Source: Candidatus Gastranaerophilales bacterium (lineage in GTDB: Bacteria; Cyanobacteriota; Vampirovibrionia; Gastranaerophilales; Gastranaerophilaceae). From it: a stretch of DNA of 48,260 nt. The notes beneath the pieces were generated by a model. It ran no database searches, was not told the DNA's origin, and saw nothing but the letters and a program-made list of their open reading frames with translations. The stretch covers positions 1 to 48,260 of the forward strand of contig CALVEI010000009.1 of NCBI GenBank assembly GCA_944326515.1, in the 5' to 3' direction. The translations under genes and the position numbers were made by a program. Of the stretch, positions 1-48,260 are shown one piece after another. Positions within the stretch are counted from its first letter, which is position 1; each line of letters begins with the position of its first letter.

Positions 1-2410
1 TTTTTGTTTGTTAAGTCGATGTCTATATTGAGTTTTGTCCCGTCGTTTGACATCATTGAAACAAAATTGTAGTCACGAGTTTCGTTGTTTGCTAGGTCAA
101 CTGTCACGTTTTTTGCTGTAACTTTTGCATTTTCTATGTCGTTGTATAAGGATACTGTACCTGTTCCGTCACCTGTTAATGCTAAGTTATATGCATGGTA
201 TGAAGTTTCCCAGAATTTTGGAGAAGATGACCAGTAATAGTACGAACCGCCTGAGATTGTGTCATCTATTTGGATTTTTCCGTTATTTACCGCATTAAGA
301 GTTAGTGTTGTATTACGTTGGATTGTTCCTGATGAGTTTGCGTAATTTGCTACATATATCGCGTTATTTTCTTTTACTCCGTTAGATTCAGTATAGTTGC
401 CTGAGATTAAAGAATTGGCATTATCGGCGTTTAAGGTAAGGTCGTAGTTAGTAAATATTGCACCACCTTTTGCCATATCTGTGCCTGTTTGAGATATAGC
501 GTAGTTGTTTAAAAAGTTGTTATTTGTAATACCGATTGTTGCTTTGTCACTTGATGAAGATATGTAGTTGTATATAGCTCCGCCAAGAGCATAGTTACTG
601 TTTGATTGAGCATAGTTGCCTATAAAATCACCTGTGATATCTCCGATTGTCACTGTTCCATTATAAGCATCGTTATAAATCGCTCCGCCATAGGCATTAG
701 AAGAATCAGATTGAGCATAGTTGCCTATAAAATCGCCTGTGATATCTCCGATTGTTGCTGTTCCATTGTAAGGATCGTTATAAATCGCTCCGCCATAGGC
801 ATAAGAAGAAGCTTGAGTATAGTTTCCAATAAAATCGCCTGTGATATTTTCGATCGTTCCTCTAAAGTTATAAATCGCTCCGCCAGAGGCTTCGGAAGAA
901 CCTTGAGCATAATTGCCTATAAAATCGCCTGTGATAGATTCGATTGTTGCTGTTCCTTTATAACCATAGTTATAAATCGCTCCGCCACGGGCTTTAGAAA
1001 ATGAACTAGTTCCATTAGATTGAGCATAGTTGCCTATAAAATCGCCTGTGATATCTCTGATTGTTGCTGTTGAATTATCAGCATAGTTATAAATCGCTCC
1101 GCCTTCGGCATATTTTGAAGTCGATTGAGCATAGTTGCCTATAAAATCACCTTTGATATTTCCGATTGTTCCATAACTGTTATAAATCGCTCCGCCTTCG
1201 GCATATTTTGAAGTCGATTGAGCATAGTTGCCTATAAAATCACCTTTGATATTTCCGATTGTTCCATAACTGTTATAAATCGCTCCGCCTTTGGCATCAG
1301 AATATGAACCAGTACCATTTGATTGAGCATAGTTGCCTATAAAATCACCTTTGATATTTCCGATTGTTCCATAACTGTTATAAATCGCTCCGCCATATGC
1401 ACCATAAGAAGAACCTTGAGCATAGTTGCCTATAAAATCGCCTGTGATATCTCCGATTGTTCCATAACTGTTATAAATCGCTCCGCCTTCGGCATATTTT
1501 GAAGTCGATTGAGCATAGTTGCCTATAAAATCGCCTGTGATATCTCCGATTGTTGCTGTTCCAGTATAAGCATAGTTATAAATCGCTCCGCCATAGACCC
1601 AAGAAGAACCTTGAGCATAGTTGCCTATAAAATCACCTGTGATATTGCCGATTGTTCCTTCTTCGTTATAAATCGCTCCGCCATCGGCACCATAAGAAGA
1701 ACCTTGAGCATAGTTGTCAACAAAATCAGCATTTATATCGCCAAGTTTTGCATTACTGCCATAATTGCGTATTGCACCGCCTAATTGATTTCCTGAAGTA
1801 CTGCCTGTTGTTTGACCTACAAACACACCTGTCGTAGTTTTAGAAGAATTATCCGTTGAATTGGTAAATCTTGTTTGGGCATCTGATGAATTATACTTAT
1901 ATGTTATAGTTTGACCTACAGAATTTGCAGGATTTTGCTTAAATTCAAGGTTTCCTGTATCCGCATTCTTTTCCCAGCCCAAAATTAGTGTTGTATCGCC
2001 GTTTGGGTTTCCATATTCTGTTTTATTCAAGTCAACACGATAATAGACAGGGACATATTTATTTTCAGAATCTGACCATTCATATTTTGTTATTACATTT
2101 TCACCTGCTTGATTTACTTTTTCTAAAGTATAGGCAGAATTTTCTCCTAGTGTAGGCACAGGTACAGTATCTGCAAAAACTGGTAAAGTAACAAATAATG
2201 ATAAAGCTAAGCATATTACTGCAGTTTTGGCATAACGAATTAATTTGTGAGATTCTTCGCTTTGCTCAGAATGACGGTCCAAAGTGTCGCATTCGCTCAG
2301 AATAACGTTAGAGAGTTGTTTTATTAGGCTTTCAACGCCCCCCCCCCGATTTTAAAATCGTTGTGGGACAAGGCTTTTAACCATTTCACATCTTTTATCT
2401 TCTTTGGCAT
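1..2410 (-). CDS. Large beta-helix repeat adhesin, 5' part, frame broken at a G10 tract (phase-variable candidate)
   Basis: The C-terminus lies beyond the left edge. A start at 2410 has a GAGGA Shine-Dalgarno at 2420-2424 and opens MPKKIKDVKWLK; this frame runs into ten G (2338-2347) and stops at TAA 2324-2326 after 28 residues. The body frame (codon first bases 2336, 2333 and so on) is open from there to position 1 without an ATG in its leader, so leader and body join only with 11 (or 8) G. The body has an extended N-region, a hydrophobic signal segment ending LPVFA-D near 2172, a unique region, then about 12 repeats of the type GGAIYN-x-GTIGDITGDFIGNYA, which look like right-handed beta-helix rungs of a surface adhesin or autotransporter passenger. 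No membrane anchor or barrel is visible because the end is missing. A G-run indel from sequencing is the alternative explanation for the frame break. Confidence 0.8.
562..1700 (-). repeat. Tandem array coding for beta-helix rungs (units of about 90-117 bp)
   Basis: The plus-strand string ATAAATCGCTCCGCC recurs near 675, 780, 869, 972, 1089, 1182, 1275, 1380, 1473, 1578 and 1668, and a diverged copy lies near 562. Spacings are multiples of three, about 90 to 117 bp. Two adjacent 93-bp units between about 1104 and 1289 are identical, which points to recent duplication. The array also creates open frames on the opposite strand, which I do not regard as genes. Confidence 0.9.
2338..2347 (-). repeat. 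Homopolymeric G10 tract in the adhesin leader
   Basis: Ten consecutive C on the plus strand, that is ten G on the coding strand, at codons 22-25 of the adhesin leader. It is the longest G or C run seen in this AT-rich window. Runs of this length slip during replication. With 10 G the leader terminates; with 11 or 8 it reads into the signal peptide and the repeat body. Confidence 0.9.
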
Positions 2411-2457
2411 ATCTTTTGGTCCTCGTACTTTCACACCTATATTCTTAATTCCCATTT

Positions 2458-2485
2458 TTTATATTTTTAAACCAAATTTTGTAAA
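2458..2485 (-). promoter_or_regulatory. Predicted promoter of the adhesin gene
   Basis: On the minus strand, TTTACA at 2485-2480 and TATAAA at 2463-2458 are separated by 16 bp. The predicted transcript starts around 2451, which is downstream of a possible ATG at 2455 and upstream of the Shine-Dalgarno and ATG at 2410. This supports 2410 as the true start. Confidence 0.5.
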
Positions 2486-2630
2486 AATTTATCATTTCTT
2501 TACATGATTTTTGTTAAACAAATACTATTTGAAAACAAATACAACTTACCAAAGTTGATTATCACTTTGTGCAATTCGAATTACCTTAATTCAAACTAAA
2601 ATGCAAACATCGTAAGTTAAGGAGAAAAAG

Positions 2631-2909
2631 ATGTCTCAAGTAGAAAAAACAAAAGAAAATTTAGAACAATGCAATTGTTTAAAATGTCCATCATATACAA
2701 CATCTTGCAAAATTAAAGAAATGCCTCACAATATGATGGATATGTTAAAAGGAATCGAAAATGCAGAAGGACTAGAAAATCTTTTTTGTGCTTACACAAA
2801 AAGCAGATGTATAGACGAAGACAAAGGCTGCCTTTGTAATGTATGCAAAGTTCACGACAAATATGACCTTGAAGACGGTCACTATTGCATAAAAGAAGGC
2901 GGATACTAA
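2631..2909 (+). CDS. Small cysteine-rich protein (possibly DUF2769)
   Basis: A 92-residue soluble protein preceded by a good ribosome site (AAGGAG). It has about ten cysteines arranged as CNCLKC, then C, then CAYTKSRC, then CLCNVC, and a final C, which suggests bound zinc or an Fe-S centre. The pattern resembles the small DUF2769 proteins of archaea and anaerobic bacteria, whose function is unknown. No signal peptide or membrane segment is present. It stands alone, divergent from the adhesin and followed by a hairpin. The family assignment is tentative. Confidence 0.75.
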   Translation: MSQVEKTKENLEQCNCLKCPSYTTSCKIKEMPHNMMDMLKGIENAEGLENLFCAYTKSRCIDEDKGCLCNVCKVHDKYDLEDGHYCIKEGGY

Positions 2910-2913
2910 TTAA

Positions 2914-2946
2914 CTAATCCCCCTTATACTTTATAAGGGGGATTAG
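2914..2946 (+). terminator. Hairpin after the Cys-rich gene
   Basis: A perfect 15-bp inverted repeat (2914-2928 with 2932-2946, core CCCCCTTATA) with a 3-nt loop lies just after the stop codon at 2909. The T-run behind it is poor, so termination may be partial. Confidence 0.6.
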
Positions 2947-2948
2947 TA

Positions 2949-2977
2949 TTGCAGTTGCAATTAAAAAACTTTATAAT
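2949..2977 (+). promoter_or_regulatory. Predicted promoter of the nfeD-SPFH operon
   Basis: TTGCAG at 2949-2954 and TATAAT at 2972-2977 are 17 bp apart. The start of transcription would be about 17 nt before the ATG at 3001, leaving a very short leader without a clear Shine-Dalgarno. Confidence 0.5.
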
Positions 2978-3000
2978 GGTAAGACAGTAATATAATCATT

Positions 3001-3447
3001 ATGAGGTCTTTTATTGTGTTTGAATTATGGCAAATTTGGTGTATAGCCGGTGTTATATTTTTTATAATTGAGCTATTCACACCCGTATTGTTCTTTTTAA
3101 ATCTGGGGTTAGCTTGTTTTATTGCCGCAATTTGCGCAGCATTTGGAGTTGCAACAATAGCTCAGGTCATAGTTTTTGCAATATTTGGCACAATATTTTT
3201 AATCTGGCTAAGACCCGTACTTATGAAACGTAAAAAAATCTCTGAAGTAGAAACAGTAGATATGTACATCGGCAAAACCGCAAAAGTTATCAAAACCGTT
3301 ACAAAAGATGGCGGAAGAATCTATATTTTTGATGAAGAATGGCCTGCCGTATCACAAGACGGTAACACATATAATGAAGGAGATATGGTAACTATAACCA
3401 AAACAGAAAATATGCTTATGTACGTTGAAGGAAAGAAAACTAATTAA
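3001..3447 (+). CDS. NfeD-like membrane protein
   Basis: 148 residues. Three hydrophobic segments fill about residues 8-75 and are followed by a basic stop (MKRKK) and a C-terminal domain of about 65 residues with the pattern of an NfeD OB-fold (IGKTAKVIKTV ... NEGDMVTITK). Short NfeD proteins act with SPFH (stomatin/prohibitin-like) proteins in membrane microdomains and quality control. The genetic neighbourhood fits: two SPFH genes follow, the first overlapping this stop codon by one base (TAATG). The N-terminal ClpP-like protease domain of long NfeD proteins is absent. Confidence 0.85.
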   Translation: MRSFIVFELWQIWCIAGVIFFIIELFTPVLFFLNLGLACFIAAICAAFGVATIAQVIVFAIFGTIFLIWLRPVLMKRKKISEVETVDMYIGKTAKVIKTVTKDGGRIYIFDEEWPAVSQDGNTYNEGDMVTITKTENMLMYVEGKKTN

Positions 3448-3965
3448 TGTTTGTCATATTCATAAACGAAAATGAAGAAGCCATCATTGAGAGATATGGA
3501 AAATTCCACAAAACTCTTTCAACAGGAGTACACTTTTTAATACCTTTTATTGAAAAAATTAAAGGATTAAAGTCACCCGAAAATCATAAAAAATATATAA
3601 ATTACGGAAAAATAAAAAAAACTCAAGAAATATTTCATTTTCCTAAAGACAACAGGATATTTTTTGCAAAAGACAAATCACAACTTAAAATTAAGGCTGA
3701 TATCAGTTATCAAATTTTTGATAGTTATAAAGCAGTCTATGAAGTTGACTATCTGTTTGATGCGCTAAATCAGCTCTGCGCAGGTATATTACAAAGCAGA
3801 CTGCTAGATGCTCCAGAAAGCACAAATCAAGTAGATTATTTAAAATCTTTAACAGAAACCTTTCTCCCCACCTGCAATGAATATTGTCAAAAATGGGGAA
3901 TAAAGATATTGAATTTTGAACTCAAACAAATAACAGACACTAATGGAATAAGAAGAAACTTTTAA
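3447..3965 (+). CDS. Short SPFH/Band 7 protein lacking membrane anchor and coiled coil
   Basis: 172 residues. The start (NENEEAIIERYGKFHKTL) aligns by eye with the SPFH start of the following gene (QEEAIIIERLGAFEKVL), and the rest follows the Band 7 fold up to about the end of the domain. It lacks the N-terminal transmembrane helix and the long C-terminal coiled coil needed for oligomerisation, and it stops shortly after the domain. It may be a degenerating tandem duplicate or a small regulatory partner of the full-length neighbour. It is translationally coupled to the NfeD gene by a TAATG overlap, which suggests it is still expressed. Confidence 0.7.
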   Translation: MFVIFINENEEAIIERYGKFHKTLSTGVHFLIPFIEKIKGLKSPENHKKYINYGKIKKTQEIFHFPKDNRIFFAKDKSQLKIKADISYQIFDSYKAVYEVDYLFDALNQLCAGILQSRLLDAPESTNQVDYLKSLTETFLPTCNEYCQKWGIKILNFELKQITDTNGIRRNF

Positions 3966-3992
3966 AATACAAGCAAAAGAAAAGGAGAAGAA

Positions 3993-5006
3993 ATGGGAAT
4001 TTTATTGATTGTACTGCTTGCACTGGTTATAAGCTACTTTGTTGCAGGTATCAAAATTGTTCAACAGGAAGAAGCAATTATTATAGAAAGACTTGGAGCT
4101 TTCGAAAAGGTTTTATATGCAGGTTTTCACCTTATAATACCGTTTTTTGAATACCCAAGAAAAATACGTTGGAAAGAAACACTAAGAACAATAGACGGCA
4201 GAACATATGCACAACTTACAGAAAGAACAACAATAGACCTTCGTGAATCTGTTATGGATATTCCACGTCAAAATGTTATTACAAAAGACAACGTATCAAT
4301 ATCAATCAACGCTTTGATTTATTTTCAAATTATGGATGCCAAAAGCGTAGCATACCGTATCCAAAACTTGCCTGAAGCTATCGAAAAACTAACCCTCACA
4401 ACAATGAGAAACGTTATCGGGGATATGGTTCTTGATGAGACACTGTCATCTCGTGACACAATTAACGCAAAATTGAGAGAAACACTTGACGAAGCATGTA
4501 ACAAATGGGGCGTAAAGGTTAACAGAATCGAGCTTCAAGAAATCACTCCGCCTGCTGATGTTCAAGCATCTATGGAAAAACAAGTTAAAGCAGAAAGAGA
4601 AAAAAGAGCTGCAATTTACGAAGCAGAAGGTTTGAAACAAGCTGCAATTTTAAAAGCAGAAGGTGAAAAAACAGCAGCTATTAACAAAGCAGAAGGTCAA
4701 AAACAATCTGCAATCTTAGAAGCAGAGGGTGAAAAAGAAGCAGCAAGATTAATAGCAGAAGGTCAAGCAGCGGCAAGGGTAAAACAAGCAGAAGCTGAAG
4801 CAACAGCAATCAACAAAACAATAGAAGCAATACAAAACCACGGACAACCAGACAAATACCTTATTGCGGTGAGATATCTTGATACACTAAAAGAAATGGT
4901 TGAAGGTCAAAATAACAAAGTTGTCTATATGCCTTACGAAGCAACCGGTATATTGAGTTCTGTTGACGGTATTAAACAAATGCTTGACGGAACAAAAGTT
5001 CAATAA
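3993..5006 (+). CDS. SPFH/Band 7 membrane protein (paraslipin/QmcA type)
   Basis: 337 residues with an AAGGAGAAG ribosome site. One N-terminal membrane helix (residues 1-20) is followed by the Band 7 domain (about 24-190, with QEEAIIIERLGAFEKVL and RQNVITKDNVSISINALIYF) and a helical tail containing repeated AEG(E/Q)K motifs at about 205-275. The tail is typical of paraslipin/stomatin proteins, where it builds the coiled coil of large ring- or cage-shaped oligomers in the inner membrane. Such proteins commonly pair with NfeD, as here. Last gene of the operon, before a strong terminator. Confidence 0.92.
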   Translation: MGILLIVLLALVISYFVAGIKIVQQEEAIIIERLGAFEKVLYAGFHLIIPFFEYPRKIRWKETLRTIDGRTYAQLTERTTIDLRESVMDIPRQNVITKDNVSISINALIYFQIMDAKSVAYRIQNLPEAIEKLTLTTMRNVIGDMVLDETLSSRDTINAKLRETLDEACNKWGVKVNRIELQEITPPADVQASMEKQVKAEREKRAAIYEAEGLKQAAILKAEGEKTAAINKAEGQKQSAILEAEGEKEAARLIAEGQAAARVKQAEAEATAINKTIEAIQNHGQPDKYLIAVRYLDTLKEMVEGQNNKVVYMPYEATGILSSVDGIKQMLDGTKVQ

Positions 5007-5026
5007 AAAATATAAGATAAAAAACC

Positions 5027-5058
5027 AAAAGTCCGATTTTAAAATCGGACTTTTTTAT
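5027..5058. terminator. Bidirectional intrinsic terminator
   Basis: Perfect inverted repeat AAAAGTCCGATTTT / AAAATCGGACTTTT at 5027-5054 followed by T-rich sequence. It lies between the converging SPFH operon and the patatin gene and can serve both strands. Confidence 0.85.
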
Positions 5059-5078
5059 TAAACCTATCATTTCACAAT

Positions 5079-6284
5079 CTATGAAAACTCTTTTATATAG
5101 TCCTCAAGCTCAATACAACGTTCCAAAACTTCATTATATAATTTGTTCAAATAAAAATCTATTTCTCTTGCATCTTTAAGTTCAATTTTTTTCCAGAAAA
5201 AGCTTTCTTTTATATGAGAGAAAAAGTAATCTTTAAACTTAACAGCAGATTCATATATTGTAGAATCAATGTATCTTTTGGCTTCGCAAAGATAAATAAA
5301 CAAATCACAAACCTGAGATTTTGCACTTAATATTCTATTTGTTACCAGCGCATTTTTTACTTTTATCAAATGATCAAGAATAATTTGATATCTTGGTAAC
5401 AGCTCTTTTTTCTTTTGTAACAAAGTTTTTTTGAAATATTCCATAGTTGTTGCATAACCAAGCTCAACAAGTTTATCTCTTTCTGATTGAGGCAAGGTAA
5501 ACTGAACAGGCAAAATGTGATCTGTATCTATTTTGATATAGTCAAACTTATCCTTTGGCTGATAGGTTTCCATTATATATTCTGTAGCAAAATTTGACAT
5601 AGTTGCAAAAACCGCATTTAAGTACTCTACAGAATTTTTTACATCCGGCCAGCACTTTGCACCTTCCAACCTAAACTCAATAACTCTGCAATCTTTTGGA
5701 CAAAGAATGTCACAAATTCTCCACATAGGCCAACTTTTCATAATATCACCATCAATGAGTACATTTTTTTCGTACTCAAAAGGTTCTAACAACCCAGGCA
5801 ATGATGTAGATATTCTTACAGCTTGTGCCACTTCAAAATCAGGTGTTGTATATTTTGAAAATATATAAGGATTACAACCGTTAATATTTGTGGTTATTAC
5901 AAAAAAATCTTTATCGATGTCTTTAAAAGTGACGGGAGGATTTTGCCCTTTTTGATAATTCTCTTTATAAAACTTTTTTTCTATCCCTGTACGTATCCAG
6001 TCCAAAAAATGCTCGCCTTTGCTTATCGCGAATTTTTTAGTCAAATCAAACCTTACGTCTCTAAAAAGATCGAAATTTACTTCTTTAAAAATTTCTTGAA
6101 ATTCTTCGTAAGTATAATCCAAAGAGGCATAAGTAGCAAAAACAGCCCCAACGGAAGACCCGGCAAATGATTTTACCGAAATACCAAGTTCTTTCATCGC
6201 ACGCAAAGCACCAAGGTATGCAAGCCCCCTTATTGCTCCGCCACCAAATATGCAAAGATACTGTTTTGAACCTATTTCACTCAA
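5079..6284 (-). CDS. Patatin-like phospholipase
   Basis: 401 residues. The patatin fold is clear in the first 200: oxyanion loop GGGAIRG (14-20), nucleophile elbow GSSVG (42-46, Ser44), and the catalytic Asp in DGD (178-180), where the last residue is usually Gly or Ala. Family members hydrolyse acyl ester bonds of membrane lipids with a Ser-Asp dyad. The C-terminal 200 residues are helical and lysine-rich and not recognised. No signal peptide, so the protein acts in the cytoplasm, at the inner membrane, or is exported by a non-Sec route. Monocistronic by appearance. Confidence 0.88.
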   Translation of the reverse strand: MSEIGSKQYLCIFGGGAIRGLAYLGALRAMKELGISVKSFAGSSVGAVFATYASLDYTYEEFQEIFKEVNFDLFRDVRFDLTKKFAISKGEHFLDWIRTGIEKKFYKENYQKGQNPPVTFKDIDKDFFVITTNINGCNPYIFSKYTTPDFEVAQAVRISTSLPGLLEPFEYEKNVLIDGDIMKSWPMWRICDILCPKDCRVIEFRLEGAKCWPDVKNSVEYLNAVFATMSNFATEYIMETYQPKDKFDYIKIDTDHILPVQFTLPQSERDKLVELGYATTMEYFKKTLLQKKKELLPRYQIILDHLIKVKNALVTNRILSAKSQVCDLFIYLCEAKRYIDSTIYESAVKFKDYFFSHIKESFFWKKIELKDAREIDFYLNKLYNEVLERCIELEDYIKEFS

Positions 6285-6379
6285 ATAAAAAACCTCTTGA
6301 TAGTTTACATTTAATTAAAACATAAATTAAGTTATAAAAACACAAAAGTGTGCAAATATCCCTCTGTTGGGGGATAAGC

Positions 6380-6402
6380 AAAAAAAAGAGGCAAAATGCC
6401 TC
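6380..6402 (-). terminator. Intrinsic terminator of the AMIN-like gene
   Basis: On the minus strand GAGGC-ATTTT-GCCTC is followed by eight T. It lies about 50 nt after the stop codon of the gene ending at 6451. Confidence 0.85.
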
Positions 6403-6450
6403 GTATATTGTTGAGTATCGTCTATTATTTTTTCTCTCTCTTAAAGATTG

Positions 6451-7647
6451 TTAAAAAGTTCTTCCTGTAGAGTGAGTTGCTTGAGCTTTTCTAAGATTAT
6501 CTTTCAAGCCTTTTGCAAGATCAGCTCTACCATTTTTTTCATAAATTTTTGTAATTGATTCTAAAAATTTCACACTATCTAAATCAGAAGGTTCTGCTTT
6601 AGATACAACTGTTTTTGGAGCAACCATTGCTGGTGATTTTGATAAAATCGGGTTTTGTGTAACAGGTCTGTTTAAAACAGGTTGTTTTTTTACAGCTGCA
6701 ACAGATTGCTTTTGTATAGGTCTTGCAGGAGCGTGCAAAGGTTTACGTCTTGGAATACCTGATACACCTGCAGATTCAATATTAGAAACATAAGGATTTT
6801 TTTGACTATTTTGATATGCTCTCATACCATAACCTGCATTTACAGGATTTACAGAGCCTAAACCATCCGGTCTTGTTAATGACATATTTTCTGACATTCT
6901 ACGATTAAGAGCTATTTCTCTTTCCATTTGCGGAGTTTTTGGCTTAGCTAACATTTCACTTAAAGAAGGTTGTTTAGAAACAGGTGCTTTTTTCTTTGGT
7001 CTAAACAACATAGAACCTATGATGAACAAAACGCCTATAACAGTGATTAAATTAATATCACCTGATGTAGCTTTTTTTATAATTTTCTTTGCTGTGCTTT
7101 TTACACCAACAAGCATCCCTCTTGAAATGTGCATTTGTGTCAAAACTTCATTAACCTGAGGATTTGCTGTTTGATCAAGTTCTTCATCAGCTTCCACAGC
7201 TTGAGTATTATAAACAGGAGTGTAACTTGAAACAGGAGCACTTAAGCTTATTATTTCTTTAGCCGGAACATTTGAACTCAAATCTGTTTTAATATTTTCA
7301 AAATATACTTTACTATTTGAAATACCTTCACCTTTAAAAATTATTTTTATATCGCTTTTACCTGCAGGGGCAACTGTAACATTATCGAGATTCGCAACAT
7401 TATTGTACACAGTGTTCAAGTCGGGAGATACTTCAACATCTTTGAGCTGTATAGTGAGTTTATTATCAGAAGAAACTGTCTTTTTCATCTGAGGTGTTTC
7501 GTCAGTTTTTAAAACAATTCCATATCCTGAATCTTGAGCATTAATTTGCACTTCTGAAAGAGTGTTTGCAAAAGCTGCAGACATTCCCATCAAAACTGCG
7601 AGCCCTGCAATCGATAATCTTGTACTAAATTTTGCGATACTTCTCAT
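6451..7647 (-). CDS. Exported single-pass membrane protein with AMIN-like N-terminal domain
   Basis: 398 residues. A signal peptide (about 1-27, ending SAAFA) precedes a beta-rich domain of about 110 residues (LSEVQINAQDSGYGIVLKT ... KIIFKGEG) that resembles an AMIN domain, a module that targets periplasmic proteins to cell-wall or secretin structures. A transmembrane helix (about 200-216, LITVIGVLFIIGSMLF) and a basic Pro/Lys/Arg-rich tail follow, then a short helical C-terminus (about 360-390). The topology implies a periplasmic N-terminus and a cytoplasmic tail. The function is unknown; a scaffold in envelope or pilus assembly is an inference. It is divergent from the subtilase-like gene. 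Confidence 0.7.
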   Translation of the reverse strand: MRSIAKFSTRLSIAGLAVLMGMSAAFANTLSEVQINAQDSGYGIVLKTDETPQMKKTVSSDNKLTIQLKDVEVSPDLNTVYNNVANLDNVTVAPAGKSDIKIIFKGEGISNSKVYFENIKTDLSSNVPAKEIISLSAPVSSYTPVYNTQAVEADEELDQTANPQVNEVLTQMHISRGMLVGVKSTAKKIIKKATSGDINLITVIGVLFIIGSMLFRPKKKAPVSKQPSLSEMLAKPKTPQMEREIALNRRMSENMSLTRPDGLGSVNPVNAGYGMRAYQNSQKNPYVSNIESAGVSGIPRRKPLHAPARPIQKQSVAAVKKQPVLNRPVTQNPILSKSPAMVAPKTVVSKAEPSDLDSVKFLESITKIYEKNGRADLAKGLKDNLRKAQATHSTGRTF

Positions 7648-7773
7648 TATTTCCCAATACTCCCCACGGGTTACTCAACATCATCAAAAACGTGATACTC
7701 ATCGTTCACATATAAATCATACGTTTTTGGCATGTTAAAAACATCAATCACGGGGTTAAAGCTTGAACAAAAC

Positions 7774-7806
7774 ATATTGACCACATGGTCAATATAATTT
7801 TAATAT
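7774..7806 (+). promoter_or_regulatory. Palindromic operator overlapping the promoter of the subtilase-like gene
   Basis: ATATTGACCA (7774-7783) and TGGTCAATAT (7786-7795) form a perfect 10-bp inverted repeat with a 2-nt spacer. TTGACC inside the left arm (7777-7782) can act as a -35, with TAATAT at 7801-7806 as -10 (18-bp spacer). A dimeric regulator bound here would block RNA polymerase; no regulator gene is adjacent. Confidence 0.5.
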
Positions 7807-7841
7807 AGGCAAATTTAAACCTTTAGCTGTTTTACTAATTT

Positions 7842-9095
7842 ATGCGAATAAACAATCAATTTCAAAAAGGCTCTAAATACGTCAGAAAAGAAATAAAAAA
7901 AATCTTCTGCACAAAAGAAGGTAAAATAGCTCGCGCACTTAATAAAACAGCTTCCTACAGAAACCCTTTGCTTGCAGGTAACAGAGAACCGCTTGAAGGC
8001 TATTTTCCTGCAGCATCAAGTGAAGATCTAAAACTACTTTTATCCGCTGCCCCAGAAGATATTTTAAAAAAATGTACTTATACAAATCCAAAAGATTTAA
8101 AAGATTACCATATCCTTTTAAAAAAACGAAACAGTAACGGCACATTAACTGTACGAATTTTAGATGCTGACGGAGCTTTTGTAAAAGAAGGTAAAATCAA
8201 ACCCAAAAAAGTTATTGTACTTGATGATTTCAAGTACAAAAATACTGGAATGACATACAATGAAAAACAAAAAATACCTCACGGGGAAGTTGTTAAGCAC
8301 TTAATAATACGAAGCAATCCTTTTAATGACTACGAATTTATTGACGTATCTAAAAGTTCTAAAATTATTTCTGCTGCAAGTATGCTAAAAAAAATATTAA
8401 AACGAATCGAAGCAGGTGAAAAAATTGATGCAATATCTTGTTCTTTTGCAAAAGAATTCACATACAAAGATTTGGAAGATATGATGGGCATAACGCTCAA
8501 AAACAAATCTATGGTTGAACAAAAAAAGCTTTTGCAACAAACAATAGAACAATATAAAGAATTAAAAGACATAAAAAAAGAATTTGAGCTTTTTGAAAAA
8601 CTCAAGGCAAAAGGCGTAAAAATCTTCTTTGGTTCAGGAAATGGAACAAAAACAGTAAACGGAGAATTAACAGAAACTCTGAACTATAACCTTATAACTA
8701 ATGCAACGGAAGGCGTTGGTGCACTAAATGATGAAAGTAAAGTTGCCCACTATTCATCAAGCAGGAAAAGTATTTTCACCCCCCATTACGAAAGTGGAAA
8801 TCTATGCATTGAATATAGAGACGGCGGTTTCAATATTTCAGGCGGAGCAGGCATAGATATACCTTACACAAAAACTGTAGCCAGCCTTTATAAAAGAATT
8901 AAAAAATTAGATCCTAACTCTCAAAATATTAAAGAAATAGACGGCATAAGTTTTTACAAAGGCATCCCATTAAAAATAAATACAATGTTTAATGAAGTAA
9001 CCCCAGAAACAATAATAAAAAACGGAACATCTTGGGCAACTCCACGACGCACTGCAGAATATACAAAATACCTTATGTTAAAAGATATAATTTAA
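7842..9095 (+). CDS. Divergent subtilase-like (S8 fold) protein without signal peptide
   Basis: 417 residues, family assigned from motifs in the right order: VIVLDDF (124-130, Asp128 or Asp129), PHGEVV (146-151, His147), the oxyanion region GSGNG (264-268, Asn267) and NGTSWATP (394-401, Ser397), which matches the subtilase signature GTSMATP. Spacing between the motifs is normal for subtilisins. No signal peptide or conventional prodomain is seen; the first 120 residues are basic and unique and begin MRINNQFQKGSKY, with an F-x-K-G-x-K element discussed in the findings. It could be an intracellular protease, a protease exported by a dedicated route, or an inactive relative. The stop codon lies 2 nt from the converging gene. 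Confidence 0.8.
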   Translation: MRINNQFQKGSKYVRKEIKKIFCTKEGKIARALNKTASYRNPLLAGNREPLEGYFPAASSEDLKLLLSAAPEDILKKCTYTNPKDLKDYHILLKKRNSNGTLTVRILDADGAFVKEGKIKPKKVIVLDDFKYKNTGMTYNEKQKIPHGEVVKHLIIRSNPFNDYEFIDVSKSSKIISAASMLKKILKRIEAGEKIDAISCSFAKEFTYKDLEDMMGITLKNKSMVEQKKLLQQTIEQYKELKDIKKEFELFEKLKAKGVKIFFGSGNGTKTVNGELTETLNYNLITNATEGVGALNDESKVAHYSSSRKSIFTPHYESGNLCIEYRDGGFNISGGAGIDIPYTKTVASLYKRIKKLDPNSQNIKEIDGISFYKGIPLKINTMFNEVTPETIIKNGTSWATPRRTAEYTKYLMLKDII

Positions 9096-9097
9096 TT

Positions 9098-9775
9098 CTA
9101 TATCTGAGAGTCAGAAGGAATTAAGTAATTTCCCTTTTTTATTTGAGAATATTCAATAAACTTATTACCGTTGCTTTCAAATTCTCTTTTCATAACTTCA
9201 TTTTTTTCAAGATAATTGCTCAAACTACCAAATCCCTCACCATAAGTTTTGCTTATTAAAGAGTCATCTGAAAGCTGATATCTGTACAAACCTTTTGGTG
9301 TATATATATCTTGAACCATAAGTGTTTGCTTTTTATTAACAAATATCTTACTTATAGATTCTTTAAAAACAGCAACGCCATTATTTATAACACTTTTGAG
9401 GCTGGTAAACTTTTTAACATCAGCACCTCGTTCCCTTTGTGGGATAAAGCTTGAAGATTTAACTTTAACAGTACCGTCAGATTTAAAAACCATTAATTTA
9501 TCGATATTTCCGCCAACTTTATATATATTATAAGCATCTCTGTTTACAAGTATTGCGACATCACCATTAGTCATCTTTCTCTCAAAAATACCCGATATTT
9601 GAAAAGGTTCTTCTTTTATCTTTTCAAGATTTTGTTGAATTTTTTCTCTTATTTGAGGATTTATATCTTGAGATAATTCCTCAATTACAGGTGTTACGGA
9701 AAACTTTCTTCCGTTTATCATTTTTATTACAGGATGTGCATACCCGCCTATTTGCTTTATCATAATTTTCTCCAT
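9098..9775 (-). CDS. Unknown protein
   Basis: 225 residues, no recognised family, signal peptide or membrane segment. The sequence is a mixture of strands and turns (GDVAILVNRDAYNIYKVGG) with a helical patch near 40-57. It follows the membrane protein gene at 9778 by 2 nt, so the two are probably co-transcribed and co-translated, and it converges on the subtilase-like gene. The pair with 9778-10449 may be a functional unit. The nearest ATG alternative is five codons downstream (MIKQIGG). Confidence 0.6.
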   Translation of the reverse strand: MEKIMIKQIGGYAHPVIKMINGRKFSVTPVIEELSQDINPQIREKIQQNLEKIKEEPFQISGIFERKMTNGDVAILVNRDAYNIYKVGGNIDKLMVFKSDGTVKVKSSSFIPQRERGADVKKFTSLKSVINNGVAVFKESISKIFVNKKQTLMVQDIYTPKGLYRYQLSDDSLISKTYGEGFGSLSNYLEKNEVMKREFESNGNKFIEYSQIKKGNYLIPSDSQI

Positions 9776-9777
9776 TA

Positions 9778-10449
9778 TTATCTTTGTTTGTTACGGTGCT
9801 CACTTATCACTCTACCAGTGTGTCCAGCAGCATATATCCCCAAAGCCAATAATAATATAGCAACAATATCACCGTATTTAGATGAAGGGATTTCTTCTCC
9901 TTCACCATTTTTTATTTCTTTAAAATGCCCGTTGTGAGTATAATTTACATAAAAAGTTTCATCAGTATAAGGATCTTTTAATATACTTGATTTTATAACG
10001 TCATCTTTATCGTAAACATTTATAAATTTAATCTTTCTGCAATCATTTTTGCTTTCTATTTCACCAAAAACAGTTGTGTGATCAGGTGAAAAAACTCTTA
10101 CGTGATTGTATTTAAAATCATCAGTTTCTTTGTATAAACTGTCTTTATTAGCATTAAATACATAAGTTTTTTCATCCATCTTAGAAAGATGTTTTTCATA
10201 ATCCGATACACTTTTAAAATATTCATTTTTAAAATCATTCATATCAGAATATTTTAAATCGTCATAACAACTGTTTAAAGACATAGCCCCTGTCAACGCA
10301 AGAACTGCCGGCAATAATTTTTCTACAGGCACATTTTGCATATTTTTGAATTGAGAATCTTCAATTTTTTGTGAAGCTTTTTCTTTTTGTTTACCGGAAA
10401 AGTTTATGTTTCTACCAACAATAGTATTAGTTATGTAATTTATTCTCAT
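9778..10449 (-). CDS. Unknown protein with F-x-G-K leader and C-terminal membrane helix
   Basis: 223 residues. The N-terminus MRINYITNTIVGRNINFSGK carries an NFSGK element similar to other unknown proteins in this window. A moderately hydrophobic stretch ending in a cysteine (LLPAVLALTGAMSLNSC, 45-61) is reminiscent of a lipobox but lies far from the start. A charged central domain follows, and a C-terminal helix (about 193-210, GDIVAILLLALGIYAAG) is followed by a basic end, as in tail-anchored proteins. No known family. The partner gene 9098-9775 starts 2 nt downstream. Confidence 0.6.
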   Translation of the reverse strand: MRINYITNTIVGRNINFSGKQKEKASQKIEDSQFKNMQNVPVEKLLPAVLALTGAMSLNSCYDDLKYSDMNDFKNEYFKSVSDYEKHLSKMDEKTYVFNANKDSLYKETDDFKYNHVRVFSPDHTTVFGEIESKNDCRKIKFINVYDKDDVIKSSILKDPYTDETFYVNYTHNGHFKEIKNGEGEEIPSSKYGDIVAILLLALGIYAAGHTGRVISEHRNKQR

Positions 10450-10523
10450 AATCTGCCATACCTCTCTTTAAAAAGCTTAAAACACATAACAAAATTTTTT
10501 TTGCCGTTTTATTAACTTATATT

Positions 10524-10557
10524 AAAAAAGCAGAAGTCCAAAATGAACTTCTGCTTT
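10524..10557 (-). terminator. Terminator of the ribosomal protein operon
   Basis: On the minus strand AGCAGAAGT ... ACTTCTGCT forms a stem at 10530-10537 / 10547-10554 followed by TTTTTT. It lies about 45 nt after rpsI and closes the infA-to-rpsI cluster. Confidence 0.85.
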
Positions 10558-10600
10558 GATATTTTTGATAAGAACAAAGATTGCCTTTCGCAAATGTTGA

Positions 10601-10999
10601 TTAACGTTTTGAGAATTGGAATCTTTTTCTTGCTCTTTTTCTACCGTATTTTTTACGTTCTTTAACGCGAGCGTCTCTTGTTAACAAACCTTCTGCTTTA
10701 AGAACGCTTCTTAATTCAGGGTTGTATTCGAGCAATGCTCTAGAAATACCGTGTCTGATAGCACCTGCTTGTGAGCAAATGCCACCACCAACAGCTTTAA
10801 CTCTTACGTCAAAGTTTTCCATATTTTCTGTTAATGCCAAAGGTTTGTAAACCAAAATTTTCATAGCAGGTCTGTTGCCAAGATAAGCATCAAGAGTTTT
10901 GCCGTTAACAAAAATTCTGCCTTTACCTTTAACTAATTTAACAACTGCAATAGAGGTCTTTCTTCTGCCTGTTGCCATAATTACTTTATTATCAGCCAT
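10601..10999 (-). CDS. rpsI: 30S ribosomal protein S9 (uS9)
   Basis: 132 residues, full length. Opens with the family signature [14 protein letters not shown] and ends with the basic tail [17 protein letters not shown], whose C-terminal Lys-Arg reaches the P-site tRNA. The ATG overlaps the rplM stop by one base (TAATG), the usual coupled rplM-rpsI pair. Last gene of the cluster. Confidence 0.98.
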
Positions 11000-11436
11000 T
11001 ATTTAACCTCCATTTCATATACTACAGGTTTTTGAGCTTCATGTGGGTGCTCAGAACCTACATATACTTTGAGTTTTGTAAATTGTTGTGCACCTAAAGT
11101 GTTGTGAGGCAACATACCTTTAACAGCTTTTTCGATAACCTTTCTTGGATCTTTTTCCATCATTTCTTTGAATGATGCTGTTTTCAATCCGCCTGGGTAA
11201 CCAGTGTGGTGCAAATAGATTTTATCAGTTTCTTTTTTACCAGTAACCTGAACTTTGTCAGCGTTAATAACGATAACAAAATCACCTGTATCAACGTTAG
11301 GTGTATATTCAGGTTTTAATTTGCCTCTCAATAAGTTAGCACAAACAGTAGCCAAACGACCCAAAGTTTTACCTTCAGCGTCGATGATATACCATTTTCT
11401 TTCAACTTCAAGAGGTTTTGCTGAATATGTTTTCAT
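10999..11436 (-). CDS. rplM: 50S ribosomal protein L13 (uL13)
   Basis: 145 residues, full length. Contains the conserved [16 protein letters not shown] start, the [19 protein letters not shown] segment and [18 protein letters not shown]. An early assembly protein of the large subunit. It lies 28 nt downstream of truA and is coupled to rpsI. Confidence 0.98.
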
Positions 11437-11464
11437 CTTTCAGTTTCCTTTTATATTTTAATAG

Positions 11465-12220
11465 TTACTTCTCAATTAATTTGTAAGGTTGATACCCTAC
11501 CTCTACCAACGTCAACCCATCCGGGCTAATTGTCGGTCCCGCCTTAGTTCGGTCCCTTGCTTCAAGAACCTTTTTCATAAATTCGGGTTCAAATTTATTG
11601 TGTTCTATCATCAACAAAGTACCAACTATCGCACGAACCATGTTGTACAAAAATCTGTTTGCAGCTATTTCAAAAGTAATGACATCACAGTCCTTAGTGC
11701 AGTGAGCTTTATAAACAACACAATCCTTTGCGGGGTTTTCGGTCTTAGAGGACTTGAATGAAGAAAAATCGTGTTCTCCTATCAAATAGCTAAGACTCTT
11801 GTTCATCCGTTCCAAATCTAAGGGTTCTCGAATCAGAAGCGAATGCCCATCCCAAACAGAACGTTGTTGTCGATTGACAATTTTATATTGATACACGCGG
11901 TATTTTGCACTCAACTGTGCGTGAAAAGAATCATCAACAGAATGTATAGACTTTACGCTTATATCATCAGGAAGTATCCCGTTCAAAGAGTTAAGAAACC
12001 TTGAAGCAACAATCGGCAACTCACTCTCAAAATGGACAACCTGACCTTTTGAGTGAACCCCTGCATCTGTTCTGCCGGAGAAAATTGTTTTTACTATAGA
12101 TTTATCTAAAGTACGAAGGGCTTTGTTAAGTTCAGACTGAATCGTTACCTTATCAGGCTGAACTTGTGAGCCCGAATAATTAGTTCCGATATATTCAACA
12201 ATCATTGAATACTTCGGCAT
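11465..12220 (-). CDS. truA: tRNA pseudouridine synthase A
   Basis: 251 residues. TruA isomerises U38-U40 of the tRNA anticodon stem to pseudouridine. The catalytic Asp52 lies in SGRTDAGVHSKGQVVHFE; RFLYNMVRAIVG and the C-terminal SPDGLTLVEVGY are also characteristic. The early motif reads GSQVQ where many homologues have GWQ(R/V)Q. The gene sits between rplQ (11 nt upstream) and rplM, a common arrangement. Confidence 0.96.
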   Translation of the reverse strand: MPKYSMIVEYIGTNYSGSQVQPDKVTIQSELNKALRTLDKSIVKTIFSGRTDAGVHSKGQVVHFESELPIVASRFLNSLNGILPDDISVKSIHSVDDSFHAQLSAKYRVYQYKIVNRQQRSVWDGHSLLIREPLDLERMNKSLSYLIGEHDFSSFKSSKTENPAKDCVVYKAHCTKDCDVITFEIAANRFLYNMVRAIVGTLLMIEHNKFEPEFMKKVLEARDRTKAGPTISPDGLTLVEVGYQPYKLIEK

Positions 12221-12231
12221 TACACCCTCGC

Positions 12232-12669
12232 CTAAACGAGTTGAATCAATGCCATTTCAGAAGCGTCACCGCGTCTTGGAGGCATTCTGTAGATTCTTGT
12301 GTAACCGCCGTTTCTGTTTGAGTATTTTTTGCCTGTTTCAGCAAATAATTTTCTCAAAACAGTTTGAGCAACAGCTTTTTGCTCTTTATCAGCTTTTGTT
12401 ACGTTTTCAAGTACTTCGCCAGTTTCAAAGTTCATGAATTTGCCTGTTTCTCTATCAAAGATAAATTTAGCAGCCAATCTTCTTGAATGAAGAGTACCTT
12501 GTTTTGCAAGAGTGATAATTCTTTCTGCATAAGGTTTAAGAGCTTTTGCTCTTGCCATAGTAGTTTTTATTTCACCGTGCAAAATAAGTTCAGTCGCTAA
12601 AGAACGAAGCAAAGCATTTCTTTGATCTTGTGCTTTTCCTAAGTGATGTTTTTTAGACTGGTGTCTCAT
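12232..12669 (-). CDS. rplQ: 50S ribosomal protein L17 (bL17)
   Basis: 145 residues. The N-terminus MRHQSKKHHLGKAQDQRNALLRSL is typical of L17 apart from small changes (usual K-L-G-R); the C-terminus GGYTRIYRMPPRRGDASEMALIQLV is also typical. Located between rpoA and truA as part of the alpha operon. Confidence 0.97.
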   Translation of the reverse strand: MRHQSKKHHLGKAQDQRNALLRSLATELILHGEIKTTMARAKALKPYAERIITLAKQGTLHSRRLAAKFIFDRETGKFMNFETGEVLENVTKADKEQKAVAQTVLRKLFAETGKKYSNRNGGYTRIYRMPPRRGDASEMALIQLV

Positions 12670-12712
12670 TTTATTTATCCTTTTTCTTAATTATGTCTAT
12701 TCAAAATACAGA

Positions 12713-13702
12713 CTATACAAGTTCGTCCATATCTACACCTTCAGGATTAGGCATAAGGTCTAAACCAAATTGGTGTAATTTTTCGATAACTTCATCAGAT
12801 GATTTTTTACCGAAGTTTTTAATATTTAACAAATCATGTTCTGATTTTTTCAATAATTCAGCCATGTTGTTAATGCTTGCTCTTTTCAAGCAGTTGTATG
12901 CTCTTACTGACAATTCCAAATCTTCGATAGAAATTGTAGGAGCAGCAGTATCAACAACTTCTTCTTCCTCAATTACAGCTGCAACAGGAGCTACTGAAAG
13001 AACAGGAGCGCCACCTGAAATTGATGCAATCTGCATAAAGTGTTCGATTAAGATGTTAGCTGCTTGAGATAATGCAACGTTTACATCGATTGATCCGTTT
13101 GACCAGATTTCCAAGTTTAATTTATCAAAGTCAGTAACGTCACCTACACGAGTGTTTTCTACATTGTAGCTAACACGTTTGATAGGCATAAATGTTGCGT
13201 CGATAGGCAACATATCAATCGGCATAGAACCGTCATTGTTTTTCAACACGTCATGAGCGATATAACCTTTACCAGTTTCTACAACGATATCAGCGTGAAT
13301 TGAACCACCTTCTGCAACTGTACAGATCAACCAGTCAGGGTTAACAATTTTAACACCTGCAGGAAGTTCTATATCAGAAGCAAGAACAGGGCCTGGTTTA
13401 TCAACGTCTAATCTCAATTGTACAGGTTCAGCTGATTCTGTTTTAACAACCATACCTTTGAGGTTAAGCATTATATCAATTACGTCTTCAACAATACCAG
13501 GAATAGCGGTATATTCGTGAGTAATACCTTCGATTCTTACAGCAGTAACTGCTGCACCTTCCAAAGAAGATAACAACACACGTCTTAAAGCGTTTCCGAT
13601 TGTATTACCAAAACCTCTTTCTAATGGTTCAATTACGAATTTACCGTATTGTGAACCATCAGAACCTGTTGTTGTTGTAACGTTTTTAATTTTTAATTCC
13701 AT
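12713..13702 (-). CDS. rpoA: RNA polymerase alpha subunit
   Basis: 329 residues. The N-terminal dimerisation domain (about 1-230) has FVIEPLERGFGNTIGNALRRVLLSS; after an acidic linker (EEEEVVD), the C-terminal domain (about 250-329) carries SVRAYNCLKRASINNMAELL and NFGKKSSDEVIEKL, which bind UP elements and activators. Standard length. In the alpha operon order rpsM-rpsK-rpsD-rpoA-rplQ. Confidence 0.98.
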   Translation of the reverse strand: MELKIKNVTTTTGSDGSQYGKFVIEPLERGFGNTIGNALRRVLLSSLEGAAVTAVRIEGITHEYTAIPGIVEDVIDIMLNLKGMVVKTESAEPVQLRLDVDKPGPVLASDIELPAGVKIVNPDWLICTVAEGGSIHADIVVETGKGYIAHDVLKNNDGSMPIDMLPIDATFMPIKRVSYNVENTRVGDVTDFDKLNLEIWSNGSIDVNVALSQAANILIEHFMQIASISGGAPVLSVAPVAAVIEEEEVVDTAAPTISIEDLELSVRAYNCLKRASINNMAELLKKSEHDLLNIKNFGKKSSDEVIEKLHQFGLDLMPNPEGVDMDELV

Positions 13703-13744
13703 CTGTTTTTCTCCTAATTTGTTGTTATTCGGACTTTATGTGGA

Positions 13745-14344
13745 TTATTTTGAGTAGTACTCAATAACGAGTTGCTCTTTGAATTCAGGATCGAGTTCTT
13801 CTCTTTCCGGTATTCTGTCGAATACAATTTTTTGAGCAGCCGCATCTACTGTCATCCATTGAGGAGCAGCCACATCAAGCGGTTCCATAACAGTTTTTAC
13901 AAATTCTGAACTTCTTGTTCTGATTGTAACAACGTCGCCAACTTTTAATAGGTAAGATGGAATGTCAACTTTTTTACCATTAACTAAAACGTGACCGTGG
14001 TTAACGATTTGTCTAGCTTGTTTTCTTGTTGTAGCAAAGCCAGCTCTGAACAATACGTTATCAATTCTTCTTTCCAATAATTGTAAAAGAACTGTACCAG
14101 TAACGCCTTTTGTTCTAGCAGCTTTGTTATAATATTTTGCGAATTGTTTTTCACTTACCAAGTAAGTAAGTCTGATTTTTTGCTTTTCATTTAAGTGAAT
14201 AGCATAGTCAGAAAGTTTTTTTCTTGCAGCACCATGCTGACCTGAAGCAGTCTGTCTCAAAGAAGAAACCAACTTTCTGTTAGATAAGTCCGTAACACCG
14301 TAGTTACGGAATAATTTATTTGAAGGTCCTGTATATTTAGCCAA
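13745..14344 (-). CDS. rpsD: 30S ribosomal protein S4 (uS4)
   Basis: 199 residues. Has the S4 RNA-binding domain [21 protein letters not shown] and [17 protein letters not shown]. The N-terminal region lacks the Cys4 zinc site found in some S4 proteins, so this is the zinc-free form. In several bacteria S4 is the autoregulator of the alpha operon. The stop codon is 42 nt before the rpoA start. Confidence 0.97.
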
Positions 14345-14370
14345 TTTTTGACTCCTTTGTCGTTAATTAA

Positions 14371-14757
14371 TTACACTCTACGTTTTTTAGGTGGACGGCA
14401 TCCGTTGTGTGGAATTGGAGTAACGTCCTTGATTAATGTGATTTCCAAACCTGCAGCCTGAATAGCTCTGATAGCAGTTTCACGGCCTGAACCAGGTCCT
14501 TTGATATAGACTTCAACTTTTTTCATGCCTTGATCAACAGATTTTTTAGCTACTTGAGCTGCTGCTGATTGAGCTGCGAATGGAGTACCTTTTCTGGCAC
14601 CTTTGAATCCGCATCCTCCTGCTGATGCCCAAGCAATAGCATTACCTTGAGTATCGCAAGAAGTCACGATTGTATTGTTGAATGTTGATTGAATATGTAC
14701 AACACCTTGCAATACATTCTTTTTTTCTTTCTTTTTAGTTTTTATTGGTCTTGCCAT
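14371..14757 (-). CDS. rpsK: 30S ribosomal protein S11 (uS11)
   Basis: 128 residues. Conserved segments [33 protein letters not shown] and the C-terminal [14 protein letters not shown] identify it. Part of the 30S platform. It is separated from rpsM by 138 nt containing a GC-rich repeat element, an unusually wide gap for these two genes. Confidence 0.98.
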
Positions 14758-14814
14758 TTTTATTTCCTTTAAATTATTCTATTATTTTGCTTATTTGTAC
14801 TAGTCTTTGATTAT

Positions 14815-14895
14815 TGACGCTCCGGCGGAGTAACGTCCGCCTACGCAGAGGCACTGGGTTCACTTACGTTCACACGGCGTGCCTGTCAAAATCCG
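14815..14895 (-). repeat. GC-rich dispersed element A, directly after the rpsM stop codon
   Basis: A GC-rich block in an AT-rich operon. Read on the minus strand it begins with CGGATTTT immediately after the TAA of rpsM and contains two inverted repeats: AGGCAC/GTGCCT (14849-14854 and 14879-14884) and GGCGGA/TCCGCC (14824-14829 and 14836-14841). Its first 45 nt align by eye with element B behind rpmJ (shared CGGATTT, GCCG, GTGA, AACCCAG in the same order). Confidence 0.65.
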
Positions 14896-15261
14896 TTACT
14901 TCTTCTTAGAAACTGGACCAGTTTTTTTACCGCGTCTTGTTCTAGCGTTAGTTTTTGTTCTTTGACCTCTTGCAGGAAGTTTTCTTCTGTGTCTCATACC
15001 TCTGTAAGAGTTGATTTCTGAAAGTCTCTTGATGTTAAGAGATTCTTCTCTTCTCAAGTCACCTTCGATATGATAGTTTGTAAGCTCATTTCTGAGTTTT
15101 TTGATATCGTCATCTGTCAAATCGTCTGTTCTTAAGTCTTGAGAAATGCCACAAGCTTCAAGAATTTTAGCAGAACGAGTTGGTCCTATACCGTAGATAT
15201 AGGTTAATGCGATTATCATTCTTTTGTTACGGGGTAAATCAACCCCAGCCAATCTTGCCAT
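14896..15261 (-). CDS. rpsM: 30S ribosomal protein S13 (uS13)
   Basis: 121 residues. [38 protein letters not shown] and the C-terminus [13 protein letters not shown] are typical; the tail contacts P-site tRNA. The ATG is preceded by AAGGAG. The stop codon touches repeat element A. Confidence 0.98.
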
Positions 15262-15337
15262 CTTTTCTCCTTATTTTATTTTGTGATTGTTTTTTGTTTG
15301 TCTTACAAGTCGGATAATGATGTTTGCTAATGATACA

Positions 15338-15463
15338 AAATCCGCTGTCTTGAATTTCTTTTTCGCTCAGCACTGTCGTTCGTTTCGCTTAGCTATAACC
15401 ACTTCGTGCTTCGCATTCCGGGCTGGGTTTGCTATGCTCACTCGGCGCCCGTACAGAAATCCG
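15338..15463 (-). repeat. GC-rich dispersed element B, directly after the rpmJ stop codon
   Basis: On the minus strand it begins with CGGATTTC immediately after the TAG of rpmJ, runs through GGGCGCCGAGTGAGC, AACCCAGCCC and GCTGAGCGAAAAAGAA, and reaches a second CGGATTTT at 15344-15337. It is related to element A and shares a CTGAGCGAA core with the two short repeats in the adhesin leader (2260-2320). It fills the 202-nt gap between rpmJ and rpsM. Confidence 0.65.
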
Positions 15464-15577
15464 CTACCCTTGTCTTTGTTTGTGTTTTGGGTTTTTGCAG
15501 ATAACTGTGATTCTGCCTCTTCTTCTGATGAATTTGCAGTCTTTGCACATTTTTTTAACTGATGCTCTTACTTTCAT
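15464..15577 (-). CDS. rpmJ: 50S ribosomal protein L36 (bL36)
   Basis: A 37-residue gene that is easily missed. It starts [20 protein letters not shown] and ends NPKHKQRQG. The zinc ligands Cys11, Cys14, Cys27 and His32 are all present, so it is the zinc-binding (C+) form. Its place between infA and rpsM is the standard one. The start codon is 87 nt downstream of infA; the stop codon abuts repeat element B. Confidence 0.96.
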
Positions 15578-15664
15578 TTTGTTTTCCTTATCTAGTGTTT
15601 TATTGTTTTTGCCGCGTATGTCCCGAGAGGCGGGACACTTTATATATGAATAAAGCCGAAGCTG

Positions 15665-15880
15665 TTATTTAAGTCTGTAAGTGATTCTTCCTCTTGTCAG
15701 ATCATAAGGTGTCATTTCGACTTTTACTTTGTCACCCGGAAGAATCTTAATAAAGTTTTTTCTGATTTTTCCTGATATATGAGCAAGGATTTCGTGCCCG
15801 TTTTCGAGCTCAACTCTAAACATTGCGTTTGGTAAAGACTCTAAAATCTTGCCTTCAAATTCAATTACATCTTTTGCCAT
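15665..15880 (-). CDS. infA: Translation initiation factor IF-1
   Basis: 71 residues, an S1-type OB fold: [28 protein letters not shown] and [18 protein letters not shown]. Binds the 30S A site during initiation. First gene of the cluster that continues to rpsI. It is preceded by a predicted long 5' leader of about 255 nt. Confidence 0.97.
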
Positions 15881-15917
15881 TTTACCTTCTTTGACTTTTT
15901 TGATTGTGTATCATTGG

Positions 15918-15999
15918 CGTTTTGGGTATATTTGAAGCTGTAGGGTGTTGTTTCGGCTGTAACACTGCTCCCTTCAGGCCACAATATGCCCCACCTTTC
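15918..15999 (-). promoter_or_regulatory. Possible structured RNA leader of infA
   Basis: On the minus strand the segment can form GUGGGG (15994-15989) with CCCUAC (15945-15940), and inside it UUGU (15984-15981) with ACAA (15951-15948) and GGC (15980-15978) with GCC (15957-15955), closing on a loop that contains GAAGGGAGCAG. No named riboswitch or ribosomal leader matches it. The folding is by eye only. Confidence 0.35.
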
Positions 16000-16142
16000 T
16001 AATCTTACATGCTCAAAAATCATAAGCAAGTGTTTTTCATTGATTTTATTAAACTTTAAGCCAATTTTTAAAAATCGCACCAAGTTTGTTTAATAAAAAA
16101 TAAGACATATTTAATAAAATCGATTATGTCCGACTTCTTCTT

Positions 16143-16171
16143 TTTATAAGCTTTTCGGGATTTTTTGTAAA
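16143..16171 (-). promoter_or_regulatory. Predicted promoter of the infA-rpsI cluster
   Basis: On the minus strand TTTACA at 16171-16166 and TATAAA at 16148-16143 are separated by exactly 17 bp. Transcription would start near 16136, giving infA an untranslated leader of about 255 nt. Confidence 0.5.
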
Positions 16172-16446
16172 GTTATATTAATTTTTTAATTATTTAATTA
16201 TTAAATAAACAAACTCTAAATTTAATAGTAGTTTTTTAAAACTCACTTTACATTTCTTAATAATCTAAAACAAGTAAGGCAATTTTAGAATTAAAAAATA
16301 CTTTATATAAGAGTAAGGGAAATCAAAAATTTAAAGGAAGCTAAAAACCATATATATCTTTAAGTTAGAGATTGAACTTAACTAAAAAAAGATTAATAAA
16401 GTTTTATCCATATACTCTCTCTCTCTTAATATCCTCGTGTTTATTT

Positions 16447-16479
16447 AATGCTTGCAACGAATTGTAAGCATTTTTTTTT
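16447..16479 (+). terminator. Hairpin followed by nine T on the plus strand
   Basis: AATGCTTGCAA / TTGTAAGCATT (one mismatch) with a short loop, followed by nine T on the plus strand. It lies 8 nt beyond the stop of the minus-strand J-domain gene, which it may also serve, but the T-run is on the plus side, where no gene is known upstream. Confidence 0.5.
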
Positions 16480-16486
16480 GCTTAAT

Positions 16487-17068
16487 TTACTGTTTGGGAG
16501 CGACAAAAAAGTTAAAAAAACCAAGTAGTATATTACTTACTACATCAGCACCGTGCCAAACTATAGCAACAACAATAAAAACAGGTGTCATAAAAAATCT
16601 TACACCGGAAGGCAAATACATTGCATCAGAGAGAATCAAGTGATATTTATCAGCAAAAGAACCTGTACAAATATTTTGCTTTCCTTCTTCTATGTTTTTT
16701 TCAAAATCTTTATAATAGCTGTTTGCGTCTTGATATTTATTTTCGTACCGTTTGCGAACTTTTTCTCTAACCTCTTCCGATTGAGGGGAATAAGAAAAAC
16801 CGCCGGAATAAGAATAAGTCGATTCTTTTCTGCTTTTACCTTTTACCGAGCCAAACATCACTTTGTTATACTCGTTTCGCAAGCGAAAATCAGACAAAAC
16901 CTCATATGCCTCATTAATATCCTTCATCATTTGGCGGCTTTCTATAGAATTGTCGTTAAGATCAGGGTGCCAACGTTTTACCAGAGTTTTGTAGGCGTTT
17001 TTTATTACAGTCTCATCATCTGTTGGCTCTATTCCAAGGATTTTATAATAGTTACGATTAAAATTCAT
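16487..17068 (-). CDS. J-domain membrane protein
   Basis: 193 residues. An N-terminal J domain (about 5-68) has YYKILGIEPTDDETVIKNAY and the HPD motif (His34-Pro35-Asp36) that stimulates DnaK-type ATPases. The Gly/Phe-rich and zinc regions of true DnaJ are absent; instead a Ser/Tyr-rich linker (about 85-100) and a C-terminal hydrophobic region (about 157-190) suggest membrane attachment. It probably recruits Hsp70 to the membrane. It sits between secY and infA, where adk and map occur in many bacteria. Confidence 0.85.
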   Translation of the reverse strand: MNFNRNYYKILGIEPTDDETVIKNAYKTLVKRWHPDLNDNSIESRQMMKDINEAYEVLSDFRLRNEYNKVMFGSVKGKSRKESTYSYSGGFSYSPQSEEVREKVRKRYENKYQDANSYYKDFEKNIEEGKQNICTGSFADKYHLILSDAMYLPSGVRFFMTPVFIVVAIVWHGADVVSNILLGFFNFFVAPKQ

Positions 17069-17154
17069 ATTTAATTAAATTTACATAATTAACTATATAT
17101 ATTAAATTTTATCACACCATAGCAAATATTTATATTTACGGTTTTAATCTAAAT

Positions 17155-18030
17155 ATGAACATAAATGATTTTAACAGCTTGTTTGGCTTAGATACACCCA
17201 TTCGCCCAATAAAAATAAAAAAAGAAAATATTTCCACGCCAGAAAACAAACTAAATGTTTTAGACAAAGATGTATTTGAAAAGACTGTAGAAAAGCCAAA
17301 AGTTTTTGATATAGAAATTGAACACATTTGTGCAAAAACAAAAACGCCTAAAAAAATAACGGTACAAATAAATCCACAGGATAAAGGCATAATATATAAA
17401 AAAATATTTAACAAAAAAAACAATAAAATTGAAAAAATCCCAGTAGCAGTCAACATAGCAAAATCCAGTGACAAACACACTGTGAGTTATTACTTTTTAG
17501 AACCTGAAACAAATAAAGAACTAGATTTTGTGATAATCGAAGATTGGAATCTTGCAAAGTTAAACCCTACATACGATTACTACCTAGACAACAGCAAACT
17601 TCTTGATGATTACCCTGAAATGGGTATAGAAGGTGACAGAATTTCTATAGAATATTTACAAAACAATGACGAAGAACATTACTCAGGTATAGGAAAACTA
17701 TCTGACCAAATAGCAATAGAATACTGTTTGCAAGAAGGTATTGAACCAAACATATTATCTTTAGCAGAACCAAATTCACACGCAGCACACTACAAAAGAG
17801 GCAGACGTTTTTTACCTGTAGATAAATATGAAAAAGACTTGGATTACTATGAATTTGTTGAAGTATACGGAACAAACGACCCTAATAAAATTGTAGAAAA
17901 AAGAATTAAAGAAACACCCAAGGGTCAAAAAGTTGATACATCAGACTTATTCGGAATTTATATGTATATGCCCAAAGAAATCATCCAAAACTATCTGACA
18001 AAAATAGAAAAAAATCCAATTTTACACTAA
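17155..18030 (+). CDS. Unknown protein with GNAT-like C-terminal half
   Basis: 291 residues. The first 130 are Lys-rich and unfamiliar. Residues about 160-220 follow a GNAT acetyltransferase pattern: EGDRISIEYLQ, a GIGKLSDQIAIEYCLQEG stretch where acetyl-CoA normally binds, and LAEPNSHAAHYKRGRRFLPV, as in the beta5-alpha4 region. The acetyl-CoA loop (usually R/Q-x-x-G-x-G/A) is only partly conserved (YSGIGK). No signal peptide. The opening MNINDFNSLFG resembles the openings of other unknown proteins here. It is alone on the plus strand between two ribosomal clusters, and its function is not known. Confidence 0.6.
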   Translation: MNINDFNSLFGLDTPIRPIKIKKENISTPENKLNVLDKDVFEKTVEKPKVFDIEIEHICAKTKTPKKITVQINPQDKGIIYKKIFNKKNNKIEKIPVAVNIAKSSDKHTVSYYFLEPETNKELDFVIIEDWNLAKLNPTYDYYLDNSKLLDDYPEMGIEGDRISIEYLQNNDEEHYSGIGKLSDQIAIEYCLQEGIEPNILSLAEPNSHAAHYKRGRRFLPVDKYEKDLDYYEFVEVYGTNDPNKIVEKRIKETPKGQKVDTSDLFGIYMYMPKEIIQNYLTKIEKNPILH

Positions 18031-18050
18031 TGTTTCATTATATATTACAA

Positions 18051-18087
18051 AACAAAGCCCTTTTTAATTAATAAAAAGGGCTTTGTT
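18051..18087. terminator. Bidirectional terminator
   Basis: AACAAAGCCCTTTTTA and TAAAAAGGGCTTTGTT form a long perfect stem between the converging gene ending at 18030 and secY. T- and A-runs on both sides allow use by either strand. Confidence 0.85.
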
Positions 18088-18107
18088 AAAATGTATTTTT
18101 ATCTATC

Positions 18108-19457
18108 CTATTTTGGTTCTTTTAAGAAACTTTCATAGTTCCTTGCAAGAAGTTGTGTCTTAATTTGATTAATAAAATCAAGAGCAACCCCAACCATGAT
18201 GATTAAAGATGTTGCACCAATACCTTGCAAAGTAGTGATATTGGTAATATAAGACGCTCCTGACGGAATCAAAGCAATGATACCTAAGCATAACGCACCT
18301 AACAATGTAAGTCTTGAAATAATTTTATCAAGAGCTTCTGCTGTCGGTTTACCTGGCTTGATGCCCGGAATAGAAGAACCGTATTTCTTGAGGTTATTTG
18401 CAATTTCTTTAGGTTGCATGTTTGGCATAATTGACGCATAGAAGAAAGTTAAGAAAACAATCAACAAGAAGTACAACAAGTAATGAATCCATCCTGAAGG
18501 GCTCAATACCGTTGACAACCATGTGATAGAATCTTTCAAAGCGCCTGCCGGTAAGTTAGCTTGTCCAATAATGCTTATAACTGTTGTTGGGAAAAGCAAA
18601 ATTGCAATCGCAAAGATGATTGGCATTACACCACCAGGGTTCATTTTAAACGGAATATAAGTATTAACTCCGCCGTATATTTTGTTACCAACCTGTCTTT
18701 TCGGGTTAACAATAAGAACTTTTCTCACTGCTTCTTGCATAATTACAATTAATACCATCGTTGCAAAGAAAATAGCCAATAAAAGCAATAATCCTAATTG
18801 CAAAGAAGAATCATTTGCAACGAGCTGACCTGTTTTTTCAAAATAGAAAGGTATTCTTGAAATGATACCGACAAAAATCAACATAGAACCGCCGTTACCG
18901 ATACCTCTTTCTGTCATAAGTTCAGCAAGCCACATAACAAATACTGAACCTGCAGTTAAAATTATTGCAGAACCGATGAAAAAAGCGATGTGTGATACAC
19001 CCGGCAAAATAGCTGCAGGTGCTTGATGTAACAAATACAACAAGAAAATACATGCCTGAAAGAAAGATATAAATACAGTGAAATATCTTGTATATTGAGA
19101 AATCTTTCTTCTACCTGCTTCACCTTCTTCTTTTTGCAACTGTTCAAGGTGTGGAATGATTACCGTTAAAAGCTGCATAATGATTGATGCCGTAATATAT
19201 GGTCCGATACCTAATGCTAATATAGAAACATTCGCTAACGCACCACCTGAAAATAAATCGATAAAACCGATAATATTGTTGCCCTGTGCTATTCTAGAAA
19301 AAACTTCGTTGTTAATACCATATAAAGGCAAAGCAACACCTAATCTAAAAACAACAATCATTGCAAAAGTAAATATTAATTTTGCTTTCAAGCCGGAAGC
19401 CTGAAACATAGAGACCACATCATCCATAGATGGGGGCTTCATTCTTGCATTTTGCAT
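18108..19457 (-). CDS. secY: Preprotein translocase subunit SecY
   Basis: 449 residues with about ten membrane helices. Recognisable segments: the first helix LIFTFAMIVVFRLGVALPLYGI, the plug and second-helix region IDLFSGGALANVSILALGIGPYITASI, and the cytoplasmic loops GNKIYGGVNTYIPFKMNPGGVMP and GSSIPGIKPGKPTAEALDKI. SecY forms the protein-conducting channel with SecE and SecG. It follows rplO by 97 nt, with a strong hairpin in the gap. The usual downstream adk and map genes are missing. Confidence 0.98.
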   Translation of the reverse strand: MQNARMKPPSMDDVVSMFQASGLKAKLIFTFAMIVVFRLGVALPLYGINNEVFSRIAQGNNIIGFIDLFSGGALANVSILALGIGPYITASIIMQLLTVIIPHLEQLQKEEGEAGRRKISQYTRYFTVFISFFQACIFLLYLLHQAPAAILPGVSHIAFFIGSAIILTAGSVFVMWLAELMTERGIGNGGSMLIFVGIISRIPFYFEKTGQLVANDSSLQLGLLLLLAIFFATMVLIVIMQEAVRKVLIVNPKRQVGNKIYGGVNTYIPFKMNPGGVMPIIFAIAILLFPTTVISIIGQANLPAGALKDSITWLSTVLSPSGWIHYLLYFLLIVFLTFFYASIMPNMQPKEIANNLKKYGSSIPGIKPGKPTAEALDKIISRLTLLGALCLGIIALIPSGASYITNITTLQGIGATSLIIMVGVALDFINQIKTQLLARNYESFLKEPK

Positions 19458-19510
19458 TTGAGTATTATCCTCTCCATATTATCTGCCCGCACAATAAACG
19501 GGTTAAATGG

Positions 19511-19548
19511 TATAACCGCAAGCCCTGTTTTTGAGCTTGCGGTTTATA
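19511..19548 (-). promoter_or_regulatory. Strong hairpin in the rplO-secY gap
   Basis: AACCGCAAGC (19514-19523) pairs perfectly with GCTTGCGGTT (19535-19544), extended by flanking TATA/TATA pairs. No T-run follows on the minus strand, so full termination is unlikely; attenuation, transcript processing or mRNA stabilisation are possible. Confidence 0.5.
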
Positions 19549-19554
19549 CAATCA

Positions 19555-20007
19555 TTAAACTAATTCAGCTTTACCGCCTGCTTTTTCGATTTTTTCTTTA
19601 GCTGACGGAGTGAAGTATCTTGCTTTAACTGTAACAGCTTTCGAAATTTCACCATTACCCAAAACTCTTAATACTTCTGAGCTTGGGTGAGCTTTGCCGT
19701 TTTCAATTAACCAGCACAAATCAATTTCAGTAGCATCTAATTTTTCGATGTCTTTTACGTTGATTTCTGCACAGTTAAGAGCTGCAAAGTTTTTGAAGCC
19801 TTTAAGTTTAGGCATTTGTCTGTAAGATGGCATTTGTCCGCCTTCAAAACCTCTCTTTTGAGAGCTGCCTGAACGTTGTCCTTCACCGTTATGACCACGG
19901 CAAGATGTTTTACCGTGACCTGATGATCTGCCTCTGCCTACTCTTTTTGTTTTGTGAGTAGCACCTTCAGCAGGTCTTAAATCTTCTAATGTTATTCTTT
20001 CTGCCAT
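19555..20007 (-). CDS. rplO: 50S ribosomal protein L15 (uL15)
   Basis: 150 residues. The Gly/Arg/Lys-rich N-terminus KRVGRGRSSGHGKTSCRGHN and EGGQMPSYRQMPKLKGFKN are typical, followed by the globular C-terminal domain. Late assembly protein of the large subunit. Ordered rpsE-rpmD-rplO-secY as in the spc operon. Confidence 0.97.
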   Translation of the reverse strand: MAERITLEDLRPAEGATHKTKRVGRGRSSGHGKTSCRGHNGEGQRSGSSQKRGFEGGQMPSYRQMPKLKGFKNFAALNCAEINVKDIEKLDATEIDLCWLIENGKAHPSSEVLRVLGNGEISKAVTVKARYFTPSAKEKIEKAGGKAELV

Positions 20008-20042
20008 TTTTATATGTCCTTATTAATTATTGTACTTAACTA

Positions 20043-20234
20043 TTACTTAATAACTGTAACAAGGTGAGGAACTTTATTTACCATACCCATAATAGTTGGG
20101 CTGGCAAAGTGTTCAACAACATCGTTAGTTTTTTTCAAACCAAGAGCTCTAACTACTTTGATTTGATCTTTTGTTGAGCCGATTAAACTTCTTGTAAGCT
20201 TAATCGAAACTTTTTCAAATTTATCTTTAGCCAT
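20043..20234 (-). CDS. rpmD: 50S ribosomal protein L30 (uL30)
   Basis: 63 residues, the usual bacterial length. KVSIKLTRSLIGSTKDQIKVVRALGLKKTN is the family pattern. It lies between rpsE and rplO with short gaps, as part of the spc operon. Confidence 0.95.
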   Translation of the reverse strand: MAKDKFEKVSIKLTRSLIGSTKDQIKVVRALGLKKTNDVVEHFASPTIMGMVNKVPHLVTVIK

Positions 20235-20286
20235 TTTTATTATTTCCTTTTCTTAATTTGTTTGTTCTGATTAAAACTTACGCTAA

Positions 20287-20931
20287 TTATGCATTAAGCA
20301 TTTGGTTAAGAGACAAACCTCTAACTTTAGCAACATCGTTGAATGTTCTCAATCCTTTTAAAGCTTCCATTGTAGCATTAGCTGCGTTAAGCGGAGATTT
20401 TGAACCTAAAGATTTGCTCAAAATGTTTTCGATACCAGCAAGCTCTAATACTGCACGAACAGCACCACCTGCGATAACACCAGTACCTTGAGAAGCAGGT
20501 TTCAACATAACAGCACCAGCTCCTGAACGACCTGTGATAGGATGAGGAATTGTTGTTTTAAATATAGGTACTGTAATAAGATTTTTTCTGCCTTCTGCAA
20601 TAGCTTTTTGGATAGCGATGATAACTTCAGAAGCTTTAGCACAACCAACACCAACTTGGCCTTTACCGTTACCAACGATAACGATAGCTCTAAAGCTCAA
20701 TTTTTTACCACCTTTTACAACTTTTGTTACACGGCTGATTTGAACAACTCTTTCTTTCCATTCAGATTGAGGAGCGTTTTCAACTGTTTCAACTTTTTTT
20801 CTACCTTTGCCCTTAGCTTGACCTCTGCCTTTTTTGCCTTGAGCAGGTGCTTTTTCTTCTGTTGATTCAACAGTTTCTACAACTTCTGCAGTTTCAACTG
20901 TTTCAACTTCTTGAATTTCTTTTTCTTCCAC
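20287..20931 (-). CDS. rpsE: 30S ribosomal protein S5 (uS5) with extended acidic/basic N-terminus
   Basis: 214 residues. The S5 domain starts near residue 57 ([19 protein letters not shown]) and contains [20 protein letters not shown] and [16 protein letters not shown]. The N-terminal 50 residues are an extension: a Val/Glu/Thr-rich acidic part, then a Lys/Gly-rich basic part. The extension starts at the only plausible ATG. rpsE is first in this transcription unit; rplR and the other upstream spc genes are not here, and a TPR gene diverges instead. Confidence 0.96.
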
Positions 20932-21173
20932 TTTATTACCTTTCCTTAGTGTGTTTGTAAACTATTTAAAACAATTTAACAACAAAAACAAGACCGAAAA
21001 ATATCAGTCGAACGTATATTAAATTGTTGGGTAACTTTTCTGACATTATTATCATACATGGTAATTTTTTTTACGCAATACGACTGGTAATATTTTGTAA
21101 CGAGAATACATATTTTTAATATTTGACTTATAATGTAAACATATTTTGTCCATCAAATTTGAAAGGCGCCAAT

Positions 21174-23417
21174 ATGCAAAAGATTGCCCATAAAAATGTT
21201 AATTTTAAAAGATTATTGCCGGTTGTATTTTTGCTAGCTATGATGAATCTTCCTGCTTTTTCGGAAGATAACGTAGTAAAAGTAAACTATGATAACTCCG
21301 GATATTCAGAACAGGGTTCTGTATATTACAACAACGGGCTAAATTACCTTAAGTCCAATCAATACACAGAGGCTATCACTGAATTTAGAAAAGCATTAAG
21401 AGAAAACCCTCAAGACAAGTCTTCAAGAATTCAATTGGTTAACGCATATCTTGCACGTGCGCAATACTTCAATAATAAAGCGATGGATTACAATAAAGCT
21501 GCAAATGATTTGCGTTCTGCTCTGTTTTATATGAAATATTACAACAATGAATCGGCAGACGCTAAATACATTGCTGATATAAACACGATGGAGGAAAATC
21601 TTGAGACAATTCTTTATGCTATAAATGCAGATCAAACACCTAAAGGCCATTATATGATGGGGAAATCTTTGAGAGCTCAAGGCGAATTTGCAGCAGCTAT
21701 GACTGAGTTTCAAAAATCTGTTAACGATACCACATATCGCAAGCCATCTTTGGCAAATATCGGTGAAATATACTACGTCTTAAATTTAAATACACAAGCT
21801 GTTGACAGTTTGAAAGAAGCAATAGCGCTTGATAATAAAAATAACAATCTTCATTTAAAGCTTGCCGGTGCTTATGAAAGACTTGGTAAAGTTGATTTGG
21901 CTGCAGAAGAATACAATAAAGCTTTAACAAAAGACGGTTGTAATGAAGACGTAATAATGTCATTGGAAAACATTTGGCGCCAAAAGGTTTCTGATGATCC
22001 TAACGATGCAGAAGCGCACGCAAACCTTGGCGCTGTTTTACAAAGAAAAAAAGATTATCAAGGTGCGTTAGCCCAGTATCAAATGGCTGAATCAATTAAT
22101 CCTTCTAACACTACAACAAGACTCAATATGGGCACGTTGTACCAAGAACAAAAAGATTACGAAACGGCAATTGAAGCTTATGATACAATAACAAACTTTA
22201 ATCCTAATTTTATGCTTGCATATTTGTATAAAGCTCAGTGTTACAAAGCTTTAGGCAAAAAAGATGCAGCAATCGAAAACTACAAACTCGCTCTTAACCT
22301 TGATCCAACTAATCAGGATATTAAAAACGAGCTGTATAATATGTACGAAACGACTATGACTCCTGAAGAAAAACTTGCATACTTAAAATCCCAAGTTTCT
22401 GAAGAACCAAACAATGCAGGTATTTTGTACAATTATGCTTATGAACTTCATAAAGCAAACAGGGTTGCAGAAGCTATCCCTTATTATAATCAGGTAATTA
22501 AGCTTGCACCAAAAAATGAAAATGCTTACATAAATTTAGCGCAGGCATATACTCAACAAAGCAGCTATGATAAAGCTCGTGCAATTTTAACTGATGCAAA
22601 AGCTTTATTTCCAGAAAACCAAGTTATAAAAAAACAATTAGCATCCATTGATGCAGAAACTATTTCTCTTTTGTACAACGATGCGTCAAAATTATACAGT
22701 CAGAAAAAGTATCAAGAAGCTATCGCTGTTTATAACAAGATTTTACCTAACACCCCTGAATCTTTATTGGGTATAGGCGCTTGTTACCAAGCAATGGGTA
22801 ATAACAAGATGGCAGCTGAATCATATGCAAAATCACTTACTTTAGATCCGCAAAATGTGGAAACAGCATATTTTACAGCATTGGCTTACGCTAACGACAA
22901 CAATTATGCTAAAGCTAAAGAGTATGCAAAAAAAGCTCTTGCAATAAATCCTCAGCACAAATCAACAAAAGAACTCATTGACTACGTAACAGAACAAGAA
23001 TCAACTGCGCAATTAGATAAGGCAATTGCTCTTATTGACGCTCAAAAAAATGCTGAAGCAATGACAATTTTGAATAATGTAATTAAGTCTGACCCTAAAA
23101 ACGCAGATGCATACTATTATAGAGCTAGTGTTTATGACTCTCAAAAAAAATATCAACTGGCTATTAACGATTATAAAAAAGCATTGCAGTTTAACCCTCA
23201 ATTGACTATTACGAACTACTCAATTGCAATTGATTATGATTATCTTGCACAATATTCAAACGCACTTTCATACTATAAAAAATATTTAGCAGAAACGAAG
23301 AAAGTTGGAGAAACAAACGAATACACAAGATATTCTGCAAAAAGAATACAGGATTTGAAAGCTTATGAACCAAAACCTGCAGCAACAAACACAAAGCCTG
23401 CCGCAACTAAAAGATAA
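21174..23417 (+). CDS. Exported TPR-repeat protein
   Basis: 747 residues from the ATG at 21174, chosen because it has an AAAGG ribosome site and opens directly into a signal peptide (MQKIAHKNVNFKRLLPVVFL ... PAFS); a TTG 51 nt upstream is less likely. After cleavage the protein is almost entirely tetratricopeptide repeats, probably 15 or more, with typical units such as YTEAITEFRKALRENPQD and YQGALAQYQMAESINPSN. TPR superhelices are protein-binding scaffolds; the periplasmic location suggests an envelope assembly or secretion role, but no enzyme domain helps to specify it. A TATAAT box lies at 21129-21134. The end overlaps the next gene by 53 nt. Confidence 0.9.
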   Translation: MQKIAHKNVNFKRLLPVVFLLAMMNLPAFSEDNVVKVNYDNSGYSEQGSVYYNNGLNYLKSNQYTEAITEFRKALRENPQDKSSRIQLVNAYLARAQYFNNKAMDYNKAANDLRSALFYMKYYNNESADAKYIADINTMEENLETILYAINADQTPKGHYMMGKSLRAQGEFAAAMTEFQKSVNDTTYRKPSLANIGEIYYVLNLNTQAVDSLKEAIALDNKNNNLHLKLAGAYERLGKVDLAAEEYNKALTKDGCNEDVIMSLENIWRQKVSDDPNDAEAHANLGAVLQRKKDYQGALAQYQMAESINPSNTTTRLNMGTLYQEQKDYETAIEAYDTITNFNPNFMLAYLYKAQCYKALGKKDAAIENYKLALNLDPTNQDIKNELYNMYETTMTPEEKLAYLKSQVSEEPNNAGILYNYAYELHKANRVAEAIPYYNQVIKLAPKNENAYINLAQAYTQQSSYDKARAILTDAKALFPENQVIKKQLASIDAETISLLYNDASKLYSQKKYQEAIAVYNKILPNTPESLLGIGACYQAMGNNKMAAESYAKSLTLDPQNVETAYFTALAYANDNNYAKAKEYAKKALAINPQHKSTKELIDYVTEQESTAQLDKAIALIDAQKNAEAMTILNNVIKSDPKNADAYYYRASVYDSQKKYQLAINDYKKALQFNPQLTITNYSIAIDYDYLAQYSNALSYYKKYLAETKKVGETNEYTRYSAKRIQDLKAYEPKPAATNTKPAATKR

Positions 23418-24402
23418 CGAAAATTCTCAAATAAAAATTGGAGACGTTACACTAAAAAGTTGTGTAATGCTTGCTCCTATGGCTGGGATTACTGATTTGC
23501 CATATAGGCAGCTTATCAGAAGGTTTTCTTCAAACAGCCTTTTGACCACAGAAATGATAAGCTCTGAAATGCTTATGCAAAACAGAAAAGACGGAAATAA
23601 AATTCTTGAAAATCTTGAGAATGAATTTCCTTTATCATATCAGATATCGGGCCATAAACCCCACATGATGGCAACCGCAGCTAAAAAACTTATGGATCTT
23701 GAGAGAAAACCTTCCATAATAGATATAAATATGGGCTGTCCTGTTAGAAAAGTTGTCTGTGGTGGTGACGGTTCCGCTCTTATGAGAACTCCTCAGATTG
23801 CTTGCGATATAGTCAAAGCAGTTAAAGATGCAGTAGATATTCCTGTTACGGTAAAATTTCGACTTGGATATACAGTTTCTGAAATAAACTTTAAGGAGTT
23901 TGCAAGCCTTATGCAAGAATCAGGAGCCGATGCAATGACAATACATTGCAGAACACGCTCTCAAATGTACTCAGGTGTTGCAGATTGGCAGGCAATAGCA
24001 GGGATTAAAAAATATATTAGTGTTCCTGTTTATGCAAACGGAGATATTACATCACCGCAAAAGGCTAAAGAATGTTTGGAAATAACAGGTGTTGACGGTA
24101 TAGCTATAGGCAGAGGAACGTTGGGTTCTCCTGATTTAATTCATAGAATTGAACATTATCTTTTGACCGGTGAGCTTATTGAAGAAGCGGATATTCAAAC
24201 AAAAATCAAATGGGCAAAAGAACACATTGATGCAGAAGTAGCTTTGAGAGGCGAAAAGAATGCTATTCCGTTTATGAGAAAATTCTACCCTTATTACATA
24301 AAAGGTGTCCAAAATGCAGCTGCAACACGCGGTACTCTAATGAGTGCGACTGATTACAAGACAATAATTGATGAATTAGACAAAATTTCACAAATGTTCT
24401 GA
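23365..24402 (+). CDS. dus: tRNA-dihydrouridine synthase (DusB type)
   Basis: 345 residues. An FMN-dependent TIM barrel that reduces uridine in tRNA. Signatures: MLAPMAGITDLPYRQL (35-50), catalytic Cys125 in INMGCPVRKV, TVKFRLGY, DAMTIHCRTRSQMYSG and the FMN phosphate site VYANGDITSP with GVDGIAIGRGTLG. The ATG at 23365 lies inside the TPR gene; the next in-frame ATG (23467) would remove the first strand of the barrel, so the long overlap is probably real, though a non-ATG start is possible. The first 22 residues are Gln-rich and may not be conserved. Confidence 0.93.
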   Translation: MNQNLQQQTQSLPQLKDNENSQIKIGDVTLKSCVMLAPMAGITDLPYRQLIRRFSSNSLLTTEMISSEMLMQNRKDGNKILENLENEFPLSYQISGHKPHMMATAAKKLMDLERKPSIIDINMGCPVRKVVCGGDGSALMRTPQIACDIVKAVKDAVDIPVTVKFRLGYTVSEINFKEFASLMQESGADAMTIHCRTRSQMYSGVADWQAIAGIKKYISVPVYANGDITSPQKAKECLEITGVDGIAIGRGTLGSPDLIHRIEHYLLTGELIEEADIQTKIKWAKEHIDAEVALRGEKNAIPFMRKFYPYYIKGVQNAAATRGTLMSATDYKTIIDELDKISQMF

Positions 24403-24404
24403 TT

Positions 24405-24653
24405 ATGGAAAAGAAATTTTATACTTATATTATTCTTACTGTTGATAATACGCTATATTGCGGTTATACAGACGACCCTGAAAAACGATTTGAAAAACAC
24501 AAAGAAGGTACAGCAGCCAAGTACACTCGTGTTCATAAACCGTTAAAAATGGTTTATTTAAAAGAGTTTGATACAAAATCAGAAGCGATGAAAGAAGAAT
24601 ATCGAATAAAACATCTTTCAAGAAAAGAAAAAGAAGCTCTCTGTGATTTTTAA
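24405..24653 (+). CDS. GIY-YIG endonuclease-domain protein (UPF0213 type)
   Basis: 82 residues. A minimal GIY-YIG domain: FYTYIILTVDNTLYCGYTDD supplies the two short motif strands, followed by EKRFEKHKEG and the Glu in SEAMKEEYRIKHLSRKEK. Stand-alone members of this family are widespread and poorly characterised, with roles suggested in DNA repair. It begins 2 nt after the dus stop and is probably co-transcribed with it. Confidence 0.88.
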   Translation: MEKKFYTYIILTVDNTLYCGYTDDPEKRFEKHKEGTAAKYTRVHKPLKMVYLKEFDTKSEAMKEEYRIKHLSRKEKEALCDF

Positions 24654-24680
24654 ACTGTCCACTTTTTTATTAAAAACTAT

Positions 24681-24709
24681 TTGTATAAAACGCCTTAATA
24701 GGGTAAAAT
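24681..24709 (+). promoter_or_regulatory. Predicted recA promoter
   Basis: TTGTAT (24681-24686) and TAAAAT (24704-24709) are separated by 17 bp. I saw no clear LexA-type palindrome overlapping it. Confidence 0.5.
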
Positions 24710-24743
24710 AGAGATTATACAAACTTTAAAGGGGAGAAAATTA

Positions 24744-25769
24744 ATGGCAGTAAAAGAAAAAGATGAAGCAGTTGCTGTTTCTGAAGAAAAGAATAAAGCA
24801 CTAAAACTTGCTATTGAAAAAATAGAAAAAGATTTTGGTAAAGGCTCTATTATGAAGCTCGGTGATAAAACAGCCGTAGCTTGTGAAGCTATACCGACAG
24901 GTGCACTTGCCTTAGACCTCGCGCTAGGTATAGGCGGTGTTCCAAGAGGACGTGTAATCGAAATTTACGGACCTGAATCATCAGGTAAAACGACACTTGC
25001 ACAACATATCGTTGCGGAATGTCAAAAAAAGGGCGGCATTGCTGCGTTTGTTGATGCTGAACACGCACTAGACCCTGAGTATGCAAGAGCTTTGGGCGTT
25101 AATGTTGATGAATTGCTTATCTCTCAACCTGATACAGGTGAACAAGCCCTTGAAATTGCAGAAGAACTCGTACGTTCAGCAGCTGTTGACGTTGTTGTTA
25201 TCGACTCTGTTGCGGCACTTGTTCCTAAGGCAGAAATCGAAGGTGCTATGGAAGATCAACAAATGGGCTTGCAGGCTCGTTTGATGAGTAAAGCGTTGAG
25301 AAAATTGACAGGTATTGTAGGCAAAACAAATACAACTGTTATTTTTATCAACCAATTACGTCAAAAAATCGGGGTTATGTATGGTAACCCTGAAACAACA
25401 ACAGGTGGTAACGCTTTGAAATACTATTCTTCTGTACGTCTTGATATCAGAAGATGCGATTCTATCAAAAAAGATGATAAAGATATCGGTAACAGAGTAA
25501 GAGTAAAAGTTGTTAAAAACAAAGTAGCCCCACCGTTTAAAACTTGTGAGTTTGATATTATTTTTGGCAAAGGTATTTGCAAACTCGGTTGTATTTTAGA
25601 CGTTGCTGTTAATATGGATATTGTTAAAAAAGCAGGTGCTTGGTTTAGCTATAACGAAGAAAAACTTGGACAAGGTCGTGAAAAAGCAAAAGAATATTTT
25701 GAAGCTCACCCTGAGGTCCTTGAAGAAGTTGAAGCTAAAGTAAGAGAAAAACTTGCTGCTGAAAGATAA
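24744..25769 (+). CDS. recA: Recombinase RecA
   Basis: 341 residues, full length. Walker [10 protein letters not shown] (76-84), [18 protein letters not shown], the Walker B region [18 protein letters not shown], and the loop 2 region [25 protein letters not shown] are all intact. Forms ATP-dependent filaments on single-stranded DNA for homologous recombination and the SOS response. It has its own promoter and terminator. AddB-like and AddA/UvrD-like genes, which would produce its DNA substrate, follow shortly after. Confidence 0.99.
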
Positions 25770-25781
25770 TAAACATTTAAT

Positions 25782-25838
25782 AAAAGGCTTTTGTACTATT
25801 TCTTTTAACAAAAAAATGAAGTGCAAAAGCCTTTTTAA
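25782..25838 (+). terminator. Terminator of recA
   Basis: AAAAGGCTTTTGTAC and GTGCAAAAGCCTTTT pair around a loop of about 24 nt, followed by T-rich sequence. Confidence 0.75.
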
Positions 25839-25857
25839 TTTTTAAGAGGAATATAAT

Positions 25858-26355
25858 ATGTTTGACTGGGTTAAGGTTGAAACCGAAGAACAAATAAAAG
25901 AGCTGTGCTCACTTGCTAAAGAAATATGGAATGAATACTCAATCTGTTTTATCTCACAAGAGCAGATTGATTATATGCTCGAAAAATTCCAATCAGAACA
26001 GGTTGTAAAAGGGCAGATTAATTTTCAAAACTATCAGTATTATTTTATGGAAGAAGATGGTGAAAATATAGGATATTTTGCTGTTCAAAAACAAAAAGAT
26101 AATTTGTTCTTGTCAAAAATCTATATTAAAAAAGACTTTAGGGGTAAAGGTTTTGCAAGAAAAGCTTTTACTAATGCAATTATACCTATAGCAAGAGAAC
26201 TGGAACTGCCTAAAATCACTCTTACGGTAAACAAATACAATTTTGCATCAATAATGGTTTACGAAAAACTTGGTTTTGACAGAGTTGACTCAAAAGAGTT
26301 TGATATCGGCAACGGCTACATAATGGACGATTACATTTATGAATACACAATCTAG
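25858..26355 (+). CDS. GNAT-family N-acetyltransferase
   Basis: 165 residues. The acetyl-CoA binding motif is IYIKKDFRGKGFARKAF (R-G-K-G-F/A), and LTVNKYNFASIMVYEKLGF is the usual beta5-alpha4 motif. The substrate cannot be deduced; the Trp/Tyr-rich start and Asp-rich end resemble small-molecule or peptide acetyltransferases. The ribosome site is AAGAGGAAT. The end overlaps the AddB-like gene by 17 nt, so the two are coupled. Confidence 0.9.
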   Translation: MFDWVKVETEEQIKELCSLAKEIWNEYSICFISQEQIDYMLEKFQSEQVVKGQINFQNYQYYFMEEDGENIGYFAVQKQKDNLFLSKIYIKKDFRGKGFARKAFTNAIIPIARELELPKITLTVNKYNFASIMVYEKLGFDRVDSKEFDIGNGYIMDDYIYEYTI

Positions 26356-28921
26356 TGATGATAATATTTTTATCGAAGAAACAAGTTCTAATAAAACAAA
26401 CTACAGATTTTTAGCATTTAACATATTAAAAGCTAAGGCAAAAGTTCTTTTTAAAGACAATCCTGCTCTTATGTGTCTCGCTAAATCAGATATGTTTTTT
26501 CAGGATCTATCAAGCATTTTTAGCTTGCTTTATCAAAATAACATAATGCCTTTGCAGTTTGAAAATATTGTTAAAAGCATAAAAACTTCTCAGACTGATA
26601 ATAAAAGGCTGTTGTTAATATCTAAGCTTTATGCAGTCTATTTATCGACAATGGAAGAGAACGGTTTTAAAGTCCCATTTTCTTTACAGAATAGTCGTTT
26701 TTTATCAAAAGCAAATAATGTCGATGTTCAAAAACGTGTTGAATATTTGTATAACAGCTTTAACGGCAAAATTATACCTGAGTTAATTACAGAAGAATCA
26801 AACAGTATAAAATACTTAGAATTTTCTGACATACAAAACGAAACTTTGTACATAATTGATGAAATAAAAAAGCTTGTAGAAAATGGTGACGCCAGTTACT
26901 CTCAAATTGCTGTTTTTCTTGACAAGACAGAGGCTAGAAAAAAGTTTTTAGACCTTGTGAAATCGCAAAACCTTCCTGTAATAAGCAGTATTTATAGCGA
27001 AGATTACGAAAACCTTAAGCACAAGATTAATTTATACCAAAAAATTTCTGATGTTTTTCTTGAGCTAAATCTGCAAGAGTTTTCTTATGACGAAATAAAA
27101 AATATAAATATTCCTTCAAAAGCACAAAAAGAAATAAGTTTTGAAAAGCTTGATGACCTTTTTAAAACGGTAGTTTTAGAAACCTTAAAAAATCCGTATA
27201 ATGCGGACAAGATTTTTTCTAATAAAGAAAATTCTCAAAAATCTTTGTTAGAATGTATATTTGCTCTTTGGAATACACTTGAGGAAGACGACAAAAACAA
27301 TTTGTCACAAGAATTTAATTCAATAAAAAATTTCTACGAAGACTACAAAAATCAAAATTACGCAAAATCAATAGAAACTCTTATCAAAAAAAATCTTTCA
27401 AAGTTTGAAAATACACAAGTAAAGGATGCTGTTTTAGGTAAAATAAAAAGCTTAAACGAATTACAAAATCTTTTTGAAAAGATTAATGCACCCTTAGAAT
27501 TTGATTCTTTTAAAGAAATTATGCAAGGGTTGCCAAAGGATAAGGAACTTGAGAAAAACGCAATTTTTCTTTCTTCAATAACTACAGATACTAAAAAACT
27601 AAAAGATATAAAATATGTTTATATAGCGGGTTTGACACAAAATAACTATCCTGCTGCTAATAATGCGTATCCTTTTATTTCTCAGCAAACAAACACAGAA
27701 CTTTTAAAGGAACTTCAAAAAATATCTTTTGATTTTGATTTCTTTTTAAAAACTGATGAAATTTATTTTAACCAAAAACTTTGTGCACTATGCTCTGCAA
27801 TGGGCATTGCAAAAAACAAATTAACACTGACAACCCATAACTACGAAGCTAAAAAACAAGCTCAACCGTCAGTATTTTTTAAGATTTTGACAACAGCGGA
27901 TAAAATTAATTATAAAGAGGTAAATGATGTTGTCTCTGATTTGACGCTTCAAACTGATTTGCAAGCCCAAAAAGTCGCAATAGAATCAGCTTCAAAAATT
28001 ATAAAAGAAAACGATACTTTAAAGCTCAACCCGTCAGCAATAAACACATTTTTAAAATGCCCGAGAAAATATTATTATAAAAACCTTTTAAACCTAAAAG
28101 AACCATACACTTTTTCTGCAAGTTACGGAAGTATCGTGCATGCTGTTTTTCAGGTTTTAAATACAAGGTTTAAAGACAAATACAATAAAAATGTAGCATT
28201 AGAGCTTGCAGATATACTTTTTAATTCTGCAATCGATGAAGAAAAAGCTAGACAAGCAGGTTTTTCTGATATAGATATAGAACTTGTTAAGGCGGCACCT
28301 GAACTTTCTATAGAAGAAATGAAAAACAATTTTAAAGACGCTGTTGAGGATTATGACTACTCAGGTGGGTTTGATTATCCTCCGACAGAAGCTGTTTGTG
28401 AAAAATCTTTTTCTTTTACACTGGAGGAATTGCCAAACGTTGTTTTTGACGGCAGAATCGATGCAATTATAACGGATTCTAACGGTGTAACAAAGGTTAT
28501 TGACTATAAAACAGGCAAAGATAAAACCAACTCTCTAGATTATGCAATAAGTGATAATGGCGTTAACTTTAGGCTTAAATCAGGCAAAGAACCGTCAAAT
28601 GTAGAAACCTTACAAAAGGCTTATGATTATCAAATTCCACTATATTATCTTGCTATACAAAACAGCAAAGAACTGGAAAATTACAAAGACAAAGTTACTG
28701 ATTTGGGATTGGTTTATATTAGACCAAAAGCAAAGGATAACGGCTGTAATGAGGATTTTGTAAGTGCAAAACAAATAGAAGCATACAAGGATAAAATTAT
28801 TCAAAACCTTAAAGAAACCGTAATAGATAAAATAATTAACGAGACAGAATTTAAACCAGAAAAAGGCTGGAATTGTGACACTTGTGCATACAATTTTTTG
28901 TGCGATAAGGAGGAAGAATAG
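26339..28921 (+). CDS. AddB/RecB-like nuclease with Fe-S cluster motif
   Basis: 860 residues. The C-terminal third is a PD-(D/E)XK nuclease of the RecB type: a Cys in NTFLKCPRKYYYKNL (Cys574), active-site residues in VVFDGRIDAI and VIDYKTGK (Asp722, Lys724), and a final CDTCAYNFLC (Cys846, 849, 855). The four cysteines match the 4Fe-4S staple of AddB. The N-terminal two thirds resemble the degenerate helicase half of AddB but no Walker A loop is visible, and the protein is shorter than classical AddB (about 1150). It is followed one base later by a helicase gene, so the pair probably resects double-strand breaks before RecA loading. Confidence 0.85.
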   Translation: MNTQSSDDNIFIEETSSNKTNYRFLAFNILKAKAKVLFKDNPALMCLAKSDMFFQDLSSIFSLLYQNNIMPLQFENIVKSIKTSQTDNKRLLLISKLYAVYLSTMEENGFKVPFSLQNSRFLSKANNVDVQKRVEYLYNSFNGKIIPELITEESNSIKYLEFSDIQNETLYIIDEIKKLVENGDASYSQIAVFLDKTEARKKFLDLVKSQNLPVISSIYSEDYENLKHKINLYQKISDVFLELNLQEFSYDEIKNINIPSKAQKEISFEKLDDLFKTVVLETLKNPYNADKIFSNKENSQKSLLECIFALWNTLEEDDKNNLSQEFNSIKNFYEDYKNQNYAKSIETLIKKNLSKFENTQVKDAVLGKIKSLNELQNLFEKINAPLEFDSFKEIMQGLPKDKELEKNAIFLSSITTDTKKLKDIKYVYIAGLTQNNYPAANNAYPFISQQTNTELLKELQKISFDFDFFLKTDEIYFNQKLCALCSAMGIAKNKLTLTTHNYEAKKQAQPSVFFKILTTADKINYKEVNDVVSDLTLQTDLQAQKVAIESASKIIKENDTLKLNPSAINTFLKCPRKYYYKNLLNLKEPYTFSASYGSIVHAVFQVLNTRFKDKYNKNVALELADILFNSAIDEEKARQAGFSDIDIELVKAAPELSIEEMKNNFKDAVEDYDYSGGFDYPPTEAVCEKSFSFTLEELPNVVFDGRIDAIITDSNGVTKVIDYKTGKDKTNSLDYAISDNGVNFRLKSGKEPSNVETLQKAYDYQIPLYYLAIQNSKELENYKDKVTDLGLVYIRPKAKDNGCNEDFVSAKQIEAYKDKIIQNLKETVIDKIINETEFKPEKGWNCDTCAYNFLCDKEEE

Positions 28922-31360
28922 ATGAACAAAGTTATTGAAAATATCGCACAAGGCCTTAACGAAGCTCAAAGACAAGCTGTCTTAAACCCTCTTGATTCCT
29001 GTACAAAAATAGTTGCAGGGGCGGGAACAGGTAAAACGCAAATTATCTCTCGCAGATTTACAAAACTTGTTGTTGATTTGCTTAACCAAGGTGTAGAAAA
29101 TCCTCAATCGAAAATTCTTGTAATCACATTTACGGACAAAGCTGCAGGAGAAATGAAAGACAGAATTGTCAAAACTCTTGAATCTAACGGAATAAAAGCA
29201 CTGGGTACCGAAGACTTATGGATTTCTACTTTCCACAGCTTTTGTATGAGAATACTTAAAAAATATTCAATAGAAGCAGGTCTGTCGCCATCTTTTAAAA
29301 TGGCGGATGAAAAACAACTTAAGCAAATTTACGATAGATTGATAAAAAGAATAAAGTACGGAGAACTCCTTGATATAAAAGAAATTTCTCAACTGAATAA
29401 AATCAATGATATAGATACAATCCTAGAAGATATTTATTCGGTAATTAAAAAAATTAAGTCGTTAGGTGTTTCGCCTCAAGAGTTTTTAGACCAAGCAACC
29501 AAAGCTACAAAAAACTTTTCTCAAACATTGGAATCAATTCCTTTTAAGCTTGATACAAAAGAAGATTACGCCTACAGTTGGGCAAGACACTTTACCCCTT
29601 ATACAGATGACAGCACTGTTTTAGATGAAAAAATCTTTGATGAAATTGCAAAATCAAAACTCATATTAGATAAAAACAACAAAAGAAAAGCTATAGATTA
29701 CGGACAAGCACAAGGTTTCCCCGAAAATATCCCTGTAATCGAAGAAACAGAACTTTTGCTTACAAAAATAATTGCTCAGATTTATGATTTATATCAAAAA
29801 GAGCTTGAAAAAGAAGACCTCGCTGATTTTGACGATTTAATCAACAAGACAATACAGATTTTTAAGCAAAACGAGCTTATAAGAGAATATTATCAAAACT
29901 ATTTTAAACAAATTATTGTGGACGAATTCCAAGACACAAACGGTGCACAACTTGAGCTTATAGAACTTTTGTTAAATCCTGATTATGCAAACCTTACTTT
30001 TGTAGGGGATAGAAAACAATCTATCTACGCATTTAGATATGCACAGATGGAAAATTTGGAAGTTCTTTATGAAAATGTTGAAAAAAAATATGGTAAAAAA
30101 TATTCACCAATAAATCTTTCTATCAACTATCGTTCGACACCTGAAGTCTTAAATGCTGTAAATTACGTTACACAAAATGAATTAAACCTTAAAGACGAAA
30201 ATCTAAATGCAAACCCTGATAAAACTTATCCTGACACATCAAAAGATATAAAAGTAACGGTTATTGACGGGTTCGAAAACGCACACGAACAAAAAATTGC
30301 AGAGGCAAATTACATAGCACAAGAAGTTGAAACGCTTATTGAAAGAGACAAAGCTGATTTCAAAGATTTTGCCGTTCTTGTAAAATCCCACGCTCAGGCT
30401 GATATTGTTGAACGAGAATTGAAAAAAAGAAATATTCCATCCGTCAAAAAAGTTAATACAAGCTTTTTTGAAGAACCTGTTGTAAAAAATGTAATATGTG
30501 CCCTAAGGCTTATAAAAAACACTGAAGACGAACAAGCATTGATAAGACTTTTGAAAACAAGCTTGTCTGATTCTCAAATTTTTGAAATGAAAAAGTCTTT
30601 TGATAAAAAGCTTATTGATACAGTTGAATATGATGAACTAAAAAGACTCAACTTTGCACAAAAGTTTATGTCTTTAGATGAAGAATCAAGGGAAGAATAT
30701 CAACTGCTCAATGACATATACAAAAACATTAATTATCTCAGAAAAAATAAAAATACTCTTACACTTTTGCAGGTTTTTGAAATAATAAAAAACAAACTTC
30801 CTATATACAAACTTTCAGAACAATCAGCGCAAGCTGAAACCGTTAGTTTGCAGAACAATTTAAATACTATCGCCAAAATAATTGACGATTATGAGCAAAA
30901 CGAAAACTACATTAGCATAAACAATTTAATCGATTATTTTGATCAAATAAAAGATGACAGAAACTTTGAGCTTCCGTCAGTTAATACTCAAGAACTAAAC
31001 GCTGTACAGATTCTCACAATCCACGCATCAAAAGGGCTAGAGTATCCTTATGTATTTGTTTTGAGTATTGCTAATTCCGCAAAAAATATTGATAAAACTA
31101 GCATTATATTTGATATGCAATATGGCAATAAACCTGGTTTTGGGGTTATAGCTGCAAAATACAAAGGTAAATCTACAGCTAAAGCTCTTATATACAAACA
31201 ACTATGGCAAAAGCCAAGAGAAGAAAACGAAGCCTTAAGACTCTTTTATGTCGCTGTAAGTCGTGCAAAAAAATATCTTAATGTGTTGAGCTTTGAACCT
31301 TACTCATCAATAAAACCTGTAGAATATATAGAAAACTTAGCTCAATATCTTAATGTATAA
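28922..31360 (+). CDS. UvrD/AddA-like superfamily 1 helicase
   Basis: 812 residues. All SF1A motifs are present: Q motif LNEAQRQAVLN, Walker A AGAGTGKT (32-39), Walker B IIVDEFQDTN, motif III FVGDRKQSIYAFRYA, motif IV SINYRSTPEV, motif V ILTIHASKGLEYPYVFV and motif VI LFYVAVSRAKKY. It translocates 3' to 5' on single-stranded DNA. The C-terminal nuclease domain of classical AddA is absent, so all nuclease activity of the pair would come from the upstream AddB-like protein. The end overlaps the convergent XRE gene by 11 nt. Confidence 0.92.
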   Translation: MNKVIENIAQGLNEAQRQAVLNPLDSCTKIVAGAGTGKTQIISRRFTKLVVDLLNQGVENPQSKILVITFTDKAAGEMKDRIVKTLESNGIKALGTEDLWISTFHSFCMRILKKYSIEAGLSPSFKMADEKQLKQIYDRLIKRIKYGELLDIKEISQLNKINDIDTILEDIYSVIKKIKSLGVSPQEFLDQATKATKNFSQTLESIPFKLDTKEDYAYSWARHFTPYTDDSTVLDEKIFDEIAKSKLILDKNNKRKAIDYGQAQGFPENIPVIEETELLLTKIIAQIYDLYQKELEKEDLADFDDLINKTIQIFKQNELIREYYQNYFKQIIVDEFQDTNGAQLELIELLLNPDYANLTFVGDRKQSIYAFRYAQMENLEVLYENVEKKYGKKYSPINLSINYRSTPEVLNAVNYVTQNELNLKDENLNANPDKTYPDTSKDIKVTVIDGFENAHEQKIAEANYIAQEVETLIERDKADFKDFAVLVKSHAQADIVERELKKRNIPSVKKVNTSFFEEPVVKNVICALRLIKNTEDEQALIRLLKTSLSDSQIFEMKKSFDKKLIDTVEYDELKRLNFAQKFMSLDEESREEYQLLNDIYKNINYLRKNKNTLTLLQVFEIIKNKLPIYKLSEQSAQAETVSLQNNLNTIAKIIDDYEQNENYISINNLIDYFDQIKDDRNFELPSVNTQELNAVQILTIHASKGLEYPYVFVLSIANSAKNIDKTSIIFDMQYGNKPGFGVIAAKYKGKSTAKALIYKQLWQKPREENEALRLFYVAVSRAKKYLNVLSFEPYSSIKPVEYIENLAQYLNV

Positions 31361-31676
31361 AATAATAAATTGCTTTATAAAAAGTTTTTAATTCATCATC
31401 GCTCATAGAGTCGATGCAATTTTTTATATCATCAATAATTTGTGCACGGTTTTTGATTGTTTCAGTTTCAAAAAAATCAGAAATATTTACATTTAGAGCG
31501 TGTGCGATTTTTTCTAAAGTCTCAATAGAAGGTTTGCTGTAGGAATTTTCTAACCTTACTATGCTTCTATGGTTCATATCAACCATTTCAGCCAGTTTTT
31601 CTTGAGAAATCTTTTTTCTCTTTCTGATGTCTTTAATTTTTTGACCTATTAAATCCAAATTATACATTTCTGCCAT
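31350..31676 (-). CDS. XRE-family transcriptional regulator
   Basis: 108 residues. The Cro/CI-type helix-turn-helix occupies about 8-62: GQKIKDIRKRKKISQEKLAEMVDMNHRSIVRLENSYSKPS. A short acidic helical C-terminus (about 75-108) may dimerise. The gene is divergent from the glycosyltransferase and separated from it by nested inverted repeats, a likely operator for this protein. Confidence 0.9.
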   Translation of the reverse strand: MAEMYNLDLIGQKIKDIRKRKKISQEKLAEMVDMNHRSIVRLENSYSKPSIETLEKIAHALNVNISDFFETETIKNRAQIIDDIKNCIDSMSDDELKTFYKAIYYFIH

Positions 31677-31745
31677 ATATTTAGCTTAATTTGCAATTGA
31701 ATATAACGCCACGCACTTTAGTGCCTTAAATTGTTGATTTTTGAT

Positions 31746-31780
31746 ACATGAATGTCATATAATCATGACATTCATGTCAT
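31746..31780. promoter_or_regulatory. Nested inverted repeats, probable XRE operator
   Basis: ACATGAATGTCAT (31746-31758) and ATGACATTCATGT (31765-31777) form a perfect 13-bp inverted repeat with a 6-nt spacer. The right arm also contains ATGACA-TTCA-TGTCAT (31765-31780), a second palindrome, and a further TGTCAT lies at 31806-31811 just before the glycosyltransferase ribosome site. The repeated TGTCAT half-sites suit a dimeric helix-turn-helix repressor. Confidence 0.6.
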
Positions 31781-31823
31781 ATATGTTGATGATATTAAAC
31801 TAGAATTGTCATAAAGGAGAAGT

Positions 31824-32912
31824 ATGAAAAATAAAATCGCAATCATCGAATCAGGCTTTATGTCTAACTATATAGAAGAATTTATACAGCTTTGCAAAAA
31901 ACATAATATAGAAGTGCATCTTTTTACTTTTTATAGAAATTCTAATTATGAAACACTCGCAGATAGAGTATTTAAGCTTGAATCTGTTTATCGTCCTAAA
32001 AAATTTGAAACTAAAACAATTGTAGAAGAAGAAATAAAAAGCCTTGTGAATATAGATGATTACGATTATTTTTTGACTGATTGCATGGGCTTGTCTTTTA
32101 CTTGCAATATTTTTCATAACATTTCTCTCACTCAAAGAATGTCTATTGCTAGAAATCCTATCTATAGAAAAATTCTTCAAATATTCCATAAAAAACAAAT
32201 TGATCACGAAAAACATTACTACAAAAATTGTCCCAAAATGGTAGTTGTATCAAATTATTTGAAGGAGGATTATTCAAAAAATTGTTCATATCCTAAAGAA
32301 AAAATAATCGTGGCTTATCCCGGAACAAATAACGATAATCTTATAAATCTTCCTGAAAATACATCAAAAAACACCTTTACAATAGGTGCAGTCACTTGCG
32401 GGTTTGTAACAAAAGGCGGTTATAACGTACTGGGAGCTTTAAGAGTATTAAAGAAAAAATACTCTCATACACAACTTAAAGCAAGGATAATAAACCCAAC
32501 CTATTCAAAGCAAAAACTTTTAAAACTTTTTGTAAAACTAACAGGGCTAAACAGATATGTTGATTTTTTACCCTATCAAAAAGATATTAACAAATTCTAC
32601 AAAACAGTTGATTGTGTAATCTGTGCAAGCAACTACGAAGCTTTTGGCAGAGTGGTGACAGAAGCAATGCTTTGCAATAGGCCTGTTATTGTTGGCTCAA
32701 ACGTTGGAGCTGCAGACATTATACAAGATGGGGAAAACGGATTTATTTTTGATAACAAAAATCCTGCTAAAAATCTTGCAGAAAAGATAGAAACTGTTAT
32801 GCAAAATAAAGGACATTTACAAAATCTTACCAAAGAAGCCTATAGAACAGCAAAACAGCTAAGCTGGCAGAATTTTGCTCAAAGTATTTTTTACAGTTTA
32901 TATGTTTTTTAA
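31824..32912 (+). CDS. Glycosyltransferase family 1/4 (GT-B fold)
   Basis: 362 residues with an AAGGAGAAG ribosome site. Two Rossmann-like halves; the C-terminal one has the nucleotide-sugar pattern FLPYQKDINKFYKTVDCVIC and the E-x7-E motif in YEAFGRVVTEAM, followed by RPVIVGSNVGAADIIQDGENG. The N-terminal half determines the acceptor and is not recognisable. Probably adds a sugar to an envelope lipid or polysaccharide. It stands alone, not in a polysaccharide cluster, and may be controlled by the divergent XRE protein. Confidence 0.88.
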   Translation: MKNKIAIIESGFMSNYIEEFIQLCKKHNIEVHLFTFYRNSNYETLADRVFKLESVYRPKKFETKTIVEEEIKSLVNIDDYDYFLTDCMGLSFTCNIFHNISLTQRMSIARNPIYRKILQIFHKKQIDHEKHYYKNCPKMVVVSNYLKEDYSKNCSYPKEKIIVAYPGTNNDNLINLPENTSKNTFTIGAVTCGFVTKGGYNVLGALRVLKKKYSHTQLKARIINPTYSKQKLLKLFVKLTGLNRYVDFLPYQKDINKFYKTVDCVICASNYEAFGRVVTEAMLCNRPVIVGSNVGAADIIQDGENGFIFDNKNPAKNLAEKIETVMQNKGHLQNLTKEAYRTAKQLSWQNFAQSIFYSLYVF

Positions 32913-32949
32913 TAAACCATTTAAATGTTGACCTTAAACAAAAAAAGAA

Positions 32950-33110
32950 TTATCATATGAATACCATTTAAGGAAAGCAGGGTGAAATTCCCTCACTGGT
33001 CCGCAGCCGTGCCTTATTTTGCAGGTTTAAGAATGCAAAATGGCCTCACCAAAAGACCTGTTCTTATAAAGTGAGAAAGTCGGAATGCTTATCTGGTATG
33101 TATTACTTCG
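32950..33110 (+). ncRNA. Cobalamin riboswitch
   Basis: The leader of nrdD contains the conserved core of the adenosylcobalamin riboswitch family: GGGTGAAATTCCCTC, then ACTGGTCCGCAGCCGTG, and the B12 box region AAAGTCGGAATGCTTATCTGG about 55 nt later. The nrdD ribosome site (AAGGAG, 33114-33119) follows closely, which suggests control of translation. Boundaries are approximate. Confidence 0.85.
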
Positions 33111-33128
33111 AGACAAGGAGATTTTTTC

Positions 33129-35069
33129 ATGGAATTAAAACAACAAAACATTAGCCGTTCACAAAACGGGGTATTAAAGCTTGCGCAAAATCAAGAATCA
33201 TCAAAATTAACCAACCCTTACACAAGCAAAACTGCAGAGATAAAAGATTTTTCTATAGATAAAAATGTCAAGCTTGTTGATGATTATTTAAAGAAAATTG
33301 ATTGGCAAGTAAAAGAAAATTCAAACATGACATATTCTATCCAAGGTTTGAATAACTATATATCATCAGAAATAAGTAAAAATTATTGGCTTAATAAGAT
33401 TTATACAAAAGAAATAAGACAAGCTCATCAAAACGGTGACATACATATTCACGACCTAAATATGATTTCAACATACTGTGTAGGTTGGGATTTAAAAGAT
33501 TTATTAATGGAAGGTTTTACAGGTGTAAGTGGAAAAGTCAAATGTGCTCCGCCGAAACACTTTAGAACAGCATTAGGACAAATAGTAAATTTTCTTTATA
33601 CAATGCAAGGCGAAGCAGCAGGTGCACAAGCTTTTTCTAACTTTGACACTTTGCTTGCTCCGTTTATCAAGTACGATAATCTTGATTACGAACAGGTAAA
33701 ACAAGCTATGCAAGAATTTGTCTTTAACCTTAATGTGCCTACTCGTACAGGATTTCAAACACCATTTACCAATATAACGATGGATTTAGTTGTTCCTTCT
33801 TATTATGCTGATGCGCCGGTTATTATCGGTGGAGAGCTGAAAGAACAGACTTATAAAGAATTTCAAAATGAGATGAATCTTATAAACCAAGCTTATTTTG
33901 AAGTAATGATGCAAGGCGATTACACAGGCAAAGTATTTACGTTTCCGATACCAACATACAACATAACAAAAGACTTTGACTGGGAAAATCCTGCTCTTGA
34001 AGGTTTATGGGAAATGACCGCAAAATACGGTATTCCTTATTTTTCAAACTTTATTAACTCTGATATGAACCCTGAAGATGCTCGTTCTATGTGTTGCAGA
34101 CTCAGAATTGACAACAGAGAACTTGAATACAGAGGCGGGGGCTTATTTGGCTCTAACCCTCTTACAGGTTCGGTCGGGGTTGTTACTATAAATTTGCCAA
34201 GAATAGGTTATCTTGCAAATAATGAGGCAGAATTTTTTCAAATGTTATGCAGAAATATGGAGCTTGCTAAAGAAAGTTTGGAAATTAAAAGAGCAGTGAT
34301 AGAAGAATATACAGAAAAAAATCTGTATCCATATACAAAATTTTATCTAAAAGATATAAAAGCTCGTTTTGGCCAATATTGGAAGAACCATTTTTCAACT
34401 ATTGGTATTGTCGGGATGAATGAAACCTGCGAAAACTTTATGGGTAAAAATATCGCATCTAAAGAAGGAAAAGAGTTTGCACTAAAGGTTATGGATTATA
34501 TGAGAAATTTAATCTCAGCTTTTCAAAAAGAAACAAAAAACAACTACAACCTAGAAGCGACACCTGCAGAAGGCACATCTTACAGACTTGCAAGATTAGA
34601 TAAAACAAAATTTGACACAATAAAATGTGCTAATGAAAAAAACTACCAATCAGGTGCTAAACCTTTCTACACAAACTCTACTCACCTACCTGTTAATTAT
34701 ACCGACGATATTTTTGAGCTTTTAGACAACCAAGATGAGCTTCAAACAAAATATACAGGTGGCACAGTGGTACATATCTTTGCTGGGGAAAGAATATATG
34801 ATACTAATGTGGTCAAAAACTTGGTTAAAAAGGTTTGCGAGAATTACAAGCTACCTTATTTTACGTTTTCGCCAACATTTAGCATCTGTCCGACACACGG
34901 TTATGTCGCTGGAGAACACTTTACTTGCCCTGATTGTGGAGAAAGTTGTGAAGTATTTTCTCGTGTTGTAGGTTACATAAGCCCCGTTAATCAATGGAAT
35001 GAAGGCAAAGCCGAAGAATTCAAAAATCGGAAATACTTCAATATAAAAGAATGTGATTGCGGAGAATAA
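33129..35069 (+). CDS. nrdD: Anaerobic (class III) ribonucleoside-triphosphate reductase
   Basis: 646 residues. Reduces NTPs to dNTPs by a glycyl radical made by NrdG, so it works only without oxygen. Evidence: GDIHIHDLNMISTYCVGWDL, NVPTRTGFQTPFTNITMD, MCCRLRIDNRELEYRGGGLF, the C-terminal zinc site (ICPTHGY and FTCPDCGESC) and the radical loop RVVGYISPVNQWN, with the radical at Gly615. The N-terminal ATP-cone seen in many NrdD is missing, so allosteric activity control is probably reduced. A cobalamin riboswitch precedes it, implying repression when B12 allows another reductase to work. Confidence 0.97.
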   Translation: MELKQQNISRSQNGVLKLAQNQESSKLTNPYTSKTAEIKDFSIDKNVKLVDDYLKKIDWQVKENSNMTYSIQGLNNYISSEISKNYWLNKIYTKEIRQAHQNGDIHIHDLNMISTYCVGWDLKDLLMEGFTGVSGKVKCAPPKHFRTALGQIVNFLYTMQGEAAGAQAFSNFDTLLAPFIKYDNLDYEQVKQAMQEFVFNLNVPTRTGFQTPFTNITMDLVVPSYYADAPVIIGGELKEQTYKEFQNEMNLINQAYFEVMMQGDYTGKVFTFPIPTYNITKDFDWENPALEGLWEMTAKYGIPYFSNFINSDMNPEDARSMCCRLRIDNRELEYRGGGLFGSNPLTGSVGVVTINLPRIGYLANNEAEFFQMLCRNMELAKESLEIKRAVIEEYTEKNLYPYTKFYLKDIKARFGQYWKNHFSTIGIVGMNETCENFMGKNIASKEGKEFALKVMDYMRNLISAFQKETKNNYNLEATPAEGTSYRLARLDKTKFDTIKCANEKNYQSGAKPFYTNSTHLPVNYTDDIFELLDNQDELQTKYTGGTVVHIFAGERIYDTNVVKNLVKKVCENYKLPYFTFSPTFSICPTHGYVAGEHFTCPDCGESCEVFSRVVGYISPVNQWNEGKAEEFKNRKYFNIKECDCGE

Positions 35070-35070
35070 C

Positions 35071-35760
35071 GTGCAAATAGCAGGGCTACAAAAATCATCT
35101 TTGGTGGATTATCCGTCTAAAATTGCGGCTGTAATTTTTACGTTAGGCTGCAATTTCAGATGCCACTATTGTCACAATCCAAATATTTTGACAGCAGTTT
35201 CTTCAAACAAACTTTTTGAAGAGGCTGCTGTGTTTGATTTTTTAGAAACTAGAAAGGGAAAGCTTGATGCAGTAGTTGTCTCTGGTGGGGAGCCAACACT
35301 ACAAAAAGATATTGCAGGATTTTTCAAAAAGCTTAAAGATATGGATTTTTTGACCAAGCTTGATACTAACGGTACAAACCCGCAAGCATTAGAACTTTTA
35401 ATTAAACAAAAACTTGTTGATTATGTTGCGATGGATATTAAAGCTCCGTTAGAAAAATACCAAGACATTGTTGCAACCAATATTGATACAAATAAAATAC
35501 ACCAAAGCATAAGTATTTTAAAAAACGCTGATATACCTTATGAATTTAGAACAACGACGGTTAAATCTCAGCTTTCCTATACTGATTTTGAAAAAATCGG
35601 ACTCTTGATAAAAGGTGCACCCCTATATTACTTGCAAAAATTCAAGCCTGACACAACACTCAATTCAAATTTTTCAAAAGAAAAAACTTATTCTGACGAA
35701 GAATTTTTAAAGATAAAAGATATACTGCAAACATACATAAAAACCGTATGTATAAGATAA
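35071..35760 (+). CDS. nrdG: Anaerobic ribonucleotide reductase activating enzyme
   Basis: 229 residues from the GTG at 35071, preferred because GGAG lies 6 nt before it; another GTG at 35053 is inside nrdD. The radical-SAM motif CNFRCHYC (Cys27, 31, 34) binds the 4Fe-4S cluster, and VVSGGEPTLQKD and KLDTNGTNPQ are typical. It generates the glycyl radical on NrdD. The start follows the nrdD stop by a single base, so the pair is translationally coupled and shares the riboswitch. Confidence 0.95.
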   Translation: MQIAGLQKSSLVDYPSKIAAVIFTLGCNFRCHYCHNPNILTAVSSNKLFEEAAVFDFLETRKGKLDAVVVSGGEPTLQKDIAGFFKKLKDMDFLTKLDTNGTNPQALELLIKQKLVDYVAMDIKAPLEKYQDIVATNIDTNKIHQSISILKNADIPYEFRTTTVKSQLSYTDFEKIGLLIKGAPLYYLQKFKPDTTLNSNFSKEKTYSDEEFLKIKDILQTYIKTVCIR

Positions 35761-35822
35761 ATTGTTCCGCCTTATGTATGAATTGTTTTGAAAAACAGGT
35801 TGATTTATGCTAAACCTTTATT

Positions 35823-36488
35823 ATGAAAAGATTTATTATTTTATTTTTGGTAGTTTTAGTATATTCAATATCGTTATTTAATGCACAGGCATTGGCCGAT
35901 GTGATGCCTTATTATACAGGTTCGATAAGCAATGATACAATAGGTTTTTTACAAGTTCCAAAAAGCTTTAAGCTTTATCTGTATCCAAGAGAAGATTCTC
36001 AAAATATAGAAAATGTCACTTGGACAGATACGGAAGTTAAGCTTAACAAAAAGACAATAGAACCTGTTGCTCTTTTTGCTGCTCAAGTGCAAGCAAAAGA
36101 TCTTGCTTTTTGTATGGTTGTTGATATGCAAGATGATTGGTACAAAATTATATATGACAAAGATGGCAATAAAACTGGCTGGATAAAAACAACAAACATC
36201 GATAATTTTTGGAGTCTGAAGGATTTTTATTCATACTATGGAAGAAAATACGGCCTATATTATATGAAAAACATAGACTACCGCAAAAGAGGCTACTACA
36301 GCGGAGCTGACAAGCTGTCTCAAAAACTTGGTGGTTTTACATATATACGTTCAATAAAACTAAGTAAAATCAGTGGAAACTGGGCACTTGTAACAGTGCT
36401 TGATATGGGCGGCCAGCTAAAAATAGGTTATGTTCAATGGAGAGAAGACGATGGTTCTATAAGCCTTTTCCCAAAACTTTCTAATTAG
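35823..36488 (+). CDS. Exported SH3-like domain protein
   Basis: 221 residues. A signal peptide (MKRFIILFLVVLVYSISLF ... ALA, cleavage near 25) precedes a beta-rich protein. Around residues 105-130 the run DDWYKIIYDKDGNKTGWIK has the look of a bacterial SH3 repeat, a module often found in cell-wall binding proteins. Two Tyr/Gly-rich segments follow. No catalytic domain was seen. It lies 62 nt after nrdG but is unlikely to be functionally linked. The end overlaps the convergent gene by 4 nt. Confidence 0.7.
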   Translation: MKRFIILFLVVLVYSISLFNAQALADVMPYYTGSISNDTIGFLQVPKSFKLYLYPREDSQNIENVTWTDTEVKLNKKTIEPVALFAAQVQAKDLAFCMVVDMQDDWYKIIYDKDGNKTGWIKTTNIDNFWSLKDFYSYYGRKYGLYYMKNIDYRKRGYYSGADKLSQKLGGFTYIRSIKLSKISGNWALVTVLDMGGQLKIGYVQWREDDGSISLFPKLSN

Positions 36489-39400
36489 ATTTTTATTTTA
36501 TTTAACTGACAGAAAGTTTTAAAAGAATTATAACCCTTTTGAGCTTCATCAATAATTGCATCTATTTCAAGTTTTTCAGCTTGTTCGATTGCTTTTTTGT
36601 ACGCAGCTACAGCATTTTGTGCGTATGTATGAGAGTTTTTAGGTTTTCTTAAAACCATTTCTTCAAGATATTTTGCATAAAGCTGATAAACAGAAACTTT
36701 TAAAAGCTTCATATTATATTTTTTAGCAATTCTCAAAGATTTTTCTATATACATTTTTGCTGCTTCCATATCACCCTTAATGATATAGATTTCTGCAATA
36801 AGTTTTTTAAATAAGACCATAAAATAGTAATTTGAAATCTTAGGATTCTTTGCAACATCCAAAGCTTTTTGAGAAATATGCAAAGCCTTTTCACTACCAT
36901 CTGTGACAAGAGTAAGCTTCGCTATATAATACCAGCAAAGAAATGCACCAGCGGCTATTTTTTCTTTAGCAAAAACGGTAATTTGTTCGTTAAAGATGTT
37001 TAAAGCTTTAGATAAATTTCCTTCTTCTTGAAGAATTTTTCCTAAAAATACTCTTAAAAGATTTTTTACAAGAACATCATTGTAGTTGTTTGCAAAAGTA
37101 ACAACCGAGAACAAATCTGATTTTATGTTTTGCCAATCATGCCTGTGCAATTTATTCAAAATATTTATAAAATTCCACATTGAAATAACTTCAGGTTCAA
37201 CAATTTCTTTGGTTGTTTCTTGCGTTAATTCAATAAGAATATCATCAGAACGCTTCAAATTTCCTTGCATAGAATAAGCTAATGCACGAGCTAATTTTAC
37301 ACGTTGAAGATAGTTTTTACTGTCAACATGATTTTTTTCAACTATTTCATCGATTAATTTTAAAATCTCAAAACTTTTATTATTTCCCTGAGAAATGAGA
37401 GCCATAGCAAGCGTTAAATTACACTCCAGCCAAGCCTCATAAATAGTATCTAAAGAAATACCGTTAACAGGAATCTCGTGAGAAAGTGCCTGCTCTACAA
37501 CTGGAATAATGTCATTTGTTGCAATATTGTAGATCTCTTCTGCATTACCTATGCAAAACATAGCATTAAGTTTCTTTTGCTTAATTAATGCACTTTCCAA
37601 TCTTCTTTCAGGCGTTTCAATCAATTTTAAAGCAGTATCTACTGACTCTATAACGCCATAATAGTTGCCTGTAAGTGAACAACTTTTACTCAAATAACCG
37701 GCAAGTTCAATAATTTTAGGCTTATTATCCACTTTCATCGCATTGTTAATAGCTGCAGAAAGATAAGAAATAGCCTCGGACGGTCTTGTTTGATAAATCA
37801 GCTTGCCCATTCTTTCTTGTATGTTGTTAATAATAACAGAATTGTTTTCAGGTTTTTCTTCTTGAGCAATTTTTAAACATTGTTTTTGAGATAAAGTCCA
37901 TAAATGCTCATCACCGAGATAAGCACATAATTTTATATTATCCGTCCAAATGTTTAGTGCAAGCAATTTTTGATTTAAACTTTGTGCGATAAGTGCTTTT
38001 AAAGCATTGCTAGACAGAGTAAAGGAATTGATAATATCAAAAATCTTTTCATTCAACAGCACAAAGTCTTTGCTTTGCTTTGCTTTTTCATAGACAAAAC
38101 GCCACAATAAAGTATTTTTAAATTCATATATATTGCTGTTAAACTGAGAAATATATGCAAATGTGCTAAGCATATTTATAATATTTTCAAATTCTACAGC
38201 TTCTATTTTCATTATTATTTCAAGCAGCTTTACATTGAATTTGTTACCCATGATGGCAGCTGTACATAAAGTTTTGAAAGCCAAAGGGTATTTCTTTTCC
38301 AGATAATTTAGCCTATAAACAAGTATTTCATACAAATTTTTAGGCAAATTTGAAGCTATCGGGTTTTTCGAATATCTGATTTTTCCACTTTCTGTATAAA
38401 AAGCTTTATTTTCATTCAACAGAACTATCATTTGTTCAATATACGCGCTGTTTCCTTGTGACAGTGCATATACTTTTTCAAAAACTTCTTTTGGTAAAGG
38501 ATTTGAACCTTTTAAAAATAATCTTATAAGGTTATCTGCATCTTTCAAAGAAAGATTAGCAAGTCTTATATCTTCATATTGGTTCTGGAACACTTTTTCT
38601 GAATAAAAATAACCTTGTGTTATACGATTATCCTTGTACGAAATTATCAACTTAATATTTTCATTTAAATTGCCTTTGTCAACAAAATAAGACAAAAATT
38701 CATAAGACGCACCGTCAATCATATCAAAATCATCGATTATAATAATCAGTTTTGATTTTTTAGACAACTCGCAGATAAGTTTTTCCAATAATGAAAAAGT
38801 AACATCTTTGTTATTTAATATGTCTTCAAAATTTGCAGTTAATGTAGGATACAAAAAGTTAAACAAATTGCTTATTTCATCAGCATTAAAAAATGGAAGA
38901 CTTTCAGATAACATGCGCCTAGCTTGTTTCAAAAAGTCATTAGACATATTTGAAAAGTTAGGCATATTAAAAAACGTCAAGACAATTTCTTGAAAAATAC
39001 CGAAAGGGCTTATTTGCGAGTTCGCACTGCATTCACCCCACAGCCAAACATAATTTTGCTTTAATAAATCATTAAAAAGATATCTTAAAACAGTTGATTT
39101 TCCGCAACCTTCAGGGGCACTCAAACCTATTATTAGTTTCTCAGGTTGCTTAATAGCTGTTACTATACGATTTTTTGCCTTTATTTGATCTAATTCTTGA
39201 GCTGGCTCTGCCACTTGAATTTCTTCTTCTGCTGATTGAACAACTTGCTTATCAAAAGAAAATTCTTTATTCAACACATCTTGAGAAGCCTTTTTAACGT
39301 CTTTTTTAGGAGGCTTGACATTTTCTATCGGTGACTTTTGGGTAAAATTTTCGATATTTTTAACTATTTTTTCTTCTGAAACAACAATATCAGAATTTAT

Positions 39401-39814
39401 AACCTTTTGAGGTTTGATATTTTCTTTTTTTAATCCTGATGAAATTTTGTCCCCCGCTTCAGGAAAAGCCAACAAATCTTTAGACACGCCTCTATAAATT
39501 GCAACAGGCTTTTGAGAATTCGAAACTGCTTTATCTGCAACTTTCTTCATCTTAGACAAATCTGTTATCGCAACTTCATCAACTGATTTTGTAAAAGCGG
39601 TACCACACTTTCTACAGCTTTGAGCCTTAGGTAAATTTATACTTTTACATTTTGGACAATGCTTTAACAATTGTAAACCACATCTAGCGCAATATTCAGA
39701 TGTAATCAAATTTACATTACCGCAAACAGGGCAAACAGACTGAACCTTTGTGTGGCAATGACTACATCTTAATGCATTATCAGGTATTTCTTTTTTACAT
39801 TTTAAACAGAGCAT
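36485..39814 (-). CDS. Zinc-ribbon, P-loop NTPase and helical-repeat regulator (STAND-like)
   Basis: 1109 residues. Three zinc ribbons open the protein (Cys3/6/17/20, Cys28/31/42/45, Cys53/56/67/70). After a Lys-rich linker to about 215, an AAA/STAND-type ATPase begins with Walker A APEGCGKST (233-241) and Walker B LIIIIDDFDMIDG (about 350). The remaining 600 residues are helical, TPR-like units (for example AAKMYIEKSLRIAKKYNMK near the end). Proteins of this build are signal-responsive switches that often bear an extra effector such as a cyclase; none is present. It lies 80 nt downstream of the sigma-like gene and may belong to the same operon. Confidence 0.8.
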   Translation of the reverse strand: MLCLKCKKEIPDNALRCSHCHTKVQSVCPVCGNVNLITSEYCARCGLQLLKHCPKCKSINLPKAQSCRKCGTAFTKSVDEVAITDLSKMKKVADKAVSNSQKPVAIYRGVSKDLLAFPEAGDKISSGLKKENIKPQKVINSDIVVSEEKIVKNIENFTQKSPIENVKPPKKDVKKASQDVLNKEFSFDKQVVQSAEEEIQVAEPAQELDQIKAKNRIVTAIKQPEKLIIGLSAPEGCGKSTVLRYLFNDLLKQNYVWLWGECSANSQISPFGIFQEIVLTFFNMPNFSNMSNDFLKQARRMLSESLPFFNADEISNLFNFLYPTLTANFEDILNNKDVTFSLLEKLICELSKKSKLIIIIDDFDMIDGASYEFLSYFVDKGNLNENIKLIISYKDNRITQGYFYSEKVFQNQYEDIRLANLSLKDADNLIRLFLKGSNPLPKEVFEKVYALSQGNSAYIEQMIVLLNENKAFYTESGKIRYSKNPIASNLPKNLYEILVYRLNYLEKKYPLAFKTLCTAAIMGNKFNVKLLEIIMKIEAVEFENIINMLSTFAYISQFNSNIYEFKNTLLWRFVYEKAKQSKDFVLLNEKIFDIINSFTLSSNALKALIAQSLNQKLLALNIWTDNIKLCAYLGDEHLWTLSQKQCLKIAQEEKPENNSVIINNIQERMGKLIYQTRPSEAISYLSAAINNAMKVDNKPKIIELAGYLSKSCSLTGNYYGVIESVDTALKLIETPERRLESALIKQKKLNAMFCIGNAEEIYNIATNDIIPVVEQALSHEIPVNGISLDTIYEAWLECNLTLAMALISQGNNKSFEILKLIDEIVEKNHVDSKNYLQRVKLARALAYSMQGNLKRSDDILIELTQETTKEIVEPEVISMWNFINILNKLHRHDWQNIKSDLFSVVTFANNYNDVLVKNLLRVFLGKILQEEGNLSKALNIFNEQITVFAKEKIAAGAFLCWYYIAKLTLVTDGSEKALHISQKALDVAKNPKISNYYFMVLFKKLIAEIYIIKGDMEAAKMYIEKSLRIAKKYNMKLLKVSVYQLYAKYLEEMVLRKPKNSHTYAQNAVAAYKKAIEQAEKLEIDAIIDEAQKGYNSFKTFCQLNKIKI

Positions 39815-39894
39815 TATAAAAAACCGCTTATTTGTTTAAGCATATTATATTATAAAGATTTGCAAATTACATAATCAGACAGAGCTAAGAGCTA

Positions 39895-40485
39895 TTAGAA
39901 ATGAGATTTAACTATTTTTAAAATTTCTATCAATCTTTTACTTACTTCTGCCTGAGATATATTCACATCCTTAGCTATATCTTTTTGCTTAAACTCTTTT
40001 ACATATCTCAAATAGAATATCTTCAAAAACTCTTTTGAAGGATTTTCTTTTTGAGCAACCAGCACAATATCAACTATCTTTTGAAGAAGGTCCTTTCTCA
40101 CAATCTTTTCTTCGAAAGAATCTCTTGGATCAGCAATGTCATAAACAAACGGCTCAGCTACAACAGCAGTTTCCTGAGTCTTTACAACCTCAGGCTCTTG
40201 CATTTTTGAAGGAACAGGACTAATTAAAACTTCGTGAGTACTAACATATTTGTTTTCGCGACGTCTCACACGTCCATTCTGCTTCAAAACTGTCAAAATC
40301 GATGTGTTTACAACTTTAGCAATATAATTTTCAATATCTTTTATATTAACGTTATCAAACAACGAATATGATCTTTTTAATGTTTCAGAACAAAAATCCT
40401 CTAAAAGATCCTCATTACCTTTGTATTTGTTATTTGATTTTATTAATTTTTCTATAATCTCTTTTTGTTTGTTTATAGTATCCAA
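39895..40485 (-). CDS. Sigma-70-like (ECF-type) regulator
   Basis: 196 residues. The N-terminal half (about 22-70, LLEDFCSETLKRSYSLF and IENYIAKVVNTSILTVLKQN) is arranged like sigma region 2. A Pro/Val-rich linker (about 85-115) leads to a C-terminal helix-turn-helix (about 150-190, IFYLRYVKEFKQKDIAKDVN and ISQAEVSKRLIEILK) typical of sigma region 4. Divergent, so assignment as a true sigma factor is probable rather than certain. It begins 53 nt after a large membrane protein bearing an anti-sigma zinc motif, the usual order of such pairs being variable. Confidence 0.72.
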   Translation of the reverse strand: MDTINKQKEIIEKLIKSNNKYKGNEDLLEDFCSETLKRSYSLFDNVNIKDIENYIAKVVNTSILTVLKQNGRVRRRENKYVSTHEVLISPVPSKMQEPEVVKTQETAVVAEPFVYDIADPRDSFEEKIVRKDLLQKIVDIVLVAQKENPSKEFLKIFYLRYVKEFKQKDIAKDVNISQAEVSKRLIEILKIVKSHF

Positions 40486-40538
40486 TTTCGCAACCCAATT
40501 CTATAAATAACCTCATTTGATTATATCATATCATAGAA

Positions 40539-43500
40539 TTAGAAATTAATTATTAAAGTTAAGAAATAATCTGAATTGTAATTTTTTAATTTTGGAACAC
40601 TAACATACTTAAGAGTATTTTTGATACTTGTAGTTATTGCTGCATCGATTTTATCAGAACCGCTAGATTCCAATACTTGTATGCCTTTTATCGTATTATC
40701 AGGTGCAATTTCAATAGAAACTTTTACACTATTATTGAAGGCAACATCAGAAGCATTTGCTAAATCATTTTGCAAATTCAACTGTATATTTTTACCAGCA
40801 GTTTGTAAATATTCTTTAACAGAAGGTTCTACTGCCAATTTTTCATTAATTTGCCATGATAATTTTGTAATCGAAATAGCAGCTGGCTTATCTGAGAAAG
40901 AATTTGTCATTGACTTATTAATGTCTTGAGAAACAGCAGCTGAAGCAGTGTCTGCAACTTCTTCATCTGAACCTTTGTTTTGGAAGTCAAAGACTTGATT
41001 ATCTTGCGCTGTGTCAATGGAATCATTATTAGCAGCAATATTTTTTTGATACATATAAAAACCGCCGGCAGCTCCGCCTATAGCCAACAGAGTTATTAAC
41101 GCACCTGCTATTGCTAATTTTTTAGTTTTCTTAACAGCTTCAGCACTCATCGGCTCTTGAGATAAATCTAATTCAACATGCTCACCATCTTGAGGAATAT
41201 TCTGTTCATCAAACAAGTTTTCAATCTCACCGTTTTCTTCTTCCGGCTGAGTATTATCGTCTTCATTGTTCAATGTTTCACTACCATTCAACTCAACTTC
41301 ATCGTTAGCATTTTGAATAGCGTCACTATCAACAGTTGCTTCTGTTTGTGATTCTTGAGGTTCATCATCGTCTGAAAGCAAAGCTAAAAGATCATCATCC
41401 AAAAGGCCTTGTAATTCGTCTTCTTCAGCATTTTGGGTTGTTTCTTCAACAGAAACAGCATCAAAGTCTCTACCCTCTGAAGTAGGAATATCGTTTGCTG
41501 ATGGAAGAACATAATCCGCTTGTTCTTCTTCCTGTAAATATGATTCATTTGCAATTACTGTATCTTCTTCAGAATCATCGACCAACTCTATTCCTTGTTC
41601 TTCTCCAACCTCATTGTTCATTAACAAATCATCATTCTCTGTATTAGGAACTGACAATTCTTCGTCTTGTTCATCGTCTGTTAATTCAATTCCTTCAAAT
41701 TCTTCTGTTTCAGAAACATCAATAAATTCAGTATCTGCATCGTTCTTTTCATCAGCTTCCTCAATATCAAGAGAATCAATTGTTTCTAAATCTTCAATAT
41801 CCAATACATCGTTAGACAACGATTCTTCTTTTTCTAGTTCTTCCTGATTTGAAAATTCAGACGGTAAACCTTTTTCGTCTGGTTCAGATATTTCTTCTAA
41901 CTCTTCGACTTCATCTATCGGATGAATTTCATCCAAGCTTATATCATCAGAGCCAATCAAATCAACTTCGCCACCATCGAGAGCCTCAGCATCAACATCA
42001 AGACTTTCGTCTAATTCTGGTTCTTTTACAACTTCAATAGAATCGACCTGTTCATCTATACCGTCAAGAGTTAACTCTTCATCACTTTCAATTAATTCAG
42101 GTACTGCAAATTCTTCAACAGTATCAGTCACTTCTTCAAGAATTTCTTCCGTTTCTTCAATATTTTCTAAAGAAACTTCTTCAGGCTGTTCTTGTATATC
42201 AGATACTTCATCAGACAAATCTAATGAGATATCTTCTTGTGGCAATGATTCTACAGCAGAAACGTCTTCGTGTAACCCTTGAGGTTCAGCATCCTCAAGC
42301 ATTGTCAAATCATCATCAGATGTTAATGCGTCTATATTATCAACATCTGCAGGTATCTCATCAACAGAATCACCAACAGACAATTCATTAATAACATCTT
42401 CATTCAAGTCATCAAGATTGTTTTCAGAAAGATTATCAGCCTCATCAACAACAGAAACTTCTTCAATATCTTCTTCTAATACTGTCGGCTCAGCCTCAGA
42501 CAGATTTTCTATTTCGTCAGACAACAATTCTTGAACAGGTTCACTAGCAAATGCTTCTATAGAAGCATTCAACTCATCAAAAGAACCATTCTCTATACCT
42601 TCTTCATCTTCCACAGATTCAACATCTTCATTTAAAAGAGGTTCTACTTCTGCTACTTCTGCTGATTCTGCTTGTTTTTCAGGTTCATCTTCTAAAACAT
42701 CTGCAGACTCATCTTCCTGTTCTTGAGACAAAGGCAAATCTTCTGCTATTTCTAAAGACAAATCGTCATCATCACCTGATAACAAAAGATCTTCTTCATC
42801 AGAAATACCAGTTTCTTCAATAAGAGCAGGCTCTTCAACTTTTTCTTCATCTTCTTGAATATCCTGAGGTACAATCGCGTCCTCTTCTGCCTGAGAAATA
42901 TTATCATTCGTAGTTTCTGATTCAATAGGCTCATCTTCATTTTCATCAGAAGCTTCATCATATAAATTTAAAATTTCAGGTTCAAGCTCTTTTTCTAATT
43001 CAGTAGCTGCACCTACAGCACCTGCAGCCAATACACCTTCAGCAAGCATTGATGCAGCTTCACCGGCAATCAATGTATCAGAAGCCGATGGGAGTGAGCT
43101 CTCCAGTTTTATTGCCTCTTCGTCCGGCAAATCCTCACCGGCATTTTCAACAAACGCCATATTAGCGATAACAGCTTGATCCACCTCCTTTTTGTTACCG
43201 GATAAAACACTTAAAGTACTATCATTTAAGAGTTCATGGTAATTTTTGAGCTGCGAAACAATATCATCAAAATCATTCATATCGCAGAATGTCTCACGAC
43301 AAACAGGACAATCTGCAACATGTTTTATAAAGTAAATCTTATCAGCTTCTGTAGCTTCTTCATCTATAAAGCTTAGACAAAGAGCCTTAACATTTTCATG
43401 ATCTTCTTCATTGTATGGATGAGGAGGAAGATCAAGTTGTTGAGCGTAAGGAATAAAATCTTCAATCGGTTTTAATATATCAAGAGAGTATGTGTAATAC

Positions 43501-43913
43501 TCCTCACCGTTTTTATCAAATGTCAAATCTTCAGTAGGAATAAATCCTAAAAAGGCTATATCTTTTAATGATGAATCAAACTTAACAACGATATAAGCCT
43601 GTGGCTTAATGTCGTATTTTACCTGAAGTTTAGGCACCGTAAAGGTCTTATCATTAAAAGTTACACGAACATCAAATCTAGCATTATTTGCATAAATATC
43701 TGCAATTTCAACTTCTTTTGCAAAAACCGCAGAACGATATAAACTGTGGTTTGATAAAGTTTTTAACCCGTTTGTATTCAGGTATTTTGCTGTTGCATTT
43801 GCTGCGATGGCAAGCGCATAGGCTCTTTTTCTTAAATACGTATCATCTATTTTGCAAGCAACAAATTTTGCATTATCAATTACATCATTGTCTATATCCA
43901 GATTTACACTCAT
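40539..43913 (-). CDS. Giant membrane anti-sigma-like protein with acidic linker and TonB-C-like end
   Basis: 1124 residues. Residues 1-165 form a globular domain that resembles the cyanobacterial DUF1822 proteins (tentative). Residues 174-230 contain HVADCPVC (His198, Cys202, Cys205), the H-x3-C-x2-C of zinc-binding anti-sigma domains. About 680 residues of very acidic, Glu/Asp/Ser-rich low-complexity sequence follow, then one membrane helix (about 933-955, preceded by KKTKK), which puts the N-terminus in the cytoplasm. The last 110 residues (VSIEIAPDNTIKGIQVLESS ... TSIKNTLKYV) look like a periplasmic TonB C-terminal domain. The next gene is sigma-like, so sequestration of that sigma factor and release on an envelope signal is the inferred role. 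Confidence 0.75.
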   Translation of the reverse strand: MSVNLDIDNDVIDNAKFVACKIDDTYLRKRAYALAIAANATAKYLNTNGLKTLSNHSLYRSAVFAKEVEIADIYANNARFDVRVTFNDKTFTVPKLQVKYDIKPQAYIVVKFDSSLKDIAFLGFIPTEDLTFDKNGEEYYTYSLDILKPIEDFIPYAQQLDLPPHPYNEEDHENVKALCLSFIDEEATEADKIYFIKHVADCPVCRETFCDMNDFDDIVSQLKNYHELLNDSTLSVLSGNKKEVDQAVIANMAFVENAGEDLPDEEAIKLESSLPSASDTLIAGEAASMLAEGVLAAGAVGAATELEKELEPEILNLYDEASDENEDEPIESETTNDNISQAEEDAIVPQDIQEDEEKVEEPALIEETGISDEEDLLLSGDDDDLSLEIAEDLPLSQEQEDESADVLEDEPEKQAESAEVAEVEPLLNEDVESVEDEEGIENGSFDELNASIEAFASEPVQELLSDEIENLSEAEPTVLEEDIEEVSVVDEADNLSENNLDDLNEDVINELSVGDSVDEIPADVDNIDALTSDDDLTMLEDAEPQGLHEDVSAVESLPQEDISLDLSDEVSDIQEQPEEVSLENIEETEEILEEVTDTVEEFAVPELIESDEELTLDGIDEQVDSIEVVKEPELDESLDVDAEALDGGEVDLIGSDDISLDEIHPIDEVEELEEISEPDEKGLPSEFSNQEELEKEESLSNDVLDIEDLETIDSLDIEEADEKNDADTEFIDVSETEEFEGIELTDDEQDEELSVPNTENDDLLMNNEVGEEQGIELVDDSEEDTVIANESYLQEEEQADYVLPSANDIPTSEGRDFDAVSVEETTQNAEEDELQGLLDDDLLALLSDDDEPQESQTEATVDSDAIQNANDEVELNGSETLNNEDDNTQPEEENGEIENLFDEQNIPQDGEHVELDLSQEPMSAEAVKKTKKLAIAGALITLLAIGGAAGGFYMYQKNIAANNDSIDTAQDNQVFDFQNKGSDEEVADTASAAVSQDINKSMTNSFSDKPAAISITKLSWQINEKLAVEPSVKEYLQTAGKNIQLNLQNDLANASDVAFNNSVKVSIEIAPDNTIKGIQVLESSGSDKIDAAITTSIKNTLKYVSVPKLKNYNSDYFLTLIINF

Positions 43914-43992
43914 AAATTTTCCTCTTATTCCATGCTCTAATTATATAGATTACAGTTCTTCAAAAAATATTCCAAAATAATTCAAGAAATGT

Positions 43993-43998
43993 TATAAT
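43993..43998 (+). promoter_or_regulatory. -10 box (TATAAT) of the small membrane protein gene
   Basis: A perfect TATAAT with a weak TTCCAA 17 bp upstream. It implies an untranslated leader of about 98 nt containing a small hairpin (CATGG/CCATG, 44025-44039). Confidence 0.4.
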
Positions 43999-44102
43999 GT
44001 AACAAAATGTTTCATAATAAATAGCATGGCTTGGCCATGTAGCAATAAAAAGTTTTCTGCGGTTTTATATAAACACAAGTGTGTAATAAAAGGAGTGTTA
44101 GC

Positions 44103-44507
44103 ATGTCAACAAGTTTTTCTACCATTACGCCTATGAATCCGGCTACAATTTCTAAAAAGCCGACATATGCTGTAAACACACCGCAAGCGCAGCCTGCGGC
44201 AAGTACACCTATGAATGGTCCATACGACCAACCTGCTAAGAAAAAAAGCCATTGGTTTAGAAACACTGTAATTGGCGCAGTAGTATTGGTAGCTGCTGCT
44301 ACTGTATTAAGAGGCAAAGTTGGAATGTTCAAAGACTTTGATAAAGCTGCTCAATTAGGTCAGGATGCAAAACTTCTTGATAAAGCTGCTCATTATGGTA
44401 AAAAAGCAGTTGCAGAAGTGGGTGACTTTGTAATGACTTATGCCCAAAAAGCTTATGAATGGGGCAAAGGTCTATTTAACAAAGGTGCACAAGGTACAAA
44501 TCCTTAA
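44103..44507 (+). CDS. Small single-pass membrane protein, unknown
   Basis: 134 residues from the ATG at 44103, which has AGGAG about 8 nt before it; a GTG at 44079 is less likely. The first 40 residues are Pro/Ala/Thr-rich and probably disordered; KKKSHWF precedes one membrane helix (about 47-61, TVIGAVVLVAAATVL), and the tail is an amphipathic helical region (FDKAAQLGQDAKLLDKAAHYGKKA, shown here in part by its repeated DKAA motif). No known family. The gene has its own promoter and terminator. Confidence 0.7.
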   Translation: MSTSFSTITPMNPATISKKPTYAVNTPQAQPAASTPMNGPYDQPAKKKSHWFRNTVIGAVVLVAAATVLRGKVGMFKDFDKAAQLGQDAKLLDKAAHYGKKAVAEVGDFVMTYAQKAYEWGKGLFNKGAQGTNP

Positions 44508-44528
44508 TAAAATAAAACTAAGTTCAAT

Positions 44529-44560
44529 AAAAAGCCTGATACAATAGTATCGGGCTTTTT
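44529..44560. terminator. Bidirectional terminator between the small membrane gene and era
   Basis: AAAAAGCCTGATAC and GTATCGGGCTTTTT pair (one G-T wobble) around AATA, with T and A runs on either side, between two converging genes. Confidence 0.85.
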
Positions 44561-44580
44561 ATTGATTATTTTGTACAAAA

Positions 44581-45468
44581 TTAAACCCAATTTTCTAGAT
44601 CAGGAGTCTTTTTTCTCCAATCTTTAGATACTTTTACATTCAATTCCAGAAATACTTTTTTATCCAACATTTTTTCAAGCTCATATCTTGCTTGAGTTCC
44701 TATAGTTTTTAACATTTGGCCTTTTTTACCAATCATAATCCCTTTTTGACTGTCATGTTCTACATGTATTGTGGCTGAAATTCTGTCGATATCTTCTTTT
44801 TCCTCGTATTTTTCGATAAGAACAGCAACGCTGTGAGGAATTTCATCTTTTGTATTTAAAAGAATCTTTTCTCTTATTATTTCTTGCGCAATAGATCGCA
44901 TACTTTCATCGGTTAAATCATCTTCATCATATATCGGTTGCCCGCAAGGAAGTTTGCGCATAATTGTAGAAATAAGCGTATCAATATTTCTGCCTGTTTG
45001 AGCAGATATTCTCGCTGTTGGTAAATTAATATCAAAAAGTGTTTTATAGGTTAATACATTTTGTTCTTTTTTTATCGGGTCTTTTAATTTATCAACTTTA
45101 TTTAATACAATAATTATCGGGATATCTGTTTTTTTGAGTAAATTTTCAACAATCCATTTATCACCTGCACCAGCAGGTTCTGACGCATCGACAAGAAACA
45201 ATATCAAATCAGCATCTGGAATCGAACATTTTGCTTCGTCCATAAGAAATTCACCAAGTTTATCCATTGGTTTGTGGATGCCTGGCGTATCAATAAAAAC
45301 AATTTGTCCCTCATCATTTGTATAAATGCCTTTTATTCTTTTTCTTGTCGTTTGAGCTTTATCAGTTGCAATAACAATTTTTTGACCTATTACGGTATTA
45401 AGCAACGTAGATTTGCCGACATTAGGGCGACCTATAACAGCAACAAAACCTGATTTATATTCTTTCAT
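44581..45468 (-). CDS. era: GTPase Era
   Basis: 295 residues. G1 GRPNVGKSTLLN (13-24), G3 DTPGIHKP and G4 NKVDK define the GTPase; the C-terminal KH domain has HDSQKGIMIGKKGQMLKTIG (GxxG loop GKKG). Era binds the 3' end of 16S rRNA and promotes 30S assembly. Full length. It stands without the rnc or ybeY neighbours seen elsewhere. Confidence 0.98.
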   Translation of the reverse strand: MKEYKSGFVAVIGRPNVGKSTLLNTVIGQKIVIATDKAQTTRKRIKGIYTNDEGQIVFIDTPGIHKPMDKLGEFLMDEAKCSIPDADLILFLVDASEPAGAGDKWIVENLLKKTDIPIIIVLNKVDKLKDPIKKEQNVLTYKTLFDINLPTARISAQTGRNIDTLISTIMRKLPCGQPIYDEDDLTDESMRSIAQEIIREKILLNTKDEIPHSVAVLIEKYEEKEDIDRISATIHVEHDSQKGIMIGKKGQMLKTIGTQARYELEKMLDKKVFLELNVKVSKDWRKKTPDLENWV

Positions 45469-45472
45469 AAAT

Positions 45473-45524
45473 TAAACCCTTGTATGTAACCATAAGCAAT
45501 TTACTATAAACATACAAGGGTTTA
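45473..45524 (-). terminator. Hairpin between the LysM gene and era
   Basis: A perfect 15-bp inverted repeat (TAAACCCTTGTATGT and ACATACAAGGGTTTA) around a 22-nt loop, starting 5 nt upstream of the era ATG. It can end the upstream LysM gene and would also place the era start next to a strong stem. Confidence 0.7.
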
Positions 45525-45547
45525 AATATATAAAAGAAATATATTAC

Positions 45548-47347
45548 CTAAAATAAGCTTTTTATCCAGTTCCAAACGGCTGTACCAATTCCAGCATAGC
45601 TGGTACCTGAATTTTCAGGAACATCTACTGATTCTTTATCTGATATTTTCCCGCCACGTTTTTCTTGCAATGGCGAATCTGCCTGCGCAAGTAAATAATC
45701 ATCAAGTCCGTTTTTAATAATAACGTTATAACCATCACAAGCATCTATTCTGCCTGCAATATAATTTTCGACAGTAACTTTACCAGGTTTTGTAAAATTT
45801 CTTTCACTTCTGCGAATATACAAATCTAAGTAACCGCCTTGCATTACTTTTATGTTGTTAGCAGCAAGAACATGGCCACCATTCATAATATCTATATTGG
45901 CTTTTGAGTGCTCTACGGTTCCGCCTCTCAGTTCATTTATGACGCCTTGTGCCATAAAATTACCGCCAACCATTTTATTTACATTAATATTTTCACCATT
46001 GACAGAACCACCTGCCATATTTTTTACAGTACAATCATATAGATTTACATAGGTATTGTCGCCTATAATATTATGAATAGTGCCCTTGCCTTTGATAGAA
46101 CCTGTTGCTCCATTAGACAACTTGCCAATTTCAAAAGAGGCAACATCAGCACTTATCGGACAAGAAATCTCATCAGCATAAAATTTGCCTTTGCCTGTAA
46201 TTTCTATATTACGATCAGTATGAACAATATCATCTTGGTCCATAACTGTATCTTTTTTGGTTATTGATATAGATTGACCAACAAATTCACCGTCAGCATT
46301 TTTTATGTCAGAATATCGAATATCCAATTCAGATTCATCGATAGGTTGTCCTTTGTAATAATATTGACCATCTTGATATTCAAAATCTCCACTTTTGTAT
46401 CTTTTATTTTCTGGTTCAGAAAATCTGATATTGAAAACGCCTTGTTCAGGTTCTTTATAATTTGACGCTGTCGCTGTTTTTACAGGTCCATCAAATACCA
46501 AAACGGATTTTTCGTTTTCTAAGACAAATTTAACATCATCTGCAGGCAATTCTGAACTATCAATAGACCAGTTTCCTTCAGGTATAATGTATCGTCCCTG
46601 CTCATCCTTTTTTAGATCTTTTAAACTTATTTTTTGTGCATTTTGAGGCTTATTAACAGGTGACGAAGTAGTTTGACTTGTAGCACTAGTTTCCTCTACT
46701 TCTTCAACAGCTTCTGTCTTTATTTCTTGAGCTGGTTTTGTTTCTGATTTGGGTACATTACGAGCATTAGTTTTAGCGATAAAATCTTCGTTAATCTTTT
46801 GCAAATCTGTGTAATAATTGCCGTCATCTTTCATTTGAGCAATTTTTTCAGAATAATCACCCGGTAATTGGATAACATCTCCTGCTCTAAAACCAAAACG
46901 GTGATATTTACCAGCTTTTTGAGCGTCTTCTTTAATTTGACGAGCAAAATCCTTGGCTTCTTGTCCTGTTAAACCCAATTTTTTAGCTATTATTTCAGGA
47001 GTATCACCAGCTTGTACAGTATAATTTGTAGTTGTTTGAGTTTCTGCCTGATTTGCAGAAGACGTAGAACTTGTTTTCAACTGAGATTGTAAAGCGTTAT
47101 AACGGGTAATTACCTCATTATAAGCATCAACATCGAGGTTCTTTGCCTCTTCTACAGTTAAACCATCGGTACCAAAATCAACCTCACCATTAAGAAACAT
47201 TGTTTTCAACTTTTCAGCCATTTCTTTAGTGAGAACATTTTTATCTAATAAGCTGTTTATATTTTTCAGAGTTAACTCTACAACTTTTTTATCTGTTGTT
47301 TTTCCCTGAAAAAAACTTACTTCACCTATACCGTCAACTGCTGTCAT
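45548..47347 (-). CDS. LysM-domain protein with C-terminal beta-solenoid
   Basis: 599 residues. The N-terminus MTAVDGIGEVSFFQGKTTDK has no signal peptide but an F-F-Q-G-K element. A helical region (20-90) and Ser/Thr/Gln linker precede a LysM domain (about 108-160, YTVQAGDTPEIIAKKLGL and GDVIQLPGDY), which binds peptidoglycan or chitin-like glycans. A second linker leads to a long beta-rich half (about 350-560) with periodic Gly/Asn/Val turns (GGSVNGENINVNKMVGGNFM), like a beta-solenoid or bactofilin-type stack. The last residues (TAVWNWIKSLF) are amphipathic. Glycan binding without a Sec signal implies a special export route or an intracellular use of the fold. Confidence 0.72.
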   Translation of the reverse strand: MTAVDGIGEVSFFQGKTTDKKVVELTLKNINSLLDKNVLTKEMAEKLKTMFLNGEVDFGTDGLTVEEAKNLDVDAYNEVITRYNALQSQLKTSSTSSANQAETQTTTNYTVQAGDTPEIIAKKLGLTGQEAKDFARQIKEDAQKAGKYHRFGFRAGDVIQLPGDYSEKIAQMKDDGNYYTDLQKINEDFIAKTNARNVPKSETKPAQEIKTEAVEEVEETSATSQTTSSPVNKPQNAQKISLKDLKKDEQGRYIIPEGNWSIDSSELPADDVKFVLENEKSVLVFDGPVKTATASNYKEPEQGVFNIRFSEPENKRYKSGDFEYQDGQYYYKGQPIDESELDIRYSDIKNADGEFVGQSISITKKDTVMDQDDIVHTDRNIEITGKGKFYADEISCPISADVASFEIGKLSNGATGSIKGKGTIHNIIGDNTYVNLYDCTVKNMAGGSVNGENINVNKMVGGNFMAQGVINELRGGTVEHSKANIDIMNGGHVLAANNIKVMQGGYLDLYIRRSERNFTKPGKVTVENYIAGRIDACDGYNVIIKNGLDDYLLAQADSPLQEKRGGKISDKESVDVPENSGTSYAGIGTAVWNWIKSLF

Positions 47348-47446
47348 AAATCACTGCTCCATTAATACACTTATATATATAAAGTATATACGGGGTGCCA
47401 AATATCAGTGACTTATAAAAAAGTTTACAAACCTTAACAATGAAAA

Positions 47447-48260
47447 TTAATTTATTTCAGCAAGTTTTTCGAGTTTTAGTTTTTGATCGTGTTCCATCAA
47501 AAGATTGATTAACTCATCCAAATCACCGTCAATAACAGTCCAAACATTGAGGTTTTGTCCAATACGGTGGTCTGTCAAACGACCTTGCGGGAAATTGTAT
47601 GTTCTAATACGTTCAGAACGATCACCCGTACCAACTTGAGAACGTCTAAGGTCGGTTATTTCTTGCATTTGTTTTTGAGTTTCAATGTCATACAATTTTG
47701 CTTTTAAAATTTGCAATGCACGCTCTTTGTTTTGAAGTTGAGAACGTTCTTCTGTACAGAAAATCATAATTCCTGAAGGTTTGTGAAATACTCGTACCGC
47801 AGTTTCAACCTTGTTAACGTTTTGTCCGCCCGCACCGCCTGATCGAGCAGTGGAAATTTCCAAATCATTAGGATTCAATTCAATTTCAACGTCATCAACC
47901 TCAGGCATAACAGCAACAGTAGCTGTTGATGTGTGAACACGTCCCTGAGATTCTGTTTGCGGTACACGTTGTACACGGTGTACTCCAGACTCATATTTCA
48001 ATTTAGAATAAATGCTATCGCCTTTAATTGAGATAATAACTTCAGATACACCGCCTGCTTCGCAATCTGTTTTACTCAATATTTGAGATTGCCAGCCTTG
48101 TTTGTCTGCATATCGAAGATACATTCTCATAAGGTCGCCTGCAAATATGTTAGCTTCATCACCACCAGCACCACCTCTGATTTCAAGCATAATGTCCTTG
48201 TCATCCATAGGGTCACGTGGCAAAAGTAAAACCTTCATTCTTTCTTCAAGCTCAAGGTTT
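47447..48260 (-). CDS. prfA: Peptide chain release factor 1, N-terminus outside the window
   Basis: The frame is open to the right edge, so an N-terminal part of roughly 90 residues is missing. The visible part has [15 protein letters not shown], the stop-codon-reading PxT motif as PQT in [19 protein letters not shown] (more often PAT or PVT), the peptidyl-hydrolysis motif GGQ in [13 protein letters not shown], and [18 protein letters not shown]. It recognises UAA and UAG. The PxT form and the lack of an SPF motif separate it from RF2. Confidence 0.97.

Follow-up and report, generated by a model that had tools for sequence, protein, structure and literature searches.

In the 48,260 nucleotides analysed here (the window, contig C9 of a 2.23-Mb, 119-contig Gastranaerophilales gut MAG, G000), a short leader frame on the minus strand runs into a homopolymer of G and stops, and the frame of a surface adhesin lies open beyond it. 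The question is whether the G tract switches this adhesin on and off by changing its length, as the original prediction held, and whether other genes share the arrangement.

Leader, G tract and adhesin body

The coordinates predicted for the ATG with its GAGGA, the ten G and the TAA after 28 codons were all verified on the minus strand (Table 1), and the frame arithmetic by which 11 or 8 G would fuse the leader with the body was right. A tract of ten G did not occur in any of 100 dinucleotide shuffles of the window, where 0.00 were expected. GAGG was kept in the leader copies that we read, and a further in-frame ATG at 2455, present in the window and in some copies, is replaced by ACG or AGG in others; ATG 2410 is therefore the conserved start. 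The promoter proposed upstream lies at the predicted position, but it was not among the consensus matches of the promoter scanner, and on its own account it is weak evidence of a promoter. Further up from the leader, the sequence surrounding TTTAAAAATATAAAAAATGGGAATTAAGAATATAG (2437–2472) is common to other loci in the genus (matches at query positions 9–44) and is perhaps a common promoter element.

Table 1. Features read at the locus in the window.
Feature	Position	Strand	Remarks
Adhesin body, out of frame with the leader at G10	1–2339	minus	Open frame, cut by contig edge
GGAIYN / FIGNY repeats of the body, Pmp-like	560–1790	minus	Read from sequence and PF02415
Signal peptide KLIRYAKTAVICLALSLFVTLPVFA in body frame	2172–2246	minus	Sequence and hydropathy, no dedicated predictor
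Dispersed repeat CCGTCATTCTGAGCAAAGCGAAGAATCTC, translated in the spacer between tract/leader and signal peptide	2249–2277	minus	Many short matches genus-wide
Leader ORF MPKKIKDVKWLKALSHNDFKIGGGALKA, 28 codons and TAA, spanning the tract	2324–2410	minus	ATG 2410, TAA 2326–2324
G10 homopolymer, proposed switch	2338–2347	minus	Exactly ten G
AAAGCCTTG, one-mismatch form of AAACCCTTG	2369–2377	minus	5' of the G tract
Shine-Dalgarno-like GAGGA before ATG 2410	2420–2424	minus	Read from sequence
Promoter-like TTTACA-16-TATAAA	2458–2485	minus	TTTACA 2485–2480, 16-nt spacer, TATAAA 2463–2458; by sequence

The body frame has no stop between the tract and the contig edge (781 residues read), and it matches the Chlam_PMP repeat PF02415 above the cut-off (E 1e-4); the full-length paralogue L058 scored above the cut-off for POMP_repeat TIGR01376. 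By inspection and hydropathy only, the signal peptide has a hydrophobic core and an AxA-type end. The sole ATG, GTG or TTG between tract and signal peptide in the window is TTG 2282, which has no Shine-Dalgarno site, and the sister copies on C49, C69 and contig C1 of the congener G018 have no candidate start in this interval. A conserved start downstream of the tract was looked for among the cassette copies and none was found. These observations bear out the claim that the body lies in the next frame with a signal peptide and lacks a usable start; translation from the leader is inferred. Short matches to the CCGTCATTCTGAGCAAAGCGAAGAATCTC stretch (query about 203–241) are numerous across the genus, and among the cassette copies the repeat is present, absent or duplicated. 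Given this varying number, any insertion that preserves the frame would seem to be tolerated in the spacer.

Copies of the cassette in the genome and in a congener

A search for other genes with the same leader, which the original prediction had suggested as a check, led to seven loci in the genome and to a family-wide system described below. The genome has nine runs of at least nine G, against about 0.25 expected under a first-order Markov model, and seven of the nine belong to one cassette with a near-identical upstream region, leader, tract and body start. The tract lengths are 10 on C3, C9, C74 and C102, 11 on C27, and 12 on C49 and C69. Since four further contigs (C21, C89, C97 and C114) end within the leader region, the true number of cassettes is probably above seven. 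Near-identical homologues of the MPKKIKDVKWLKALSHNDFKIGGGALKA leader were found at these seven loci and at five loci of the congener G018, with tracts of G10, G9, G9, G10 and G13; several further species of the genus have diverged leader homologues.

When the frames of leader and body were counted, all 12 cassettes of the two genomes were OFF, including the window copy at G10, as had been predicted for the assembled sequence. The chance of this outcome is 0.008, assuming that one-third of cassettes are ON and that loci are independent. The C27 cassette has one base fewer before the tract; this one-nucleotide upstream indel shifts the frame as well, so that the tract is not the sole source of frame change.

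Tract length variation and in-frame relatives

Tract lengths ranged from G9 to G13 among these 12 cassettes and from G8 to G13 among relatives overall, in-frame members of the genus included. A single fixed length of 8 or 11 G in the relatives, which would have spoken against a switch, was thus not observed. We compared 163 tracts, among which 26 locus pairs had at most five mismatches in 90 flanking nucleotides; tract length was unequal in 14 of these 26 pairs. The loci L193 (G11) and L207 (G12), from two species, have 712 bp in common with one substitution and one gap. The comparison suggests that tract length changes faster than its surroundings. All lengths were taken from assembled sequence without read-level counts, and assemblers can miscall tracts of G10–G13.

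Three loci of the same genus are in frame from the leader ATG to the adhesin, each with leader, tract, signal peptide and adhesin: L133 in G004 (G10, 1043 codons from the leader ATG), L173 in G015 (G10, 948 codons) and L166 in G012 (G13). Their leaders are diverged, and the tract stands at the same place, ahead of related adhesins; most of their neighbours are out of frame. Since these relatives carry the same layout in frame, OFF is not a fixed architecture, and leader and body can form one natural frame with tract length deciding.

Among 50 confident leader–body cassettes picked by rule, about eight were in frame (L133, L173, L166, L293, L296, L300 and two of L270) and about 42 were OFF. This exceeds the expectation for random frames, with one-third ON (P about 0.005 if the cassettes were independent, which they are not). 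The excess may reflect selection for silence, with few proteins displayed at a time; an effect of tract calling cannot be excluded. The genus also has a second leader type, with a poly-C tract, which feeds Pmp-like bodies as well (L141, L146, L182, L184 and L187).

Selection on out-of-frame bodies

In two out-of-frame bodies of G018 the frame runs without interruption for 1447 and 1618 codons. Of the differences over their last 300 aligned codons, 62 were synonymous and 26 nonsynonymous (omega about 0.12), which indicates that the C-terminal domain of these two OFF bodies is under purifying selection. Because of the long intact frames and the low omega, we regard the OFF bodies as not decayed.

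Every one of the 23 genomes of the genus has the C-terminal domain, and the window genome has it 21 times; the window body is cut off before its own C terminus. Of 22 aligned members of this domain family, one matched the autotransporter beta-domain PF03797 (4.2e-11) and the others did not; on that single match, export by the type V route is likely. When the 22 members were used as a profile against solved structures there was no match, and an AlphaFold model of the domain with seven close relatives was too poor for use (pLDDT 27). Adhesion by the exported protein is inferred.

Homopolymer tracts across the family

Outside the genus, one genome from each of 34 other genera had a mean of about 21 runs of at least nine G, with a maximum of 92, and 12 genomes of sister families in the order had 0–6. 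The poly-G layout, which looks like a switch, also stands ahead of dozens of other adhesin and pilus genes across the bacterial family. In G043 (genus g22), all 14 sampled tracts lie in a short leader followed by a type IV pilin N terminus. Most of these leaders have a clear Shine-Dalgarno site, 10 of the 14 have no ATG, GTG or TTG between tract and pilin core, and three of the 14 tracts are in frame (ON). Both G043 pilins tested had the prepilin methylation motif PF07963 above the cut-off. By locus, the motif was above the cut-off in L293 and L301 and below it in L264; TIGR02532 was above the cut-off in L293. Pilin-like bodies after tracts were also found in G094, G067, G156, G119, G138, G157, G199, G115 and G037. 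Tract instability is not explained by a missing MutS, since MutS1 is present in ten of ten genomes.

Tracts were also seen in other kinds of gene. In G018, two G11 tracts, at 2900 and at 3477, interrupt a DNA methyltransferase region (L179, C7:26000–30500), which has pieces of N6_N4_Mtase PF01555 at 1.2e-7 and 1.9e-22 and is a candidate for a phase-variable methylome switch. A G9 tract (L121, G002:C2) splits a methyltransferase-like gene that neighbours a glycosyltransferase-like one, and a G8 tract (L122, G003:C3) splits a hexapeptide-transferase-like gene; both are possible surface-glycan switches. In L172 (G015:C2), a G12 tract at 1044 lies within a flagellin gene (PF00669, E 1.1e-38) and adjoins an alternative long frame. 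Two contigs of the window genome, C85 and C107, which are phage-like by endolysin and tail-type matches, have G9 (L070, tract at 1799) and G11 (L071, tract at 1879) in a tiny ORF before one repeated family (NVLxDKxGNIxNPKIPRYE); on C85 the stop of the G9 frame overlaps the start codon that follows (ATGA).

The AAACCCTTG motif beside the tracts

A motif, AAACCCTTG, accompanies many of the tracts. Within the genus it stands, with at most one mismatch, no more than 45 nucleotides upstream on the G strand in 43 of 89 tracts of at least eight G, and in none of them in the next 45 nucleotides. Across the order, AAACCCTTG with a following tract was found in 54 of 318 genomes and 17 of 45 genera, and the reversed pattern in one genome; because the motif was itself a selection criterion here, these figures do not test the association without bias. 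The motif is read in three frames and lies on the opposite strand in poly-C leaders. An explanation at the protein level was ruled out by this reading in three frames and both directions, so that AAACCCTTG must be a feature of the DNA itself or a trace of common descent. The g22 leaders and most of the listed g14 tracts lack the motif; the switch therefore does not depend on it, and we dropped the idea of a general feature of the tracts.

The idea that AAACCCTTG is an integrase att site was dropped, since a BLAST of the motif against phages gave only chance-level matches (Streptococcus satellite phages and the Microcystis phage Mic1). The leader sequence had no match among viral contigs. It remains conceivable, though we would rather doubt it, that leader, tract and AAACCCTTG make up a portable DNA-level switch placed before unrelated surface genes (autotransporters and pilins) in three frames and both transcription directions, with AAACCCTTG as a cis element recruiting a tract-instability factor or as the mark of a mobile or recombining unit. 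At four loci in several species (L132, with its tract at 3298, L142, L147 and L188), a C tract stands just before KTLAISGFQLRYGKYKLDDLKAF in a non-adhesin gene, and AAACCCTTG is coding there.

Proposed mechanism and alternative explanations

We consider it very probable that the window locus is a translational phase-variation switch, operated by slipped-strand change of the G tract, and part of a large surface repertoire. Replication slippage would lengthen or shorten the tract, and one frame in three would join leader, spacer, signal sequence and body; the body, having no usable start, would depend on the leader start codon coming into frame. The window copy with G10 would be OFF, and lengths equal to 2 modulo 3 would give ON. 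The genome has at least seven cassettes of this kind, which would feed large Pmp-like autotransporter adhesins. The original reading of on/off phase variation by the G tract is supported by the length variation and by the in-frame relatives, and switching within a population is an inference from them.

The best rival is programmed transcriptional or translational slippage, in which the DNA length would be fixed, a steady minority of product would be in frame, and the genes would be tuned low and not switched. Most assembled tracts are indeed out of frame, many of them off by one from the fusing length, and slippage would rescue these without any change in the DNA. Under this explanation a fixed length would be expected, whereas the DNA length varies both between copies with near-identical flanks and between species, and fused versions exist; we regard slippage as the sole mechanism as unlikely, although both effects may coexist.

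It is also possible that the G homopolymers were miscounted and that the genes are really fused and always on, since the sequences are MAG assemblies and tracts of G10–G13 are error-prone. However, the deviations run in both directions (G9 to G13) and occur in different assemblies, some of the assembled copies are in frame, and even with wrong counts dozens of paralogues would still have a long G tract at one conserved spot, so that we give this explanation hardly any credence. That the copies are decayed pseudogenes or silent recombination donors, with the common leader serving gene conversion and not translation, would agree with nearly all copies in the window genome being out of frame and with leader blocks alike enough to recombine (241 bp, 100% identical between C3 and C9). 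Decay is hard to reconcile with long intact frames, an omega of about 0.12 in the C-terminal domain and the existence of complete in-frame examples, and we find this account very improbable; recombination between leaders is possible as an additional mechanism beside the slipped-strand switch.

Comparison with known systems

In Chlamydia, variable poly-G and poly-C tracts with frameshifts in pmpG and other pmp genes have been explained as slipped-strand phase variation (PMC6740158). The chlamydial genes resemble the locus in the window in their Pmp-type adhesins, GGAI/FxxN repeats, expanded paralogues and variable tracts (PMC6740158). In the variable chlamydial pmpG group the hotspot tracts lie well inside the gene, e.g. 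about 1300 nt from the end (PMC6740158). In Gastranaerophilales, which belong to a different phylum, the tract instead occupies a leader ORF of its own that precedes the signal peptide; the same block recurs on many paralogues, and in sister genera such tracts are attached to genes for type IV pilins.

G/C homopolymers near the starts of surface genes switch the frame in Campylobacter, Helicobacter canadensis and Neisseria, and many loci per genome are involved, with 29 tract-associated coding regions in H. canadensis and 115 genes in N. meningitidis (PMC6321876, PMC2823697, PMC5084427). The position of the tracts near gene starts and the presence of many loci per genome are alike in our lineage. 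Those loci come from pathogens, whereas Gastranaerophilales is an uncultured gut lineage next to cyanobacteria with up to 92 runs of at least nine G per genome, of which those examined stand mostly before pilins or autotransporters via modular leaders. Poly-G switches of receptor-binding genes have been described in Campylobacter phages (Sorensen 2021, as cited in PMC11868660), and the phage-like contigs C85 and C107 are similar in that a small ORF containing the tract directly precedes a family of repeated genes, although neither host nor function is established.

Poly-G phase variation of Pmp adhesins in Chlamydia and poly-G/C contingency loci in Campylobacter, Helicobacter and Neisseria are thus already known. 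A limited literature search found no paper that joins phase variation with Gastranaerophilales or describes phase variation in Melainabacteria, in agreement with the earlier remark that no case was known in this lineage. The novelty lies in the lineage, in the scale, in a modular leader that stands ahead of a signal or prepilin sequence, and in its use on two unrelated surface systems.

The layout implies that automatic annotation overlooks or cuts short many of the lineage's surface genes, since start and body stand in different frames. Metagenomes that already exist can be read directly for this system, which offers a test case beyond the known pathogens. If the proposed switch operates, most loci would be OFF at any time, and each cell would probably display a small, changing subset of many surface proteins.
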